A stretch of DNA of 64,000 nucleotides from an uncultured Clostridia bacterium (GTDB lineage Bacteria > Bacillota > Clostridia > Oscillospirales > Acutalibacteraceae): positions 1 to 64,000 of the forward strand of contig CANRAU010000008.1 of the NCBI GenBank assembly GCA_947628665.1. The letters are read 5' to 3'. Of this stretch, positions 1-64,000 are shown one piece after another. The translations under genes and the position numbers were made by a program. Under the pieces are notes generated by a model, which saw only the letters and a list, made by a program, of their open reading frames with translations, was not told the DNA's origin and searched no databases. Positions within the stretch are counted from its first letter, which is position 1. Each line of letters begins with the position of its first letter.

Positions 1-10
1 TCGCGGCAAA

Positions 11-111
11 ATAACGCAAATGTTAATATGCGTTGCTTGCTGCAACGGGTTGGTTTACGTATAATTCATGTTGTAGGCGGAACATATTTTTCCTATTGCC
101 TATAACGCAAA
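11..111. repeat. Pair of ATAACGCAAA direct repeats
   Basis: The ten bases ATAACGCAAA occur at 11-20 and again at 102-111. One copy lies upstream of the -35 element and one between the -10 element and the start codon of the XRE regulator. This placement suits an autoregulatory operator, but that role is inference. Confidence 0.4.
37..65 (+). promoter_or_regulatory. Sigma-A-type promoter of the XRE regulator
   Basis: TTGCTG (37-42), a 17-base spacer and a perfect TATAAT (60-65) stand about 70 bases upstream of the regulator start at 136. Confidence 0.6.
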
Positions 112-135
112 AGCTAATAGAGGAGGCTATGCCAA

Positions 136-648
136 ATGTTAAGTGAAAACATTAAAGCAATCAGAAAATCAAAAGGACTTTCACAACAAGAGCTTGCTAT
201 CAAGCTGAATGTAGTACGGCAGACAGTTTCTAAATGGGAGAACGGATCATCTGTTCCCGACTCCGAAATGTTGATCTCATTATCGGAGACGCTTGAAACG
301 CCGGTAAGCACTTTGCTTGGGGAAACTGTCGTGGAAGCAGCGGCTGAGGACTTAAAAGCGATTTCTGAAAAGCTGGAGGTAATCAACTTACAACTTGCAC
401 GAAAAAAGGTCATGCAACGAAAAGCACTTCATGGTCTATTTCTCATACTGTGTGTGTCCATTGTAGTAATATTTGTGGTTTTAACGGTGTTAGAAAGTCC
501 ATATTTGGGGTGGGATTTCAGTGACCCGGAAACCGCCGTTATGGGGACAGCCTTTCACGCATTTGAATGGTTATTCTTCAGAGTAGCGCCGATTATCTTG
601 ATAGGCGCAGTCATTGGCTTTTTAGTGGCAAGGAAAAAGGATAAATAA
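136..648 (+). CDS. XRE-family HTH regulator with two C-terminal membrane segments
   Basis: A 170-residue protein. Residues about 5-60 form a classic Cro/CI helix-turn-helix (the segments SQQELAIKLNV and RQTVSKWENG are typical). A short, probably helical linker leads to two hydrophobic stretches, about 97-118 and 145-165, ending in the basic tail ARKKDK. The design is a cytoplasmic DNA-binding head tethered to the membrane, common in Firmicutes, where such proteins often control nearby membrane or antibiotic-response genes. AGAGGAGG at 119-126 sits 9 bases before the ATG. The gene is AT-rich compared with the genes after 1056, which suggests transfer. Its target is unknown; the repeats at 11-20 and 102-111 hint at autoregulation. 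Confidence 0.88.
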   Translation: MLSENIKAIRKSKGLSQQELAIKLNVVRQTVSKWENGSSVPDSEMLISLSETLETPVSTLLGETVVEAAAEDLKAISEKLEVINLQLARKKVMQRKALHGLFLILCVSIVVIFVVLTVLESPYLGWDFSDPETAVMGTAFHAFEWLFFRVAPIILIGAVIGFLVARKKDK

Positions 649-991
649 TATACGAGTATACGAGGTAAAATGATATTGAATTGTCACCAACTTTTGGCAA
701 AGCATATCGTTATAACTTAACTGGAAATCCTGGTAGCTATTCGATAAATAGGATAACCGATGAAACTGGCAGCAAATTAACTGCTATTTGACCATTGTGA
801 ATTATATTATCGAGGGAACTCAATAATTTGTTACCTGCCGCACGACGGCAAAAGAAAAAAAGCCGTCGTGTAGCAGGATATAGTCATACCTTCATTCGGC
901 GGCTTTGAGAAATCAAGCCGCTGTTGCCTGCTTCGACACCCCGCAAGCGTATAACCTGCCTAATTTTTCCGGATAAAACGCGAAAAATTCA
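649..991. other. Intergenic stretch with gene remnant and hairpin
   Basis: Besides the remnant at 669-791, the region holds a hairpin at 834-877. Its stem is CACGACGGC (841-849) with GCCGTCGTG (862-870), extended by CCTGC/GCAGG, and its loop is A-rich. It has no strong T tail, so it is a weak terminator at best. I see no other gene. Confidence 0.5.
669..791 (+). pseudogene. Remnant of a protein C-terminus
   Basis: After the XRE gene one frame is open from 669 to a TGA at 789-791 and has no start codon of its own. It reads as plausible protein (for example PTFGKAYRYNL and SYSINRITDETG), unlike random intergenic sequence. I take it as the tail of a decayed gene at the end of the AT-rich patch. 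I do not recognise the family. Confidence 0.35.
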
Positions 992-1020
992 TTGAATTTA
1001 CCCGTCTGCCATGCTATACT
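992..1020 (+). promoter_or_regulatory. Promoter of the metallophosphoesterase gene
   Basis: TTGAAT (992-997), 17 bases, TATACT (1015-1020). It lies just upstream of the ATG at 1056 and overlaps an in-frame upstream ATG at 1011, which argues against that earlier start. Confidence 0.65.
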
Positions 1021-1055
1021 TAAAATATCAATATCTGCAAATCGGAGGATATGCC

Positions 1056-4000
1056 ATGAAAACTTTCAAGAAGCGGGCGGCAAAGGTTTTCGCGCTGTTG
1101 CTAAGCGCAATAATGCTGTTGACCTTTGTCCCCACCACTCTGGTGCGTTCTCTTGCGGCCGACAGCGGCAAGCTGACAGTCGGCGTTATGAACGATCTGC
1201 ACTACTATCCGCGCTCCCTTATGGGGAACGACACCAATGCGTTCATCGAGGCATGTAAACTCAGCGCTTCCACCTCTTATCTTGCCGAGGCGCTTTTGGA
1301 TAACGCGCTCAACGAGTACGCCATACGCGCCAAGACGGAGAACCTGAAGTATTTGCTCATCCCGGGCGACTTGACGCGAAACGGCGAATACGAAGGGCAT
1401 AAAGCGTTGGCCGAAAAGCTCAAGCAGTTTGAAAAGGACACGGGCGTGGAAGTTTTCGTGGTCAACGGCAACCATGACATCCGCAAAGGCAATGCCTCCG
1501 AATTCAAAAACGGGAAGTTTACGTCTACCCGTTGGACAGAGCCGGAGGAGTTCCGCGAGCTGTATGCCGATCTCGGGTACGACCATGCCGACGCTTTCTT
1601 TACCCCGCCCGAGGGTGAAATGGCGGGTATGCTTTCCTATGCGGCGACTTTGGAGGGCGGCTACCGCCTGATCGTGCTCGATGGCGGCTGCTATTCCGGC
1701 GATAACCATTCCAAGGGATTGAACGAGGCCGAAACGCGTGGCGCATACTCCGAAGCGCTTATGCAGTGGGCGCTCGCCCAGATCGCCGATGCAAAAGCCA
1801 AGGGGCTTACCGTCATCGGTATGACGCATTTCAATCTCGTGCCGCACTTTGAAAGTGAGGACAATCTCTTTGTCGCTTTCCCCATTGATAATTGGCGCGA
1901 GGTCAGCGAAAGCTTCGCGGACGCCGGTATGCACTTTGCCTTTACGGGGCATATTCACCTCAACGACGTTGCTGCGCACACCTCGGATAACGGCGAGACC
2001 ATCACGGATTGCTCCACGGCTTCCATGCTCAGCTACCCCTGCTACATCCGTGTGGTCAATTTGGACAATCGCAGTCTTGCGGGGGACATAACCGCTTCCT
2101 ATGAAAGTGTGGATATCGATCATTCCCGTCCGGTAACGGCGTTTGGGACGACATACCCGCAGCCCTACCGTTATACGGCGTTTGCGCTGAATTTCGGCGG
2201 CAGCGACATCAACCAGTTTGCCGTCAATTATGTTCGTTATCTGCTCGAATACACCCTGATCCCCGAAATGAATGAGGCGGGCAGCTTATATCGGTATCTC
2301 GATAAGAGCTTTGATTTGGACGGCGCATTGGACGGGCTGCTCAGCAGCGCGTCGGGCATCGGCGCCATTCAGGGCGTTTCCAAAGTTGCGCTTAAGCTGT
2401 TGATCAAAAATGTCTGCGATCAGGTCGAGCATACCTATCTCGACGGCGGCGCGGGGACGGAGCATCTGATTTCCGTATTGGATGCGGCTGTGCGAAAAAT
2501 CACTTCTATGGAAATGTCCAATTATCCCTGCGTGAAATTTACCGACACCCTCGGCTTCGGCAGCGCCGACCGTAAGGGGACGTTTGCCGATGTGGCGTCC
2601 TCGGTGCTGGCGCACTTCTATTCAGGCGATGAGGATCGCAGTGACGATCAGTTTATGACCGATGTGCTGGCACGCTTTGAGCGCGGCGAGCTTGCGGGCG
2701 ACATTTTAGATACCTTGATCGACGTCGTCCTGCACGATTTGCTGGAGGATGAGCTGCTGCAGAACATCCATATTGACGTGGTCGGCATTTTGCGCAATAC
2801 CAACGATGAGGACACCAAACTCATCCTCGGCGAGATCATTGCGCAGCTGATCGGCATGGGCGACGACGCCGGCTTGACCTCCGCCATACCACAGCCGTCG
2901 CTGGCGCAGATCATCAACCTGTTCTTCGCCATGGGCATCGTGGAGTATAAATCGCTCGACGACGTGGTGCAGTCCCTGATGGACGAATACCTGACACAAA
3001 GCCAAATCGAAACGATCGCCTATGAATTCTACAACATCCTTTCCGATTTGACGACGGATGAAAATCCGGGCTTGAAAAAAGACAACAATGTAAAAATCAC
3101 CTACAGCGGAAAAGTACCCGTTGTGCCGACCGTAGAAGATCTGCGGCTACCCTCCGGTATTGCGGTCACCTTCGGTTCGGATTCCGCCACGACCCGCAAT
3201 CTCTCCTGGTACACCAAAACGAGCGTCAAGGGGTCGGATATTGAGATCGTCCCGTATTCCGCACATCCGAAATTCACGGGTAAGCCCACCACGAGCGGTG
3301 TGACGGCGAATTCGTCGCGGGTCATGCGCACAGAACCCGGCGTAGACCTCGGCGTGATCGGCATTATCACCTACACATTCCCGGTCAACCGCCATACGGT
3401 GCAGGTGACGGGACTCAAACCCGGCACAAAGTATGCCTATCGCGTCGGCGATGCGTCGCGCGGCTGGTGGAGCGCGGTCGGTACGTTTGAAACAGCCGAT
3501 CGATCCGACAGCTTCACTTTCTTCCACATGAGCGACAGCCAGGGCGGCATCGAGCGGCATTATGACGCTTGGGGGCAGCTTGTGGATGCGGCGTTTGATC
3601 TGTATCCGCAGGCGAAGTTCATTCTGCATACGGGCGACGTGGTCGACAGCGGCAAGAATTTCAAGCAATGGAATTGGGTGTTCAACAGCGCGTCCGGCAG
3701 CCTTTTGCATACCGTGATGATGCCCACAACGGGCAATCATGAGACCAACGGCGAACATGCCACGGTCGATAACTTCCTGCTGACGAATTATCCCGAGCAG
3801 GACACCACCGAGGGCGTTTACTATTCCTTTGATTACAACAACGCGCACTTTATGGTGCTCAATACCAATGATTTGAATTCCGATAATACGCTCGGCACAA
3901 AGCAGACCGAATGGCTCAAAGCGGATGCCGCCGCCAGCGACAAGCAATGGAAGATCGTTGCGCTGCACAAGGCGATCTACTCCAACGGTTCGCATTATGA

Positions 4001-4598
4001 CGACGACGATGTGACGGCGCTGCGCAAACAGCTTTCCGTGCTGATGCCCGAGCTTGGGATCGACGTGGTGCTGCAAGGGCATGACCACGTGTATCTGCGC
4101 ACGTCCGCGATGAAGGATAACGCGGTATGCGAAGTGACGACGAAGGCCGTCAAACACAACGGCGCGTCTTACAACGCCATGGTCGAACCGCAAGGCACGG
4201 TTTACGCCATTGACGGCTGTGCGGGCGTGAAATATTACCAGACGAAGGACGCGGCGGATACCGATAAGCTCTTCCCGCGTGCCGAAACCATTTATGATGC
4301 GACCGCGCCTGTGTTCTCGGCAATCGAAATCGACGGCGCGAACCTCTATTTCAACGCCTACACCTATCAGAACGGGAAAACGACCAAGATCGACAGCTTT
4401 GCCATCACCAAGGCCGCCGAAAACGCACCCGCACCGGGGCAATCTGACGGCAACGGCAACGGCTCGTCTGCATCGGATTCCGTCCCCAAAACGGCGGGGC
4501 AGCAGGCCGTTTCCATGCTGGTGTTCGCACTGCCTGTCGCTGCGGCGGCAAGTATCGCTGCTGGCGCGGTCAAACGCAAGCGCGAGGAAGAGGTATAA
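1056..4598 (+). CDS. Surface-anchored protein with two metallophosphoesterase domains
   Basis: A protein of 1180 residues. The start at 1056 follows AATCGGAGGA and begins a clear signal peptide (MKTFKKRAAKVFALLLS). The first calcineurin-like phosphoesterase domain, about 40-300, shows NDLHYYP, GDLTRNGE, NGNHDIRKG and GHIHLND. A long helical region follows. Residues about 700-800 resemble the Fn3-like N-domain of purple acid phosphatases. The second phosphoesterase domain, about 815-1060, shows SDSQGG, TGDVVDSG, TGNHET and QGHDHVYLR. The end reads VPKTAG, then a hydrophobic segment and KRKREEE, a sortase-like or membrane-anchor tail. It probably removes phosphate from organic phosphate esters outside the cell. 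Two intact metal-binding sets in one chain are unusual. The substrate is unknown. Confidence 0.88.
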   Translation: MKTFKKRAAKVFALLLSAIMLLTFVPTTLVRSLAADSGKLTVGVMNDLHYYPRSLMGNDTNAFIEACKLSASTSYLAEALLDNALNEYAIRAKTENLKYLLIPGDLTRNGEYEGHKALAEKLKQFEKDTGVEVFVVNGNHDIRKGNASEFKNGKFTSTRWTEPEEFRELYADLGYDHADAFFTPPEGEMAGMLSYAATLEGGYRLIVLDGGCYSGDNHSKGLNEAETRGAYSEALMQWALAQIADAKAKGLTVIGMTHFNLVPHFESEDNLFVAFPIDNWREVSESFADAGMHFAFTGHIHLNDVAAHTSDNGETITDCSTASMLSYPCYIRVVNLDNRSLAGDITASYESVDIDHSRPVTAFGTTYPQPYRYTAFALNFGGSDINQFAVNYVRYLLEYTLIPEMNEAGSLYRYLDKSFDLDGALDGLLSSASGIGAIQGVSKVALKLLIKNVCDQVEHTYLDGGAGTEHLISVLDAAVRKITSMEMSNYPCVKFTDTLGFGSADRKGTFADVASSVLAHFYSGDEDRSDDQFMTDVLARFERGELAGDILDTLIDVVLHDLLEDELLQNIHIDVVGILRNTNDEDTKLILGEIIAQLIGMGDDAGLTSAIPQPSLAQIINLFFAMGIVEYKSLDDVVQSLMDEYLTQSQIETIAYEFYNILSDLTTDENPGLKKDNNVKITYSGKVPVVPTVEDLRLPSGIAVTFGSDSATTRNLSWYTKTSVKGSDIEIVPYSAHPKFTGKPTTSGVTANSSRVMRTEPGVDLGVIGIITYTFPVNRHTVQVTGLKPGTKYAYRVGDASRGWWSAVGTFETADRSDSFTFFHMSDSQGGIERHYDAWGQLVDAAFDLYPQAKFILHTGDVVDSGKNFKQWNWVFNSASGSLLHTVMMPTTGNHETNGEHATVDNFLLTNYPEQDTTEGVYYSFDYNNAHFMVLNTNDLNSDNTLGTKQTEWLKADAAASDKQWKIVALHKAIYSNGSHYDDDDVTALRKQLSVLMPELGIDVVLQGHDHVYLRTSAMKDNAVCEVTTKAVKHNGASYNAMVEPQGTVYAIDGCAGVKYYQTKDAADTDKLFPRAETIYDATAPVFSAIEIDGANLYFNAYTYQNGKTTKIDSFAITKAAENAPAPGQSDGNGNGSSASDSVPKTAGQQAVSMLVFALPVAAAASIAAGAVKRKREEEV

Positions 4599-4654
4599 GC
4601 CGATCTTAGCACTTTGCACAGCAGGCATACATCCATTTTAGACATTTTGTTGAA

Positions 4655-4683
4655 TTGACGTTCTTTTTGCCGATTGCTATAAT
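4655..4683 (+). promoter_or_regulatory. Strong promoter before a short terminated transcript
   Basis: TTGACG (4655-4660), 17 bases, perfect TATAAT (4678-4683). Transcription would start near 4690 and meet the terminator at 4756-4789, giving an RNA of about 100 bases. Confidence 0.7.
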
Positions 4684-4689
4684 AAAGTT

Positions 4690-4790
4690 GCGGTATAAAT
4701 ATAGCTTGGGGCTGCGGCACTACCATTCAACCGAATCAGGCGTTATGCAACTTGGCGCACCGTACCCCTCTATGGGTACGGTGCGTTTTG
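4690..4790 (+). ncRNA. Candidate small RNA or attenuated leader
   Basis: The segment lies between a near-consensus promoter and a strong intrinsic terminator and has no credible coding frame. It is either a free small RNA or an attenuated leader of the gene at 4856, which begins 66 bases after the T tail. I recognise no known RNA family. Confidence 0.45.
4756..4789 (+). terminator. Intrinsic terminator
   Basis: A perfect 12-base-pair stem, CGCACCGTACCC (4756-4767) with GGGTACGGTGCG (4774-4785), a six-base loop and a TTTT tail. Confidence 0.75.
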
Positions 4791-4855
4791 CGTCGAGGGG
4801 GAAAAGGAAGAACGGCAGTTTTTGGCTTTGGAAGTTTGCCTTGGGAGGTCGTGTT

Positions 4856-5656
4856 ATGCAAAAGAGACGTTGGATTTGGTTAGGGCTCGCCTTGTCCCTT
4901 TGCGCGGTGGGCGTGGTGCTGTTTGTTTTTCTTATGCCATCGCCTGTGGAAAGGTTTGATTTTACCGACTGTGCTGTTGGCGTGCGCGCGGGATGGTCCA
5001 GCTATGTCGACGATAATCCCATGAAGATCGTGTATACGCTGACCGATGAGGAAACCGCAGAATTCGTCGAATGCTTAAAGAGCGTAAAGACGTCTTCATT
5101 TGCGGCGCATGTGATTGGAATTGTGGGTGATGCATCGCAAGTCCTGATCTTTCAAAATAGCGGTGCGGCGGTGGAAATTACCTTATATGGGGAATATTTG
5201 AACATAGACGGCCAGTATTATAAGTGTGATTACGAAGATTGCAGCGCGCTTATAGAAATGGTTAATACCTATGCCGAAACCCACAGCACATATTTGATGT
5301 CGGACGAGCTGCGGCAAATTGAGGATAAACCGTCTGCATCCGTCAGCGGAAAAGACTTGTTTGGCTTAAACGGCTGTGAACGCATCACGCTATGGCAGAT
5401 CGGCAGAAAGGTCGTGGCCTCGGAAATTACCGAAGCGGATTCCGTAAATGCGGCGCAGGCTCTGCTGTGCGGCTTGGATTATGAAAAAACGGACGCCCGA
5501 CCCTCTCAGGCCGGCATCCCGATTACTTTCCAAACAGCGGAGGACGCCGTCACCGTCACCGTGTGCGGGCAATATGTTTTATACGGCGACCAATGGTATC
5601 AAACCACGGTGAATCTCAGCGACGTTTTTTGCGGATTGAAGGATCACGGCGCATAA
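4856..5656 (+). CDS. Unknown membrane-anchored protein with an internal duplication
   Basis: A 266-residue protein starting at the ATG after TTGGGAGG. One N-terminal membrane segment (about 6-26) anchors an extracellular domain. That domain seems to hold two related halves: GEYLNIDGQYYKC near the middle matches GQYVLYGDQWYQT near the end, and each follows a beta-rich stretch (LIFQNSGAAVEITLY; ITFQTAEDAVTVTV). I do not recognise the family. An upstream in-frame start at 4655 lies on the promoter and is rejected. Expression may depend on reading through the terminator at 4756-4789. Confidence 0.7.
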   Translation: MQKRRWIWLGLALSLCAVGVVLFVFLMPSPVERFDFTDCAVGVRAGWSSYVDDNPMKIVYTLTDEETAEFVECLKSVKTSSFAAHVIGIVGDASQVLIFQNSGAAVEITLYGEYLNIDGQYYKCDYEDCSALIEMVNTYAETHSTYLMSDELRQIEDKPSASVSGKDLFGLNGCERITLWQIGRKVVASEITEADSVNAAQALLCGLDYEKTDARPSQAGIPITFQTAEDAVTVTVCGQYVLYGDQWYQTTVNLSDVFCGLKDHGA

Positions 5657-5766
5657 AACGCTGCGTTCCGATTCGTCCTGCATGGTTCATTTTCCCAAAA
5701 TTTTGCGGCAGGGACTTGTTGCCGTCGTGCAAAGCTCCAAAATGTCGGAAAATCAAAAATTTGCCC

Positions 5767-5795
5767 TTGACGATGCCAAATTTTTGGCGTATCAT
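5767..5795 (+). promoter_or_regulatory. Promoter placed directly before a terminator hairpin
   Basis: TTGACG (5767-5772), 17 bases, TATCAT (5790-5795). The expected start near 5802 is about 10 bases before the hairpin at 5811-5847. It is the best promoter upstream of the amt gene. Confidence 0.55.
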
Positions 5796-5810
5796 GTGTG
5801 CATAACAACA

Positions 5811-5847
5811 AAGGCGTTGTGAAAAAGTTTTTTCACAACGCCTTTTT
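5811..5847 (+). terminator. First terminator hairpin in the amt leader
   Basis: AAGGCGTTGTG at 5811-5821 pairs with CACAACGCCTT at 5834-5844, extended by A-run/T-run pairs, followed by TTT. It could end transcripts from 5767 after about 45 bases. Confidence 0.65.
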
Positions 5848-5869
5848 CCTTTTCCGTTCATTTTGGAAA

Positions 5870-5979
5870 AGGAACAGACCGTCACGCGGCAGAAAAAGGC
5901 TTTTACTGCGCGGCAGGTCGTTTATCGACACAGGCAAAGGCGCCGGGGATCGATCGATTCACGGTGTCTTTGCCTTTTC
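5870..5979 (+). promoter_or_regulatory. Structured amt leader with a second terminator
   Basis: After the first hairpin, GACC...GGTC with an inner GCAG/CTGC stem (about 5877-5919) forms a second structure. A 14-pair hairpin at 5932-5975 (AGGCAAAGGCGCCG with CGGTGTCTTTGCCT) is followed by TTTT. Two tandem terminators before an ammonium channel gene suggest transcription attenuation by nitrogen status. I could not find the paired hexaloops of an ANTAR target, so the controlling factor is unknown. Confidence 0.5.
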
Positions 5980-6074
5980 TAATAGATAGCAAATGCGTGT
6001 GAAAATCGCCGCCGAAAAGCGGCAAAGGGCCCTTTCTTATGCGTTTGCGCAAATCCCATTCAGGAGGAGAAGAT

Positions 6075-7871
6075 ATGTCAGCTCAGGAAATTTTGAATGC
6101 CATCAACGGCGAGGTTTACGGCGTATGGTTTCTCATCGGCGCTGCGCTGGTTTTTTGGATGCAGGCGGGCTTTGCCATGGTGGAGACCGGCTTCACCCGC
6201 GCCAAGAACGCCGGTAACATTTTGATGAAAAATTTGATGGACTTTTGTATCGGCACGGTCGTGTTTATCATCATCGGTTCCAGCTTATTGCTGGGCGAGG
6301 ATTTGATCGGCCTGATCGGAAAGCCCGGATTCGATATTTTTACCGACTACGCGAATTTTGATTTTTCCGCTTTTGTATTCAATTTGGTATTTTGCGCGAC
6401 CACGGCCACGATCGTCTCCGGCGCTATGGCGGAACGCACAAAATTCCTTTCGTATTGTATTTATTCCGCCGTCATTTCCTCTGTGATCTATCCCATCGAA
6501 GCGCATTGGACATGGGGCGGCGGCTGGCTTGCACAACTGGGCTTCCATGATTTCGCGGGTTCTAACTGTATACATATGGTCGGCGGCATTTGCGCCCTCA
6601 TCGGCGCGGCGCTCCTCGGACCGCGTATCGGCAAGTTTAAACGCGACGCCAACGGCAAGGTCACAAAGGTCAACGCTTTCCCGGGACACAGCCTGCCGCT
6701 CGGGTGCTTGGGCGTGTTCATTCTGTGGCTGGGCTGGTACGGCTTTAACGGCGCGGCGGCGGTGTCCATAGACGAGTTGGGCAGTGTGTTTCTGACCACA
6801 ACGATCGCGCCCTCTGTCGCGACGGTCGTATGCATGGTATTCACATGGCTGAAATACGGCAAGCCCGACGTCAGCATGTGCCTGAATGCCTCTCTTGCGG
6901 GGCTTGTCGCCATTACCGCGCCCTGCGACGTAACGGACGCTTTGGGTGCGACGGTCATCGGCGCGGTGGCGGGCGTGCTGGTCGTGTTCGGCGTATGGCT
7001 TTTGGATCACAAATTGCACATTGACGACCCCGTCGGCGCAGTGGCCGTGCATATGCTCAACGGCATTTGGGGTACGCTTTCGGTCGGCCTTTTTGCAACG
7101 GACACCGCGCCCGCCTTTGCGCGGGGCGTGGGGGACGGCGTGCATTTCGGCGCGAATCAAATCGTATCGGAAGGTCTGTTCTACGGCGGCGGCTTTAAGC
7201 AGCTGGGCATTCAAATCGTGGGCATGCTTTCCACAGCGGCCTTTACCGCTGTGACCATCACGATCACCTTCCTGGTCATCAAAAAGACCGTCGGACTTCG
7301 CGCCGGCCGCGAAGAGGAGATCGTCGGGCTGGATTCCACGGAACACGGTCTTGCCAGCGCCTATGCGGGCTTTAGCATCATCGACGTTGGCGGCGATACG
7401 CAAGCCCTGGCCGACACGGTGCAGACCGCCATGCCTGCGGCATCCGACGCGCCTGCCGTACAGATGCCTGCTGCGGCTCATGCACCCGCCGCGTCCGAAG
7501 CATCGGGCGAATCGCGGCTTACCAAGATTTCCATGGTGTTTAATCAGGATCGGTTTGAGGCTTTGAAGTCCGCCATGAACGCCATCGGTGTCAGCGGTAT
7601 GACTGTAACGCAGGTTTTGGGCTACGGCGCGCAGAAAGGGCATGAGTCCTATTATCGCGGCGTCAAGTTGGACAGCGTCAAGCTGCTACCCAAGGTCAAG
7701 GTCGAGATCGTGGTGAGCAAAGTACCCGTACAGACCGTGATCGACGCGGCGCGCAAGGCGCTTTACACGGGCAATGTCGGCGACGGGAAATTCTTTGTCT
7801 ATGACGTGGCCGATACCGTTCGTGTGCGTACAGGCGAAACGGGATATGACGCGCTGCAAGACGACGCATAA
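6075..7871 (+). CDS. Ammonium channel (Amt) fused to a PII (GlnK/GlnB) domain
   Basis: A 598-residue protein starting at 6075 after CAGGAGGAG. Residues 1 to about 430 are an Amt/Rh ammonium channel with about eleven membrane segments and the family motifs (ALVFWMQAGFAMVETG, HMVGG, VHMLNGIWG). An Ala/Pro-rich linker (about 435-480) leads to a full PII domain at about 482-590 (GYGAQKGHESYYRG, LLPKVKVEIVV, GDGKFFVYDV). PII proteins normally bind separately to Amt and block it when nitrogen is plentiful; here the regulator is covalently attached. The T-loop keeps the Tyr equivalent to GlnB Tyr46, but a Leu stands where the uridylylated Tyr51 is normally found, so control is probably by nucleotides and 2-oxoglutarate alone. 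The gene stands alone behind an attenuated leader. Confidence 0.93.
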   Translation: MSAQEILNAINGEVYGVWFLIGAALVFWMQAGFAMVETGFTRAKNAGNILMKNLMDFCIGTVVFIIIGSSLLLGEDLIGLIGKPGFDIFTDYANFDFSAFVFNLVFCATTATIVSGAMAERTKFLSYCIYSAVISSVIYPIEAHWTWGGGWLAQLGFHDFAGSNCIHMVGGICALIGAALLGPRIGKFKRDANGKVTKVNAFPGHSLPLGCLGVFILWLGWYGFNGAAAVSIDELGSVFLTTTIAPSVATVVCMVFTWLKYGKPDVSMCLNASLAGLVAITAPCDVTDALGATVIGAVAGVLVVFGVWLLDHKLHIDDPVGAVAVHMLNGIWGTLSVGLFATDTAPAFARGVGDGVHFGANQIVSEGLFYGGGFKQLGIQIVGMLSTAAFTAVTITITFLVIKKTVGLRAGREEEIVGLDSTEHGLASAYAGFSIIDVGGDTQALADTVQTAMPAASDAPAVQMPAAAHAPAASEASGESRLTKISMVFNQDRFEALKSAMNAIGVSGMTVTQVLGYGAQKGHESYYRGVKLDSVKLLPKVKVEIVVSKVPVQTVIDAARKALYTGNVGDGKFFVYDVADTVRVRTGETGYDALQDDA

Positions 7872-7945
7872 GCGCATTTTCAGACGCTGTTTTTCGGCGT
7901 GCGCCCGCTTTATTTTTCGACCCCATTCATTTTATAGATTGCATA

Positions 7946-7978
7946 GGAAAGACCGTCGATTTTTTCGGCGGCCTTTCC
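7946..7978 (+). terminator. Possible terminator after amt
   Basis: GGAAAG (7946-7951) pairs with CTTTCC (7973-7978) and inner CCG/CGG pairs around a T-rich loop. The T tail is weak (GCTTTATG). Confidence 0.4.
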
Positions 7979-8131
7979 GCTTTATGCAGGAAAAAACGGC
8001 GTCCGTTCCGCTGAATAGCGATCCTGCAAGGGACAGGGGAGAAACGGATTTTATCCCGATTTCATAGCGGACTTGCAACCTCTTATGCCTGTTTTCATAT
8101 ATTGATACAGATGCAAAAAGGGGTGGGCGCA

Positions 8132-8818
8132 ATGCTTTGGGAACTGCTTTCGGCAATCGGTACGAATATGCTCTACTGGATGCTGCACATCGAGGGCGCG
8201 GGTTCTTTCCCAAAGCCGTTGTCCGCCAAAGAGGAGCGCGAGGCATTGGCGCGTTTTCAGGCGGGGGATCTGACCGCGCGGGATACGCTCATCGAGCATA
8301 ATCTGCGGCTGGTCGCGCATATCATCAAAAAATATTACGTTTCGTATTCCGATCAGGACGATCTCATTTCTATTGGCACGATCGGGCTTATCAAAGGCGT
8401 GAATACCTTCAACGGCGAGCGCGGCACACGTCTTGCGACCTACGCCGCACGGTGTATCGAAAACGAGATTTTGATGTATTTTCGCAATCAGAAAAAAAGC
8501 GCGCAGGACATCTCCATGAATGAGCCGATCGACACCGACGCGGAGGGCAATCCGCTGACCCTTTCCGAGATTATTTATACCGACGACACCATTACGGAAG
8601 ATTTGGACAAAAAAATTAAAATCGAAAAGCTCAAGCAGTATATCGACGAACTGCCCGATACGCGCGGCAGAGAAATTTTGATCAAACGCTACGGACTCGA
8701 CGGCGGCATCCCCCAAACCCAGCGGCAGATCGCGAGCCGCCTGGGCATATCCCGCTCATACGTTTCCCGCATCGAAAAAAAGACGCTCGAAGAGCTGCGG
8801 CGGAAATTCGAGGATTGA
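8132..8818 (+). CDS. sigK: Sporulation sigma factor, pro-sigma-K
   Basis: A 228-residue protein closely matching sigma-K, which directs late mother-cell transcription (coat and cortex genes). Region 2 reads RDTLIEHNLRLVAHI, DLISIGTIGLIKG and TYAARCIENEILM; region 4.2 reads QIASRLGISRSYVSRIEKK. The roughly 28 residues before FPKPLSAKEE are hydrophobic and match the pro-peptide that holds sigma-K at the membrane until SpoIVFB cleaves it. The start at 8132 is chosen for the GGGGTGG ribosome site at 8120-8126. The gene is unbroken, with no skin element splitting it. Confidence 0.95.
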   Translation: MLWELLSAIGTNMLYWMLHIEGAGSFPKPLSAKEEREALARFQAGDLTARDTLIEHNLRLVAHIIKKYYVSYSDQDDLISIGTIGLIKGVNTFNGERGTRLATYAARCIENEILMYFRNQKKSAQDISMNEPIDTDAEGNPLTLSEIIYTDDTITEDLDKKIKIEKLKQYIDELPDTRGREILIKRYGLDGGIPQTQRQIASRLGISRSYVSRIEKKTLEELRRKFED

Positions 8819-9059
8819 GCGCGCACCCGCCGCAAATATATTTTTTGTGCTGTAGGCAATCGGCAGGGGATTCGGCGAATTGCACGAGACAACAGACCGT
8901 TAGGCAAATGACGAATTGCGAGACAAAACAGACGATAGGGTAAAAGTTGGTCTGTGAAAGGAAACAGCCCGCCGTCGGTGAGAAGCGAATTTTCTCGTAA
9001 AGGTGGTCTTAAACGCTTTCCTCGCAACGTGGGCAGACGCGAATTTTCTTGCAAAAATA
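8819..9059. other. Intergenic stretch, nothing assigned
   Basis: No gene or clear hairpin terminator is seen. It has short repeated phrases (CGAATTTTCT at 8988-8997 and again at 9040-9049, and two ACAGACCG/ACAGACGA stretches) but I assign no function. Confidence 0.4.
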
Positions 9060-9088
9060 TTGACATTACCGCGCTTTTTTGCTAAAAT
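9060..9088 (+). promoter_or_regulatory. tRNA-Gly promoter
   Basis: TTGACA (9060-9065), 17 bases, TAAAAT (9083-9088), 16 bases upstream of the tRNA. Confidence 0.75.
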
Positions 9089-9104
9089 CTAAACCGTTAT
9101 CAAT

Positions 9105-9179
9105 GCGGGTGTAGTTCAATGGTTAGAATTCCAGCCTTCCAAGCTGGCTGTGTGGGTTCGATTCCCATCACCCGCTCCA
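9105..9179 (+). tRNA. tRNA-Gly (anticodon TCC)
   Basis: Complete cloverleaf. The acceptor stem GCGGGTG (9105-9111) pairs with CACCCGC (9169-9175), the anticodon arm is CCAGC-CTTCCAA-GCTGG with anticodon TCC, and the T arm holds GGTTCGATTCC. The discriminator is T9176 and CCA (9177-9179) is encoded. A terminator follows at once. Its 3' end is copied twice more downstream, so this gene has served as an insertion site. Confidence 0.95.
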
Positions 9180-9236
9180 AAGACGAGCCGACCGCTTTTG
9201 CGGCCGGCTCGTCTTTTGTATATGGGAATCGAACCC
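9161..9236. repeat. Repeat A copy 1: tRNA 3' end, terminator, inverted T arm
   Basis: 76 bases. It begins with the tRNA 3' end (ATTCCCATCACCCGCTCCA), passes through the terminator and ends with ATGGGAATCGAACCC, the reverse complement of the tRNA T arm. The whole unit is therefore a large imperfect palindrome. Copy 2 is at 9368-9443 and differs at two positions. Confidence 0.85.
9180..9217 (+). terminator. tRNA-Gly terminator
   Basis: AAGACGAGCCGACCGC pairs with CGGCCGGCTCGTCTT around TTTT, with T-rich flanks. An almost identical copy is at 9387-9424. Confidence 0.8.
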
Positions 9237-9270
9237 AGGCGGGTTTCGGTGTTAAGAAAATGTGCCTGTG

Positions 9271-9367
9271 GCACATTTTTAGCCGAAAGCGCAAGGCGGG
9301 TACCGAACGCGAAGCGTTGGGTCGCCGAAGCGGATAGTATGCAAGGCGTAAGCCGCAGCATACGGTC
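9271..9367. repeat. Repeat B copy 1
   Basis: About 97 bases beginning GCACATTTTTAGCCG and ending CAGCATACGGTC, directly before repeat A copy 2. It contains small palindromes such as AACGCGAAGCGTT. Copy 2 at 9576-9673 differs at a few positions. Confidence 0.85.
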
Positions 9368-9443
9368 ATTCCCATCACCCGCTCCAAAGACGAGCCGACC
9401 GCTTTTGCGGTCAGCTCGTCTTTTGTATATGGGAATCGAACCC
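9368..9443. repeat. Repeat A copy 2 (tRNA-Gly 3'-end duplicate)
   Basis: Same 76-base unit as 9161-9236, including a second terminator hairpin (9387-9424) and inverted T arm. It is not a functional tRNA because the 5' half is missing. Confidence 0.85.
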
Positions 9444-9575
9444 GAGAGGGGCGAAGCGCTGCGCCGCTGCCGGTGGCAGAAACAGGCACAGCGCTGAGGT
9501 GAAGAAACAAGGAGCAATGCGAAGCGCACCAAGCGAGCAGTGCGACTATGTTTCTGAGGGGCGCATCCGCCTGCG

Positions 9576-9692
9576 GCACATTTTTAGCCGAAAGCGCAAG
9601 GCGGGTACCAAACGCGAAGCGTTAGGTCGCCGAAGCGGACAGTATGCAAGGCGTAAGCCGCAGCATACGGTCGATTCCCATCACCCGCTCCA
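9576..9692. repeat. Repeat B copy 2 with third tRNA 3' end
   Basis: Repeat B (9576-9673) followed by a third ATTCCCATCACCCGCTCCA at 9674-9692. After this point base composition drops sharply to AT-rich sequence. It is the likely junction of an element inserted at the tRNA-Gly 3' end. Confidence 0.75.
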
Positions 9693-9759
9693 TTGGGAAA
9701 TCTGTTTGAACTTAATATAGAAAAGTATCAATTTCTAAATGAAGTTGACATTTTTTGTA

Positions 9760-10578
9760 TTAAGAAAGGATTTTATTATGATTAATATTATTATTCTTTG
9801 ATAATAAATCATCTAAAGGTTTAAATTCCAATGATGTATCAATTTTTTCTTCTAAGTATTCTCCGTTTTCCCAATACGATTTTAAACCATATGCTTCAAT
9901 ATTATGATAAGATGCATCGCTTGTAATTAATCTATATTGGTCATCAACAATTTCTAATGCAGTACAATTAGACATAGATAATCCAATTTGTTCACTTGTT
10001 TTCAATAAATCTTTAACATTTTCTAATCTCCCCGGTGCATCACAATGTGGAACAAATAATCCATCAATAAATCCTAAACATTCCATTCCAATGAATGGTT
10101 GATCATCACCATATTTTATTTTTAATGAATCAGAAGAGCATTCTTTAAACCAACAGTTTGCTCCCGCAGAAACACCACACATCACTTTGCCATCTTCCCA
10201 AGCGTGTCTTAATATTTCATCAAACCTTGTGTCTTTCCAAAGTTTAATCATATCAAGTGTATTTCCACCACCTTCAAATATAATATCGGCCCAGTCAATT
10301 AAACTTTTAACATATTCTTTATCAGTTAATTTGTCACTTTTTAAATCTTTACAAGGACAACCATACATTTTTCCATATATATCAGCCATTACTTGAAAAT
10401 ATCCTTCTTGTCTTTCGAGTGGTTGTGAATGTGCTATTAATAAAAAGTTTGGATGTTCTTTGCCTGTTAATCTTATAATTTCTTTATCTTGATTTGCCAG
10501 TTCATAAGGATACCTTGTTCCATCAGAACCTAATCTTCCATTTTCTCCGCCACCTATGGCTACAATTTTTTTCTTCAT
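9760..10578 (-). CDS. Peptidase S51 (dipeptidase E-like) protein
   Basis: A 272-residue cytoplasmic protein of the class I glutamine-amidotransferase-like fold. GVSAGANCWF carries the S51 nucleophile Ser137, preceded by EGGGNT. Family members such as peptidase E cut Asp-X dipeptides with a Ser/His pair. It lies 12 bases downstream of the GNAT gene on the same strand, so the two are probably one transcript. Both are strongly AT-rich, unlike the rest of the window. With the GNAT and MccF-like genes next door it may act on a toxic peptide, but ordinary dipeptide turnover is also possible. Confidence 0.82.
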   Translation of the reverse strand: MKKKIVAIGGGENGRLGSDGTRYPYELANQDKEIIRLTGKEHPNFLLIAHSQPLERQEGYFQVMADIYGKMYGCPCKDLKSDKLTDKEYVKSLIDWADIIFEGGGNTLDMIKLWKDTRFDEILRHAWEDGKVMCGVSAGANCWFKECSSDSLKIKYGDDQPFIGMECLGFIDGLFVPHCDAPGRLENVKDLLKTSEQIGLSMSNCTALEIVDDQYRLITSDASYHNIEAYGLKSYWENGEYLEEKIDTSLEFKPLDDLLSKNNNINHNKILS

Positions 10579-10590
10579 TAATATTTTCTC

Positions 10591-11133
10591 CTATCTATTA
10601 TCAATCCAATATCTATTGATTTGTTTATTTATATCATCTGGGTCAGGTATTGTATTTTCTAATATACCATTACAATTTTCAATTACTTTACAAGAACCAA
10701 TATTTGATTTATGAGCGCCAATTAAAACTTTGTATATTTTTTTATTTTTTGCTTCATTCAATAACAATTTAAGAATTTCAGTGCCATACCCTTTTTTTCT
10801 TTCAATAGGTCTAACACCATAACCACAATGTCCCCAAGAATTTAATCCTTTAATTGTTAAATAATGCCTCAAACTTGCAGCGCCAATTAATTGATCATTT
10901 TCATCAATAACAAAATAGGAAGTAGTTGAACAAAATTCCTTATCTTGATTTGCATTTTCGTATTCATCTAATTTTTGAATTAGTTTTGCAAATTCTTCCA
11001 TTGTGTCTATTGGTTTATCTAAAAACCATGGCGCAATTTGCGTATTACTTTCAACCCATTCTTTCATCATAGCATTATATTTTTCATAATATGTTAAATC
11101 AGGCTTTACAAGAAATAATTTCATATTGCTCAC
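10591..11133 (-). CDS. GNAT-family N-acetyltransferase
   Basis: A 180-residue protein with the GNAT core. YFVIDENDQLIGAASLR is the beta4 region, and GYGVRPIERKKGYGTEIL contains the acetyl-CoA-binding R/Q-x-x-G-x-G/A loop. The C-terminal half (ENCNGILENTI, INRYWID) matches acetyltransferases acting on small molecules or protein N-termini. The first codon is GTG at 11133; an in-frame ATG is three codons later. It is the first gene of the minus-strand AT-rich pair. The substrate is unknown; acetylation of an antibiotic or toxic aminoacyl compound fits the context. Confidence 0.8.
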   Translation of the reverse strand: MSNMKLFLVKPDLTYYEKYNAMMKEWVESNTQIAPWFLDKPIDTMEEFAKLIQKLDEYENANQDKEFCSTTSYFVIDENDQLIGAASLRHYLTIKGLNSWGHCGYGVRPIERKKGYGTEILKLLLNEAKNKKIYKVLIGAHKSNIGSCKVIENCNGILENTIPDPDDINKQINRYWIDNR

Positions 11134-11296
11134 TCTTGCATATAATTATATCATTGATTTGTCCATTTGTATTATTTCTATTGCAAATATTTTCAATATA
11201 TGGTAAGAAAGTAATAAAGAGGGATGTGTTTTATGCCAGATCGGCAGTTGAAAACACCTAAAAAATGGTACACTACTCTTGAACGGAGGTGTGTTT

Positions 11297-12361
11297 ATGA
11301 TCAAGCCGGAAATGTTGCAACGTGGCGATAAAATTGCAGTTGTCAGTCTTTCCTGGGGTGGCTTGGGCGACGAAAATTTCATGCACAAATATTATATTGC
11401 AAAAGAAAGATTGGAAAATGACTTTGGATTAGAAGTTGTCGCTATGCCGAATGCTTTAAAGGGCAGTGACTTTGTATATAACCATCCTGAAGCAAGAGCA
11501 AAAGATCTAATGGATGCTTTTGAAGATGAAACGATCAAAGGGATTTTTTGCGCGATCGGCGGAGATGATACGATAAGACTGTTGCCTTATATAGATTACA
11601 ATATCATTAGAAAGAATCCGAAAATTTTTATGGGCTATTCGGATACGACTGTCAATCATTTTATGATGCACAAAGCCGGTATCGTATCCTTTTACGGTCC
11701 ATCCATTATGTGTGAATTCGGCGAGTATGTCCGCATGTTTGATTATACGAAAGAAGCGGTTGAAAACATATTGTTTCACGATTGTAAAAATTACGAAATT
11801 CGATCCAGCGCGGTATGGTCGAAAGACTTTGTCCCATGGCAAGAAGAAAACATGCACGTAGCGAAAAAGCTGATCAAGGAAGAACACGGATATGAAATAT
11901 TACAGGGTTCGGGAATCGTTACAGGGCAATTATTGGGTGGCTGTATAGACGTCTTTCCTATGGTGATCGGCACGGAAATTTGGCCGACGAAAGAGGAGTG
12001 GAAAGATAAAATATTGTTATTGGAAACCAGTGAAGAAAAACCTTCCCCGGATTTGGTAACGTATTATCTTCGGAATTTAGGCGCACAAGGGATATTGGAT
12101 GTTATTCAAGGCGTTATGGTTGGAAAACCGCAAGATGAGAAATACTATGCCGAATATAAAGAAGTATACAGAAAAGTCCTCAAAGAATTTCATAAAGAGA
12201 ATTTACCTGTACTGTATAATCTGAATATTGGCCATGCCTATCCTATCGGAATTTTACCGTTCGGTACAGATATACAAGTCGATTTTACCAATAAAAAAGT
12301 TTCTCTGTTAGAATCACCCACGAAAAGCAGATCGAATATCGGGATGTTTAACCGTATGTAA
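11297..12361 (+). CDS. S66-family serine peptidase, MccF/LD-carboxypeptidase type
   Basis: A 354-residue protein starting after GAACGGAGGTG. The S66 catalytic set is visible: Ser115 in GYSDTT, Glu243 in LLLETSEE and His313 in NIGHAYP, spaced like MccF (118/243/310). S66 enzymes include LD-carboxypeptidases that trim murein peptides and MccF, which cuts the amide bond in processed microcin C. There is no signal peptide, so it acts in the cytoplasm. It diverges from the GNAT/S51 pair across about 160 bases. Its base composition is intermediate between the AT-rich pair and the rest of the window. Confidence 0.88.
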   Translation: MIKPEMLQRGDKIAVVSLSWGGLGDENFMHKYYIAKERLENDFGLEVVAMPNALKGSDFVYNHPEARAKDLMDAFEDETIKGIFCAIGGDDTIRLLPYIDYNIIRKNPKIFMGYSDTTVNHFMMHKAGIVSFYGPSIMCEFGEYVRMFDYTKEAVENILFHDCKNYEIRSSAVWSKDFVPWQEENMHVAKKLIKEEHGYEILQGSGIVTGQLLGGCIDVFPMVIGTEIWPTKEEWKDKILLLETSEEKPSPDLVTYYLRNLGAQGILDVIQGVMVGKPQDEKYYAEYKEVYRKVLKEFHKENLPVLYNLNIGHAYPIGILPFGTDIQVDFTNKKVSLLESPTKSRSNIGMFNRM

Positions 12362-12401
12362 GCGCAATTGCCGAATGGTTGCTTGCGGCGCAATGAAAAG
12401 A

Positions 12402-12435
12402 AAAAACCTTGTATCCTAAGCAATACAAGGTTTTT
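12402..12435 (+). terminator. Terminator of the S66 gene
   Basis: A 13-pair stem, AAAAACCTTGTAT (12402-12414) with ATACAAGGTTTTT (12423-12435). It can work in both directions for the convergent tcdA. Confidence 0.85.
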
Positions 12436-12477
12436 CTATATGTTGGACTTCGCACACATACCTGTGCCGATAGATTG

Positions 12478-13248
12478 TTACCCGATCCTGTCCATATCCG
12501 CGCGAATCAAATCCTTTACGACTTCGCCTGCAAGGATGAGGCCCGCAACCGACGGGACAAAAGCGGTGCTTCCCGGAACTTGCCGCCGTCGCGTATGCGC
12601 CTGCTCCGCTTCGGGCGAAGAATTGGGGGTGGGGAAGTCGGTTTGCGCATTGTCCATCGGCACGAGGGGGACTTCTTTGGAATAAACGACTTTCAGACGT
12701 GGGATGCCCCTGCGCCGTAATTCATGCCGCATGACCTTAGCGAGCGGGCAAACCGATGTGCTGAAAATATCCGCGACCTCAAAGGCGGTGGGGTCGATTT
12801 TGTTGCCCGCGCCCATGGAGCTGATGATCGGCGTGTGCGCGGCATAGGCATGTTCGACAAGCGCGATTTTTCCCGATACGGTGTCTATGGCGTCTACGAT
12901 GTAATCGTACTGCGAAAAGTCAAATTGCGCGGCTGTTTCGGGCGTATAAAAGGTCTTAAAGGTGCGCACGCGCGCGTCTGGATTGATTTCGGCGGTCCGT
13001 CGAGCCGCCACATCCACTTTATATTGCCCCACCGTTTTTTGCGTTGCATAAATTTGGCGGTTGATGTTGGAAAGGCTTACTTTGTCGTGGTCAATGAGAT
13101 CCACCGATCCCACTCCCGAACGGATCAGCGCTTCCACCGTGTAGCCGCCGACGCCGCCGATGCCGAATACGGCGACGTGGGACGCCGCCAGTTTGTCCAT
13201 GGCTTCTTTGCCGAGCAGACGTTCGGTTCTTGAAAACGGATCGCACAT
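12478..13248 (-). CDS. tcdA: tRNA threonylcarbamoyladenosine dehydratase (E1-like)
   Basis: A 256-residue ThiF/E1-fold protein. VFGIGGVGGYTVEALIRSG is the ATP-binding loop, DLIDHDKVSLSNINRQ the adenylate-binding motif, and VVDAIDTVSGK-like residues (YIVDAIDTVSGK) follow. TcdA (CsdL) uses ATP to cyclise t6A37 to ct6A in tRNAs reading ANN codons. The C-terminal FVPSVAGLILAGEVVKDL is typical of the family. A hairpin at 13288-13318 lies in its upstream region. Confidence 0.92.
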   Translation of the reverse strand: MCDPFSRTERLLGKEAMDKLAASHVAVFGIGGVGGYTVEALIRSGVGSVDLIDHDKVSLSNINRQIYATQKTVGQYKVDVAARRTAEINPDARVRTFKTFYTPETAAQFDFSQYDYIVDAIDTVSGKIALVEHAYAAHTPIISSMGAGNKIDPTAFEVADIFSTSVCPLAKVMRHELRRRGIPRLKVVYSKEVPLVPMDNAQTDFPTPNSSPEAEQAHTRRRQVPGSTAFVPSVAGLILAGEVVKDLIRADMDRIG

Positions 13249-13287
13249 TGTGATCGCCTCCGCGTTTTAACGTTTTTTGCAGAAATA

Positions 13288-13318
13288 AGACCGATACCGC
13301 AAGCGGCAGTATCGGTCT
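13288..13318. terminator. Hairpin between tcdA and the small gene
   Basis: AGACCGATAC (13288-13297) pairs perfectly with GTATCGGTCT (13309-13318). T tails are weak on both sides. It probably ends the 13411-13596 transcript or acts in the tcdA leader. Confidence 0.5.
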
Positions 13319-13410
13319 CTTTGGACTTGCAGCCGAAAATGCAGGATATTATGCGGCTTTACTATATCTCTTTCTCAAAAACTTGTCAAGCGCGCCAATG
13401 TAAGCATAAA

Positions 13411-13596
13411 TTAAAAATAGTCGCCGTCCGCAAGAGAATCGACCAAAGCGTGCATTTCCTTTTTGGACTTTACGGTATGCGTCTTTTCTAAGAATGCCTG
13501 CTTTTCGGCGTCGGTCATGGATTCAAAACGCGCCATGGCCCGTTCGTTCTGCGCGAGCGCCATGCCAAACCCCAGCGGCAATTCGATTTCTGCCAT
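13411..13596 (-). CDS. Small conserved-looking protein of unknown function
   Basis: 61 residues, acidic and helical, with no signal or membrane segment. The ATG follows GAGGTGA, a strong ribosome site. The sequence (LPLGFGMALAQNERAMARF, then MTDAEKQAFLEKTH) looks like the small clostridial proteins with an N-terminal LGMALAQN-type phrase. I cannot assign a role. Confidence 0.65.
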   Translation of the reverse strand: MAEIELPLGFGMALAQNERAMARFESMTDAEKQAFLEKTHTVKSKKEMHALVDSLADGDYF

Positions 13597-13845
13597 AAAT
13601 GATTCACCTCACAGATAGAGTTTGCAAAAAACAGGCAAGCATACAGGCGTTTTGCCGCTTTTTTGTCGGGGAAAGCGATCCCGCGCCCGGCTCGACCGTG
13701 CAGATTCGATCTGCAGCGTGATGGTCGAAATTCCCGGGGAAAATACCTCCAATGCGTGGCCGGAAGCGATAAGCCGAGGTTTACGATCGGCTCGCATAAA
13801 CGGCGAAAATGTGCATAAAACGTGCAGAATACGTGCATTTCATGA
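13597..13845. promoter_or_regulatory. Upstream region of livJ with phased GTGCA repeats
   Basis: GTGCA occurs at 13811, 13822 and 13833, exactly 11 bases apart, ending just before the livJ -35 element at 13846. One helical turn between copies suggests a regulator-binding array. The rest of the region holds no gene that I can support. Confidence 0.5.
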
Positions 13846-13874
13846 TTGACAAATTTGCGAAAATAGCCTATACT
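13846..13874 (+). promoter_or_regulatory. livJ operon promoter
   Basis: Perfect TTGACA (13846-13851), 17 bases, TATACT (13869-13874). Confidence 0.8.
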
Positions 13875-13949
13875 GTTTCCATACATAGTTTGCTAATATG
13901 CAGGAAGCAAAACCAAATCCTGCAAATTATACATTAGGAGGCAATGGTT

Positions 13950-15113
13950 ATGCAAATGAAAAAAGTTCTTGCCGTTTTGCTTGCGCTGGCCATGGTGGTT
14001 CTGTGCTTTGCAGGCTGCGGCGGCACCAAGGCGGGCGGCACAGGAGACCAAACGCTGAAGATCGGTGCGAGCGGCCCGTTGACGGGTAACAACGCACAGT
14101 ACGGTATGGGCGTGAAAAACGCCGCGCAGCTTGCCGTGGATGAAATCAATGCGGCGGGCGGCGTCAACGGCTACAAGCTCGAGTTCCGTATGGAGGACGA
14201 TGAATCCGCTGCAGAAAAGGCGGTCAATGCGTACAACACGCTCAAAGACTGGGGCATGCAGCTTTCGCTCGGCACGGTAACTTCGGACGCCTGCATCGCG
14301 TTCCAGGGTGTTGCGAAGGGCGACAATATGTTTATTTTGACGCCGTCGGCATCTGCGGTTGAGTCCATTGACGGGGACAACGCATTCCGCGTTTGCTTCT
14401 CCGACCCCAACCAGGGTATTGCGTCTGCCGACTATATTGCGTCTAACAACGTCGCCAAAAAGGTCGCGATCATCTACGATTCGTCCAATGCATACTCCAC
14501 CGGCATTTATGAAAAATTCGTGGCTGAGGCGAAGGCCAAGGGTTTGGAGATCGTTACGGAGCAGTCCTTTACGGCGGACAGCAAAGATGACTTTTCCGCG
14601 CAGGTGCAGGCGGTCAAGAACGCCGGCGCAGAGCTTGTTTTCCTGCCGATCTATTACAGTGAGGCATATTCGATTATTACGAGCGGCAAAACCGCAGGCT
14701 TGAGTGTGAAATACTTCGGCTGCGACGGCATCGACGGCATTTTGGAGATAAAAAATTTGGATAAATCTCTTGTCGAGGGCGTTATGCTCTTAACGCCGTT
14801 CGCTGCGGATGCGACCGACGAAGCTACTGTCCATTTCGTGACAAAGTATAAAGAGACCTACAACAACGAGACGCCGAACCAGTTTGCCGCAGACGCGTAT
14901 GATGCGGTTTACACGATCAAGGCGGCGCTTGAAAAGGCGAATGTGAAGGCGGATATGAGCGCTTCCGATATCTGCGATGCGCTGAAAGCCGTAATGCCCC
15001 AGATAACCGTGGACGGCGTGACCGGCACGGGCATCACCTGGGATGCAAGCGGCGAGCCCTCCAAGGCACCCAAGGCCGTTGAGATCAAAGACGGCGGTTA
15101 CAAAGCCCTGTAA
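13950..15113 (+). CDS. livJ: Branched-chain amino acid ABC transporter, substrate-binding lipoprotein
   Basis: A 387-residue lipoprotein with signal VLAVLLALAMVVLCFAGC, where Cys is the lipidation site, followed by a Gly-rich linker. The mature part is a type I periplasmic-binding fold (LKIGASGPLTGNNAQYG, VDEINAAGGVNG, KVAIIYDSSNAYSTG) typical of LivJ/LivK receptors for Leu/Ile/Val. ATG 13950 is preferred because AGGAGG (13936-13941) is 8 bases away; ATG 13944 is too close. It is first in the livJHMGF order. A strong hairpin after its stop may protect its mRNA and give more receptor than permease. Confidence 0.92.
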   Translation: MQMKKVLAVLLALAMVVLCFAGCGGTKAGGTGDQTLKIGASGPLTGNNAQYGMGVKNAAQLAVDEINAAGGVNGYKLEFRMEDDESAAEKAVNAYNTLKDWGMQLSLGTVTSDACIAFQGVAKGDNMFILTPSASAVESIDGDNAFRVCFSDPNQGIASADYIASNNVAKKVAIIYDSSNAYSTGIYEKFVAEAKAKGLEIVTEQSFTADSKDDFSAQVQAVKNAGAELVFLPIYYSEAYSIITSGKTAGLSVKYFGCDGIDGILEIKNLDKSLVEGVMLLTPFAADATDEATVHFVTKYKETYNNETPNQFAADAYDAVYTIKAALEKANVKADMSASDICDALKAVMPQITVDGVTGTGITWDASGEPSKAPKAVEIKDGGYKAL

Positions 15114-15155
15114 GCCATTTTTATGGGTGCGGGGAAACCGTTAAAGTGAACCACA

Positions 15156-15321
15156 CAGTATGCCGTATAGAGCTTTTCTATACGGCATACTGGAATTTCA
15201 ATAAGGGGCTTGCCCCGTCATTCAACGTGGCAAGGCGCGGCGCCGGCCGCGCTGAGAAATCAGTGGGAGATTGTATCTCTCACTGATTTTCAAAAATGGA
15301 ACCCGCCGCCTTAGAGGCGGG
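15156..15321. repeat. Cluster of hairpins between livJ and livH
   Basis: Four perfect or near-perfect palindromes lie in 166 bases. They are CAGTATGCCGTATAG/CTATACGGCATACTG (15156-15192), GCGCGGC/GCCGCGC (15235-15252), a 14-pair stem at 15257-15289, and CCCGCC/GGCGGG (15302-15321) followed by GGGACATCTTGCC. None has a good T tail. They may stabilise the livJ mRNA. The last hairpin resembles the ends of IS200/IS605-type elements, so part may be a small mobile remnant. Confidence 0.6.
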
Positions 15322-15410
15322 GGACATCTTGCCTAAGTTATAAAGCGATGTACTTTGAAAAGGCACACCCTTTGCGCTTTTTCAAAATACATGGATTTGG
15401 GGGAAACCGC

Positions 15411-16292
15411 ATGCGATTTTTAACCTCTCTTGTAAACGGTGTCAGTCTCGGCAGCGTCTATGCGCTGATCGCGCTCGGCTATACCATGGTGTACGGCATT
15501 GCCAAAATGCTCAATTTTGCGCACGGCGACGTCATTATGGTGGGTGCGTTTGTGATCTATACCGTCAGTATGGCCTATGGGATGCCTATGGTCGTGGGCG
15601 TGTTTGCAGCGATCGTGTTCTGCACGCTGTTCGGTATGCTCATTGAGCGCGTCGCCTATAAACCGCTCAGAAAAGCGCCGTCCCTGGCTGTGCTGATCAC
15701 AGCCATCGGCGTCAGCTACCTTTTGCAGAACGCCGCGCAGTTGATTTTCGGTTCGGATACAAAGAGCTTTACTTCCATCGTAACCATTCCGCCGCTTACG
15801 CTTTTTGACGGCGGGCTCGTCATCACGGGGGAAACCATTGCGACCATTGCAGTCTCTGTCGTGATTATGATTGCGTTAACGCTGTTTATCCGCAAGACCA
15901 AGCCCGGCCGCGCGATGCTGGCTGTGTCGGAGGACAGGGGTGCCGCACAGCTTATGGGCATCAACGTCAACGCGACCATTTCGCTGACCTTTGCCATCGG
16001 TTCGGCGCTGGCGGCCGTTGCGGGCGCGCTGCTTTGCTCGGCGTATCCTACGCTTTCACCCACCACGGGCGCAATGCCCGGCATCAAGGCGTTTACCGCG
16101 GCGGTGTTCGGCGGGATCGGCTCCATTCCCGGGGCGATGCTCGGCGGCGTATTGCTCGGCGTGATCGAGAATATGAGCAAGACCTACATATCCACGCAGC
16201 TTTCGGACGCCATCGTTTTCGCTGTTTTGATCATAGTGCTGCTGCTGAAGCCGACGGGCATCCTCGGCAAAAAGCTCAACGAGAAGGTGTGA
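15411..16292 (+). CDS. livH: Branched-chain amino acid ABC transporter, LivH permease
   Basis: 293 residues, about eight membrane segments. It begins with the typical MRFLTSLVNGVSLGSVYALIALGY and carries NFAHGDVIMVGAF, RKAPSLAVLITAIGVSYLLQ and the EAA-like loop GRAMLAVSEDRGAAQLMGI, which contacts the ATPases. It pairs with LivM to form the channel. The start is set by this conserved N-terminus; an upstream in-frame start at 15348 would add 21 non-conserved residues. Confidence 0.92.
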   Translation: MRFLTSLVNGVSLGSVYALIALGYTMVYGIAKMLNFAHGDVIMVGAFVIYTVSMAYGMPMVVGVFAAIVFCTLFGMLIERVAYKPLRKAPSLAVLITAIGVSYLLQNAAQLIFGSDTKSFTSIVTIPPLTLFDGGLVITGETIATIAVSVVIMIALTLFIRKTKPGRAMLAVSEDRGAAQLMGINVNATISLTFAIGSALAAVAGALLCSAYPTLSPTTGAMPGIKAFTAAVFGGIGSIPGAMLGGVLLGVIENMSKTYISTQLSDAIVFAVLIIVLLLKPTGILGKKLNEKV

Positions 16293-16302
16293 GGTGAACG
16301 CA

Positions 16303-17403
16303 ATGGCACAAAAGCAAAAACACGCTTTGAGCCGAACGGTTAAAAGCAATTTGATTACATACGGTATGCTCTTCGCCGCGTTTCTCATAGCGCAGGCGCT
16401 GTCGGCAACAGGCAATATGTCCAGCCTTTTTAAAGGGCTCTTGGTACCCCTTTGCACCTATTCCATTTTGGCGGTTTCCCTGAATCTGGTCGTTGGCATT
16501 TTGGGCGATCTCTCTTTGGGACACGCGGGCTTTATGTGCGTCGGCGCGTATGTCAGCGCGTTTTTCTCTGTGACTTTTGAGGATGTGATCGAACCCGGCT
16601 GGCTTCGTTTCCTGCTCGCGCTGCTGCTCGGCGGCGTGGTCGCGGGTATTTTCGGTCTGCTGATCGGTATTCCTGTTTTGCGCCTGAAGGGCGACTATCT
16701 GGCGATCGTGACCCTGGCGTTCGGCGAGATCATTAAAAACATCGTCAATCTTTTGTATATCGGCTTGGACGAAAGCGGTCTGCACATTTCTATAAAGAGC
16801 GCAAACGCTTTGGGGCTTTCTGAAAACGGGCGCATTCTTGTAAAGGGCGCGCTCGGTATCACCGGAACGCCGCACGACGCGAACTTTATCATCGGGTTTG
16901 TTCTGTTGCTGATCACCGTGTTCGTTTCGCTGAATTTGATCCAGTCGCGCACCGGCCGCGCGGTCATGTCCATTCGTGACAACCGCATCGCGGCGGAGTC
17001 CATCGGCATCAATGTGGCGCGATATAAGCTGATCGTGTTTACGATCTCCGCGTTCTTTGCGGGGATCGCGGGCGTCCTCTATGCGCACAACCTGTCTTCT
17101 TTGACCGCGACCACCAAGAATTTCGGCTACAATATGTCGATCATGATCCTTGTGTTCGTGGTGCTCGGCGGCATCGGCAGTACGCGCGGCTCGATCATCG
17201 CCGCCGTGATTTTGACGGCGCTCCCCGAGGTTCTGCGCCAGTTAAACGACTATCGTATGCTCATCTACGCGGTCGTTCTGATTTTGCTGATGATCGCCAA
17301 CAACAACGAAAAAATGAATATGTTCAAAGAAAAAATTTCCGTTTCCAATCTTTTGCGCAACAAAAAGCAGGGGAACAGTTTGGAAAAGGAGGTGCATTCC
17401 TGA
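16303..17403 (+). CDS. livM: Branched-chain amino acid ABC transporter, LivM permease
   Basis: 366 residues, multi-spanning. It has NLVVGILGDLSLGHAGFM and the cytoplasmic loop TGRAVMSIRDNRIAAESIGI, which are LivM hallmarks. GAGGTGA at 16290-16296 serves ATG 16303. The gene follows livH by 10 bases and its stop overlaps the livG start (TGATGG). Confidence 0.92.
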   Translation: MAQKQKHALSRTVKSNLITYGMLFAAFLIAQALSATGNMSSLFKGLLVPLCTYSILAVSLNLVVGILGDLSLGHAGFMCVGAYVSAFFSVTFEDVIEPGWLRFLLALLLGGVVAGIFGLLIGIPVLRLKGDYLAIVTLAFGEIIKNIVNLLYIGLDESGLHISIKSANALGLSENGRILVKGALGITGTPHDANFIIGFVLLLITVFVSLNLIQSRTGRAVMSIRDNRIAAESIGINVARYKLIVFTISAFFAGIAGVLYAHNLSSLTATTKNFGYNMSIMILVFVVLGGIGSTRGSIIAAVILTALPEVLRQLNDYRMLIYAVVLILLMIANNNEKMNMFKEKISVSNLLRNKKQGNSLEKEVHS

Positions 17404-18161
17404 TGGCGCTTTTAGAGGTCAAGAATTTGGGTATTCAGTTCGGCGGCCTGCGTGCCGTGGATGAATTCAACCTGACGGTCGAAAAAGGCGCGCTGTACGG
17501 CCTCATCGGACCGAACGGTGCGGGCAAAACGACGGTATTCAATATGCTGACGGGCGTATACAAGCCCACCAACGGCAACATTTATCTGGACGGCAAAAGC
17601 ATCGTCGGCAAGCGTCAGATCGACATTAACAAAATGGGGATCGCCAGAACCTTTCAGAATATCCGCCTGTTCCGGCAGATGTCGGTGCTGGATAACGTCA
17701 AGGTGGGATTGCACAATCAGATCCGCTACAGCACGGCGGAGGGTATTTTTCGGCTGCCCTCTTATTTCCGCAAGGAAAAGCAAATGAACGAAAAGGCAAT
17801 GGCTTTGCTGGAGGTTTTCGATTTGCAGGGGGAGGCGGACTATTTGGCCTCCAACCTGCCTTACGGCAAGCAGAGAAAGCTCGAGATCGCCCGCGCGCTC
17901 GCGACGAATCCGAAGCTCCTGCTTTTAGACGAGCCTGCGGCGGGTATGAACCCCAACGAAACGGCGGAGCTTATGGAGACCATTCGCTTTGTCCGCAAGG
18001 AATTTGATATGACGATTTTGCTCATTGAGCATGATATGCGGCTGGTTGCGGGGATTTGTGAGCAGCTGACCGTTCTGAACTTCGGCAAGGTGCTGGCACA
18101 GGGGGGAACCTCCGTCGTTTTGCAAAATCCTGAGGTCATTACGGCCTACATCGGTGAATGA
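17403..18161 (+). CDS. livG: Branched-chain amino acid ABC transporter, LivG ATPase
   Basis: 252 residues. It has Walker A GPNGAGKTT, a LivG-type long insert between Walker A and signature (YRKEKQ-like helical segment), signature LPYGKQRKLEIARAL (the LSGGQ motif is LPYGK here, normal for LivG), Walker B LLLLDEPAAGMNP and H-loop IEHDM. It powers uptake together with LivF. Confidence 0.93.
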   Translation: MALLEVKNLGIQFGGLRAVDEFNLTVEKGALYGLIGPNGAGKTTVFNMLTGVYKPTNGNIYLDGKSIVGKRQIDINKMGIARTFQNIRLFRQMSVLDNVKVGLHNQIRYSTAEGIFRLPSYFRKEKQMNEKAMALLEVFDLQGEADYLASNLPYGKQRKLEIARALATNPKLLLLDEPAAGMNPNETAELMETIRFVRKEFDMTILLIEHDMRLVAGICEQLTVLNFGKVLAQGGTSVVLQNPEVITAYIGE

Positions 18162-18174
18162 GAGGTGCGATCCA

Positions 18175-18885
18175 ATGGCTATGCTTGAAATCAAAGACCT
18201 TGAGGTTTGCTATGGCGTAATTCGCGCGATCAAGGGCGTGTCCTTTGAAGTCAATCAGGGCGAGGTCATTGCGCTCATCGGCGCAAACGGCGCGGGCAAA
18301 ACGACCATTCTTCACACGATCACGGGGCTTATCCCCGCGCAAAGCGGCAGCATCGTGTTCGAGGGCAAGGAGCTGACCAAAACCCCCGCGCATAAGATCG
18401 TCTCCATGGGCATGGCGCACGTCCCCGAGGGGCGGCGCATCTTTCAGGAATTGAGCGTGCTGGAAAATCTGAAGCTCGGGGCGTACACGCGCAAGGACAA
18501 GGCGGGGATCGCCGACAGCCTGCAAAAGGTGTACATGCATTTCCCGCGTTTGGAGGAGCGCAAAAACCAAATCGCAGGCACGCTTTCGGGCGGCGAGCAG
18601 CAAATGCTCGCCATGGGGCGCGCGCTCATGAGCAATCCGCGCATTCTGCTGATGGATGAACCCTCCATGGGGCTTTCACCGCTGCTGGTTACGGAGATTT
18701 TCAATATCATCAAGGAGATCAGCGCGCGCGGCACAACGGTGCTGCTTGTGGAGCAAAACGCCAAAAAAGCCCTCTCCATAGCGGATCGTGCCTATGTTTT
18801 GGAAACGGGCAATATCACGCTGAGCGGGAAGGCGTCCGATTTGATTCACGATGAATCCGTAAGAAAAGCATATCTCGGCGAATAA
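18175..18885 (+). CDS. livF: Branched-chain amino acid ABC transporter, LivF ATPase
   Basis: 236 residues. It has Walker A GANGAGKTT, signature LSGGEQQMLAMGRAL, Walker B ILLMDEPSMGLSP and switch VEQNAKKAL. It is the standard partner of LivG. AGAGGTG lies at 18161-18167 before ATG 18175. Confidence 0.93.
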   Translation: MAMLEIKDLEVCYGVIRAIKGVSFEVNQGEVIALIGANGAGKTTILHTITGLIPAQSGSIVFEGKELTKTPAHKIVSMGMAHVPEGRRIFQELSVLENLKLGAYTRKDKAGIADSLQKVYMHFPRLEERKNQIAGTLSGGEQQMLAMGRALMSNPRILLMDEPSMGLSPLLVTEIFNIIKEISARGTTVLLVEQNAKKALSIADRAYVLETGNITLSGKASDLIHDESVRKAYLGE

Positions 18886-18906
18886 ACGCAGAAAGGCGGA
18901 GCGGTT

Positions 18907-19536
18907 ATGTGTGATCCTTATGTCATTACCATTGCAAGAGGCTACGGCAGCGGCGGGCGGACGATCGGCAAGCTCCTTTCCGAGCAGCTCGGCATTCCTT
19001 TTTATGACCGGGATTTGATTTACATGGCTTCGGAGGACAGCGGTATCAATCTCGACCTGTTCTCCAAAGCCGATGAAAAGGTCAAAAAGCCGCCGTTTGA
19101 TTTGGTCGATCATACCTACAAGGGTAAGTTGATCCCGCCCGAGAGCAGCGATTTTGTGTCGGATGAAAACCTGTTCAACTATCAGGCAAAAATTATCCGT
19201 GAACAGGCGCAAAAGGAGTCCTGCATCATCGTGGGACGCTGTGCGGACTATGTGCTGCGGGATCTCGAAAACGTCGTAGATGTTTTTGTTTGGGCGCCTA
19301 TGGAGGATTGCATCCGAAATGTAATGGCGCTGGAGCCTTTGTCCGAGCGCGAAGCGGAAAAGAAGATTCGACGCATCGATAAGCACAGGAGCGACTATTA
19401 TCGGTACTATACGGGGCGCACATGGGACGATTACCGCAACTATTCGCTCTGTATCGACAGTTCGCGCATGGGCTTCCAAAAGACAGCGGAATATATCCGC
19501 GCGTTTGTCGGCGTCCGTTTCGGAACAACGCTTTAA
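18907..19536 (+). CDS. Cytidylate kinase-like family protein
   Basis: 209 residues of the Cytidylate_kin2 type. The P-loop is ARGYGSGGRTIGK near the N-terminus, followed by LGIPFYDRDLI; SCIIVGRCADYVL and RRIDKHRSDYYRYYTG complete the lid and base regions. The family is related to CMP kinase but its true substrate is not known. The gene begins 21 bases after livF and seems to ride on the liv transcript. Confidence 0.85.
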   Translation: MCDPYVITIARGYGSGGRTIGKLLSEQLGIPFYDRDLIYMASEDSGINLDLFSKADEKVKKPPFDLVDHTYKGKLIPPESSDFVSDENLFNYQAKIIREQAQKESCIIVGRCADYVLRDLENVVDVFVWAPMEDCIRNVMALEPLSEREAEKKIRRIDKHRSDYYRYYTGRTWDDYRNYSLCIDSSRMGFQKTAEYIRAFVGVRFGTTL

Positions 19537-19575
19537 AAAGTCATGCCCAAAAGGGAAAATACCGGGAGGACAGAC

Positions 19576-21318
19576 ATGCAAATCTATCGACCCGAACACC
19601 CGAATCCGCAATTTGAAAGACCCCGTTGGGAAAATCTCAACGGGGTCTGGGATTTTGGCTTTGAAAAAGCGCAGACACGGTTTCGCTTTTCCGCGGACGA
19701 GAGCAGAGCCGCTGCGATCCGCGCGAAAAATACGTATCCTTACAAAATCCAAGTTCCGTTTTGCATAGAAAGCGCGCTTTCGGGAATCGGTTACACGGAT
19801 TTTGTAAACCTCGTCTGGTATCGAAAAAAGGTGTCTGTCCGCAAAAACGGCGACAGGGTTTTTCTGCATATCGGCGCGGCGGATTATCTGACGACGGTGC
19901 TTGTAAACGGCAAATGCGCGGGTCGGCACAAGGGCGGCTATACGTCTTTCGCCTTTGAGGTCACCGAGCTTTTGGCGGACGGTGAAAACGAGATCTTTAT
20001 TTTGTGTGAGGATTCGGTCAAAAATCCGCTCGTGATGCGCGGCAAGCAAAGCGAGCAAAGACGCAGCCACGGCTGTGACTACACGCGTACAACGGGTATT
20101 TGGCAGACCGTTTACCTCGAATATGTGTCGCAAAGCTATATCGAGAGCTTCAAGGTGTATCCCAACATCGAAAACAACAGCGTCACGCTGAAGGTGAAGC
20201 TCTGCGGCGTCGGGAAGCTCGCCTGCGAAGCGTTTTACGACGGCAAAAGCATGGGCGGGGCGGTTTGCGAAAATGCGTCCTCGACTGTATTTGTCACCGT
20301 GCATTTAGAGGAGCGGCATCTTTGGGAGGTCGGAAACGGCAGACTGTATGCTTTAAAGCTGACCTTCGGCGAAGATACCGTCAGCAGTTATTTCGGGCTG
20401 CGGAACGTCCGTTTGGACGGCCATCGATTCCTGCTGAACAACAAAAGCGTTTTTCAACGGCTGGTGCTTGACCAGGGCTTTTACAAAAAGGGGATTTATA
20501 CCGCCGAATCCGAAGTGGAAATGCGCAGGGATATAGAGCTTTCCATGGGCTTGGGCTTTAACGGCGCGCGCCTGCACCAAAAGGTTTTTGAACCGCGCTT
20601 TTTATACCTCTGCGACCAAATGGGCTATCTGGTTTGGGGCGAATACGCCAACTGGGGCTTGGATTACTCGTCGCCCAAGGCGGTAGATACTTTTCTTCAA
20701 GAATGGGCGCAGGCGGTGGACAGGGACTTCAATCACCCCGCCATCATCGGCTGGTGTCCGTTCAATGAAACCTGGGATTACCACGGCAGACAGCAGTATG
20801 ACCCGCTTTTGGAAACGGTTTACAACTACACAAAGGCGGTGGACGACACCCGCCCCTGCATCGATACGAGCGGCAATTTCCATGTCAAAACCGATATTTA
20901 CGATCTGCACGACTACAGCTTCGACGTCGCGTTCTTCCGGAGGAATTACGAAAAGCTCGTAAAAACGGGCGAACTGTACGAGCATGTGCTGAACGATAAC
21001 CCGGGCAGGCAGAAATACGGCGGGCAGCCTGTTTTCGTCAGCGAATACGGCGGTATCAAGTGGGAGACCGATCGGGGCTTCAAGGCGTGGGGCTACGGCG
21101 AGGACGTCCGCACCGAGGACGAATTTGCGGAGCGCTACTGCGGCTTAACGAATGTCCTGCTGCAAAACGAGCGGATGTTCGGCCTTTGCTATACGCAGCT
21201 CTATGACATAGAGCAGGAGCAAAACGGCCTGTTTGATTACGACCGCGAAAAGAAGTTTTCGGACGAAATATATGCGCGTATTAGAGCCGTCAATACGCAA
21301 AAAGCCGCAATTGAATAA
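19576..21318 (+). CDS. Glycoside hydrolase family 2 enzyme
   Basis: 580 residues with the GH2 plan: sugar-binding jelly roll (about 1-170; WENLNGVWDFGFEKA), immunoglobulin-like domain, then a TIM barrel. The acid/base Glu398 is in FNETW and the nucleophile Glu490 in VSEYGG. GH2 covers beta-galactosidases, beta-glucuronidases and beta-mannosidases; I cannot choose among them. There is no signal peptide, so it works on imported oligosaccharides. GGGAGGA precedes ATG 19576. It lies 39 bases after the kinase gene. Confidence 0.9.
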   Translation: MQIYRPEHPNPQFERPRWENLNGVWDFGFEKAQTRFRFSADESRAAAIRAKNTYPYKIQVPFCIESALSGIGYTDFVNLVWYRKKVSVRKNGDRVFLHIGAADYLTTVLVNGKCAGRHKGGYTSFAFEVTELLADGENEIFILCEDSVKNPLVMRGKQSEQRRSHGCDYTRTTGIWQTVYLEYVSQSYIESFKVYPNIENNSVTLKVKLCGVGKLACEAFYDGKSMGGAVCENASSTVFVTVHLEERHLWEVGNGRLYALKLTFGEDTVSSYFGLRNVRLDGHRFLLNNKSVFQRLVLDQGFYKKGIYTAESEVEMRRDIELSMGLGFNGARLHQKVFEPRFLYLCDQMGYLVWGEYANWGLDYSSPKAVDTFLQEWAQAVDRDFNHPAIIGWCPFNETWDYHGRQQYDPLLETVYNYTKAVDDTRPCIDTSGNFHVKTDIYDLHDYSFDVAFFRRNYEKLVKTGELYEHVLNDNPGRQKYGGQPVFVSEYGGIKWETDRGFKAWGYGEDVRTEDEFAERYCGLTNVLLQNERMFGLCYTQLYDIEQEQNGLFDYDREKKFSDEIYARIRAVNTQKAAIE

Positions 21319-21327
21319 AAAAGCAAA

Positions 21328-21353
21328 GAAGCTGCCTTTTTTAAGGCAGCTTC
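21328..21353. terminator. Terminator hairpin, left copy
   Basis: GAAGCTGCCTT (21328-21338) pairs with AAGGCAGCTTC (21343-21353). The A-rich left flank makes a T-rich tail only in the minus direction. The twin hairpin is at 21673-21697. Confidence 0.7.
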
Positions 21354-21672
21354 AGCGTGTGGGAAAAGTATATGTTACTTGGCAATATGCACAAAAGGCG
21401 TAAGGTTATGGGGAACCCCCGGCGAGGGGTGCGGGTGTCCGGTGGACACCTCTGCCGAAGGCAGAAGCACCGACCGAGCCGACAGGCGAGAATCCCCACC
21501 GAAAAACAGTCCACTGGACTGTTTTTCGCCCCTCCTGCGCTCTTTTGGAACAAAAATTTCGCAGCCTGCGGGCTGCGATGAGGGCGCCGCCCCTCAACCC
21601 CGCCGCCTTTTGAAAAAGGCGGGCGAAAACTTTTCGTTATTTTGCTATCGCAAAACAGTTTATCGACAGACC
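21354..21672. mobile_element. Palindrome-rich insertion inside a duplicated terminator
   Basis: The 319-base segment lies between two copies of the hairpin GAAGCTGCC...GGCAGCTTC. It holds no convincing gene but many palindromes: GTGTCCGGTGGACAC, AACAGTCCACTGGACTGTT, CGCAGCCTGCGGGCTGCG and CGCCTTTTGAAAAAGGCG. The outer flanks of the two hairpins (A-rich left, T-rich right) together look like one original two-way terminator that was split. I infer a small non-autonomous element or repeat. Confidence 0.45.
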
Positions 21673-21703
21673 GAAGCTGCCTTTTATAGGCAGCTTCCTT
21701 TTT
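21673..21703 (+). terminator. Terminator hairpin, right copy
   Basis: GAAGCTGCCT (21673-21682) pairs with AGGCAGCTTC (21688-21697), followed by CTTTTTT. It would end plus-strand transcription from the liv/GH2 operon. Confidence 0.75.
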
Positions 21704-21724
21704 TACCGTCCTGTCGGGACGCTT

Positions 21725-23290
21725 TTATCCGTCGATGACCGTGTCTGTATCCGTGAGCGTGGCGAAATCCCGCGTATTGCCGCTGCGCGGTGTGCAGTGA
21801 AAGTTTTCCAAGGTCACGTTTTCGGTGTGCCGAATGAAAATACCGTAGCACGGCAGATCCCAGTATTTGCTGGTTTCATGGGAAAGTATGTAGATGTGGG
21901 AAACGCGCGTGATTTCGGGATACCCATGCATGGCGGCCTCCGAAACGTGCTTGCGGACGTTGAGCCGTTCCGCCGTGTCGCGGTAGGTCACGTTGAAATT
22001 GCGCAGGGTGACGTTTTGCACCTTGTAGGTCTCATCGTCCGTTTGGACGCCCGTGACCGCACTTGCAAGCTCCACATTTTTCGCCGTGACATTTTCGATC
22101 ACAACGCCGTCAATGCTGCCGACCGCATCCCTGCCTCTGTTCAATCGGTTGCCGAGCCAAATGAGAACGGGGGAACTGATACCCGTCATTTCAATGTTCG
22201 CTATATGCACGTTTGCGATGTTTGCGCCGTCCGCCGATTCCACGGCGATGCCCGCGTAGCCGCCCGTGATTCCGTCCGGCAGGAAAAATTCGCAATCGGC
22301 AACGTCAACGTCGGAAACGTCGAACTCGGTTTCCGTGCCGATTTTAAAGCAATTTGCGAAGGAGGCAACGGTACAGTCGGAAATGCGAACGTCCGATACA
22401 TCCCCGACGGTGGATTTGATACACAAGCCGTCGTCGCCCGTCGCAATGAAGCAGTGCTTGATCGTATAGTGATTGCCGCCCGTGATGTCGATGCCGTCGC
22501 TGTTTGCAATATGCATATTGTTGTCAATGATCATATTCTGTATCGTCACATTTTCGCACGCGGCGAGCTGACAGGTCCAAAACGCAGGATCTTTGAGAAC
22601 GATACCGTCTATGGTCACATTTTTGCAGTTATGCAAATACAGGATGCTTGGTCTGTCCGAGGTCTTTGCCATGTGAATTCGCTTTCTTGCCTCGATCACC
22701 CTTGTGTAAAGATTAAATTTCGCGAGCGGATAAAGCGGCGTGGAATCCTTCGGTTCTTCCGTGTACGTTAAACCCATGCCGTTGATCGTTCCGCCGCCCG
22801 TGATTCGGATGTTCTGCGCGCCGTCCGCCGTAATGACGCCAGAACGGGAAAGCTGCTGCATCTGCTCCTGTTCTTCGAGCGTAAGGGACACAAGCTCCGC
22901 GCCCTTGTCGATATACAGCGTCACATTGCTTTTCAGCGTTAGCGAAACAAACTTATATGTACCGCGCGGAATGTATACCACACCGCCGCCGTTTTCCGAA
23001 GCCGCATTGATCGCGCCCTGGATGGCGGTGGTATTGGCTTCGGCAGTGTTGTTCTCGGCCAGTCCATCTACCTTTGTAAACGCGGTGGGGAGGGGATTTC
23101 CCGAAAGATAATCGTCATACGGAATGTTTGCAATGCGTTCGCCGCTTTCGTCGGAGGTATATTTGGTCGTTTCTTTCGGCAGCATACTTTTATCCCCCAG
23201 CATAGGCGCAACGAACACACACGCCAAAATTACGCAGACAGTCAGCACGATAGAGAGCAAAACGACCGCGACTTTTTTCCGGGTTTTCAT
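21725..23290 (-). CDS. GH28-like parallel beta-helix protein, membrane-anchored
   Basis: 521 residues. An N-terminal membrane segment (about 7-29) is followed by a right-handed beta-helix starting at NTTAIQGAINAASENGGGVVYIPRGTY. The polygalacturonase acidic residues are kept as Asp265 (NSDGID) and Asp286/Asp287 (GDDG), with the same 21-residue spacing as in fungal GH28 enzymes. The usual catalytic-site GHG motif is replaced by ANC, and no RIK motif is evident. It probably acts on a pectin-like or other uronate polymer outside the cell, with altered specificity. It is the second gene after the YfhO-family gene, 54 bases apart with a hairpin between. Confidence 0.85.
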   Translation of the reverse strand: MKTRKKVAVVLLSIVLTVCVILACVFVAPMLGDKSMLPKETTKYTSDESGERIANIPYDDYLSGNPLPTAFTKVDGLAENNTAEANTTAIQGAINAASENGGGVVYIPRGTYKFVSLTLKSNVTLYIDKGAELVSLTLEEQEQMQQLSRSGVITADGAQNIRITGGGTINGMGLTYTEEPKDSTPLYPLAKFNLYTRVIEARKRIHMAKTSDRPSILYLHNCKNVTIDGIVLKDPAFWTCQLAACENVTIQNMIIDNNMHIANSDGIDITGGNHYTIKHCFIATGDDGLCIKSTVGDVSDVRISDCTVASFANCFKIGTETEFDVSDVDVADCEFFLPDGITGGYAGIAVESADGANIANVHIANIEMTGISSPVLIWLGNRLNRGRDAVGSIDGVVIENVTAKNVELASAVTGVQTDDETYKVQNVTLRNFNVTYRDTAERLNVRKHVSEAAMHGYPEITRVSHIYILSHETSKYWDLPCYGIFIRHTENVTLENFHCTPRSGNTRDFATLTDTDTVIDG

Positions 23291-23306
23291 TTGGACTCCT
23301 CCTGTT

Positions 23307-23336
23307 ATGCGGCAAAGGCATTTGCCTTTGCCGCAT
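23307..23336 (-). terminator. Hairpin between the YfhO and GH28 genes
   Basis: A 14-pair perfect palindrome, ATGCGGCAAAGGCA/TGCCTTTGCCGCAT, with a two-base loop. It has no T tail, so it is more likely an mRNA-stabilising or processing hairpin than a terminator. Confidence 0.5.
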
Positions 23337-23344
23337 ATTGACGT

Positions 23345-26308
23345 TTACTCGGTTTGCTCAGGCTTCTCAGGTGCGGGTTTTTCGGGCTCGGCTTTTTCGG
23401 GATCGGCTTGCGACGGACTTGACGCTTCCGTGCCTGCGGGCGTCGATTCCGTGTCCGCAGAAGTCGGCTCTGCTTCGGGTTGTGTCGGCGCGGTCGGCGG
23501 CGTTTTGCGCCTTTCCTCCACGATCACGTCCAAATCCCCTAAAAATTCGGAAAATACGCTCGGCTCGGATGCTTTTTCGGTTTCGGCAGGCGTCTCATTG
23601 GCGTGCGCCGACCATTTTTCGGTGTTTTTCTTTCGGTAGAACAGCCATTGCCGCCGTCTGCAAATCATCAGGAATGTGGCAATCACAATCGACGCAATCG
23701 TGACATAACAGCCGGCCTGCAGCCCGGGCGACGTATAGACCAACGACACGGTGTGCGTCCCCGCGCCGATGTTGAATGCGAGCAGCCCGTCGGAGACGGC
23801 CAAAATATCATTTGCATAAACGCGCTTGCCGTCCACGAAAACCTGCCAGTTATTGTCATAAGGGATCGAGGTGTAGACGATCTCGTTTTCGTCCGCCGTC
23901 AAAATTCCCGTGAGCTTCGTGTCTTTGTATTCGGACAGCTGGAACTGCCCGTCGTCCGCCAGCTTCTCATAGCCGCGCTTAAAGGCGTTCAAATCCAAGG
24001 CGTACGCGTAAAACAGCAGCGAGCCTTCGTTCTCGGTCGCCTTTACGGGGATCTCAACGGTGATCGGCATGCCCGCCTCGCATACGCCGAGATCGACGAT
24101 ATAGCCGTCCGATGTGTTGACGTCCTTGGTCTTTTCCCCGATCCTTGCGGAGGCGGTGTCGACCTGCGAGGATTTGATATAGACAAAGACCTCTTCCGAC
24201 CGCTCCGGGGTCATCTCCATGGTGAAACTCGCGCCCACGTCCTCGTCTGTCTTGGAGAAAGAGATCGCGTCCGATTCGCCGCTGCCGTCCAAATAGCTCG
24301 AGAGGTTGTTATATTGAATGTCGGCGGGCTTTAATTCGCGGAACACATTCTCCACGCCCGTCGCGAGGGAAAACCATTGCTGCTGCTGTAAAAACGGATT
24401 GCTTTGAGCCTCGGTCGTCCAGTCGGCAACGTCCGCACTCGTACAAAATGCGATGGGCAACGCATAATTGTTTTCATATGCGGTGAATTTTCCCGAGGAG
24501 AACAATTCCTTATACAGCAAAGGGTTCATAGCGGAGTTGTCATTATCCACCAAATACTTCAGCCCGAACATGGCGTTGTACACGGGCGTTTGCAGGTGAT
24601 AGGTATAGCTGTTGATATAATTTCCGAACATACCGATATTGCGCTGCAAATTTGAGGTCTTTTCATATGCCATGGAGGAGAACACCGAAACGCCGTTGTA
24701 ATTGTACCAGCTCGGATCCATGCGCGTGCGCAGGTCGGTCAGTTCCATGCGGTAAAACGAACCGTCGTATTCGTCCAGCTTTGATTTCAGTGTGCGGAAG
24801 TCCGCATAATCCTCCGTGTAATTGGGCTTGGACTGGTTCATGGTGTAATGAGGGGTGGTGGAAAGCGCGATTTCCGAAACAGTCGTGCAGAGCAGCAAAA
24901 CGGCGATCACGGATGCGGAGGCTTTCCGCTCACGGAACAGATACAGAATACACACATATCCTACCGCAAAAATCAGGCTCAGCAGCAGGGACGTATCGGT
25001 TACGTTTTTGGAGGTGATCTTTTCCACCAAAACAATGAAAGCGGCCACACCGACGCCCACGGCCAAAATCTGCTTGCCGGAAAAAGAGCGGATATGCGTA
25101 AGCGCTTTGTATGCCATGGTCAGCAGCACAAAGGTATACATAAACGAAAAACGGTAGGGGAGATCGTTCGGGAAGTGCATACCGTGCCAGAAGAAATTCA
25201 GATAATTGATGGAAAAGCTGAAATACAAAACGCCGAGCAGGCAGACGTGCGCGACTTTTTCCCGCACGGGAATTTTTTGGCAGAAGAGATACAGCGGTAC
25301 GCACAACAGCGTCAGAACGCCGCTGTACACATTGGGCAGCACATCGCTGCCGCTGCTTCGGATGGTCGGCTCGGTAGAGGCCAAATGATTGGCCAAAAAG
25401 TCAAAGACGGCAAAATACTTTTTATAGCTTGTCGGCGCGCCGCCCGATGTGGCGGAGCTGGACGACAGCACCTCTATAAGGGGGAACAAAACCATGGCGA
25501 CCAAGCCCACGGCCAGCACCGAATAGAAGGCGAATTTCCAGCCGGAGCAGAAGAACAGAGAATTTTTACAGCGACGAATGAGATTCGGCTTCTTCTCGGT
25601 GAGCGGCACTTCGTAAAAGGTCTCCGAGAACGCGTGGTGCGAGAAATAGAAAGTCAGGAAATACAGCACCGAGAAAATGCAGACCATGTAGGCCATGTAG
25701 TAGTTGGTGATAAAGGTCAAAGCAAGGGTCACGCAGTATAAGGTCGGCCGCCCTTTATGAATGATGCGCTCTATCCCCAACATGACAAGGGGGAACAGGT
25801 ACATCGCGTCGAGCCACATCACGTTCCAGTAATAGGCGATGAAATAGCCGCAGAACGCGTACAGTACGCCAAAGGCCGCCGTACTCGCGTCGCTCTTTCC
25901 GAAGGACTTCTTGAGATAATACGTAAACGAGCAGGCCGAAAGCACCGCCTTGAGTAAAATCATCACGGAAATGGCCTCGGGAATGTTCTCATGCCCAAAC
26001 AGCAGGATAATGAAAGAAATGGGGCTGGAAAGATAATTGAAAAAGTTGCCGAGGAAGTTGCCGCCTAAGCCCGTTTCCCAGGAGTAGAGCAACGAACCGC
26101 CGCTCGTCAGCCGGTCGTAAAGCTCCGCAAACAGAGGGCCGTACTGGTGGTAAAGATCCATGCGCAAAATCGTCATGTTGCCGAACGGGATCAGATTGTA
26201 GCAGTAATAGACCAAGAGCATAAGCACCAAAGCGCAGAGCCCCGAAATCAGAATGAACTTATTTTCCGTAAAAAAAGATATGCGTTTTTTTGCCTTTTTT
26301 GGTTTCAT
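23345..26308 (-). CDS. YfhO-family membrane protein
   Basis: 987 residues beginning MKPKKAKKRISFF; AAGGGGC precedes this ATG. About a dozen membrane segments fill the first half (GNMTILRMDLYHQYGPLF, LLYSWETGLGGNFLGNFFNYLSSP are YfhO signatures). A large extracellular beta-rich part follows, then one more membrane segment (VTIASIVIATFLMI) and an acidic Pro/Glu-rich cytoplasmic tail (EPEKPAPEKPEQTE). YfhO proteins are GT-C-like and are implicated in glycosylating lipoteichoic acid or other wall polymers. The long tail is unusual. It probably shares a transcript with the GH28 gene. Confidence 0.88.
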   Translation of the reverse strand: MKPKKAKKRISFFTENKFILISGLCALVLMLLVYYCYNLIPFGNMTILRMDLYHQYGPLFAELYDRLTSGGSLLYSWETGLGGNFLGNFFNYLSSPISFIILLFGHENIPEAISVMILLKAVLSACSFTYYLKKSFGKSDASTAAFGVLYAFCGYFIAYYWNVMWLDAMYLFPLVMLGIERIIHKGRPTLYCVTLALTFITNYYMAYMVCIFSVLYFLTFYFSHHAFSETFYEVPLTEKKPNLIRRCKNSLFFCSGWKFAFYSVLAVGLVAMVLFPLIEVLSSSSATSGGAPTSYKKYFAVFDFLANHLASTEPTIRSSGSDVLPNVYSGVLTLLCVPLYLFCQKIPVREKVAHVCLLGVLYFSFSINYLNFFWHGMHFPNDLPYRFSFMYTFVLLTMAYKALTHIRSFSGKQILAVGVGVAAFIVLVEKITSKNVTDTSLLLSLIFAVGYVCILYLFRERKASASVIAVLLLCTTVSEIALSTTPHYTMNQSKPNYTEDYADFRTLKSKLDEYDGSFYRMELTDLRTRMDPSWYNYNGVSVFSSMAYEKTSNLQRNIGMFGNYINSYTYHLQTPVYNAMFGLKYLVDNDNSAMNPLLYKELFSSGKFTAYENNYALPIAFCTSADVADWTTEAQSNPFLQQQQWFSLATGVENVFRELKPADIQYNNLSSYLDGSGESDAISFSKTDEDVGASFTMEMTPERSEEVFVYIKSSQVDTASARIGEKTKDVNTSDGYIVDLGVCEAGMPITVEIPVKATENEGSLLFYAYALDLNAFKRGYEKLADDGQFQLSEYKDTKLTGILTADENEIVYTSIPYDNNWQVFVDGKRVYANDILAVSDGLLAFNIGAGTHTVSLVYTSPGLQAGCYVTIASIVIATFLMICRRRQWLFYRKKNTEKWSAHANETPAETEKASEPSVFSEFLGDLDVIVEERRKTPPTAPTQPEAEPTSADTESTPAGTEASSPSQADPEKAEPEKPAPEKPEQTE

Positions 26309-26362
26309 ATTCTTAGCCCCTTGTGCTTTTTTTCGGCCAAACTTATCCTGTATTTTACTCTT

Positions 26363-26391
26363 AATATACCATAGTATGCGCCCCGATTCAA
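26363..26391 (-). promoter_or_regulatory. Promoter of the YfhO/GH28 operon
   Basis: On the minus strand TTGAAT (26391-26386), 17 bases, TATATT (26368-26363), 55 bases before the ATG. Confidence 0.65.
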
Positions 26392-26458
26392 GCAATTCTT
26401 CTTCGGCTTTCGGTCGTGTCGGGATAAGTACGGATCAAACGCTTGGAAGGTTCTCGGG

Positions 26459-26487
26459 TTGACAGGGATTTGCAATCTGCATATAAT
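26459..26487 (+). promoter_or_regulatory. Consensus promoter of the GH31 gene
   Basis: Perfect TTGACA (26459-26464), 17 bases, perfect TATAAT (26482-26487). It rules out the longer in-frame start at 26443. Confidence 0.85.
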
Positions 26488-26529
26488 AAAACCGACTTTG
26501 CAAATTCTGCGCTTTTTCGGGGGCTTTGT

Positions 26530-28476
26530 ATGCACAATCTGACCGTACATAAAAATGAGATCCTGTTTGCAAGGGCGGAGGAGCTTGTCCGCATCACGCC
26601 CTGTCACCAAAACGCCATTCGCTTTGAGGGCTTTCCCGACTGCCGATGCACAGATGAAAATTTTACGCTGATGCCGCAATCGACGGACGCCGAGATCGTC
26701 GAAGAGGAAAACGCGGTGACGATGACCGTCGGCTGTTTGCAGGTGCGCCTTACAAACAGGGGAAAAATCACGTTTTACCGCGACGGCAAAGTGATTTTGG
26801 AGGAAAAGCCGGAGCTTACCTTTGAAGACGGTTATCGGCATTATGACAACAAGAGCAGTGGGCTTTGGTCGGCGCGCGCGACCTTTCAAAGCCGAGAGGG
26901 CGAGCATTTTTACGGCCTTGGGCATGAGGCGAGCGGTCGGTTTGACTTGAAAGGCTGTTCGTTTGATATTCGCAACGTCAACGCCAAATGCACCATTCCG
27001 TATGTCTATTCCTCTTTGGGGTACGGGTTTATTTGGAACAATCCTGCTATCGGGCAGGTGGAGCTTTCCGAAAATCGAACGCGCTGGAGCGTGCAGACGA
27101 CCAAAAAGATCGATTATGTGGTCATCGGCGGCGCACCGAAGGAGGTTACGGAAGCGCTTGCCGACCTTACGGGACACGCACCCGTAATGCCGCATTGGGC
27201 GACGGGGTTTTGGCAAAGCCGACTGCGCTACGAAACGCAGGAGGAATTGCTGGAGGTCGCGCGCCGCTATCATCGGGAGGGCATTCCGCTCTCGGTCATC
27301 ATCGCGGATTATTTCCACTGGACACAGCAGGGGGATTATCGATTCGATCCGGCGTTTTGGCCGGATGTTCCCGCCATGACCGAAGAACTGCACCGCATGG
27401 GCGTAAAGCTCGTCGTTTCCGTATGGCCTACCATTAATCGGGAGAGCGAAAACTATGCCCATATGCGGCAGAACAATCTGCTGATCCGCACGTCGCGCGG
27501 CAGTGACCGCGTGTTTGAATTTTACGGCTGGCAGGCGGAGATCGACGCGACCAATCCCGAGACGCGCGCGTTCGTTTGGCGCAAGCTCAAAGAAAATTAT
27601 CTGGATAACGGCGTGGACGCGCTTTGGTTCGATGAGGCCGAGCCCGAGATCCACCCCGAGCACTTCGACAATTTGATTTTGTATGCGGGTCGCGGCGACG
27701 AGGTCGCGCTTTTGTATCCGTATTACTATTCCAAAATGGCATATGACGGCTTTACGGAAATGGGCGTTGCAAATCCCGTGACCTTGACGCGCTGTGCGTA
27801 TTTGGGCAGTCAAAAATTCGGCGCGCTCGTGTGGTCGGGCGATATTCCCTCCACCTTTGAAAGTCTCGACCAACAGGTCAAAGCGGGCTTGAATATGGCG
27901 ATGTGCGGCATCGTTTGGTGGAATACCGACATCGGCGGCTTTTACGGCGGCGATACTTGGAGCGAGAGCTATCGCGAATTGATCGTCCGCTGGTTTCAGT
28001 ACGGTGTGTTTTCGCCCGTGATGCGCGTACACGGCAACCGCAAGCTTCACGGCGAAAAGCACGACGTCAAAGAGCCTACGGGCGACCCGAACGAGCTTTG
28101 GAGCTTCGGTGAGGAGAATTTCCCGATTTTAAAGGATTTGGTCATGCTGCGCGAAAGACTGCGGCCGTATATCGAGCGGCATATGGAGATCGCTTCACAA
28201 AAAGGCCGGCCAATCATGCGGCCGATGTTTTTCGATTTCCCCGAGGATGAGACCTGCTATACGCTCGGTACGCAGTATATGTTCGGCGACGATATTCTGT
28301 TTGCGCCCATCGTGAAAGAGGGACAGACGGAAAAACGCGTGTACCTGCCCAAAGGGCAATGGATCTTGACGAAGGATAAACGGGAGTACGGCGAAGGCTT
28401 TTATACCGTACACGCCGAAAAGCATGAATTTGTCGCCTTTGTGAAAAAGGACGCGGCAGTGCTTGAATGCTTTTGA
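26530..28476 (+). CDS. Glycoside hydrolase family 31 enzyme
   Basis: 648 residues with no signal peptide. An N-terminal beta-sandwich (about 1-210) precedes a TIM barrel. The nucleophile Asp368 lies in ALWFDEAEPE and the likely acid/base Asp438 in WSGDIPSTF; NTDIGGFYGG and FSPVMRVHG are also family motifs. GH31 includes alpha-glucosidases and alpha-xylosidases. The WFDEAEPE nucleophile loop is nearer to alpha-xylosidase-like branches, but specificity is open. It follows a consensus promoter and precedes the antiporter by 45 bases. Confidence 0.92.
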   Translation: MHNLTVHKNEILFARAEELVRITPCHQNAIRFEGFPDCRCTDENFTLMPQSTDAEIVEEENAVTMTVGCLQVRLTNRGKITFYRDGKVILEEKPELTFEDGYRHYDNKSSGLWSARATFQSREGEHFYGLGHEASGRFDLKGCSFDIRNVNAKCTIPYVYSSLGYGFIWNNPAIGQVELSENRTRWSVQTTKKIDYVVIGGAPKEVTEALADLTGHAPVMPHWATGFWQSRLRYETQEELLEVARRYHREGIPLSVIIADYFHWTQQGDYRFDPAFWPDVPAMTEELHRMGVKLVVSVWPTINRESENYAHMRQNNLLIRTSRGSDRVFEFYGWQAEIDATNPETRAFVWRKLKENYLDNGVDALWFDEAEPEIHPEHFDNLILYAGRGDEVALLYPYYYSKMAYDGFTEMGVANPVTLTRCAYLGSQKFGALVWSGDIPSTFESLDQQVKAGLNMAMCGIVWWNTDIGGFYGGDTWSESYRELIVRWFQYGVFSPVMRVHGNRKLHGEKHDVKEPTGDPNELWSFGEENFPILKDLVMLRERLRPYIERHMEIASQKGRPIMRPMFFDFPEDETCYTLGTQYMFGDDILFAPIVKEGQTEKRVYLPKGQWILTKDKREYGEGFYTVHAEKHEFVAFVKKDAAVLECF

Positions 28477-28521
28477 GCGCGCTTTCCCATTTTCTGATAT
28501 ATCGAAACGGAGTCTTTTCCC

Positions 28522-29808
28522 ATGCAATTATTTCTTTGGTTATCCGTCTCTCTGATCGGTGGCCTGCTCATGTCCCGTCTTGCCAAAAAGCTGAAGTTAC
28601 CCGCTGTGACCGCGTATTTGGTCGCGGGGCTGCTGCTCGGCCCATACTGCATCGGCGCGCTGCATTTGCCCGGCGTCGGCTTCGGCACGTTACAGGAGGT
28701 CGAGTCTTTAAATCTTGTCTCTCAGGCCGCTTTGGGCTTTATCGCCTTTGCGATCGGCAATGAGTTTCGCTTGGAACAGCTCAAAGGCATGGGGCGGCAG
28801 GCAATCGTTGTCGGCATTTTGCAGGCGGTGCTGACCACCGTGCTTGTGGACGCGGCTTTGGTGACGCTGCATTTGATCAAGCCCGACCTCATTTCTATCT
28901 CGTCCGCGCTGACGCTCGGCGCGATCGCGGCGGCGACTGCGCCCGCCGCCACGCTGATGGTGGTGCGCCAATATAAAGCGCAAGGCCCTATGACGAAGCT
29001 GTTGCTTTTGGTCGTTGCAATCGACGACGCGGTCGGATTGGTGCTGTTCTCCGCATCCTTCGGCGTGGCGCAGGCTTTGGAAAGCGGACAAGCAAGCCTC
29101 CTGACCGTACTGCTGGAACCCGCCGTTGAGATCGTGCTGTCTTTGGCGCTCGGCGCGTTTGCCGGTTGGCTTTTGTACCGCATCGAAAAATACTTCTTTT
29201 CCCGAAGCAAGCGTCTTTCTCTCTCCATCGGCTGCGTGTTGCTGACCGTGGGCGTGTCCATGGCGGAATTTGAAATCCACGGCGTGCATGTAGGCTTCAG
29301 TCTCCTGCTCGTGTGCATGATGACAGGAACGGTGTTTTGCAATGTGTGCGACTTCTCCGAGGAACTCATGGGGCGCGTGGATAGCTGGACAGCGCCGTTG
29401 TTCGTGCTGTTTTTCGTGCTGTCGGGCGCGGAACTCGACTTGAAAGTGCTTGCCAATCCTCTGGTGCTGCTCGTCGGCATTGTGTATATCGTCTTTCGCT
29501 CACTCGGAAAGTATGTCGGCGCGTATGCAAGCTGTACGCTCACGCGCTGTTCCGAGAATATCCGCAAATATTTAGGGATCACCCTGTTCCCGCAGGCGGG
29601 TGTAGCCCTCGGCATGGCCTTGACCGCCCAACAGCTTGCCGAGGGGGAAATGATCCGCAATGTGGTGCTGTTTTCGGTGCTGGTCTATGAACTGCTCGGG
29701 CCTGCGCTTACCAAGAAAGCATTGATCGCCGCAGGGGAAATTCAAACCGACGGCAAAACCAACGCGCGCCTTGCGAACGAACCGAAAGAGCCGATCAGCC
29801 TCCGGTAA
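28522..29808 (+). CDS. CPA2-family cation/proton antiporter
   Basis: 428 residues with about 12-13 membrane segments. It has the glycine-rich AYLVAGLLLGPYCIG, and an acidic pair in the centre (AIDDAVGLVLFS), which in this superfamily carries the exchanged proton and cation. There is no C-terminal TrkA-N domain, so it is a short NapA/GerN-like form that exports Na+ or K+. The ATG follows AAACGGAGT. GerN-type exchangers can act in spore germination, but nothing here proves that. Confidence 0.88.
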   Translation: MQLFLWLSVSLIGGLLMSRLAKKLKLPAVTAYLVAGLLLGPYCIGALHLPGVGFGTLQEVESLNLVSQAALGFIAFAIGNEFRLEQLKGMGRQAIVVGILQAVLTTVLVDAALVTLHLIKPDLISISSALTLGAIAAATAPAATLMVVRQYKAQGPMTKLLLLVVAIDDAVGLVLFSASFGVAQALESGQASLLTVLLEPAVEIVLSLALGAFAGWLLYRIEKYFFSRSKRLSLSIGCVLLTVGVSMAEFEIHGVHVGFSLLLVCMMTGTVFCNVCDFSEELMGRVDSWTAPLFVLFFVLSGAELDLKVLANPLVLLVGIVYIVFRSLGKYVGAYASCTLTRCSENIRKYLGITLFPQAGVALGMALTAQQLAEGEMIRNVVLFSVLVYELLGPALTKKALIAAGEIQTDGKTNARLANEPKEPISLR

Positions 29809-29823
29809 AATCGCGATCTCGGC

Positions 29824-29852
29824 TTGACAAAGCGAAAAAGAACTTGTATACT
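29824..29852 (+). promoter_or_regulatory. Promoter of the cobalamin-riboswitch operon
   Basis: Perfect TTGACA (29824-29829), 17 bases, TATACT (29847-29852), with expected start near 29859, about 40 bases before the aptamer. Confidence 0.85.
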
Positions 29853-29899
29853 GGAAAAAACTGCATAGGGGCTGTCCCTATAAAGGGGTAGCCTTACAT

Positions 29900-30091
29900 G
29901 AAATACGGTTTGAAAAGTTGTTTGCTGAGTAGATGAAAAGGGAATCCGGTTCGAGTCCGGAACAACCGCCATTACTGTATTTGACGAAAGAAAGAGCTTC
30001 TGCCATTGGGACGTTTTTGCCCCGAGAAGGCGCTCTTTTGGGACGCGGGGAAAGCCGCGCCGCGCATAAGTCAGGAGACCTGCCGTATTTC
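29900..30091 (+). promoter_or_regulatory. Cobalamin (B12) riboswitch aptamer
   Basis: The closing stem P1 is GAAATACGG (29900-29908) with CCGTATTTC (30083-30091). The conserved core AAAAGGGAATCCGG...GAGTCCGG...CCATTACTGTA and the B12 box AGTCAGGAGACCTGCC (30069-30084) are both present. Family members bind adenosyl- or methylcobalamin. A terminator at 30221-30255 follows, so the design is a transcriptional OFF switch: B12 present, operon off. Confidence 0.95.
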
Positions 30092-30220
30092 TTATGGTTA
30101 AGGCTTTGGTGTGAAGCGTGCAGCCGATCTATCGGACAGAACTTTGTCCGGCTTTGGGGCGCGCTTTTTTTGCGCCTTTTAGAAGCCATGCCTGCATGCA
30201 CCTGACCGATATATCTGTTG

Positions 30221-30255
30221 TACTCTTCCGACAAAGCGCGGAAGAGTATTTTTTT
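30221..30255 (+). terminator. Riboswitch expression-platform terminator
   Basis: A 10-pair stem TACTCTTCCG (30221-30230) with CGGAAGAGTA (30239-30248), then seven T. It ends just before the ribosome site of the first gene. Confidence 0.85.
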
Positions 30256-30272
30256 GTGAAGGGGGCGTTATT

Positions 30273-30539
30273 TTGCCGGAGGACAAACGCATATGGGCGA
30301 TAGACGCTTTACAGCAAAAGGCGGAGGAGACGGGGCGCACGCCGAAAAAAGAGGATTTTGACGAGACGACCCGCGCCCGCATCAAAGCGTTTCTCGGTCC
30401 GTGGCCGCGCGCCCTGGAGGCGGCGGGGCTAAAGGAAGCCAAGCCTTTATCGAAAAACAAAAAGAAAAAGCGTTCAAAACCCGCCGCTAAGCGCGGCAAG
30501 GCGCAAAATGACGCTTCAGAAGCAGGAGGTTCAAAATGA
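30273..30539 (+). CDS. Small basic protein with a homing-endonuclease-associated repeat
   Basis: 88 residues with a TTG start 7 bases after GAAGGGGG. Residues 5-54 (WAIDALQQKAEETGRTPKK, IKAFLGPWPRALEAAGL) match the HNH-associated helical repeat, a small putative DNA-binding unit. The tail is Lys-rich (KNKKKKRSKP). There is no signal peptide or nuclease domain. It is the first gene after the riboswitch terminator and its stop overlaps the next start (ATGA), so it is translationally coupled to the surface protein. It may be a local regulator; its B12 link is not known to me. Confidence 0.7.
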   Translation: MPEDKRIWAIDALQQKAEETGRTPKKEDFDETTRARIKAFLGPWPRALEAAGLKEAKPLSKNKKKKRSKPAAKRGKAQNDASEAGGSK

Positions 30540-33500
30540 AAAAGCAGAGGATCAGTCGGTTGGTTGCCGCATGTCTTGCGGTGCTGTTGGTCGTATCCAC
30601 GCTGCCCGTGTCCGCATTCGCGGCGGACATCGCGGCGCAGACGAATGAGGGCTTACTTGCCCTGCGCGGCGAGGGTACGGAAGAAAATCCGTATTTGCTT
30701 GAAACGGGAGACGATCTGAAAGCCCTGTCCGACGAAGTAAACAGCGGCGAAAGCTATAAAGGGCAGTATTTTCGGTTCGCGGCGGACATCACGCTGCCTG
30801 CGGATTGGACGCCGCTGGGCAGCGGCGGCAAGAGCTTTTCGGGAATCATCGATGGCAACGGCAAAACGCTGACCGTGCCGTCGGGCAGTCTGTCGCTTAT
30901 AGGCAAGCCCGTGGGCGCGACGGTCAAAAATCTGAACCTGTACGGCGAGAGAATTCCAGGCTACGGTTTGGTGCAGGGTTATGCCACAGGCTCTGACATC
31001 ACAATCGACCGTGTGACGATCAAAGCGGGTTCGCACATTTTGTATGCGGGTCTTATAGGCGGTTACGGCAACAGCTCCGTCACGATCACCCACTGCACGG
31101 TGGAAAAGGGCGTTGTCATCGGCGACGACGGCAGCGGCTTTTGGGGCGATCTCGGCGATACGGGCTACAGCTATCCGTTTGTGGGAAAGTTTGATCATCG
31201 GGACAACATCGGTTCTTTCGCAGGGGCGTTTAACGGCACGATCAGCGACTGTGTCAGCTACGCCACGGTGTACGGCGGAAACAACGTGGGCGGCATTGTC
31301 GGCGTGAAAGGGCAGTCCATGCGCGAATTCTATATCAACAGCTGTGCCTTTTACGGCGATGTGATCGCGACGGGCAAAGCGGTAGGCGGCATTGTGGGCA
31401 GCGGGTATCCTTCTGCTTCGTCGTCTCCCTGCGCGACCGTCGAAAACTGCTATGCCGTGGGGCATGTGCAGGGCGCGAACTGCGTCGGCGGTATTTTCGG
31501 CGGCGAAATGGGGACGAGCAACTGTCTGAACAACGGCGTCGGCAGTGTTCGCAACAACTTTTTTGCGGGGACGGTTGCGGCGACCGATGCGAATGCACAG
31601 GCTGGCGGCGTGATCGGATATATGAAGTCCCTGAACCGCTATAATGTGATCGACGGCAATTATTATACGGCGGATTGCGGCGCGCAGCGGGGTATCGGTG
31701 AAATACAAACCGTCAAAACCGCGGCCGACGACCCGCACTATGGGCGCGAGGACGATCCGACGGGCGCGGATGCGGACGCCGTCGCCATGCAAATTCCGAC
31801 GGCAGACCTGACCAACGGGAATTTGGTCTCGCGGCTCAACGCTTCGCTTACCGGGCATTCGGACTACAAGCAGGGCGCGCGGCATCCTGTTTTCGGCGAC
31901 GAAAAGCATGTGATCAGCGTCACGTCGCCAAACAAGCTGGCGTCCAGTCCCGAAAAGTCGGTGTACGCATATACGGACTATTCGCTTTTGGAAAATTATG
32001 ACATCACCGTTAAATACAGCGACGGCACAGTCCGGACGGTGAAAGCGTCCGAAGGCACATTTTCGGGCGTGGATTTTACAAAGACGGGGTATCAGCTCGC
32101 GACGCTTTTGTATGAAGGCTATGCGATGCACTTCGGCGTGAAGGTCAACGGGCTTCCTGCGTCCTCCAATGCGGTGTCCGTGACCGTTTTGGGCGATACC
32201 AACCACGGCGACAACGGGGAAGTCCATCTTTTGAAAAACGGCGATCTTTCCACATGGGTCGCCAAAAAGGCTTATTTGCTCGACAAAGGGCTGACCGTGA
32301 AAGACCTTTTGGAAAAATGCTTTGCGGAAAAAAATATTTCCTTTGTCAATGAAACAGGCAATTACATTTCACTAATCACCTTTGACGGCGTGACGCTCGG
32401 CGAGATGACCAACGGCGCGAATGCGGGCTGGCTGTATGCCGTAAACGGTGCGATCTCCGATTTGGGTATTGCGGAATATGTGCCGCAAAACGGCGACGAA
32501 GTCATCCTGTTCTATTCGGACGATTATACGCAGGAGAATTGGCAATATAATGCGGACGTGCTGCAGGTCACAAAGCTGTTGGAGGATTTGCCCGAAGCGG
32601 ACGGCCTGACGCCCGCGTATGCGGCGCAGGTTTTTGCCGCGCGGGACGCATATGCCGGCTTAGACGAGGACGAGCAAGCCTTTATTTCGGACGAATTGAA
32701 AGAGAAATTAGAAGCCGACGTGCTGAAAATCGCGGAGCTTCAAAAAGCGCAACAGCAGGCTTTGTCGGATATTTACCAAAAGACAGGGAACGCACTGCTG
32801 CAAGACGCCAAGGCAAACGGGCTGACTGTTTCTTCCGTCGGCGGCGAATGGGCGATGATCGGGCTTGCAAGATCGGGTGCGCTTACCGACGACGTGGCGG
32901 ACGCCTATTATCAGGAAGTCGTAACCGTCCTGCGCGAAAACGGCTCGGCAAAGTTGCATACCGTGAAATCCACGGAGAACGCGCGCGTCATCCTCGCTTT
33001 GACCGCCATCGGCAAAGACGTGACCAATGCGGCGGGATACAATTTGCTCGAACCGCTTTCCGATTGGGACTATGTGCAATTCCAGGGGGTCAATGGCCCC
33101 ATTTGGACGCTGATCGCTTTGGACGCGCATGATTACGCGATCCCCAAGGCCGAAGCGGGAAAAACGCAGACGACCAGAGAGGGGCTTATCGCGTACATTT
33201 TGGAAAAGCAATCCGCAAACGGCGGCTGGGGCTTGCACGCAGACGATGACGCGGACGCGGATCTGAGCGCCATGGCCATACAGGCGCTTGCCCCGTACTA
33301 TGCGGAAAACGCAGAGGTTAGGCGCGCGGTAGATAAGGCGTTGGACTATCTGTCCGCTGTGCAGAATGCAGACGGCTCTTTCTCCTCGTGGGGGACATCG
33401 AATTTTGAATCGGTCGCACAAACGATCATCGCGCTCGCGACGCTCGGAATTGACCCGACTGCGGATGCGCGCTTCATCAAAAACGGCTATACGCTTATGG

Positions 33501-33931
33501 ATGCGTTGTTGGCGTTCAGCACGGGGGACGGCTTTAAACACGCGTGGGACGACGAGCAGAAAAACGATATGACGACCGAACAGGGGTATCTGGCGCTCGT
33601 GTCGTATAACAGATTGCAAAGCGGCAGGACGAGCCTTTACGATATGCGCGATGTGCAGATCATACCTTCTAAGACCCCGTCGTACGGTACACCCGCAGGG
33701 GACAACGGCACGTCTGCTCCAAGCATCCCGCCCCAAGAGGGGAACGGCGTGTCTGCTCCAAACACCCCGCCCCAAGAGGGGAACGGCGCTCCCAATCAGA
33801 ATACCGTGGATATTCCCGACACCTTCGGCGAACGCTTCGGAACACCCGACCAATCCCTTTGCATGTGCCTTGCGGCAGGAACTCTGCTTTGCCTTGTACG
33901 CAGGATTCTGACAAAAAAAGAAGAAGTGTAA
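30536..33931 (+). CDS. B12-regulated surface protein with transcobalamin-like domains
   Basis: 1131 residues. A signal peptide (ending SAFAAD) is followed by GLUG-type beta-helix repeats at about 40-430 (NVGGIVG, CVGGIFGGEMG), an Ig-like segment (about 470-540), and a DUF4430 domain at about 548-672 (ANAGWLYAVNGA, NGDEVILFYSDDY), the family Pfam relates to the transcobalamin C-terminal domain. Residues about 742-1035 form an alpha/alpha barrel of the terpene-cyclase/intrinsic-factor type (SANGGWGLHADDDADADLSA, NADGSFSSWG). A Pro-rich linker with repeated PPQEGNG and a C-terminal membrane segment with KKEEV anchor it. I infer extracellular corrinoid capture. The order (beta domain, then barrel) is the reverse of human intrinsic factor. 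Confidence 0.88.
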   Translation: MKKQRISRLVAACLAVLLVVSTLPVSAFAADIAAQTNEGLLALRGEGTEENPYLLETGDDLKALSDEVNSGESYKGQYFRFAADITLPADWTPLGSGGKSFSGIIDGNGKTLTVPSGSLSLIGKPVGATVKNLNLYGERIPGYGLVQGYATGSDITIDRVTIKAGSHILYAGLIGGYGNSSVTITHCTVEKGVVIGDDGSGFWGDLGDTGYSYPFVGKFDHRDNIGSFAGAFNGTISDCVSYATVYGGNNVGGIVGVKGQSMREFYINSCAFYGDVIATGKAVGGIVGSGYPSASSSPCATVENCYAVGHVQGANCVGGIFGGEMGTSNCLNNGVGSVRNNFFAGTVAATDANAQAGGVIGYMKSLNRYNVIDGNYYTADCGAQRGIGEIQTVKTAADDPHYGREDDPTGADADAVAMQIPTADLTNGNLVSRLNASLTGHSDYKQGARHPVFGDEKHVISVTSPNKLASSPEKSVYAYTDYSLLENYDITVKYSDGTVRTVKASEGTFSGVDFTKTGYQLATLLYEGYAMHFGVKVNGLPASSNAVSVTVLGDTNHGDNGEVHLLKNGDLSTWVAKKAYLLDKGLTVKDLLEKCFAEKNISFVNETGNYISLITFDGVTLGEMTNGANAGWLYAVNGAISDLGIAEYVPQNGDEVILFYSDDYTQENWQYNADVLQVTKLLEDLPEADGLTPAYAAQVFAARDAYAGLDEDEQAFISDELKEKLEADVLKIAELQKAQQQALSDIYQKTGNALLQDAKANGLTVSSVGGEWAMIGLARSGALTDDVADAYYQEVVTVLRENGSAKLHTVKSTENARVILALTAIGKDVTNAAGYNLLEPLSDWDYVQFQGVNGPIWTLIALDAHDYAIPKAEAGKTQTTREGLIAYILEKQSANGGWGLHADDDADADLSAMAIQALAPYYAENAEVRRAVDKALDYLSAVQNADGSFSSWGTSNFESVAQTIIALATLGIDPTADARFIKNGYTLMDALLAFSTGDGFKHAWDDEQKNDMTTEQGYLALVSYNRLQSGRTSLYDMRDVQIIPSKTPSYGTPAGDNGTSAPSIPPQEGNGVSAPNTPPQEGNGAPNQNTVDIPDTFGERFGTPDQSLCMCLAAGTLLCLVRRILTKKEEV

Positions 33932-34003
33932 ACAAAATAAGGGGCATACGGCTTTTGCTGTGTTCCCGATCTTAACGCCGAACCGAAAGGGGGGAGAAGA
34001 CCC

Positions 34004-35206
34004 ATGCAAACAATGAAACGACTGCTTTCAAGGCTGTGCCTGCTGTTCACGGTATGTTCGCTGCTTGTGTCGGCAATCCCCTTGTCCGCCGCAGCCGATG
34101 CAGCCATCGGTTACGCAACGTGGAGCGTGGAGCTGTTCACCATCGGGTGCGGGTATTTGGTAAAGCCTGTCCGTATGCCGATCTACAAAGGGGAAACGGC
34201 GGCGGACGGACTGCTTCGTCTGCTGTCCCAAAATGGCTTTGCCGCGTATTACGGCGGCACGCCCGACGAAGCCTTTTATCTTGGCTATATTGCGGACGGT
34301 ACGGCCTCCAATACGCGGTATAACGGGTATCGAAAAAGCGCGACGCCCGCCGCGCCTAAAAAACTGAATCTTTCCCCCAGCATCCCGTCCATGCTCGACG
34401 GACATCTCAAAAGAACGATGACCTTTTACGATCCGTCCGACTACCAAAAGCATTACACGGGCTATATCGGCGAATTTGTGATCACCAACGGCTCGGGGTG
34501 GATGTACAGCGTCGATCACCGTTTTCCGAGCGTCGGGTTTTCCGATACCCGCCTGTCAAACGGCGACGTTGTCCGCGTGCAGTTTACGCTCGGTTTCGGC
34601 GCAGACATCGGCGGCGGCAAAGCGGCGGCGAGACAGTTGGGACAGGCGAATGCGCAGGACAGCACGGGCTACTATACCGTCGCGAACAAAGACGAATTGA
34701 CCAAAGCGATCGGCGACGCGCTCTCCAAAGGGCTTACGGCGAAATCTTTGGTCAAGCAGGCATACGAGAATGCCCTTTCCGTCGCGGAAACGCTTGACGC
34801 TTCGCAAAATACCGTGGATGCCGCGACGCGCGCACTGCGTGCCGCACTTTCCAAGGCACAAACGGCGCAAACGACGACTTCCGACAAGATGGGAGGAAAA
34901 AGCACGCAACCGACCGAAGCGCAGGCTTCGTCCAAAGTCCCTGTCTCTCAAGTGCCGACCACAGCGGCGCAAACCGAGGGCTTGGCCGCTCCCGAGAACG
35001 GCGCGGGGACGACCGTGAACGGCACCCCCGCGGAAACCGCCTCCGGCGCCGTGCCTGCGCAGGCAAGCGAAGCGCCGAAGCCGACTGTAAAAACGCGGCA
35101 TTGGATAGCCATACTTTGCGCGGTTCTTGTCCCTTTGATTGCGGCGGGTGTGTACGTCCTTGTGCGACACAAACAGCGGAAAAAGGGGACAAACCCGCAT
35201 GCATAA
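34004..35206 (+). CDS. Membrane-anchored DUF4430 (transcobalamin-like) protein
   Basis: 400 residues. A signal peptide is followed by a DUF4430 domain at about 37-200 (YKGETAADGLLRLL, GSGWMYSVDHRFPSVGFSD, SNGDVVRVQFTLGFG), then a helical segment (about 225-290), a Ser/Thr/Pro/Ala-rich stalk and a C-terminal membrane segment (WIAILCAVLVPLIAAGVYVL) with HKQRKKG. It begins 72 bases after the previous gene with no terminator between, so it is probably under the same B12 riboswitch. It is likely a second corrinoid-binding surface protein, perhaps passing ligand to an uptake transporter. No such transporter is in this window. Confidence 0.82.
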   Translation: MQTMKRLLSRLCLLFTVCSLLVSAIPLSAAADAAIGYATWSVELFTIGCGYLVKPVRMPIYKGETAADGLLRLLSQNGFAAYYGGTPDEAFYLGYIADGTASNTRYNGYRKSATPAAPKKLNLSPSIPSMLDGHLKRTMTFYDPSDYQKHYTGYIGEFVITNGSGWMYSVDHRFPSVGFSDTRLSNGDVVRVQFTLGFGADIGGGKAAARQLGQANAQDSTGYYTVANKDELTKAIGDALSKGLTAKSLVKQAYENALSVAETLDASQNTVDAATRALRAALSKAQTAQTTTSDKMGGKSTQPTEAQASSKVPVSQVPTTAAQTEGLAAPENGAGTTVNGTPAETASGAVPAQASEAPKPTVKTRHWIAILCAVLVPLIAAGVYVLVRHKQRKKGTNPHA

Positions 35207-35319
35207 CGCAGGCATACGAACGCAGGCAAACGCATAATTGCTTTTGCGTTTCTCCGACGGCCGTGTTTGTTGCCGCTCTGTCGGCAGATTTCGATTTGCC
35301 TGAAAATCAAATATGTGCT

Positions 35320-35363
35320 GAAAAAATGGACCGCTTTCCGTTTGTACACGGGAAGCGGTCCAT
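35320..35363 (-). terminator. Terminator of the two-component operon
   Basis: ATGGACCGCTTTCCG (35326-35340) pairs with CGGGAAGCGGTCCAT (35349-35363). In the minus direction the stem is followed by TTTTTT. Confidence 0.8.
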
Positions 35364-35378
35364 TTGCATGGGATCGTT

Positions 35379-36608
35379 TTATATAGGAAAGGTGACGGTC
35401 ATTTGAAAGGTGTGGCTGTCGGACATTTGCGCCTGGATCTTGCCGCCGTGGGCGTGTACAATGGCATTCGCCACGGACAGGCCGATGCCATGCCCGCCCG
35501 TTTCGGAATTGCGGGATAAATCGGTGCGGTAAAAACGGTCAAATATATGTTGCAGCCCGTCGGGAGAAATGGCGGCTTCGACGGCGTTGCACACACGCAA
35601 AACAAGCGCTTTGCCCTGTTTTTTCAATGTAAGCGATATGGCGGAGTCAGGCGCTGCATATTTCAACGCATTATCCATGAGGATATAAATCAACTGCTCG
35701 ATTGCCTTTTGGTCGCCCCTGAGCGTCAGCATGGGCTGCACCTCGCAAAGAAAGGTTTTGCCCTGTATCTGCGCGAGCGTCGAGAATGGTCGGGCGGCCT
35801 CCTCAACGACTTCGGACAGGGGAAAATCTATCTTTTGCAGGTTTTGCCCGTTTTCCTCCATACGCGCCAAATAGATGAGATCGTTTGTCAGTCGGGTCAG
35901 ACGTGCGGCCTGCCCGCGAATATCCTCTAAACACTCATTTTGCCCTATATCCATTTCCAAAACGTCGGTATTGGCCTGTATAATGGTAAGCGGCGTTTTG
36001 ATCTCATGCCCCGCGTCGGTGATAAAGCGTTTTTGCTTCTCGTAGCTTTCGGCGATCGGCTGAATGAATTTCCCCGCGAAAAAGAAAATGACGAAAAAGA
36101 CGATCCCAAAGCCCAAAAGCGCCATACCGATGCTCGTCAGCAGGAAGCCGAAATATGCGTCCAGCTTCCGCCCGCAGTCTAAGAAAGTGATGCGTACCGT
36201 ATCGCCCTCCACCGTGCGCATATACCGAAATCGGTCGGCAAAACCGCGCGCCTTGCCGCTTTTTTGCACGCTGTTCGCATAGGCGATCGCCATGGAGGGG
36301 TCTACCGCGCTGATGCGGCCGGTTTCGGTGTGGAGAACGTCCCCGTTTGCACGCAGCAAAACGGAAAAGTATCTGGATTCATACGGCAGCTCCGGCGACA
36401 TATTCGGCGGCATATGGTTTTCTCTGCCGCCACCCCCAAACTCGGGAAAAACCCCTCTATTTTGGGAAAGCAGCGTGAGTACCTCGTCGGCATCCCGCAC
36501 GACGGAAGTATAATTGATCAGATTCATCCCCACGACGATCACCGTAAGCAATACGAACAGCGAGATCATGGACAGGGCGACAAATTTGCGCTTGAGTTTT
36601 TTGATCAT
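35379..36608 (-). CDS. Sensor histidine kinase
   Basis: 409 residues starting at ATG 36608, which overlaps the regulator stop by four bases. It has a membrane segment near 13-35, an extracellular sensor loop (about 36-150, with GGGGRENHMPPN), a second membrane segment near 165-185, His201 in HEIKTPLTIIQ, then N-box NALKYAAP, and G-boxes GGHGIGLSVANAIV. It would phosphorylate the neighbouring regulator. Divergent orientation to the VTC/DUF4956 genes suggests it controls them. Confidence 0.92.
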   Translation of the reverse strand: MIKKLKRKFVALSMISLFVLLTVIVVGMNLINYTSVVRDADEVLTLLSQNRGVFPEFGGGGRENHMPPNMSPELPYESRYFSVLLRANGDVLHTETGRISAVDPSMAIAYANSVQKSGKARGFADRFRYMRTVEGDTVRITFLDCGRKLDAYFGFLLTSIGMALLGFGIVFFVIFFFAGKFIQPIAESYEKQKRFITDAGHEIKTPLTIIQANTDVLEMDIGQNECLEDIRGQAARLTRLTNDLIYLARMEENGQNLQKIDFPLSEVVEEAARPFSTLAQIQGKTFLCEVQPMLTLRGDQKAIEQLIYILMDNALKYAAPDSAISLTLKKQGKALVLRVCNAVEAAISPDGLQHIFDRFYRTDLSRNSETGGHGIGLSVANAIVHAHGGKIQAQMSDSHTFQMTVTFPI

Positions 36609-37276
36609 TCGGATTCCTCCAACGCATATCCGGCGTTTCGGTAGGCTTTGATTTGAATATCCGCGTGCAGCGTCAGCAGCTTTTTGCGCAAGTAGGAAAC
36701 ATATACCCACACCACGTGGATTTGCGCGTCGCTGTCATAGCCCCATATTTTTTCCATCAACCGCGCGGGGGAGAGGATACAGCGGGGATTGGCCATGAAA
36801 AGCTCCATCAACTGAAATTCCCGATTGGCGAGCCGAAAACTGCCGAACGGCGAGGAGAGCGTAAACGTCGCGCGATCCAGGGTGATATTGCCGACGGTCA
36901 GCGTGGAATCCGCCGCATTCTGCGTTCGGGTGATCGCGCGGATGGCCGCGAGCAGTTCCCTGGTATCAAAGGGTTTGGTCAAATAGTAATTCGCACCGCT
37001 GTCCAGCCCCAATACCTTGTCGTCGATCTCCGATTTTGCCGTCAGCAACAGAACGGGCACGGTGTTTCCCTGTTCGCGCACTTTGCGTAGCGCCGTAATG
37101 CCATCCATTTTCGGCATCATAACATCCAAAACGGCGACGTCATAGTCTCCGCATCCAAGGTAATCGAGAGCGTCCGCCCCGTTATATACCACATCGACGG
37201 CGTAATGATTTTTTTCCAAAATTTTGCACAGCGCCTTTGCAAGCGCGCGTTCATCTTCGGCAAGTAAGATCCGCAT
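36605..37276 (-). CDS. OmpR/PhoB-family response regulator
   Basis: 223 residues. The receiver domain has acidic pair ED at 7-8, phospho-acceptor Asp51 (VLDVMMPKMDG) and Lys in LTKPFD. The winged-helix DNA-binding domain covers about 125-220 (LANREFQLMELFM, WVYVSYLRKKL). It is first in the operon with its kinase. An AT-rich spacer (37277-37428) separates it from the divergent VTC gene and is a likely target. Confidence 0.93.
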   Translation of the reverse strand: MRILLAEDERALAKALCKILEKNHYAVDVVYNGADALDYLGCGDYDVAVLDVMMPKMDGITALRKVREQGNTVPVLLLTAKSEIDDKVLGLDSGANYYLTKPFDTRELLAAIRAITRTQNAADSTLTVGNITLDRATFTLSSPFGSFRLANREFQLMELFMANPRCILSPARLMEKIWGYDSDAQIHVVWVYVSYLRKKLLTLHADIQIKAYRNAGYALEESE

Positions 37277-37428
37277 CCTGCACCGTCCTTTCTTACTTTA
37301 CACGATTGTATTTTAATCGGCGAACATTAACCGAAATTAAAAGAAAAAATTTTTAAAAAGAAAAATTTAAATTTTTTAGTTGAATTAAGCTACCGTATGT
37401 ATCATAACACAAGAAAAGAGGTGCGGCA

Positions 37429-38148
37429 ATGGGTTATCAAACCGTTTTTAAACGCTACGAACTCAAATATTTGCTGACGCAGGCGCAAAAAGAGCATATC
37501 CTCATGGCCATGAAGCCGTACATGACCATGGATCAATATGGACGCACCTGTATTCGCAACATTTATTTCGATACGGACAATTACCGATTGATCCGTAAAT
37601 CCATCGAAAAACCGGCTTACAAGGAGAAACTGCGGATTCGCAGTTATCAGCGCGCGACCCCGCAAAGCACAGTGTTTGTGGAACTGAAGAAGAAATATCA
37701 ATCCGTCGTGTACAAACGCCGTCTGCCATTGACGGAAGATGACGCGCTTGCATGGTTGAGAGGAAAGTGCCGCTGTAAAGAGGACTCCCAAATTTCGCGC
37801 GAGATCGACTATTTTCTCTTCTATTATCAAACCCTGCATCCGACGGTGTTCCTCTCGTATGCGCGCGAAGCATATTACGCGCTTGACGAAACAGATTTCC
37901 GCGTCACTTTTGACGATACCATCCTTTGCCGACAGACCGACCTTTCGCTGGAAGCGGAAGCGGGCGGCACGCCGCTTTTAGAGGATGGCACGACTCTTAT
38001 GGAGATCAAATGCGGTGGCGGTATCCCGCTTTGGATGGCACACGCTTTATGTGAAGCGCACATCTGCAAAACCTCGTTTTCCAAATACGGAACGGCGTAT
38101 CAAAAACTGATTTATCCGCAATATAAGGAGGCGGCACAATATGCTTGA
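37429..38148 (+). CDS. VTC-domain protein (polyphosphate polymerase-like)
   Basis: 239 residues of the VTC fold. FKRYELKYLLT, YFDTDNYRLIRKSIEKPAYKEKLRIRSY, FVELKKKYQSVVYKRR and LMEIKC provide the basic and acidic residues lining the tunnel. Eukaryotic VTC4 polymerises phosphate from ATP; bacterial versions are assumed to do so but are little tested. AAGAGGTGCGG precedes the ATG. It overlaps the DUF4956 gene by eight bases, indicating tight coupling. Confidence 0.88.
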   Translation: MGYQTVFKRYELKYLLTQAQKEHILMAMKPYMTMDQYGRTCIRNIYFDTDNYRLIRKSIEKPAYKEKLRIRSYQRATPQSTVFVELKKKYQSVVYKRRLPLTEDDALAWLRGKCRCKEDSQISREIDYFLFYYQTLHPTVFLSYAREAYYALDETDFRVTFDDTILCRQTDLSLEAEAGGTPLLEDGTTLMEIKCGGGIPLWMAHALCEAHICKTSFSKYGTAYQKLIYPQYKEAAQYA

Positions 38149-38836
38149 TTCTCTCTTTCAAGGCTTGTTTGATTCCGATACCCTTTCGGTCATTCCGATC
38201 ACGGATTTTCTGCTTTGCATAGGGATTTCTCTGCTTGCGGGGCTGATCATGGCGTTTGGATATATGTACCGCACACGCTATACCAAGAGCTTTGTCGTCA
38301 CGCTTGCACTTTTGCCTGCGGCCGTGTGTATCGTCATTATGATGGTCAATGGGAATGTCGGCGCGGGCGTGGCCGTTGCGGGCGCTTTCGGACTGGTGCG
38401 TTTCCGCTCCGCCCCGGGGACGGCAAAAGAGATCGGCGCGCTGTTTTTGGCCATGGGCGCGGGGCTCATCGCGGGCATGGGCTATCTCGGCTTTGCGCTT
38501 TTGTTTACCGTGATCATGTGCGCGGTATTTATCCTTTACAATCGTTTGGATTTCGGCTCGAAGCGAAACGCCGCAAAATATAAAACCCTGCATATCACCA
38601 TACCCGAGGATTTGGATTACTCGGGCGTGTTTGACGATATTTTTGAGACCTTTACAACGACTTGCGAACTGGAACGGGTGAAGAGCACGAACATGGGCAG
38701 TATGTTCCACCTGACCTATCAAATCTCCCTGCGCGACCCGCAGCGGGAGAAAGAAATGATCGATCAGCTTCGATGCAGAAACGGCAATTTGGAGATCACG
38801 GTTTCCAAGCAGGAAACGGCCGTGTCCGAATTATAA
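38141..38836 (+). CDS. DUF4956 membrane protein
   Basis: 231 residues with four membrane segments in the first 140 residues (LLCIGISLLAGLIMAFGYMY; VTLALLPAAVCIVIMM; AGVAVAGAFGLVRFRSAPGTAKE; YLGFALLFTVIMCAVFILY) and a cytoplasmic ferredoxin-like C-terminal domain. DUF4956 proteins recur beside VTC genes in Firmicutes and may form a membrane partner or conduit for polyphosphate; this is inference. Confidence 0.85.
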   Translation: MLDSLFQGLFDSDTLSVIPITDFLLCIGISLLAGLIMAFGYMYRTRYTKSFVVTLALLPAAVCIVIMMVNGNVGAGVAVAGAFGLVRFRSAPGTAKEIGALFLAMGAGLIAGMGYLGFALLFTVIMCAVFILYNRLDFGSKRNAAKYKTLHITIPEDLDYSGVFDDIFETFTTTCELERVKSTNMGSMFHLTYQISLRDPQREKEMIDQLRCRNGNLEITVSKQETAVSEL

Positions 38837-38851
38837 CAGGGGGGTTGCTTT

Positions 38852-40660
38852 ATGAAGCATATCGGAAGGGCTTTGGCGCTGATTTTAAGTTTTATCCTGC
38901 TTTTGTGCGCCTGTACGGTGCAAAAGGAGGATACGCCGTCTGAGACCGACACGTCATCCACCGCGCAAAGCGGCGTTTATGCGGAGGATGCAGATATGTT
39001 TTCCGCCCGTGATTACGAGATCGGATACGACGAAAGCAACAGCATCCAAATCAAGCTCAACGGCGACTCCGTATCCTGCGATTCCGATTCCGTTGCTATT
39101 TCCGATACGACCGTGACCATTCGGGACGAGGGGACGTATATTCTGTCGGGTACGCTTCGGAACGGACGCATTGTTGTCGACGCGGAAAAAACCGATAAGC
39201 CGCAGTTGGTTCTAAACGGCGCTTCGATCCACTGCGAGACCTCTGCGCCGCTGTATGTGGCGCAGGCGGATAAAGTATTTGTCACTTTGCCGAAAGACAG
39301 CAAGAACACACTGTCAAACGGCGGTACTTTTACCGCCGTGGACGAGAACAACATTGACGCGGTGATTTTTTCCAAAGAGGATCTGACCTTGAACGGCGAG
39401 GGCAGCCTTACGGTCACTTCCCCTGCGGGACACGGAATTGTGTCCAAGGACGATCTTGTCTGCACAGGCGGGAATTATACGGTTAAGGCGGCGTCCCACG
39501 CATTAGATGCGAACGACAGCGTGCGGCTCAAAAACGCCGCATTTACGTTGGACGCGGGGAAAGATGGCATTCATGCGGAAAACACGGAGGATACCGACCT
39601 CGGGTTTGTTTATATCGCAAGCGGTACGCTGCACGTCACAGCGGATGGGGACGGCATAAGCGCGGGCGCGTATATGCAGATCAAGGGCGGCAGTTTTTCG
39701 GTCGAGTCGGGCGGCGGAAGCGACGCCGCTGTAAAAAAGCAGACGACCGATCCCCGCACAGGCTCTGTAGGAAGACCCGACCGTTTCGGGAATTCCGCTG
39801 CTTCCGACGCGGCGACAACCGATACCAGCGATGTAAGCGGCAAGGCGCTCAAGGCGACGGGGAATCTGCAAATCCGGGACGGCAGTTTTACTTTGAATGC
39901 AGCGGACGATGCCGTACACGCCAACGCATCGATCACCGTGGACGGCGGTACTTTTCAAATCGCTACGGGCGACGATGGCTTCCATGCCGACGAGACGTTG
40001 ACCGTCCAAGCAGGCACGGTCGAGATCACGGAGAGCTACGAGGGACTGGAAGCGTTGAACCTGAATATCCAAGGCGGGGATATTCGGCTGACTGCCGACG
40101 ACGACGGATTAAATGCCGCAGGCGGAAAGGACGAAAGCGGTTTCGGCGGACCTCGCGGCAACGCGCAGCCCGACCGCGGAGGGATGGATACCTTCGGCCC
40201 GGGCGGAAAAGGCGGAGCGGGCGGTTCTGCTTCCAACGGTACGATTTGCATTTCGGGCGGCACTTTGCAGATCACGGCATCGGGCGACGGCATCGATGCA
40301 AACGGCTCTGTGACGATCTCGGGCGGCAATATCACTGTGTGCGGGCCGATGCAGGGGGATACCGCAACTTTGGATTTTGACGTCAGCGGCACGATCACGG
40401 GCGGCACGTTTATCGGTACAGGCGCAGCCGGTATGGCGCAAACCTTCAGCGCTTCCGAGCAGGGCGTGCTCGCGGTGAACGTGGGCAGCCAGTCGGCAGG
40501 CACGCAAATCAAGCTGCAAGATAAGTCCGGCAAAACGCTTCTTTCCCATACGCCGCAGTTACCTTACACTGTGGTCATCCTCAGTACGCCCGACCTGAAA
40601 AGCGGTGAAACGTATACGCTTTCGGTGGGCTCGTCCTCCGCAGATTTTCAGGCAAGCTGA
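38852..40660 (+). CDS. Carbohydrate-binding beta-helix lipoprotein (Cthe_2159-like)
   Basis: 602 residues. Lipoprotein signal ending LLCAC, then a long right-handed beta-helix (about 55-560) with repeated units such as GDGISAGAYMQIKGG, ADDAVHANASITVDGG and GDDGFHADETLTVQAG. This matches the Cthe_2159 family, whose founder binds polygalacturonic acid and calcium. A Gly/Arg-rich loop (about 430-455) interrupts the helix. It starts 16 bases after the DUF4956 gene. Its place in a VTC cluster suggests a cell-surface glycan-binding part of the same system. Confidence 0.85.
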   Translation: MKHIGRALALILSFILLLCACTVQKEDTPSETDTSSTAQSGVYAEDADMFSARDYEIGYDESNSIQIKLNGDSVSCDSDSVAISDTTVTIRDEGTYILSGTLRNGRIVVDAEKTDKPQLVLNGASIHCETSAPLYVAQADKVFVTLPKDSKNTLSNGGTFTAVDENNIDAVIFSKEDLTLNGEGSLTVTSPAGHGIVSKDDLVCTGGNYTVKAASHALDANDSVRLKNAAFTLDAGKDGIHAENTEDTDLGFVYIASGTLHVTADGDGISAGAYMQIKGGSFSVESGGGSDAAVKKQTTDPRTGSVGRPDRFGNSAASDAATTDTSDVSGKALKATGNLQIRDGSFTLNAADDAVHANASITVDGGTFQIATGDDGFHADETLTVQAGTVEITESYEGLEALNLNIQGGDIRLTADDDGLNAAGGKDESGFGGPRGNAQPDRGGMDTFGPGGKGGAGGSASNGTICISGGTLQITASGDGIDANGSVTISGGNITVCGPMQGDTATLDFDVSGTITGGTFIGTGAAGMAQTFSASEQGVLAVNVGSQSAGTQIKLQDKSGKTLLSHTPQLPYTVVILSTPDLKSGETYTLSVGSSSADFQAS

Positions 40661-40718
40661 CCGTTTTTATGCAATCGGCGGCTAAAAACATTGCCGACAA
40701 AGAAAATATATACCCTTT

Positions 40719-40750
40719 AGGCCGTTGAGATCGCTCGGCGGCCTTTTTTT
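40719..40750 (+). terminator. Terminator after the VTC operon
   Basis: AGGCCG (40719-40724) pairs with CGGCCT (40739-40744) and is followed by seven T. Confidence 0.75.
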
Positions 40751-40843
40751 GTGTGCAAAGCCCCGGCCAAAAGGGTAGACAGCGCAGGAAAACTTTGCTA
40801 AAATGGATTTACAATGCAATCCATACGAAAAAGGAGCAGATAT

Positions 40844-42514
40844 ATGAAAAAGATCGTCCTGTGCGTCGTCGTCCTGCTCGTGGTCGGCGTCGGCGTGTTT
40901 TTCGCCGCAGAACTCCGCTCCCCGAAAACCGAGGCCATGCAACGGGAAACAACAGGGGAAGTTTCAAGCCGTTTGGACGCGGTGCGCACATCCGTACATG
41001 ACCCGTCCATCCTTAAAGCGGACGGGAAATATTACATTTTCGGCTCGCATATTGCCGTGGGCAGATCGGACGATCTGATCGCGTGGGGCGAGTTGATCGC
41101 GGGCGTGAGCGATCAAAACACGCTGCTCGTACCGCAGGGCAAAACGCTGCGGGAAGTTCTCGCCGAGCCGCTTGCGTGGACGGACGCCTATCAAAAACGC
41201 GAAAAGTATGATGATGAAAAATGGGAGACCAATGTATGGGCGCCCTGCGTAATCTATAACGAAGCCATGGGCAAATACTGCTATTACGCCTGTTCCTCCG
41301 TGTTCGGCACGCCCTCGTCGGTGATTTGGTTTGCGACCGCCGACCGGGTCGAGGGACCGTACACCTACGAGAAAAGTCTTGTGTATTCGGGCTTTGATAA
41401 GCGCGAAAATCTGCTCGGCCGCCCGAAGCTCCCCACGCATTATGCGTTTACGAACATCAGCGACTTGATCGAGGCGGGCGTTTTCACGAAAGAAGAGGTC
41501 GAAGCGCAAAACTGGTTCGCCGAGAACGGCGGCTACAACTTCACTTATGGGCAGTATCCGAACTGCATCGATCCCGCGCTGTTCTATGACGCGGACGGTA
41601 GACTTTGGATGACGTACGGCTCTTACTCTGGCGGTATTTACATTATGCCGCTGATTGCCGAAACGGGTATGCCCGATTACGCCTATATGCGAAATACCGA
41701 AGGCTACGATATGTATTTCGGCAAACAGATCGCCAAAACCAACGAAGAGACCAACGGCTCGGGCGAAGGGCCGTATATCACCTATGACAAGGCGAACGGA
41801 TATTATTATTTTTATCTGACCTACGGCGGGCTGGGCGCGCTGGACAGATACCAGATCCGCGTCTACAGAAGCAAATCGCCCGACGGGGACTATACCGATG
41901 CGGCGGGCAACAGTGCGCTCAAAATGCAGAACACGGGCTTGTTGCTTTTCGGAAACTACCAATTTGCCGAAAACCAAAACGCCTATCTTTCGGGTGGCCA
42001 TTCCTCGTCCTTTGTGGATGACGACGGCAAAATGTACCAAATCTATCATACCCGCTTTAACGACGGCGAGGGCGGCTATTTCGAAAACAGGGTGCATTTG
42101 ATGGCGGTCAATACGGACGGCTGGCCGGTCATGCTGCCGCTTACATACAACGGCGAGACGATCGCCAAAGAGGGCTATACGGCAGAGGAAATTTGCGGCG
42201 CATATGAATGGATTCTCCATACGCCCGAGGTACTCAAAACCGATACGGTATACAGTTGGGAGAATGTCGGAGAGATCATCCGTACCCCTGTCGATATCGT
42301 CCTCACCAAAGACGGTACGGTCACGAAAAACGGCAAGACCTGCGGGAATTGGTCGGTAACGGCAGGAACGCCGTATATCACGCTCACCGTGGAGGGCGGC
42401 GTTTACAGGGGCGTGTTATGCGAGCAGACGAGAGAAAACGACGCGCAGTCGAAAACCCTGACCTTCGCCGCGTGCGCCGACAACAACACGACCGTTTGGG
42501 GCGTGAAAAAGTAA
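40844..42514 (+). CDS. GH43-family glycosidase (arabinanase-like), membrane-anchored
   Basis: 557 residues. ATG 40844 follows AAAGGAGCAG. An N-terminal membrane segment anchors a five-bladed propeller with the GH43 catalytic set: Asp53 (SVHDPS), Asp243 (NCIDPALF) and Glu308 (GSGEGPYI). The C-terminal 90 residues form a beta domain like those of extracellular endo-1,5-alpha-L-arabinanases. It probably cuts arabinan side chains of pectin outside the cell, which fits the GH28-like enzyme and pectin-binding lipoprotein nearby. Confidence 0.88.
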   Translation: MKKIVLCVVVLLVVGVGVFFAAELRSPKTEAMQRETTGEVSSRLDAVRTSVHDPSILKADGKYYIFGSHIAVGRSDDLIAWGELIAGVSDQNTLLVPQGKTLREVLAEPLAWTDAYQKREKYDDEKWETNVWAPCVIYNEAMGKYCYYACSSVFGTPSSVIWFATADRVEGPYTYEKSLVYSGFDKRENLLGRPKLPTHYAFTNISDLIEAGVFTKEEVEAQNWFAENGGYNFTYGQYPNCIDPALFYDADGRLWMTYGSYSGGIYIMPLIAETGMPDYAYMRNTEGYDMYFGKQIAKTNEETNGSGEGPYITYDKANGYYYFYLTYGGLGALDRYQIRVYRSKSPDGDYTDAAGNSALKMQNTGLLLFGNYQFAENQNAYLSGGHSSSFVDDDGKMYQIYHTRFNDGEGGYFENRVHLMAVNTDGWPVMLPLTYNGETIAKEGYTAEEICGAYEWILHTPEVLKTDTVYSWENVGEIIRTPVDIVLTKDGTVTKNGKTCGNWSVTAGTPYITLTVEGGVYRGVLCEQTRENDAQSKTLTFAACADNNTTVWGVKK

Positions 42515-42526
42515 AATTTTGTCCTT

Positions 42527-42546
42527 CCCGCGCCGACAGGCGCGGG
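42527..42546 (+). terminator. GC hairpin between GH43 and GH5 genes
   Basis: CCCGCGCC (42527-42534) pairs with GGCGCGGG (42539-42546). There is no T tail, so it may only stabilise the GH43 mRNA. Confidence 0.4.
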
Positions 42547-42605
42547 GCTCAGCAAGCTGATTTTATAAAATACAGTGCAATCGACGACGGAAAGGAACGC
42601 ACCGC

Positions 42606-43976
42606 ATGAAAAAACTTCTGCTTCGAGTTTTGACTTTGGCATTGAGCGTATATTTCGGGTTTGGATGCTGTTTAACGGCATTTGCCGAAAACGCACGATC
42701 CGCCGCACAGCCGTCACCTCAGGGCGTTACGGGCGATTTTGATACGGCGAAAACCGCCATGCAGATCGCGTCGGAAATGCAGATCGGCTGGAATTTGGGC
42801 AATACGCTGGATGCCACGGACGGTTCGGGAACGGACTGTGAAACCGCATGGGGCAATCCGAAAACCACCGAGCAAATGATCCTCGACGTTAAGGCCATGG
42901 GGTTTCATACCATCCGCATTCCCGTTTCGTGGGGCGTACACGCAGACGCAGAGGGCAATGTAGACCCTGTTTGGATGGCGCGCGTCAAGGAGGTCGTGGA
43001 TTATGCGTATCAAAACGATCTATATGTGATCCTTAATTCCCACCACGACAATTCCTTTTACGACGTTGGCGGCTGTGTTTCGCAGGCGGAAACCTTTGCG
43101 GCGAGCAAGCGGAAAATGGCCGCGCTTTGGACGCAGATCGCCGAGACTTTCAAGGATTACGACGAGCGATTGGTGTTTGAGACCATGAACGAGCCGCGCA
43201 CCGCGGGCAGTGAAAAGGAATGGACAGGCGGAACAAAGCGGGAGCGCGAAATTATATATGGTCTCAACTGTGCGATCGTGGAGGCGATCCGCGCCACGGG
43301 CGGCAATAACGCCTACCGTTCGATTATGATGCCCACGTATGCGGCGACGTCGATGTCCGGCGTTTTGCGCGATATGCAGCTACCCGACGACGACAGGATC
43401 ATCGTTTCCGTACACGCCTATTTGCCGTATGCGTTCGCCATGGACGCCAACGGTTCGTCCGAATTCACGGCTAAGGATCAAAAAGAGCTGGATACGTTTT
43501 TTACCGACCTCAACCGCATTTTTATCCGCAAGGGGATTCCCGTTGTGATCGGCGAATTCGGGGCGACCAACAAGGGGAATACGGACGCTCGCCGCGCGTG
43601 GGCGGAATACTATATAAAAGGCGCGGGACAGTATGGGATTCCCTGTGTCGTATGGGATAATAACATCGGTACGAACACGGGCGCGGAATGCTTCGGCCTG
43701 TATGACAGACAATCGGGGAATTGGGTGTTCCCCGAACTTGCAGAGTCCATGGTAAAGGCCGCAGGCATTTTCGCCGATTCCACCGATGCCGCCGATCCAA
43801 CCGATCCCACCGATGTCGCCGATCCCTCTGCTCCCGCAGAACAGACGACGGAAAATACCCGACAGCCGATTTTGGTTGTCAGCATCACAGCGATCCTTTT
43901 GACGGCGCTCGCCATTCTCATCGGCATTTGCATACGTGCAAAACGCAAACGGCAAAAGAACGTGACGTCCCGTTAA
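42606..43976 (+). CDS. GH5 endoglucanase-like enzyme, membrane-anchored
   Basis: 456 residues. A signal peptide ends near AFAENA. The GH5 barrel (about 45-385) shows GWNLGNTLDA, RIPVSWG, acid/base Glu196 in TMNEPR and nucleophile Glu317 in VIGEFGA. A Thr/Asp/Pro linker (DPTDPTDVADPSAP) leads to a C-terminal membrane segment and a basic tail. It probably hydrolyses beta-1,4-glucan or related hemicellulose at the cell surface. It lies 91 bases after the GH43 gene on the same strand. Confidence 0.9.
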   Translation: MKKLLLRVLTLALSVYFGFGCCLTAFAENARSAAQPSPQGVTGDFDTAKTAMQIASEMQIGWNLGNTLDATDGSGTDCETAWGNPKTTEQMILDVKAMGFHTIRIPVSWGVHADAEGNVDPVWMARVKEVVDYAYQNDLYVILNSHHDNSFYDVGGCVSQAETFAASKRKMAALWTQIAETFKDYDERLVFETMNEPRTAGSEKEWTGGTKREREIIYGLNCAIVEAIRATGGNNAYRSIMMPTYAATSMSGVLRDMQLPDDDRIIVSVHAYLPYAFAMDANGSSEFTAKDQKELDTFFTDLNRIFIRKGIPVVIGEFGATNKGNTDARRAWAEYYIKGAGQYGIPCVVWDNNIGTNTGAECFGLYDRQSGNWVFPELAESMVKAAGIFADSTDAADPTDPTDVADPSAPAEQTTENTRQPILVVSITAILLTALAILIGICIRAKRKRQKNVTSR

Positions 43977-44049
43977 ACGCCGGGCGGAAATCCCGTTCGT
44001 CGTGTACGGTCGACAGCCCCGCTTTGGAATCCACGGCGGGAGATTGATG

Positions 44050-44078
44050 TTGACTTTGCAAAGGGGATTTGCTATAAT
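44050..44078 (+). promoter_or_regulatory. Promoter of the orphan RNA
   Basis: TTGACT (44050-44055), 17 bases, perfect TATAAT (44073-44078). Confidence 0.8.
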
Positions 44079-44083
44079 ATATG

Positions 44084-44350
44084 AAATTTCAGGGGCGAAT
44101 AAGTTCGATTTTTGTTTGTTCCTCTTTTTTAGGGAATCGGCGCGAAGGAGACTTCCTGGCGCGTTACGCCTCTGTAAATTGCGCCGATGGCAAGGCTTTT
44201 CGAGGAATCGCGTAAGCGATACGCTTGACCGGGCAGCGCCGCAGTTGCATTCTCTGTTGCCCGGGGCGGTGCGCCAATAAGACCATAGGTTGATTCCTGC
44301 GGCAGTACAGGCGGTCGGCGCGGTGCACATCGCGGTCTTGACCGCCTTTT
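44084..44350 (+). ncRNA. Candidate stand-alone structured RNA
   Basis: About 265 bases between a consensus promoter and a strong terminator, with no supported reading frame. It contains a branched domain closed by ATCGGCGC/GCGCCGAT (44136-44188) holding GAAG-GAGA-CTTC and GGCG-CGTTA-CGCC hairpins. Further hairpins are ATCGC-GTAA-GCGAT (44207-44220) and CGGGCA/TGCCCG (about 44230-44262). Size and independence recall 6S or raiA-type RNAs, but I cannot match it to either by eye. It could also act as a long leader for the flippase gene. Confidence 0.55.
44310..44350 (+). terminator. Terminator of the orphan RNA
   Basis: GGCGGTC (44310-44316) pairs with GACCGCC (44340-44346), with an inner CGCG/CGCG stem, followed by TTTT. 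Confidence 0.75.
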
Positions 44351-44514
44351 CCTATCCTTGCAAAGCGCGGCAAAAGTCGATGCCGCTCATGCCGACGGAC
44401 AGATCGACGGAAATATCCCTTTGGAGAGCCTTTGTGGGGTCTTACGCGGCTTTTTGGTGGCTCTTTCGGGGGAACGGACGGCCATTCTGCAAAAACTGGA
44501 GAATGAATCACGCT

Positions 44515-45915
44515 ATGGAAAAAGAAAACAAGCGTCTCAATCAGGTTGCGTTTTTTAATATGCTCGGCCCGATTCTGCTTAACGGCATCAGCTTTTTCAC
44601 CATCCCGATTTTCACGCGGCTGTTGGGTACGGATAACTACGGAATGTACACCGTCTACAATTCCTATCAGAGCCTGTTGGTGATTTTTATGGGCCTGCAA
44701 ACGCAGGCCATCGTCGCCCCGACCAGCGTTTATTATGAGGGCAAAAAACGGGATCGCTGCTTCTCCAACGCCCTGTGCATTTCCCTGTGCGCCTGCGCGG
44801 TGTTTGCATTGCTGTGCGCCGTCTTTATGCCGTACATTACCGCTTTTTCCGGCTTTTCCTCCCGCATCGTATGGCTGATGCTGGCGCACACGACCGGCAT
44901 GGTGGGCGTACAGTGGGCGTTGTTCAAGTTTTCCTATGATCGGCAGGCAAAAACCAACTTTGCCCTGTCTACCTCCATCGCGGTGTGCAGTGTGCTGCTG
45001 TCGCTTCTGCTTATCAAAGTCGTTCTGCGGGAGCAGCAGCCGTATATCGGGTATGTGCTTGGCCACGCAGTACCGTATATTTTGGTCGGCGTGGTGATGT
45101 TTGCCTATTTCCTGCGCAAGGGCAGGAGCTATTTTTCCAAAGCGGAATGGAAATTCTGCCTGGGTCTGTGCCTGCCCCTGATTTTTCACGCGCTCTCCAA
45201 CACGCTGCTGCACCAGTGCGACAAGATCATGGTGCAGAAAATGATGGACGAGTCCTCTGCCGGGATCTACGGCTTTGCCGTTACCTTTGCCAACGTACTC
45301 AATATTATCTATACGACCCTGAACACCACTTGGGTGCCGTTTTATCATGACGACGTCAAGGCGGGGGACATGGAGCGCCTGCGCCGCAAGACGAACAATT
45401 ATGTGTTCCTGTTCACGGGGCTGACCATCGGCTTTATCATGATGATGCCGGAAGTGGTCAAGCAGTTCGTCCAGGAGGATTTCTGGCCGTCCATACAGCT
45501 GATCCCTCTGCTGTCGGTCGGGATTTATTTTGTGTTCCTGTACAGCTTTCCGGTCAATTTCGAGTTTTATTATCGTCGAACCAAAAATATCGCCATGGGT
45601 ACTTCCATGGCCTGTTTGGCCAACGTGGCGCTCAATTTTCTGCTGATTCGTCGGTTCGGCATGATCGGCGCGGCGACGGCGACGCTGCTCGCCTATGTGC
45701 TGCTGTACGTCTTCCACCTGATTATGGCAAAATGGGTGATTCGCGAGACCTATCATTACCCTTATCGCTTTTTCCATGTCTATATGCTCATCGTGTTGGG
45801 CATGGGCGGCCTGTTCTATCTGCTGGTCGACCATCCGTTGGTGCGCTGGTCTATCGCGGCGGTGACGGCGGCGCTGATGCTGATTCGCGTATGGCGCAAC
45901 AAATCGATTTTCTGA
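44515..45915 (+). CDS. Polysaccharide flippase (Wzx/MATE-like)
   Basis: About 467 residues, with 12-14 membrane segments and the family N-terminus (LNQVAFFNMLGPILLNGISFFTIPIFTRLLG). Wzx proteins flip lipid-linked sugar repeats across the membrane. The start is uncertain: ATG 44515 begins the conserved part; ATG 44503 is closer to GGAG (44498-44501). A much longer frame from 44290 overlaps the RNA terminator and is rejected. It is first in the nonulosonic acid cassette, 13 bases before the next gene. Confidence 0.88.
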   Translation: MEKENKRLNQVAFFNMLGPILLNGISFFTIPIFTRLLGTDNYGMYTVYNSYQSLLVIFMGLQTQAIVAPTSVYYEGKKRDRCFSNALCISLCACAVFALLCAVFMPYITAFSGFSSRIVWLMLAHTTGMVGVQWALFKFSYDRQAKTNFALSTSIAVCSVLLSLLLIKVVLREQQPYIGYVLGHAVPYILVGVVMFAYFLRKGRSYFSKAEWKFCLGLCLPLIFHALSNTLLHQCDKIMVQKMMDESSAGIYGFAVTFANVLNIIYTTLNTTWVPFYHDDVKAGDMERLRRKTNNYVFLFTGLTIGFIMMMPEVVKQFVQEDFWPSIQLIPLLSVGIYFVFLYSFPVNFEFYYRRTKNIAMGTSMACLANVALNFLLIRRFGMIGAATATLLAYVLLYVFHLIMAKWVIRETYHYPYRFFHVYMLIVLGMGGLFYLLVDHPLVRWSIAAVTAALMLIRVWRNKSIF

Positions 45916-45928
45916 AAGGACTGATCTC

Positions 45929-47560
45929 TTGAAAATACTGGCAGTGATTCCTGCGCGCGGCGGCTCAAAAGGCATTCCTCGGAAAAATGTGCGCCTGATG
46001 AACAATCGCCCGCTGATTTATTACGCGATCCACAACGCGCAAACGTGTGCGGCGATCACCGATGTGGCGGTCTCCACCGACGACTGTGAAGTCGAGAGCA
46101 TCGCGCAGATGTATGGCGCAGAGGTGGTGCTGCGCGGAGAGGCGCTTTCCTCCGACGCGGTCACGCTCGACCCGGTCGTATACGACGCGGTAAAGCAAAT
46201 GGAAGCGCGCCATGCCTGTACGTATGACGCGGTGATCACGCTTCAGCCGACTTCGCCGCTGCTCTCCGCCGAGACGCTCAATCGGGCGATTTGCGCATTC
46301 CTTGCCGACAGCGACAGCGACACCTATATCAGTGTCATCAATGCGCCGCATCTTTCCTGGTCGAAAAACGAGAGCGGCTATTTTCCGCTGTACAAAGAAC
46401 GCCTCAATCGCCAGCAGCTGCCGCCGAATTTTCTGGAAACCGGCGCTTTCTTCCTGACCCGCCGCCGTTTTGTGCGGGAAAACAGCCGCATGGGCGAGCA
46501 TATTTCGGTGTTTGAAGTGCCTGCCAATGAAGCGGTGGATATTGACACCATACAAGATTGGATCGTCTGCGAACAGATGCTGCAAGCCAAAAAGATCGTG
46601 CTGCGCTGCGATGGCTATCGGCAGCTGGGAATGGGGCATATATACCGCTGCCTGACGCTCGCGTACAACCTGACCGGACACAACGTACATTTTGTACTCA
46701 ACGAGCGCAGCCGCGAGGGGATCGAAAAGATCAAGGCCAGCTTTTTCCCCTACACGGTAGTGCCGGACGACGAAGCGTTCTACGATTTCCTGCGCAGAGA
46801 GCAGCCGGACATCGTGATCGTGGACTGTCTGGATACAGAGCGCGACTATATCAAGACCTTAAAGTCCCTTGTGCCGCGCGTGGTCACCTTTGAGGACTTG
46901 GGCGAGGGCAGCGAATACGCGGACGCCACGATCAACGCGCTCTACGAAAATCGAAATATGCGTCCCACCGTTTTCAGCGGCGAAAAATATGTCCTGCTGC
47001 GGGACGAGTTCATGTACGCCGACCCGATCACGCCGCACAACGAGGTGCGCCATGTATTTACCATGTTCGGCGGCGCAGACCCGCTGAATTTGACCGGAAA
47101 GATCTACCGACTGGCGACCCATGCGGTGGAACGTCACCCGCAGTTGGAATTTACCTTTGTGACCGGCCTTGCGTATGACGCCGCCGCGCACGGGGTAGTG
47201 AGCAGCGAGCGCATTCGGGTGGTGCAGGACGTCAAGCGGGTGACCGAGTATATGACCATGGCGGATCTTGCGTTTACTTCGCAAGGGCGCACGGTGTTTG
47301 AATTGGCAAGCATGGGCATCCCTGCCGTTGTGATGGCGCAGAATGCGCGCGAACAGCTGCACACCTTCGCCCAAATGAAAAACGGCTTCCTCAATTTAGG
47401 CTTGGGGGATCGCGTCTCGGACGAAACGCTGGAAAAAACCTTTGAATGGCTGCTGTCCGCCTATGAGATTCGGCAGAACATGAGCGAGTTGATGCAGCAG
47501 CATTCGTTTAAAGGCAATATAGGCCGAGTCAAAAAAATTATTTTGGGAGAGATGATATGA
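45929..47560 (+). CDS. CMP-nonulosonate synthetase fused to a PseG-like hydrolase
   Basis: 543 residues with a TTG start 8 bases after AAAGGA. Residues 1-225 are a CMP-sialic/pseudaminic acid synthetase (VIPARGGSKGIPRKN, TLQPTSPL, VDIDTIQDW), which activates a nine-carbon acid with CTP. Residues about 230-543 match PseG, a GT-B-fold enzyme that releases UDP from the diacetamido sugar used by the synthase (RCDGYRQLGMGHIYRCLTLA, MFGGADP, SQGRTVFELASMG). This joins steps before and after the NeuB/PseI reaction in one chain. The PseG part favours pseudaminic- or legionaminic-type acid over Neu5Ac. It overlaps the next gene by four bases. Confidence 0.9.
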   Translation: MKILAVIPARGGSKGIPRKNVRLMNNRPLIYYAIHNAQTCAAITDVAVSTDDCEVESIAQMYGAEVVLRGEALSSDAVTLDPVVYDAVKQMEARHACTYDAVITLQPTSPLLSAETLNRAICAFLADSDSDTYISVINAPHLSWSKNESGYFPLYKERLNRQQLPPNFLETGAFFLTRRRFVRENSRMGEHISVFEVPANEAVDIDTIQDWIVCEQMLQAKKIVLRCDGYRQLGMGHIYRCLTLAYNLTGHNVHFVLNERSREGIEKIKASFFPYTVVPDDEAFYDFLRREQPDIVIVDCLDTERDYIKTLKSLVPRVVTFEDLGEGSEYADATINALYENRNMRPTVFSGEKYVLLRDEFMYADPITPHNEVRHVFTMFGGADPLNLTGKIYRLATHAVERHPQLEFTFVTGLAYDAAAHGVVSSERIRVVQDVKRVTEYMTMADLAFTSQGRTVFELASMGIPAVVMAQNAREQLHTFAQMKNGFLNLGLGDRVSDETLEKTFEWLLSAYEIRQNMSELMQQHSFKGNIGRVKKIILGEMI

Positions 47561-48630
47561 ACACGATCTTGTCGAGACTTAAAAACGGGCAATTCACCCT
47601 GATCGCCGAGGTGGGCGTCAATTACTACGACATCGCCAAAGAGATGGGTATCGGCAATATGGAAGCGGCGAAGCTTATGGTGTTGGAAGCCAAAAATGCC
47701 GGGATCCACGCGGTCAAATTCCAAACCTACAAGGCGGAAACGCTCGCCGCCAGGGAATCCCCGTTTTATTGGGATATTACGGAAGAGCCGACCCGTTCGC
47801 AGTATGAACTGTTCAAAAAGTTTGACGCGTTCGGCGAAGCGGAATATCGCGAGCTCTATCAATACTGCGAGGAAATCGGCATCGAGTTTTTGTCTACGCC
47901 GTTCGACATACAGTCGGCGGATTATCTGTGCGACATGATGAACGTATATAAGATTTCTTCCTCTGATCTGAGCAATCTGCCCTTTATTACCTATATCGCC
48001 CAAAAGGGGAAGCCGATCATTCTCTCCATCGGCGCTTCCGAACTGGAAGAGATCGAGCGGGCGGTGGAGACGATCCGTCGGTACAACAGTCGGGAACTTA
48101 TCCTGATGCACTGCGTACTGGAATATCCCACGCCGCTTGACCACGCCAATCTCAACAAAATTGTGTCGCTCAGGCAGCAGTTCCCGGACGTCTATGTCGG
48201 CTATTCCGATCACACCAAGCCGACCGAGCAGATGGAGATCATCCAGACCGCTTACACGCTGGGTGCTACCGTCATCGAAAAGCATTTTACGCTGAATAAG
48301 ACCCTCAAGGGCAACGACCATTATCACGCGATGGATCCGAGCGACGCGAAGCGGATTTTGCAGGCGATCGAGCATTTGGATGCCATTCGCGGCAGTTATG
48401 AACTGCGGTGTCTCGACAGCGAGCAGACTGCCCGCAAAAACGCCCGTCGGTCGCTTGTTGCGCTGACCGACATCCCGCAAGGTGCTGCCATCACCCGAGA
48501 GATGCTGACCTTCAAACGTCCGAACAGCGGGATCTCTCCGTCCGACATCGAGCGGGTGATCGGGCAAAAAGCGGCGCAGACCATTGCGGCCGATACGGTA
48601 CTGCAATGGGACATGCTGACGGAAAATTAA
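47557..48630 (+). CDS. Nonulosonic acid synthase (NeuB/PseI/LegI type)
   Basis: 357 residues. TIM barrel with VKFQTYKAETLA, ISSSDLSNLPFI and GYSDHT, which bind phosphoenolpyruvate and the six-carbon sugar; the C-terminal SAF antifreeze-like domain covers about 295-350 (RRSLVALTDIPQGAAIT). The enzyme condenses PEP with the sugar freed by the PseG-like domain encoded just upstream. PseI, LegI and NeuB cannot be separated safely by eye, but the PseG neighbour favours Pse or Leg. Confidence 0.93.
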   Translation: MNTILSRLKNGQFTLIAEVGVNYYDIAKEMGIGNMEAAKLMVLEAKNAGIHAVKFQTYKAETLAARESPFYWDITEEPTRSQYELFKKFDAFGEAEYRELYQYCEEIGIEFLSTPFDIQSADYLCDMMNVYKISSSDLSNLPFITYIAQKGKPIILSIGASELEEIERAVETIRRYNSRELILMHCVLEYPTPLDHANLNKIVSLRQQFPDVYVGYSDHTKPTEQMEIIQTAYTLGATVIEKHFTLNKTLKGNDHYHAMDPSDAKRILQAIEHLDAIRGSYELRCLDSEQTARKNARRSLVALTDIPQGAAITREMLTFKRPNSGISPSDIERVIGQKAAQTIAADTVLQWDMLTEN

Positions 48631-48780
48631 ATCCACTTTTCCGAATTGCGGCTCTTAAAACAGGATAGAAAATATTTTTGGTCTCACCTTTGTCTCTGAT
48701 TTTTGTATTTTCGGGCAGAAGGGATCAAGAAGAAAAATGAATTGCCATCTATTCGTTTTAGAAAGGTATGGATCGACAAA

Positions 48781-51357
48781 ATGGTTAAAATAGAACAGTG
48801 GATGGAAGGGCATAAAATCACATCGTTCTTTTTGAACAGGGATCACTTTGCATTGATCTACACGACGATCTGCATTTTATGGTTTTTCCCTTTGCTCGGA
48901 TGGTTGATTGATCCGTTATGTAAAGTGTGTTTTGCTTGGGGTGCGCTTTTGATCCTATGGGATTTTTTGACGAAACGCCAAATGTTCCGTTCCGCCTATT
49001 GGGTTTTCCCCCTGCTCATCTTGTTTTCGTTCGGCATTACGATCCTGTTCAACATCAAATACAGCTTTTACATGGGCGTCAAGCACGCTGTTTATTTGGG
49101 AATCAGTTTGCTGCTGCTTTACGGTCAGGACAGGAAAAAATCGTTTGACAGCCTCAAAACGCTGTTGTATCGCCTAAATACGATTATCATTTCGATCACC
49201 CTGATCGCCGCCGCAATCTCCATATTCATGTTTATCTTTCAAATATCGTTCTCCTTTTATTCGGGCGATGTTTTATTGCGGCAGGGATTCTTGGAAAACA
49301 GATTATTCGGCGTGTATACAAGCCCGAACACCGGTGCGCTGTTTGTTATGATTTCCATTGCGGCCATGCTGATCAACAGCATGATCAAAAGCAACGGCGT
49401 CATAAGAGCAAACCGATTCTATATTACGAATTTTGTTTTTCAGACGATTTATTTTTCGCTTACCTTGTCCAACGGCGGGTTTTTAACGCTGATCGCATTT
49501 TTCTTTCTTTTCTGCGTTGTCTATGCTTTCCCGAGGTTTCAAAGCAAGCTCGGAAATCTAAAAGCCGTTCTCGCGAGCTTTTTGGTGGCGGTGATCCTGG
49601 TCGCCGGCACTTATGCCGTCACACAGAGCGTTCGGTACGGCATGTCTTATCTTCCCTCCATGGTGAAATCCATTCGGGAATCCGTCTCTTCCACGGGTTC
49701 GTCCGAGGAAGACCCGAGCAAGAAGGACGATGAAATCACCAAAATTGAAATGGAGCGGATCGAGTCCGGCGACGATTTATCAAACGGACGTTTTACGATT
49801 TGGGTCGGCAGTTTGAAAGCGCTTCGGCAGCACCCGCTTTTCGGTTATGCGAATATGTGGGTCGCGGAAGGCGATGCACTGCGATTTGACACCTCCTCTT
49901 TTAGTCAGGAGGAGACAACGTGGCTCTATAAGCATATGGGCAATCTGCATAACGCCTATATTCAAATCATCGTTTACAGCGGCGCGGTCGGGCTTCTCCT
50001 TTTCGGCCTGTTTGGCCTTTTGCTCGTCAAAAAAGTCGGCTTGGTTTTGATTTACGGGAAAAAGAATACCGCGCATTACAATATTCTTGCACTCCTGTTT
50101 GCCGTGATCGGCGCGATCCTCGCAAACGGTATGGTGGAGGCGCACCTGCTCTATACGCGGCAAGACCCGTATGGCGCGATATTCTGGCTTTATGTGGGCA
50201 TTGCGGTCGTTCTGTCGGAGCTTTATCAGCGCAACGGCGAAACGGCGGACGGCAAGAATTGCGAAATCTTCGCTTTGGCGGCCGACACGCCGTTCCAAAC
50301 CATGAATTGCGTCAATTTTGTCCTGCATAATACGGACGGCAGCGCCGACAACGCCGACCTGTATATCTACCATCAGTTCCGCAATTCGCATGAAATCGCG
50401 GAGCGTATCCGGCAGAGCGGTATTTTCCACAACGTATATGACATAGAGCCTTACAAAACATATTCGCCGCTTGTCCAAAAATTTGTAACGCTTTATCGTA
50501 TGTTTCTGCCGCAAAATACGATACAAGCCTCCTGCAAGCAGAAGCTGCGCTTGTATCGAAAGGGATATAAAACGCTGTGCATCAGCTTCCCGACGCCGTT
50601 TACGCTCGGACTGCACATGGCTTTTCCCAACGCGCAGGTCTATCATATTGAAGACGGCCTCGGCTCGTACAGCGGCAACCTCAATGCGGATTACGCTTCC
50701 GGCCTGTTCCGCCTCATCGACCGATTTTTCTACAGCGGGAAATTGGAACTGCACCCGACGGCCTGCTACCTTTCGGCGCCCGCATTTTCCAAAAGCACCA
50801 TGGAAGGGGAGGTCAGACAATTGCCTCACCTTACGCCGGGCTCGGATTTAGAGACCATGCAGCAGATATTCTCCTATCGCGCCAATCGTCTTTACCGTGA
50901 TCGCGCGGTCTATTTGACGCAGCCTCTTGAGGAACGCGACACATACCGCCCCGAACAGGAAAAGCGGTTGCTTGCGCTTATTCGGGAAAAGCTGTCGGAT
51001 CGCGCCCTTGTCCGTATCCACCCGCGTCAGGCGGAGGCGGATTTTGCCGGCATGGAAAAGGACGCCTATTGCAATTTGTGGGAACTGGAATGTATCGATC
51101 AAATTGACGATCGGAATATTTTGATCAGTGCATTTTCGACGACGCAGTTTATGCCGAAAATTTTGAAGGATGTAGAACCCACGGTTCTGTTTACCTACCG
51201 ATTGTTGCTCTCCGACCTTGACGACCCGTTTTTAAAAGATTTTGCAAACCTGATCGACGATTTCCGCGGGTTGTATCGGAATCCGGAGAGAATTTATGTC
51301 CCCGCTACCTTTGAAGAATTGGAAACGATTTTAGATACCCTGTCCGCACAAGCCTGA
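48781..51357 (+). CDS. Polysaccharide polymerase fused to a sialyltransferase-like domain
   Basis: About 858 residues. Residues 1 to about 490 form a Wzy/O-antigen-ligase-like membrane protein with 10-12 segments and the typical LRQHPLFGYANMW and HNAYIQIIVYSGAVGLLLFG. From about 505 to the end lies a soluble GT52-like glycosyltransferase domain with the bacterial sialyltransferase motifs: EDG (Glu624, HIEDGLGSY), HP (His747, RIHPRQ) and the Ser/Thr motif near 783 (SAFSTTQF). I infer a protein that joins repeats and transfers the nonulosonic acid. The start is uncertain (GAAAGG is 14 bases before ATG 48781). It follows the synthase by 150 bases. Confidence 0.82.
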   Translation: MVKIEQWMEGHKITSFFLNRDHFALIYTTICILWFFPLLGWLIDPLCKVCFAWGALLILWDFLTKRQMFRSAYWVFPLLILFSFGITILFNIKYSFYMGVKHAVYLGISLLLLYGQDRKKSFDSLKTLLYRLNTIIISITLIAAAISIFMFIFQISFSFYSGDVLLRQGFLENRLFGVYTSPNTGALFVMISIAAMLINSMIKSNGVIRANRFYITNFVFQTIYFSLTLSNGGFLTLIAFFFLFCVVYAFPRFQSKLGNLKAVLASFLVAVILVAGTYAVTQSVRYGMSYLPSMVKSIRESVSSTGSSEEDPSKKDDEITKIEMERIESGDDLSNGRFTIWVGSLKALRQHPLFGYANMWVAEGDALRFDTSSFSQEETTWLYKHMGNLHNAYIQIIVYSGAVGLLLFGLFGLLLVKKVGLVLIYGKKNTAHYNILALLFAVIGAILANGMVEAHLLYTRQDPYGAIFWLYVGIAVVLSELYQRNGETADGKNCEIFALAADTPFQTMNCVNFVLHNTDGSADNADLYIYHQFRNSHEIAERIRQSGIFHNVYDIEPYKTYSPLVQKFVTLYRMFLPQNTIQASCKQKLRLYRKGYKTLCISFPTPFTLGLHMAFPNAQVYHIEDGLGSYSGNLNADYASGLFRLIDRFFYSGKLELHPTACYLSAPAFSKSTMEGEVRQLPHLTPGSDLETMQQIFSYRANRLYRDRAVYLTQPLEERDTYRPEQEKRLLALIREKLSDRALVRIHPRQAEADFAGMEKDAYCNLWELECIDQIDDRNILISAFSTTQFMPKILKDVEPTVLFTYRLLLSDLDDPFLKDFANLIDDFRGLYRNPERIYVPATFEELETILDTLSAQA

Positions 51358-51500
51358 CCGAAACAGACGAAAAGCGAAAATATCCGCTTTTTTATCGGGC
51401 AAAAGCAGGGGATCGCGCCACCGCGCGCGAACGGACGCATCGCCGGTTTGCAGTTCAGAAACAGCGTGAAGCAAAAAAACGTGGACGCGTGAAGTTAAAA

Positions 51501-51545
51501 AAGCCGACGGCTCGGATTTGTTTTCCGAACCGTCGGCCTTTTTGC
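51501..51545. terminator. Two-way terminator between convergent genes
   Basis: AAGCCGACGGCTCGGA (51501-51516) pairs with TCCGAACCGTCGGCCTT (51524-51540, one bulge) with an A-run before and a T-run after. Confidence 0.85.
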
Positions 51546-51552
51546 GCCCGTT

Positions 51553-52626
51553 TTAGGCTTTCAAAATATCCTGCAAATAGGAAACCTGCGTTTCAATGTC
51601 AAATCCCGCGCTGCGGATCTCGTCGCGGGTATCCTTGCGCTCGTAATCGGTTTGCGAAAGCACCGTTTCTGCCCATACCTTTGCACTCGCTTCGGCGTCT
51701 ATATAGTTCAAAAACGGCGTCACTTTTGCCGCCTGCGGAATCGCGCTACTTGCAAAGCACAGAAGCCCCGCCGCCTGTGCTTCCACGAGTGCAATGCCAA
51801 GCCCCTCAAACCGCGACGGCAACAAAAAGACGTCCATAGCCTGCAAAAGCCTTGCGACATCCGGGCGCACACCCGTCATAATGACGCTTTCCGCAAGTCC
51901 CAATTCACGAATCTTTTGGCACACGGCGTCCTTATCCTCGCCGTCGCCGACCAAAAGCAAAACCGCGTTTTCATTCCGCTTTCGGATCTCATGAAAAATA
52001 TCGATCAAAAACAGCGAGTTCTTTTGATAACACATTCTCCCGACGTGGCCGATGACCAGCTTGTCCGCAAGCCCGAATTCCTTGCGAACCGCTTCCCGCA
52101 CCGCCGCGTCAAACTGATATTTGCCCGCTTCTATGGCATTGTTGATGACCTTGGTTTCCTGCGCGTACCGCTTGCCGAACATGAATTCGGCGGCAGCCTC
52201 GGAGCAGGCGAACCGCGTATCGGTCATCAGGTTCAAAAACGGCCGCAGGAGCATGTGTACTTTTAGGTTGCCCACGGAATCGTTGTGGCTGTGCGTAATG
52301 ATTTTTACATTTCGTTTCCCAAACAGCGCAAGCTCCGAAAATACCGCCGACGCGGATAAAATGTTGAAATACACGGTATCATAGCCGTTTTCCGATACGA
52401 TTTTCCGAATGGAGGACATATGCTTGACGATATTCTCGCGCCGCGCGGGAATGTGATAGATTTTCCCACCCAAACGTGTGATCTCGTCCGCATAGGCGAC
52501 GGTCGGGTAATCCGTTACAAAGTCAAACAGAACGTCGTTTCGGTCAAATCTTCGGAAATAATTCATCAAATAGGCTTCGATCCCGCCGCTGTTTTCGGTC
52601 ATGCCGTAAACCAGTATTCTATGCAT
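51553..52626 (-). CDS. Glycosyltransferase family 4
   Basis: 357 residues of GT-B fold. N-domain VYGMTENSGGIEAYLMNYF, linker HVGRMCYQKNSLFLIDIF, and the nucleotide-sugar site PSRFEGLGIALVEAQAAGL with the paired Glu (E-x7-E) typical of retaining GT4 enzymes. It probably adds a sugar to the lipid-linked repeat of the surface polysaccharide. It lies 11 bases after the GT2 gene on the same strand. Confidence 0.92.
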   Translation of the reverse strand: MHRILVYGMTENSGGIEAYLMNYFRRFDRNDVLFDFVTDYPTVAYADEITRLGGKIYHIPARRENIVKHMSSIRKIVSENGYDTVYFNILSASAVFSELALFGKRNVKIITHSHNDSVGNLKVHMLLRPFLNLMTDTRFACSEAAAEFMFGKRYAQETKVINNAIEAGKYQFDAAVREAVRKEFGLADKLVIGHVGRMCYQKNSLFLIDIFHEIRKRNENAVLLLVGDGEDKDAVCQKIRELGLAESVIMTGVRPDVARLLQAMDVFLLPSRFEGLGIALVEAQAAGLLCFASSAIPQAAKVTPFLNYIDAEASAKVWAETVLSQTDYERKDTRDEIRSAGFDIETQVSYLQDILKA

Positions 52627-52637
52627 ATGCGCACTCC

Positions 52638-53708
52638 TTATTTGATCTTCATTTTATGGAACAGCCTGGAGGCTCTGTGCTGTGTGAGATAAATCAGCTT
52701 AGCCGCAAGCCCGAACAAAAGGGGACTGTTGATTTTTACGACGATATTCATGATCGCCTGCATTTTGGAATTGGCGATCGCATATTTTTTGGCTTCCTGC
52801 GTGTTTTCGTGCCGCAAAAGCGCCTTGATGCGTTCTCTGCGTGCGCGGGAAGACAGGCCGCTTGCCGGACTGCATTCGTTGGCCGCAGCGGAAAAGACAT
52901 GCTTGATATGCACGCTGCACATCAGATTTCTGGCTTCGCCCGAATACGCCCCGTTTTCCGAAAGCAACTTGCGCTGGGCGGAAAAGCGTTCGTTGATAAG
53001 CTCGGAAAAGCCTTTCAAATACGACATATTGGTCAGGGTTTCCCGTTGGTATTTCAAATAGTGATAAAACGCATACGACACGGTTTTGAACGAACGTATA
53101 TAGCGGAACAGGTCGATGATAAAGAAATAATCTTCGCTGTGCATACGGCTTGGAAACTGCACGCCGTTGTCCGAAATCACACAGGCGCGGTAGATTTTAT
53201 TCGGGCTTACAGCAAGCACCTTTGCAGCGTCCAGCATCGGCAGCGAGGTGATACAGTCCTTGTTCGTCGCGGCCTCCATAACGGGCGGCAGTACTTCCAC
53301 ACCGTAGGCAAAGCGGTCTTCCGCATCCAAAAAATCCTGATGATACCCGTCGATGACCAGATCGCAGCCCGAATCGCTGATTTCCGCATGCATCCTCTCC
53401 AGCATTTGCGCGTCGATGAAGTCGTCACAGTCGATGAATTGAATATACTCGCCCTGCACGATTTTCAGCGCGGCGTTTCTTGCAGGCCCCGGACCCGCAT
53501 TGGAAGCCTGATGCAGCACCTTAATGCGCGCGTCGGCTTTCGCATAGGCGTCGCACAGCTCGCCGCTTTTGTCCGTAGAGCAGTCGTCCACAAGGATCAG
53601 TTCAAAATCGGTATATGTCTGCCCGAGTACGCTTTCTACAGATCGCTGCAAGCAGTGTTCGGCATTGTAAACCGGCATAATCAAACTGATCCTGTCCGTT
53701 TTGCACAT
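52638..53708 (-). CDS. Glycosyltransferase family 2
   Basis: 356 residues from ATG 53708 (seven bases after AGGGA). GT-A fold: SLIMPVYNAEHCLQRSVESVL, LVDDCSTDKSGELC, and the metal-binding DCDD in QFIDCDDFID. The C-terminal half is helical with no membrane segment. It would be an inverting transferase for the surface polysaccharide. A longer in-frame start at 53813 would put the start codon in the promoter. Confidence 0.92.
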   Translation of the reverse strand: MCKTDRISLIMPVYNAEHCLQRSVESVLGQTYTDFELILVDDCSTDKSGELCDAYAKADARIKVLHQASNAGPGPARNAALKIVQGEYIQFIDCDDFIDAQMLERMHAEISDSGCDLVIDGYHQDFLDAEDRFAYGVEVLPPVMEAATNKDCITSLPMLDAAKVLAVSPNKIYRACVISDNGVQFPSRMHSEDYFFIIDLFRYIRSFKTVSYAFYHYLKYQRETLTNMSYLKGFSELINERFSAQRKLLSENGAYSGEARNLMCSVHIKHVFSAAANECSPASGLSSRARRERIKALLRHENTQEAKKYAIANSKMQAIMNIVVKINSPLLFGLAAKLIYLTQHRASRLFHKMKIK

Positions 53709-53803
53709 GATAGATTCCCTGCCTTTTTGTATAAATGCGGATTTTTGATGCATAAGCCTCACGGGCTTTGAAACCGCCGAAACGCGGCATATTACTGTAC
53801 TGT

Positions 53804-53832
53804 AGTATACCATAGGATGCGTTGCATTTCAA
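53804..53832 (-). promoter_or_regulatory. Promoter of the GT2/GT4 operon
   Basis: Minus strand TTGAAA (53832-53827), 17 bases, TATACT (53809-53804). Confidence 0.75.
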
Positions 53833-53889
53833 GAAATAGTTGTTCTATTTCGGGACAAGTAACCATATATTGAATTGAGGTGACAAGCA

Positions 53890-54930
53890 ATGGAAGCGCA
53901 AAATGAACGAATTCCCACAGAGGTTTTAACAGCGCTGCCCAAACGCCTGCGACAAGCGCTGCTTTTGCTGCCGCAGCATTTGGCCGATACCCTGATGGAG
54001 CTGCGTCTGCGCGCGGGGCAGCCGCTTGTTTTGGTCACGCCGCAGAACAACTGGTTTATGACGGCGGGCGGCAAACCGACCTGTATGTGCCAAGGCTCGC
54101 TTCTGCGCGTTACGCAGACAGAGATCGGCGAGATCGTCGCGCACGCGTGCGGGTATTCCGTACACAGCCATCAGGACGACTTTTCCAACGGCTTTTTAAC
54201 GCTGCCCGGCGGGCATCGGATCGGGCTTTGCGGCACGGCGGTCGTCGGAAGCGGAACGCTTACGGGCATTCGCCAGATCACGTCTTTGAATATCCGCATC
54301 GCAAGGAATATTCCGAATGCCGCACAGGAGACGCTGCGTACCTGCTTCCAAAGCGGGCTTTGCAATCTGCTGCTCGCAGGCGCGCCGATGTCGGGAAAAA
54401 CGACGATTTTGCGCACGCTGGTCAAAGCGCTTTCGGAAGGGTATACGGGCAAACTGCAAAAATGCGTGGTGATCGACGAACGCTTTGAATTGGCGTCGGG
54501 CGGTGCGGCAAACGGCGGGAATTTAAGCACAGAGACAGCGTTTTGCAATGCCGATGTGCTGTCGGGGTATTCCAAGGCCGACGGGATCAAAACTGCGGTG
54601 CGCGCCCTCGCCCCCGATATGATTTTTTGCGATGAGATCGGCTCTTCGGAGGATGCGCTCGCGATCTCCGAAGGCATTCGCTGCGGCGTGCATTTTACCG
54701 CGACGGCGCACGCGCGCGACATGGCGGATCTTAAGCGTCGGCGGCAGATCTCGCGTCTGCTCGAAGAACGGGCGTTTGACACGGTGATTTTTTTGGATAC
54801 GGGCGAGAACGTCGGGCGTATTTGTCGGGTCGTAAGGGTAGGTGAGCAGGATGCTCAAAACGGCGGGATTGCTGCTGATCCTGGGCTTTTGCGCATGGAC
54901 GGGCGCGTATATGTCGGCGCGGGTGCGTAA
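53890..54930 (+). CDS. spoIIIAA: Stage III sporulation ATPase SpoIIIAA
   Basis: 346 residues, a secretion-type ATPase. The P-loop GAPMSGKTT is at about 164-172, Walker B is DMIFCDEIG, and GGHRIGLCGTAVV is typical of the family. It powers the SpoIIIA-SpoIIQ channel between mother cell and forespore. GAGGTGACAAGC precedes the ATG. The frame runs about 30 residues past the conserved end and overlaps spoIIIAB by 80 bases in another frame. Confidence 0.95.
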   Translation: MEAQNERIPTEVLTALPKRLRQALLLLPQHLADTLMELRLRAGQPLVLVTPQNNWFMTAGGKPTCMCQGSLLRVTQTEIGEIVAHACGYSVHSHQDDFSNGFLTLPGGHRIGLCGTAVVGSGTLTGIRQITSLNIRIARNIPNAAQETLRTCFQSGLCNLLLAGAPMSGKTTILRTLVKALSEGYTGKLQKCVVIDERFELASGGAANGGNLSTETAFCNADVLSGYSKADGIKTAVRALAPDMIFCDEIGSSEDALAISEGIRCGVHFTATAHARDMADLKRRRQISRLLEERAFDTVIFLDTGENVGRICRVVRVGEQDAQNGGIAADPGLLRMDGRVYVGAGA

Positions 54931-55363
54931 AAGAGCGCCGGAATCCGAACGGTTTTTGCGCCTGCTTACGGTGATGCGCACACAAATTGCGTATGCGCTT
55001 CTGCCGACACAGGCGCTTCTGGATAAAGTGTGCGATGAGAGCGAATTCCGCGACTTTTCGTTTATCCATGCGGTGCGCGGTGCGTTCGGGAGCGGGATGT
55101 CCTTTGAGGACGCATGGAACAAAGCCCTGCACGAGTACGCGGCGTCCTCCGCGTTGGGAAATCGGGAGATCGAACTGCTTTCGGCGTTTGCGGGTACGTT
55201 CGGCAGTACCGACAAAAACGGACAGACCGCGAATTGCAGCTATTTTATCGAACAGCTGCAGGAGTTCGTCAAAACGCAGCGGGAAGCGTCCGCCAAAACC
55301 GCCCGTCTGTATAACGCGCTCGGGGTGCTTACGGGGCTTTTTTTGGTGATTCTACTTATGTAA
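54851..55363 (+). CDS. spoIIIAB: Stage III sporulation protein SpoIIIAB
   Basis: 170 residues with an N-terminal membrane segment (LKTAGLLLILGFCAWTGAYM), a helical GspF-like domain and a C-terminal hydrophobic segment (ALGVLTGLFLVILLM). ATG 54851 gives the usual family length; GTG 54842 is possible. It works with the SpoIIIAA ATPase. Confidence 0.92.
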   Translation: MLKTAGLLLILGFCAWTGAYMSARVRKRAPESERFLRLLTVMRTQIAYALLPTQALLDKVCDESEFRDFSFIHAVRGAFGSGMSFEDAWNKALHEYAASSALGNREIELLSAFAGTFGSTDKNGQTANCSYFIEQLQEFVKTQREASAKTARLYNALGVLTGLFLVILLM

Positions 55364-55375
55364 TGCGGAGGCGCT

Positions 55376-55570
55376 ATGGAAATCACGTTTATCTTTAAGA
55401 TAGCGGGGATCGGTATCATCGTCGCCATGCTGTATCAGATTTTATCCAAATCAGGGCGTGACGAATACGCCATGCTGGTTGTTTTGGCGGGTATCGCCGT
55501 GATCGCCGTCATGATGATTCCGCAGATCGAGACGCTGATCGATCTGGTGAACGCGTCGTTTGATTTATAG
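55376..55570 (+). CDS. spoIIIAC: Stage III sporulation protein SpoIIIAC
   Basis: 64 residues with two membrane helices and a short loop (SKSGRDEYAMLVVLAG), the normal form of this ring component. GCGGAGG lies 6 bases before the ATG. Confidence 0.92.
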   Translation: MEITFIFKIAGIGIIVAMLYQILSKSGRDEYAMLVVLAGIAVIAVMMIPQIETLIDLVNASFDL

Positions 55571-55573
55571 ATC

Positions 55574-55954
55574 ATGTTCAAAATCGTTGCGCTTTGTCTT
55601 GCAGGTACGCTTTTGCTGGTGCTTCTAAAGCCAGCGCGTCCCGAATATGCCATGCTGCTGCGCCTCGCTTTATTGCTTGTCGTGTTTGCGGCGCTTTTAG
55701 AGGGCGTCGGCAGCGTCGTATCGGGAACGTCGGCGCTGATGACCCTTGTCGGGGAGAACGGCGAGATCGTGCGCGTCATGCTCAAGGCGCTGGGAATTAG
55801 CTTAGTTGCGCAGATCGCAAGCGACCTCTGCAAAGACAGCGGCGAACAAACGCTTGCAGGCGTCGTGGAGCTTGCGGCAAAGCTCGGCATTTTGATCATG
55901 GCGCTGCCGCTTGCCGCACAGCTTGCAGAAATGTGTCTTGGATGGCTGCAATGA
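55574..55954 (+). CDS. spoIIIAD: Stage III sporulation protein SpoIIIAD
   Basis: 126 residues. The N-terminal half resembles SpoIIIAC (KPARPEYAMLLRLALLLVVF); further segments include KALGISLVAQIASDLCKDSGE, a family hallmark. It begins 3 bases after spoIIIAC, so ribosomes probably reinitiate. Confidence 0.92.
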   Translation: MFKIVALCLAGTLLLVLLKPARPEYAMLLRLALLLVVFAALLEGVGSVVSGTSALMTLVGENGEIVRVMLKALGISLVAQIASDLCKDSGEQTLAGVVELAAKLGILIMALPLAAQLAEMCLGWLQ

Positions 55955-57084
55955 AACGGATACGAAAATCTTGGATACGGCTGATTGTTTGCATCCTTAT
56001 GCTTTTGACGCTTTGTGCCGTCCCCTCGACGGCGGCGGAACAGGGCGGCGACGTTGAAGCGGCGCAGAATACGGCTTCGCAGATTTACGAAGCGGTGGAC
56101 GGGGATACCCGTAAGGCTCTGGAGGCGCTCGGCCTTGAACATGCGGACTACCAAAGTATGCTCAAACTTTCGCCGCGCGCGGTGGTGGAGGAGCTGGTGC
56201 GGCTGGTCACGGGTAAGATGGCCGAACCGCTGCAAACCGTAGGCTTGGTGTGCGCTTTTTTAGCGCTGCAAGCGGTGCTTTCGAGCTTTCTGCGCGAAAA
56301 AAACAGCCTGCAAACGGCGTTTTCGCTCTTGTCCGCTTTATGGGTGACGGTGCTGCTTTTGCAGTCGGTCACCAAGAGCTTAACGGCGGCGTTTTCCGCC
56401 ATAAAGCTGTCGGCGGATTTCATGCTCGTCTACATTCCGGGCTTTGCGGGTGTGGTCGCCATGAGCGGAAAGCCTCTGACCTCGGCCGCCTACAGCGGGG
56501 TGATGGTGGGGGTTTCCAACCTCTTTTCCGAAGTGCAGGTATACGTTTTCCTGCCGCTTATACAAGTCTTTTTCCTGTTCCATCTCTTAGCGGCCTTGCA
56601 GGAGGACCGCGCGTGGGACGGCGTGACGGCGTTTCTCAAAAAGACGGTGCAGATCGTTTTGGGCTTCTGCGCGACGGTGTTTACGGGACTTTTGAGTATC
56701 AAAGGTGCGCTCGCCGCAAGCGGCGACAGCGTAGCCGTGCGGGGCGTCAAAATGCTGATCGGCTCCGCCGTTCCGATCATCGGCAGCGCTTTGGGCGACG
56801 CCTATACGTCGGTACTCGGCAGCATAGGGCTTATCAAAAACACGATCGGCGTGTTCGGCATTCTCATTATCGCGCTGGTCACGGTTCCCGCAATATTGGA
56901 TTTGCTTTTGTGGTATATCGGCGTATCGTTTTGCGCCGCAGCGGCGGGCGCGCTCGGGCAGCCGCAGATCAAAAGACTGCTGGACGGCGTCGCCTCGACC
57001 GTGTCGCTCGTCAATACGCTGGTGATCTTTACCGCATTTCTGTGGATCATCTCCACGGGCATTATTTTACAGTTCAGAGGTTGA
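55951..57084 (+). CDS. spoIIIAE: Stage III sporulation protein SpoIIIAE
   Basis: 377 residues, the large membrane subunit of the channel. It has a signal-like N-terminus, then about eight membrane segments (YIPGFAGVVAMSGKPLTSAAYSG, GAVPIIGSALGDAY-type stretch). ATG 55951 overlaps the spoIIIAD stop (ATGA). Confidence 0.93.
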   Translation: MKRIRKSWIRLIVCILMLLTLCAVPSTAAEQGGDVEAAQNTASQIYEAVDGDTRKALEALGLEHADYQSMLKLSPRAVVEELVRLVTGKMAEPLQTVGLVCAFLALQAVLSSFLREKNSLQTAFSLLSALWVTVLLLQSVTKSLTAAFSAIKLSADFMLVYIPGFAGVVAMSGKPLTSAAYSGVMVGVSNLFSEVQVYVFLPLIQVFFLFHLLAALQEDRAWDGVTAFLKKTVQIVLGFCATVFTGLLSIKGALAASGDSVAVRGVKMLIGSAVPIIGSALGDAYTSVLGSIGLIKNTIGVFGILIIALVTVPAILDLLLWYIGVSFCAAAAGALGQPQIKRLLDGVASTVSLVNTLVIFTAFLWIISTGIILQFRG

Positions 57085-57085
57085 A

Positions 57086-57535
57086 ATGGAGAACATAAAG
57101 GTCTGGGCGGCGTCGGTTTGCGTGTTTTGCGTCGTTTTGCTGTTTTACAAAATGCTTTTCCCAAACGGCAATTTGAAAAAAACGGGTGAAACCGTCATGG
57201 CGCTGCTGCTTTTATTCGTGATGCTGCGGCCGTTCGGCGATCTGCGGGTCGATGCGGGCGCGCTTTCGGGGATCGACGCTTTGGATGCCGCCTTCGACGT
57301 CGATGAAACGCCGTCGTATGCCGAACCGCTGAAAACCGCCGTTGCCGAAGCCCTCGCCGACATAGACGTGTATCCGTCGGACATTTCGGTGCAGGCAGAC
57401 CTTGACGCAGAGCAGTATTTGGTGCTGTCGGGCGTGCGGTTGACCGTTTCAACGGAAAAAACGGACGAGGAGATCAAAGCCTGTCTCTCGGAAAGTCTGG
57501 AGATCCCCGAAACGCTCGTTACGATCGTGAGGTGA
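57086..57535 (+). CDS. spoIIIAF: Stage III sporulation protein SpoIIIAF
   Basis: 149 residues. Two N-terminal membrane helices (about 6-24 and 35-50) precede a small soluble ring-building domain ending ESLEIPETLVTIVR. It sits one base after the spoIIIAE stop. Confidence 0.9.
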   Translation: MENIKVWAASVCVFCVVLLFYKMLFPNGNLKKTGETVMALLLLFVMLRPFGDLRVDAGALSGIDALDAAFDVDETPSYAEPLKTAVAEALADIDVYPSDISVQADLDAEQYLVLSGVRLTVSTEKTDEEIKACLSESLEIPETLVTIVR

Positions 57536-57540
57536 TGCGT

Positions 57541-58080
57541 ATGGAGGCGCTCAAACGCCTGAAAGACGTCTTTCAAAAGGAAAAGCGCGTTCGGATTTTG
57601 GCGATCATCGGCGCGCTCGGGATATTGCTTTTGTGCCTTTCGGAATTTCTGCCGAAAGCGAAAAAAGCCGAGACCAATACAGAACCCGCATTGAGCGCTG
57701 CGCAGTTCCAAAAGGAGACGGAGCAACGGCTTCGGGAGACCCTGTCGAAGGTGCAGGGGGCGGGGCGTGTAGAGGTCATGGTGACTTTGGCAAGTTCCGA
57801 CGAACGCGTTTATGCCGCCGACGAGAAAAGCGACGTCAAAACGGGGCGCGATTCCACACAGCAAAGCCGTGACGCGCAATATGTCATGATCGACGGCCAA
57901 AACGGCGACGAGGGGATGCTCGTCAAAACCAACACGCCGCAGGTGCTTGGCGTGATCGTCGTCTGCGACGGCGGCGACAGCCCGAGCGTCAAAAACCAAA
58001 TCACCAATGCGCTCTGCGGGGCGCTCGGGATCGGCGCGAACCGCGTCAGTGTTCTGAAAATGAAATCAGCGGAGGAATAG
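57541..58080 (+). CDS. spoIIIAG: Stage III sporulation protein SpoIIIAG
   Basis: 179 residues. One N-terminal membrane helix (IIGALGILLLCLSEF) and a ring-building domain (GAGRVEVMVTLASSDERVYAADEK, ...GVIVVCDGGDSPSVKNQI). Family members form large rings spanning the intermembrane space. ATG 57541 is favoured by GAGGTG seven bases upstream. Confidence 0.92.
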   Translation: MEALKRLKDVFQKEKRVRILAIIGALGILLLCLSEFLPKAKKAETNTEPALSAAQFQKETEQRLRETLSKVQGAGRVEVMVTLASSDERVYAADEKSDVKTGRDSTQQSRDAQYVMIDGQNGDEGMLVKTNTPQVLGVIVVCDGGDSPSVKNQITNALCGALGIGANRVSVLKMKSAEE

Positions 58081-58082
58081 TT

Positions 58083-58610
58083 ATGTCAAAAACCATCACC
58101 AAACGGCAAATCGTACTGGGCGGACTGGTCATCGCCCTTGCGGCGGCGGTGTTCGTGAACTGGTATTTCACAAGACCCGCGGCAGAGATCGACTCCGGCA
58201 TTTCAAAGGCAACCACAGCGGCCGCCAATCTCGGCGATGCGCAGTATGTCAACGCCACGGAGAACGGCGATTATTTTGCGTCCGCACGCCTTAAACGCAC
58301 GCAGGCACACGACGAAGCGAAAGCCGCGCTGCAAAAAACGGCGGAGGATGCGAACGCCGACGCCGAGAGCAAGGCCGCCGCGCAGGCCGCGCTGGAAACG
58401 CTTGCCAAGGATATTACTTTGGAAGCGGAGGTCGAAAATCTCATCACGGCGCGCACGGGCGGGGAATGTCTGGTCACGCTCGGAGAAACGGCGGAAGTGG
58501 TGCTCCAAAAGGGTACGCTCAGCGACACGACGGCGGTGCAGATTAAGGAGATCATCGTCAACAAAACCAAGATCTCTGTGGAAAAAATTACGTTAGTTGA
58601 AGTAAAATAG
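58083..58610 (+). CDS. spoIIIAH: Stage III sporulation protein SpoIIIAH
   Basis: 175 residues. N-terminal membrane helix (IVLGGLVIALAAAVFVNWYF), Ala/Glu-rich coiled-coil region (about 70-110), and a YscJ-like C-terminal domain that pairs with forespore SpoIIQ. It closes the operon, two bases after spoIIIAG. Confidence 0.93.
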   Translation: MSKTITKRQIVLGGLVIALAAAVFVNWYFTRPAAEIDSGISKATTAAANLGDAQYVNATENGDYFASARLKRTQAHDEAKAALQKTAEDANADAESKAAAQAALETLAKDITLEAEVENLITARTGGECLVTLGETAEVVLQKGTLSDTTAVQIKEIIVNKTKISVEKITLVEVK

Positions 58611-58638
58611 TTGCGTATTTTTCAGTTTGTGGTACAAT
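58611..58638 (+). promoter_or_regulatory. Promoter of the asp23 gene
   Basis: TTGCGT (58611-58616), 16 bases, TACAAT (58633-58638). The 160-base leader that follows contains the hairpin CGAGAC...GTCTCG near 58729-58757. Confidence 0.55.
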
Positions 58639-58799
58639 AACCTATATATAACTCTTTAAAAGCGGTACTTTGCATTCCATCTTGCATACGGCCGCGGGAC
58701 AGCATGCGCCAAAGTCTTTATGGGCTTCGAGACACGCCGAATATGCGTAAGTCTCGTCGGGCTTTGCGGACAGAATATAGGTGAAAGGACATTCTCCTT

Positions 58800-59180
58800 A
58801 TGAACACAAACGAAAAGACACGCGAAAGCAGCGACATCATCATTGCCAACGACGTGATCGCCGCCATTGCCGTCAACGCATCCAGAGATGTGGAGGGCGT
58901 GAGCGGCTTTGCCTCGAAAACCGCCGGTCGTCTCATGCAGGGAACGAAGGCGGAAGAAGCGGCGAAGGCCGTCAAGGTCATGGCGCTTGACAATGAGATT
59001 CGCATTCAGATTTACATCCGCGTCAAAAGCGGCGTCAATATTCAGACGGTCAGCGCCGCCATTCAGCGCAGCGTCAAAAACGCCGTGCAAAGCATGACCG
59101 GCAAGGTGGTCTCCAAAGTCTGCGTCTGCATTCAGGGCATCGACTTTGAAAATACCGAGGAAGTACAGGCAAATTCCTGA
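58800..59180 (+). CDS. Asp23/Gls24 family envelope stress protein
   Basis: 126 residues with the Asp23 fold (SDIIIANDVIAAIAVNASRDVEGVSGF; IYIRVKSGVNIQTVSAAIQRSVKNAV). These abundant proteins associate with the membrane and respond to envelope stress. Its place between spoIIIA and nusB is common in Clostridia. Confidence 0.93.
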   Translation: MNTNEKTRESSDIIIANDVIAAIAVNASRDVEGVSGFASKTAGRLMQGTKAEEAAKAVKVMALDNEIRIQIYIRVKSGVNIQTVSAAIQRSVKNAVQSMTGKVVSKVCVCIQGIDFENTEEVQANS

Positions 59181-59242
59181 CATACGGCTCTCCGCAGTTT
59201 GGCGCGGAGGGCTTGTTTGGCTTTTACGGAGGACAAAAAAGC

Positions 59243-59662
59243 ATGACCAGAACCGAAGAGCGCGAACAGGCGTTCATTCTGATTTTTGAAAAGTCTTTTA
59301 ATATGGATACTTCGGCGGAGGATATTCTCGCTTATGCCAAGGAAGCGCGCCTGTTAGAGCCGACTGTTTTTTCCGAATCTCTGTTCAAACAGGTTTACGA
59401 GCAGCTGGAGAGCATCGACGCCGTGATCGAACAGTACGCCATCGGCTGGAAAAAGGAACGCATTTCCAAGGTGGCACTCTCCCTTTTGCGCTTGGCGATA
59501 TGTGAAATTTTGTACGTTGATTCCGTACCCTGCGGCGTTTCCGTCAACGAGGCCGTGGAGCTTGCCAAGAAATATGCGACCGGAGAGGACGCCGCGTTTA
59601 TCAACGGCATTTTGGGCGCGTTTATAAGGAGCCGCGAATCGGATGCTGTACCTGGGGATTGA
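59243..59662 (+). CDS. nusB: Transcription antitermination factor NusB
   Basis: 139 residues, all-helical. MTRTEEREQAFILIFEKSFN, ALSLLRLAICEILY and the conserved VSVNEAVELAKKY with FINGILGA. NusB binds boxA RNA with NusE/S10 in rRNA antitermination. ATG 59243 follows GGAGGACA. It overlaps the next gene by 20 bases. Confidence 0.95.
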   Translation: MTRTEEREQAFILIFEKSFNMDTSAEDILAYAKEARLLEPTVFSESLFKQVYEQLESIDAVIEQYAIGWKKERISKVALSLLRLAICEILYVDSVPCGVSVNEAVELAKKYATGEDAAFINGILGAFIRSRESDAVPGD

Positions 59663-60590
59663 TACCAGCAATTACACCACCTCCGCCGCGCTGTATCTTT
59701 GCGAACAGGGGACAATTTTGCAGGAAAAGAAGCTGCTGCCCGTGAAAAACGGGGAAAAGGGACTGCGGCAAAGCGACGCGGTGTTTCATCATACGGTGCA
59801 GCTGCCGCAGGTGCTGGACGCGCTGTTCTCGGCGTGTGGGCAAAAGCCCGACGCCGTCGGCGTTTCGGTGTTTCCCCGCCGCGCGGAGTGCTCTTATATG
59901 CCGTGCTTTTTGGTCGGCAGCGCCGCAGCGCATGCGGTATCCGCCGCCATGCAGATTCCCTGCGCCGAATTTTCGCATCAGGAGGGGCATATTGCCGCCG
60001 CCCTGTATTCTGCGGGACAGCTGGAACTGATCCACACGCCGTTTTTGGCGTTCCATTTGTCGGGCGGCACTACCGAAGCGCTGCTTGTAAGACCCGATCC
60101 TGCGCATATTTTTTCAGCTTCCTGTATCGCGCAGTCGCTGGATTTGAAAGCGGGGCAGCTTATCGACCGCGTCGGTGTGATGCTCGGGCTTTCGTTTCCT
60201 TGCGGCGCGCAGCTTGAAAAGCTCTCCGAAAAGGCCGACAGGCATTTTCACCTGCGTCCGACCATGAAGGGCATGGACTGCTGTTTGTCGGGACTCGAAA
60301 ATCAGTGCCGCACGCTGTACGAAAAGGGCGAAACGCCCGAAAATGTCGCGCGTTATTGCCTGGACGGCGTGCTTGCCGCCGTCGGCGGTATGGCGGCCGC
60401 GCTTCGGGAGGTCTATCCGACGCTGCCCATGGTTTTTTCGGGCGGCGTGGCTTCCAACGGCGCACTTCGCGACTGTTTTCGGGACAAATACGGCGCTTTT
60501 TTTGCCGAACCCGCATTTTCTGCCGACAATGCGGCGGGTATCGCGGTTCTGACCGCACTGAAAGAGGGAAATCAAAGCTATGCTTTATAA
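59643..60590 (+). CDS. TsaD/Kae1-like ASKHA protein (paralogue)
   Basis: 315 residues. ASKHA ATPase fold: GIDTSNYTTSAAL, metal-binding HQEGH (His112/His116) and FSGGVASNG. It is related to TsaD, which makes t6A in tRNA with TsaB/TsaE. Its location between nusB and xseA, its short length and the diverged N-terminal half mark it as the clostridial paralogue rather than the main tsaD, which usually sits elsewhere with its partners. The function of the paralogue is unknown to me. Confidence 0.8.
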   Translation: MLYLGIDTSNYTTSAALYLCEQGTILQEKKLLPVKNGEKGLRQSDAVFHHTVQLPQVLDALFSACGQKPDAVGVSVFPRRAECSYMPCFLVGSAAAHAVSAAMQIPCAEFSHQEGHIAAALYSAGQLELIHTPFLAFHLSGGTTEALLVRPDPAHIFSASCIAQSLDLKAGQLIDRVGVMLGLSFPCGAQLEKLSEKADRHFHLRPTMKGMDCCLSGLENQCRTLYEKGETPENVARYCLDGVLAAVGGMAAALREVYPTLPMVFSGGVASNGALRDCFRDKYGAFFAEPAFSADNAAGIAVLTALKEGNQSYAL

Positions 60591-61791
60591 CGCGCCGCTT
60601 GTTTTATCGGTGTCGCAGCTCAACCGATACGTCAAATCCAAACTGGATGCGGATGAAAATCTCTATAACGTATTTTTAACCGGCGAAATTTCCAATTTTA
60701 CGAACCACTATAAAACGGGGCATTTCTATTTCACCCTCAAGGACGAAAGTGCGCAAGTGAAAGCGGTCATGTTTAAAAGCAACGCCGCAAGAGTGAAATT
60801 TCAGCCGCAGGACGGGCTTCGCGTGATCGTTCGCGGCCGCGTTTCGCTGTATGAAGCGGGCGGCTCGTATCAGGTCTTTGTCGACGATATGCAGCCGGAC
60901 GGCGCGGGCGCTTTGAACCTCGCCTTTGAGCAGCTGAAAGAAAAATTGGAAAAAGCGGGGATTTTCGACCCTGCGCACAAAAAGGCGATCCCGCGTTACC
61001 CGCAGCGCATCGGCGTGATCACTTCGCCCACGGGCGCGGCGATTCAGGATATTTTAAAGATTTTGGGGCGTCGGTATCCGCTTGCCGAAGTCATTTTTGC
61101 CCCCGTGCTTGTGCAGGGCGAGGGCGCGCCCGAGCAGATGATCGCCGCCTTGCAGGCATTCAACCGCAAATCGTGCGCGGATGTGCTGATCCTTGGGCGC
61201 GGCGGCGGTTCGGCGGAGGATTTGTGGGCGTTCAACGACGAAAAGCTGGCTTACGCCGTCTATGCGTCCGAAATTCCCGTGATCTCGGCGGTCGGGCATG
61301 AAACGGATTTCACGATTTGCGATTTCGCCGCCGATCTGCGCGCACCTACGCCCTCTGCGGCGGCAGAGCTTGCCGTGCCGGACGCGGCGGAAGTCCGCGC
61401 GAATGTGTATGCGCTGCAAAACCGCTTGCAACGATCCGTCTCGTCGCTTTTGCAAAACAGACGATACGCCTATACCGCGCTTACCGAGCGGGGCGTTTTA
61501 CAAAACCCCTCTCTGTATTTCGACGCACTTCGGATGCGCACGGCGGATCTGTATCGGCGATTTGAAGCCTTACAGACGGGCTTGCTGCAAAAGGAGCGTC
61601 TGCGGCTTTCGGAAAACGCCGCGAAGCTGCAATCGCTAAGCCCGCTTGCGGTGCTTGCGCGCGGATACGCGGTCGCAAGCCGTGCGGACGGCTCTGTGGT
61701 ACGCTCGGCGAACGCTTTGCAATCGGGTGAAACGCTCAAGCTTCGTTTTGCCGACGGCACGGCGTCCTGCGTCGTAAACGAAATCTCATAA
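60580..61791 (+). CDS. xseA: Exodeoxyribonuclease VII large subunit
   Basis: 403 residues. An OB-fold N-domain (about 1-105; FLTGEISNFTNHYKTGHFYFTLKD) is followed by the catalytic part with IGVITSPTGAAIQD, ILGRGGGSAEDLWAFN and SAVGHETDFTICD, and the C-terminal LARGYAV segment. With XseB it degrades single-stranded DNA. It overlaps the previous gene by 11 bases. Confidence 0.96.
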   Translation: MLYNAPLVLSVSQLNRYVKSKLDADENLYNVFLTGEISNFTNHYKTGHFYFTLKDESAQVKAVMFKSNAARVKFQPQDGLRVIVRGRVSLYEAGGSYQVFVDDMQPDGAGALNLAFEQLKEKLEKAGIFDPAHKKAIPRYPQRIGVITSPTGAAIQDILKILGRRYPLAEVIFAPVLVQGEGAPEQMIAALQAFNRKSCADVLILGRGGGSAEDLWAFNDEKLAYAVYASEIPVISAVGHETDFTICDFAADLRAPTPSAAAELAVPDAAEVRANVYALQNRLQRSVSSLLQNRRYAYTALTERGVLQNPSLYFDALRMRTADLYRRFEALQTGLLQKERLRLSENAAKLQSLSPLAVLARGYAVASRADGSVVRSANALQSGETLKLRFADGTASCVVNEIS

Positions 61792-61854
61792 AAGAAACGA
61801 AAGGGACGGTACAGCGCAAAAATCGACATTTGCCGATGCGAATGCGCGTACCGT

Positions 61855-62076
61855 ATGGCGATCACAATGAAACCGAAAACGTATGAAGAAGCGATCACCG
61901 CGCTGGAAAAAATCGTTGCACGTTTGGAAAACGGCGACACAAATTTGGATGAAGCGCTCCGGCTCTTTCAGGAGGGGGCGGAGCTTGCCGCTTATTGCGG
62001 CAAGGCGTTGGATGACGCCGAGCAGAAGATCCGTACCCTTTCGCAGGTACAAGATGGGGAGGAGAGCGAGTCATGA
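61855..62076 (+). CDS. xseB: Exodeoxyribonuclease VII small subunit
   Basis: 73 residues with the family phrase TYEEAITALEKIVARLENGD and LDEALRLFQEGAELA. Start is uncertain between ATG 61855 and 61867, since neither has a good ribosome site. Its stop overlaps the ispA start (ATGA). Confidence 0.92.
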   Translation: MAITMKPKTYEEAITALEKIVARLENGDTNLDEALRLFQEGAELAAYCGKALDDAEQKIRTLSQVQDGEESES

Positions 62077-62951
62077 AACCCAACAGGGATGTTTATCGAC
62101 AAATGGTGGACAGCGCTTTAGAGCGTTACGTATACGATGTTTTTGACGGACAGCAGATCGTGCTGGACGCCATGCGCTACAGCGTCCGAAACGGCGGCAA
62201 ACGCGTGCGCCCCATGCTGACGCTGGAATTTTGCCATGTGTGCGGTGGCGATCCTGCGCATGCGCTTGCCTTTGCCTCTGCGGTGGAAATGATCCACACG
62301 TACTCGCTCATTCACGACGATCTGCCCTGTATGGACAATGACGACCTGCGGCGCGGCAAGCCCTCCTGTCACAAGCAATTCGGCGAAAGCACGGCTTTGC
62401 TTGCGGGCGACGGGCTTTTGACGCTCGCTTTTGAGACGCTTTGCAAAGCCGAGGACGTTTCGCCCGCTTTCATTTTGCGCGCAGTCGAGACATTGGCGAA
62501 CCTTTCGGGCGTGCGCGGCATGATCGGCGGGCAGGTCATCGATCTGCTCTCGGAAGAGAAAGCGGTCGATTACGAGACGCTTACTTGCATAGACCGCCTG
62601 AAAACAGGCGCGTTGATCGAGGCCGCCGTGCTGTTGGGCTGCTATGCTGCGGAGGTCTCGGATGAAGCGGTTTTGACCGCTGCCAAGACCTACGCTTCGT
62701 GTATCGGCCTTGCATTTCAGATCGTGGACGATATTTTGGATGTGACGAGCGACACGCAGACGCTCGGAAAACCGGTCGGCAGCGACGAGAAAAACGAGAA
62801 AAGTACCTTTGTAAAGCTCTTGGGCGTGGAAAAGTGCCGCGCGATTTCGGATGAACTGACGCAAAAAGCGGTAGATGCTTTGGACGCTTTGCCGGGCTCT
62901 ACAGACTTTTTGGCGGACTTTGCGCGACAGCTTGCTTCCCGCAAGAATTAG
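62073..62951 (+). CDS. ispA: Farnesyl diphosphate synthase (polyprenyl synthetase)
   Basis: 292 residues. First Asp-rich motif DDLPCMDNDDLRRG, second motif VDDILDVT, and GGKRVRPML. It condenses isoprenyl diphosphates to geranyl/farnesyl diphosphate, feeding undecaprenyl carriers for wall and capsule. Its product pathway is supplied by the Dxs encoded next. Confidence 0.95.
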   Translation: MKPNRDVYRQMVDSALERYVYDVFDGQQIVLDAMRYSVRNGGKRVRPMLTLEFCHVCGGDPAHALAFASAVEMIHTYSLIHDDLPCMDNDDLRRGKPSCHKQFGESTALLAGDGLLTLAFETLCKAEDVSPAFILRAVETLANLSGVRGMIGGQVIDLLSEEKAVDYETLTCIDRLKTGALIEAAVLLGCYAAEVSDEAVLTAAKTYASCIGLAFQIVDDILDVTSDTQTLGKPVGSDEKNEKSTFVKLLGVEKCRAISDELTQKAVDALDALPGSTDFLADFARQLASRKN

Positions 62952-62978
62952 TCGGCAGTCACGGGGTGTAATTTCAAT

Positions 62979-64000
62979 ATGGGATATTTGGATCAAATTC
63001 TGTCGCCGGCCGACGTTAAGCGGATGAATCCTATGGAATTGAAGATGCTCGCAGAGGAGATCCGCGCAGTGCTGATCGATACGGTCTCGCAAAACGGCGG
63101 GCATTTGGCTTCCAACCTCGGCGTGGTGGAGCTTTCCATTGCGCTGCATCGGGTTTTTGATTCCCCGAAGGACAAAATCATATGGGACGTCGGGCATCAG
63201 GTGTATGCGCATAAGCTGTTGACGGGTCGCTATGCGAATTTTTCCACGCTTCGGCAGGAAAACGGGCTTTCGGGCTTTTCCAATCCGAACGAGAGCGAAC
63301 ATGATCTGTTTTTCAGCGGGCATTCCAGCACTTCGATCGCCGCCGCGCTCGGTGTGGCGACGGCAAACGCGCTTTCGGGCGATAAGCACACGGCCATTGC
63401 CGTGATCGGCGACGGTGCGCTGACGGGCGGCCTTGCCTATGAAGCGCTCAACAATGCGGGGCGTTCCAAAAAACGGCTCATTGTGATTTTAAACGACAAC
63501 GAGATGTCCATCTCGAAAAATGTCGGCTCTGTCGCAAGGTATCTGGCTGTTCTGCGTGCAAAGCCCGGGTATTACAGACTGAAAGCCCGCACCGAACGGG
63601 TACTGCAAAAGATCCCGCTTGTCGGGCGGCCTTTGGCGGAATACATTTTCCGCGTCAAGACCCGCATCAAAAACCGCATTTACAAAAGCACCTTTTTTGA
63701 GGAACTGGGTTTTCGCTACATGGGTCCTATCGACGGGCATAACATAGAGCAGCTGACCGAAGCGCTGGAGAGCGCGCGGCTTACCAACAGACCCGTTTTG
63801 CTGCACATCAACACGGTAAAGGGCAAGGGCTACGATTACGCCGAAAAAGCGCCGGGCAAGTATCACGGTATTTCAAAATTCAACATAGATACGGGCGAGC
63901 CGCTGCTTTCAGGGACGAATTTTTCGGAGGAATTCGGAAAATTCCTTTGCGAAGTGGCAGGCAAGGATAAGCGCATCTGCGCCATTACGGCCGCCATGTC
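62979..64000 (+). CDS. dxs: 1-deoxy-D-xylulose-5-phosphate synthase, cut by window end
   Basis: The first 340 residues are present; the full family length is about 620. Visible motifs are SNLGVVELSIALHRVF, WDVGHQVYAHKLLTGR, SGHSSTSIA and the thiamine diphosphate motif GDGALTGGLAYEALNN. It makes DXP from pyruvate and glyceraldehyde 3-phosphate, the first step of the MEP isoprenoid pathway. ACGGGGTG lies about 9 bases before the ATG. Confidence 0.95.
   Translation, partial: MGYLDQILSPADVKRMNPMELKMLAEEIRAVLIDTVSQNGGHLASNLGVVELSIALHRVFDSPKDKIIWDVGHQVYAHKLLTGRYANFSTLRQENGLSGFSNPNESEHDLFFSGHSSTSIAAALGVATANALSGDKHTAIAVIGDGALTGGLAYEALNNAGRSKKRLIVILNDNEMSISKNVGSVARYLAVLRAKPGYYRLKARTERVLQKIPLVGRPLAEYIFRVKTRIKNRIYKSTFFEELGFRYMGPIDGHNIEQLTEALESARLTNRPVLLHINTVKGKGYDYAEKAPGKYHGISKFNIDTGEPLLSGTNFSEEFGKFLCEVAGKDKRICAITAAM

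Follow-up and report, generated by a model that had tools for sequence, protein, structure and literature searches.

The window analysed here, the whole stretch of 64,000 nucleotides, carries a cobalamin riboswitch operon on its forward strand. A covariance-model scan revealed a cobalamin riboswitch aptamer (RF00174) at 29889-30101 with a score of 91.8 bits (E 1.8e-21; gathering score 31.5), which spans the full model from 1 to 189 and is the only match in the 2.0-Mb genome at E up to 0.001. The letters of the B12 box are visible at 30069-30084, and the P1 stem of the aptamer near 29900-29908 and 30083-30091. A sigma-70-type promoter (TTGACA-17-TATACT, 29824-29852) found by consensus scan has 11 of 12 matches; the scan overall gave 4 sites against 3.2 in shuffles, and this site carries weight through its quality and location alone. 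An intrinsic terminator at 30220-30255 forms a putative OFF-type expression platform, with a hairpin of 11 pairs (30220-30249, -16.3 kcal/mol, z -3.8) and a seven-T run (30249-30255) whose first T is paired within the hairpin, the terminator scan overall giving 8 sites against 9.2 in shuffles. The consensus promoter, full aptamer and OFF-type terminator described in the initial annotation were all recovered.

Three genes are located 3' of the riboswitch on the same strand, encoding a small HNH_repeat protein and the proteins P1 and P2. The first gene after the terminator (30273-30539) encodes an 88-aa protein with an HNH_repeat (PF18780, 47.5 bits, cut-off 26) and overlaps the start codon of P1; it had been missed in the initial annotation. 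P1 (30536-33931, 1131 aa) and P2 (34004-35206, 400 aa) were each defined by open frame, Pfam, structure model and hydropathy. P1 consists of an N-terminal hydrophobic segment, a long N-terminal region, an Ig-like Big_3 domain (aa 472-537, 31949-32146; PF07523 22.3 bits, cut-off 21.2), a DUF4430 domain (aa 585-660, 32288-32515), an alpha/alpha barrel assigned by homologues, structure model and Foldseek (aa 767-1038, 32834-33649), and a C-terminal hydrophobic (membrane) segment (aa 1107-1125, 33854-33910). P2 is composed of an N-terminal hydrophobic segment, a DUF4430 domain with an insertion (about aa 36-205, 34109-34618), a stalk and a C-terminal hydrophobic segment. By hydropathy, both proteins have a single hydrophobic segment close to each terminus, and no LPxTG-like motif was found in either; both are predicted to be exposed on the surface. 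The operon contains no transporter gene, and the next gene-like long frame past P2 (35379-36710) lies on the opposite strand.

The DUF4430 profile PF14478 matches both proteins above its cut-off of 23.8 bits, with 37.4 bits for P1 and 31.1 bits for P2 (half of the profile, aa 161-195), which confirms what had been observed in the initial annotation; a protein from another contig of the same genome, C12, scores 59.6 bits. Foldseek comparison of a model of P2 residues 26-214 (mean pLDDT 75.5) returned transcobalamin or its beta domain at ranks 1-5 (E 4.5e-3 to 7.8e-3), with no match reaching 1e-3; normalised by query length, the TM-scores of the best matches were 0.37-0.41. Rank 6 was an unrelated protein (probability 0.12), and rank 7 was the beta domain with cyanocobalamin (5np4), with a TM-score of 0.70 when normalised by target length and 0.41 when normalised by query length. 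A DUF4430 profile matches TCN1 and TCN2 weakly (E 0.018 and 0.026), unrelated proteins appearing at 0.21. As modelled, the DUF4430 domain of P2 has a transcobalamin beta-domain-like fold, in agreement with the relationship to the C-terminal domain of transcobalamin proposed earlier; the C-terminal part of TCN proteins has also been described as containing DUF4430 (PMC4350170).

The alpha/alpha toroid of P1, C-terminal to DUF4430, has weak Pfam matches that are all under the cut-off, and no animal cobalamin-binding family is among the six Pfam matches of P1 at E up to 1. The model of aa 546-1040 (mean pLDDT 93.5) shows a helical barrel, a fold common to terpenoid cyclases, prenyltransferases and transcobalamin. 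When barrel profiles were compared with PDB sequences, terpenoid cyclases were the nearest among relatives with structures, and neither transcobalamin, intrinsic factor nor haptocorrin was among the sequences matched (32 at E up to 5 and 26 at E up to 10). Cyclases and prenyltransferases also rank above transcobalamin and intrinsic factor in Foldseek, though both are present: among the best 50 of 714 matches, transcobalamin appears from rank 18 (1.2e-3) and intrinsic factor at rank 48 (4.2e-3). The best matches by sequence and fold together are squalene-hopene and drimenyl cyclases. With sequence profiles pointing to cyclases and fold matches mixed, a barrel homologous to intrinsic factor was rejected as unproven; the reversed domain order of the initial annotation stands, whereas its intrinsic-factor type is not established. 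Many positions of the barrel show strong conservation, including GGxW, QGxNG, DxDxTxM, DxRF, an H and a Q. The motif DxDD is the signature of class II cyclases, and its fourth D is missing at the aligned place in 36 of 36 barrel sequences. Barrel (B) and DUF4430 (D) are combined variously in 87 barrel-containing frames: B in 30, D-B in 29, B-D-B in 8, D-B-D-B in 6 and rarer types in 14.

Analysis of 100 genomes of the same family revealed DUF4430 downstream of 45 of 71 cobalamin riboswitches, on the same strand and within 8 kb (about 0.17 by chance); in 30 of the 45 pairs the distance is within 1 kb. The other orientations gave none downstream on the opposite strand, none upstream on the same strand and one upstream on the opposite strand. 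The TPP riboswitches of these genomes served as a control: of 101 matches, none had DUF4430 within 20 kb. Twenty-six of the 71 cobalamin riboswitches are without a downstream DUF4430 and 24 of the 100 genomes have DUF4430 with no cobalamin riboswitch found, so some DUF4430 proteins may act otherwise. Operons were read at 41 of the 45 places, namely that of the window and 40 more (G042, G050, G062 and G064 were left out), several of the stretches stopping at a contig end. All 41 contain DUF4430 by selection; the counts for barrel, ECF and S-component are partly circular, as the HMMs drew in part on these operons. The commonest type (17 operons) pairs a small DUF4430 protein with a small S-component and has no barrel; an S-component directly follows DUF4430 in 19 operons, and a barrel is found in 9. 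All four tested proteins occupying the place of the barrel in related operons are PQQ/BamB-type propellers.

The small S-component profile (A6), made from 16 of the 17 small S-components with L092 omitted, has a single PDB match, 6fnp_A (4.4e-24), the CbrT subunit of ECF-CbrT, a B12 importer. CbrT was reportedly predicted by Rodionov et al. in 2009. Eighty loci were then surveyed with the barrel as sole selection criterion, some of which share a genome (e.g. L132, L133 and L175) and are not all independent: same-strand DUF4430 is present at 77, EcfT at 63, EcfA at 63, an S-component at 61 and all together at 61. Among the large S-components, those of C12 and L091 were directly compared with CbrT, and those of L113 and L144 score slightly better in Pfam against the riboflavin-type family PF07155 than against the general one, PF12822. 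Ten of the 80 loci were scanned directly with cmscan, which detected an upstream same-strand riboswitch above the gathering score at 8, the other two scoring 27.0 and 28.9 bits. Coordinates are compatible with such a riboswitch at 40 of 50 loci, and at 23 of 24 where the genome has a single match; contig numbers were disregarded, making false agreement possible in many-contig genomes (e.g. L146 and L157). A letter-motif check, passed at 16 of 50 loci, was too strict, and coordinates were used instead. These riboswitch figures cover 50 of the 80 loci, those other than L162-L191.

In the genome of this gut-type bacterium itself, contig C12 encodes a barrel, DUF4430, EcfT (PF02361, 28.9 bits, cut-off 25), a double ABC ATPase (PF00005, ABC_tran, 192.9 bits) and an S-component in a row, the last matching 6fnp_A at 5.2e-12. 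No riboswitch was detected in 751 bases around the start of this operon (E up to 1), nor elsewhere in the genome beyond that of the window, and a riboswitch on the C12 operon was rejected. The initial annotation had suggested looking for an ECF or BtuFCD transporter under the same riboswitch; an ECF-CbrT is indeed present, but on another contig and with no detectable riboswitch. A BtuCD route was rejected, as no FecCD permease was found in the genome. CbiD was not found either, and a B12-dependent methionine-synthase-type protein is encoded; the bacterium therefore probably needs imported cobamide and probably has no BtuCD-type route.

Riboswitch, domains, ECF-CbrT operon and recurrent operon linkage are the established parts, and we consider it likely that the window holds a B12-repressed operon for a module that would capture corrinoids at the cell surface. 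Under cobalamin shortage, the riboswitch would permit transcription through the terminator. P1 and P2 would then be produced as membrane-anchored proteins whose ectodomains face outwards, where the transcobalamin-beta-like DUF4430 and the barrel may bind corrinoids for transfer to CbrT, the S-component of the ECF transporter; the putative recipient would be the ECF-CbrT that contig C12 encodes together with barrel and DUF4430 proteins of its own. In related bacteria the same parts are retained next to a B12 importer, and B12 catching is probable because of the riboswitch, the carrier-like parts and the adjoining importer of the relatives. Surface corrinoid capture in a Gram-positive bacterium, parallel to animal carriers, is well supported in its context by the riboswitch, the CbrT-type ECF pairing and the transcobalamin-like DUF4430 fold; the barrel shows no specific likeness to intrinsic factor, and the interpretation of the initial annotation is partly supported. 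More tentatively, Bacillota might widely use modular, surface-anchored, intrinsic-factor-like receptors in which DUF4430 and barrel domains, varying in order and copy number, grip a corrinoid between them in the manner of transcobalamin before ECF-CbrT takes it over. If so, they would be a Gram-positive counterpart of BtuG/BtuB, and the animal carriers a late reuse of a bacterial domain pair.

It is possible, though rather unlikely, that corrinoid is bound by DUF4430 alone, with P1's barrel and its long N-terminal part serving as scaffold, cell-wall adhesin or ECF docking site. The rarity of the barrel in the riboswitch operons, the commonest of which do without it, its replacement by propellers and its cyclase relatives are consistent with this, but its conservation exceeds the needs of a spacer and the ECF set accompanies it at 61 of 80 loci. 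Another ligand, such as haem or another vitamin, with the riboswitch link reflecting a wider B12 response, is very unlikely: the 24 genomes without a detected cobalamin riboswitch and the two S-components leaning to the riboflavin type would suit it, but CbrT is the only or best PDB match for the S-components adjoining DUF4430, TPP riboswitches show no link, and characterised CbrT transports cobalamin and cobinamide, with haemin no inhibitor (PMC5997447). Despite the barrel's top matches to squalene-hopene and drimenyl cyclases, a terpenoid-cyclase-type enzyme making or modifying a lipid under B12 control is highly improbable and was rejected, given the absence of DxDD, the N-terminal export-like segments of P1 and P2 and the link of the barrel to an importer.

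The predicted capture module shares with the animal carriers transcobalamin, intrinsic factor and haptocorrin an alpha/alpha barrel and a DUF4430-like domain in P1, and in P2 a DUF4430 model that matches transcobalamin first. In the animal carriers, however, the barrel precedes the other domain, whereas in P1 it follows DUF4430; the bacterial domains occur single, fused or in tandem, the modelled barrel appears to resemble the animal one at the level of general fold, and the bacterial protein has a C-terminal membrane segment. Similar to ECF-CbrT of Lactobacillus delbrueckii, a CbrT-type S-component, EcfT and EcfA are found, here beside DUF4430 and barrel genes. Reconstituted ECF-CbrT transports B12 without an added binding protein (PMC5997447), whereas here surface proteins accompany the transporter and in the window stand alone with the riboswitch. 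A Lacticaseibacillus DUF4430 protein, LGG_02295 / LRHMDP2_2713, is likewise tied to a cobalamin ECF transporter, being annotated as 'additional lipoprotein component of putative cobalamin ECF transporter' and encoded near the B12-dependent rtpR (PMC9963975). It differs in being listed at 14.3, a size that leaves no room for a barrel in addition, and the relevant text of that source gives no riboswitch or transcobalamin comparison for it. BtuG of Bacteroides, a surface lipoprotein linked to B12 transport genes, captures B12 for a transporter (PMC6143338), much as proposed here; it is a beta-propeller (PMC6977713) working with outer-membrane BtuB, whereas the window has no propeller, although PQQ-type propellers replace the barrel in some related operons.

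How B12 is caught outside Gram-positive cells is largely an open question. According to a 2020 review, at least some of these bacteria probably use variations of known machinery, and ECF-type transport is named there in one Lactobacillus (PMC6977713). Among the open-access texts surveyed, none connects cobalamin riboswitches with bacterial proteins of the DUF4430 or transcobalamin-like kind. A capture module that is conserved and linked to riboswitches would close this gap, provide a function for DUF4430, have consequences for gut competition over B12 and make the origin of the animal B12 carriers testable. The barrel/DUF4430 module is present in Ruminococcus bromii, Paenibacillus, Christensenella and others. 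As for the small first gene, a model built from three sequences that are among its later matches, two of them from the loci counted here, detected HNH_repeat relatives at 10 other loci (with L083 and L191 taken as one) and one weak match in a scan of 121 sources.

The covariance-model scan of the window revealed a full-length match to the cobalamin riboswitch (RF00174) at positions 29889-30101 with 91.8 bits, confirming the aptamer of the initial annotation; it is the only RF00174 match found in the genome (2,000,547 bases, 99.22% complete). The promoter and terminator described with it were also recovered, as TTGACA-17-TATACT upstream and an 11-pair hairpin with a T run downstream. The operon, previously described as encoding two proteins, comprises three genes, with an 88-residue HNH_repeat protein (30273-30539) preceding the 1131-residue P1 (30536-33931) and the 400-residue P2 (34004-35206), both of which indeed carry DUF4430. 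Both P1 and P2 have a single hydrophobic segment close to each terminus, and neither contains an LPxTG-like motif. P1 contains Big_3, DUF4430 and then an alpha/alpha barrel on the C-terminal side of DUF4430, the order proposed earlier, and the DUF4430 of P2 is interrupted by an insertion. Elsewhere in the window, VTC, DUF4956 and Cthe_2159 genes lie in a row (35379-40660) beside an apparent two-component system, judged by eye, on the opposite strand.

The proposed kinship of DUF4430 with transcobalamin was supported by structure prediction. Among the matches of the P2 DUF4430 model (pLDDT 75.5), transcobalamin or its isolated beta domain ranked 1-5 and again lower, with intrinsic factor, haptocorrin and 3u7z of Ruminococcus gnavus at lower ranks; none reached 1e-3, and a few unrelated low-probability proteins were interspersed. 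Profile matches were 4.2e-4 for 3u7z and weak for TCN1 (0.018) and TCN2 (0.026). The barrel did not match the intrinsic-factor type specifically. For the P1 model (pLDDT 93.5, pTM 0.74), drimenyl synthases and prenyltransferases ranked at the top; transcobalamin appeared from rank 18 and intrinsic factor at rank 48. The barrel profiles matched cyclases, prenyltransferases and macroglobulins, as well as some unrelated entries at weak scores, with no B12 carrier among them, and the cyclase motif DxDD is not conserved in the barrel.

Across 100 same-family genomes, the cobalamin riboswitch occurs in 61 genomes (71 places) and DUF4430 in 76 (108 places). For 45 of the 71 riboswitches, a same-strand DUF4430 lies no more than 8 kb downstream (30 within 1 kb), versus about 0.17 pairs expected by chance; the other three orientations gave 0, 0 and 1. 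None of the 101 TPP riboswitch places in the same genomes had a DUF4430 on either strand within 20 kb. Counting against the association, 26 riboswitches lack a downstream DUF4430 and 24 genomes have DUF4430 with no riboswitch found.

We read 41 such operons: the window's own and those at 40 of the other 44 places. The commonest type (17/41) runs from the riboswitch to a DUF4430 protein of about 130-170 residues and an S-component of about 170-210 residues. The profile built from 16 of these 17 S-components had a sole PDB match, 6fnp_A, the CbrT S-component of the B12 importer ECF-CbrT (E 4.4e-24). An S-component is present in 24 operons, directly after DUF4430 in 19, and longer operons add a barrel protein or PQQ-type propeller, EcfT and EcfA. 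The barrel protein occurs in 9 of the 41, window counted. G098, which belongs to the same genus, encodes a 627-residue protein in which the barrel is followed by a hydrophobic stretch and then by DUF4430; EcfT, EcfA and an S-component come after it, and the riboswitch match there, at 23.7 bits, is below cut-off. G028 (the contig of Candidatus Gallacutalibacter stercoravium, L191) and G021 share the window's order of riboswitch, HNH_repeat gene and large DUF4430 surface protein. Small HNH_repeat (PF18780) proteins were also seen at L106, L083/L191, L112, L128, L136, L137, L139, L143, L164 and L169, and weakly at L135; wherever the riboswitch was placed (L164 and L169 fell outside that search), the gene lies between it and the barrel or large DUF4430 gene.

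The third DUF4430 copy of the window's genome was found on contig C12, where the minus strand encodes, one after another, a 548-residue protein, a 184-residue DUF4430 protein, EcfT, a double ABC ATPase and an S-component. By eye, the 548-residue protein has a signal-peptide-like N-terminus and a membrane-helix-like C-terminus; its barrel shares 41% identity with that of P1, and a Pfam scan found no barrel family in the protein. Of the ECF or BtuFCD transporter sought under the same riboswitch, an ECF set exists, but genome-wide and local searches found no cobalamin riboswitch at C12, and no FecCD permease was found in the genome. The genome lacks a detectable CbiD and encodes a protein of methionine-synthase type, in which a pterin-binding and a homocysteine methyltransferase domain are combined with two B12-binding domains.

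Scanning genome contigs for the barrel gave at least 560 relatives, of which 80 loci were kept, from Ruminococcus bromii, Lachnospiraceae, Oscillospiraceae, Christensenella, Paenibacillus, Cohnella, Lutispora, Pelotomaculum and others. Same-strand neighbours in these 80 were DUF4430 (77), EcfT (63), EcfA (63) and an S-component (61), all together with the barrel in 61. Pfam confirmed EcfT, double ATPase and ECF S-component at L113 and L144; in both, the S-component scores slightly higher as riboflavin-type PF07155 than as general-type PF12822. The first 50 loci represent 49 genomes, 46 with a cobalamin riboswitch (41 over cut-off); by coordinates it lies upstream on the same strand in 40 of the 50 loci, and direct scanning confirmed this in 8 of 10. 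DUF4430 (D) and barrel (B) are freely combined in 87 single open frames: D-B 29, B 30, B-D-B 8, D-B-D-B 6 and rarer types 14. At L113, L114, L115 (Ruminococcus) and similar loci, short stretches of about 135 bases match the cobalamin riboswitch at 27 bits, under the gathering score; they lie upstream of the barrel at a distance of about 1 kb and are possibly a variant aptamer.

Based on the riboswitch, the domains and their genetic linkage, we propose that P1 and P2 are most likely surface corrinoid receptors, which would be produced at low B12, bind corrinoids and hand them over to the ECF-CbrT importer. It is less usual for receptor genes to have their own riboswitch at a distance from the transporter: 61 of the 80 loci kept from at least 560 relatives hold receptors and transporter together. 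One part has a published precedent: an annotation quoted in PMC9963975 names a Lacticaseibacillus DUF4430 lipoprotein 'additional lipoprotein component of putative cobalamin ECF transporter'. A search of open-access literature turned up no account of the barrel or of the fused two-domain receptors, nor any mention of the link to the riboswitch or of a parallel with animal carriers.

In riboswitch-DUF4430-ECF operons at L075, L085, L086 and L111 (tested), and by eye at L076 and L094, a beta-propeller replaces the barrel protein; the tested ones are of PQQ/BamB type, and BtuG of Bacteroides is likewise a propeller. In addition, EcfA and a CbrT-type S-component appear fused in single open frames at L087 (1172 residues) and L110 (885 residues).
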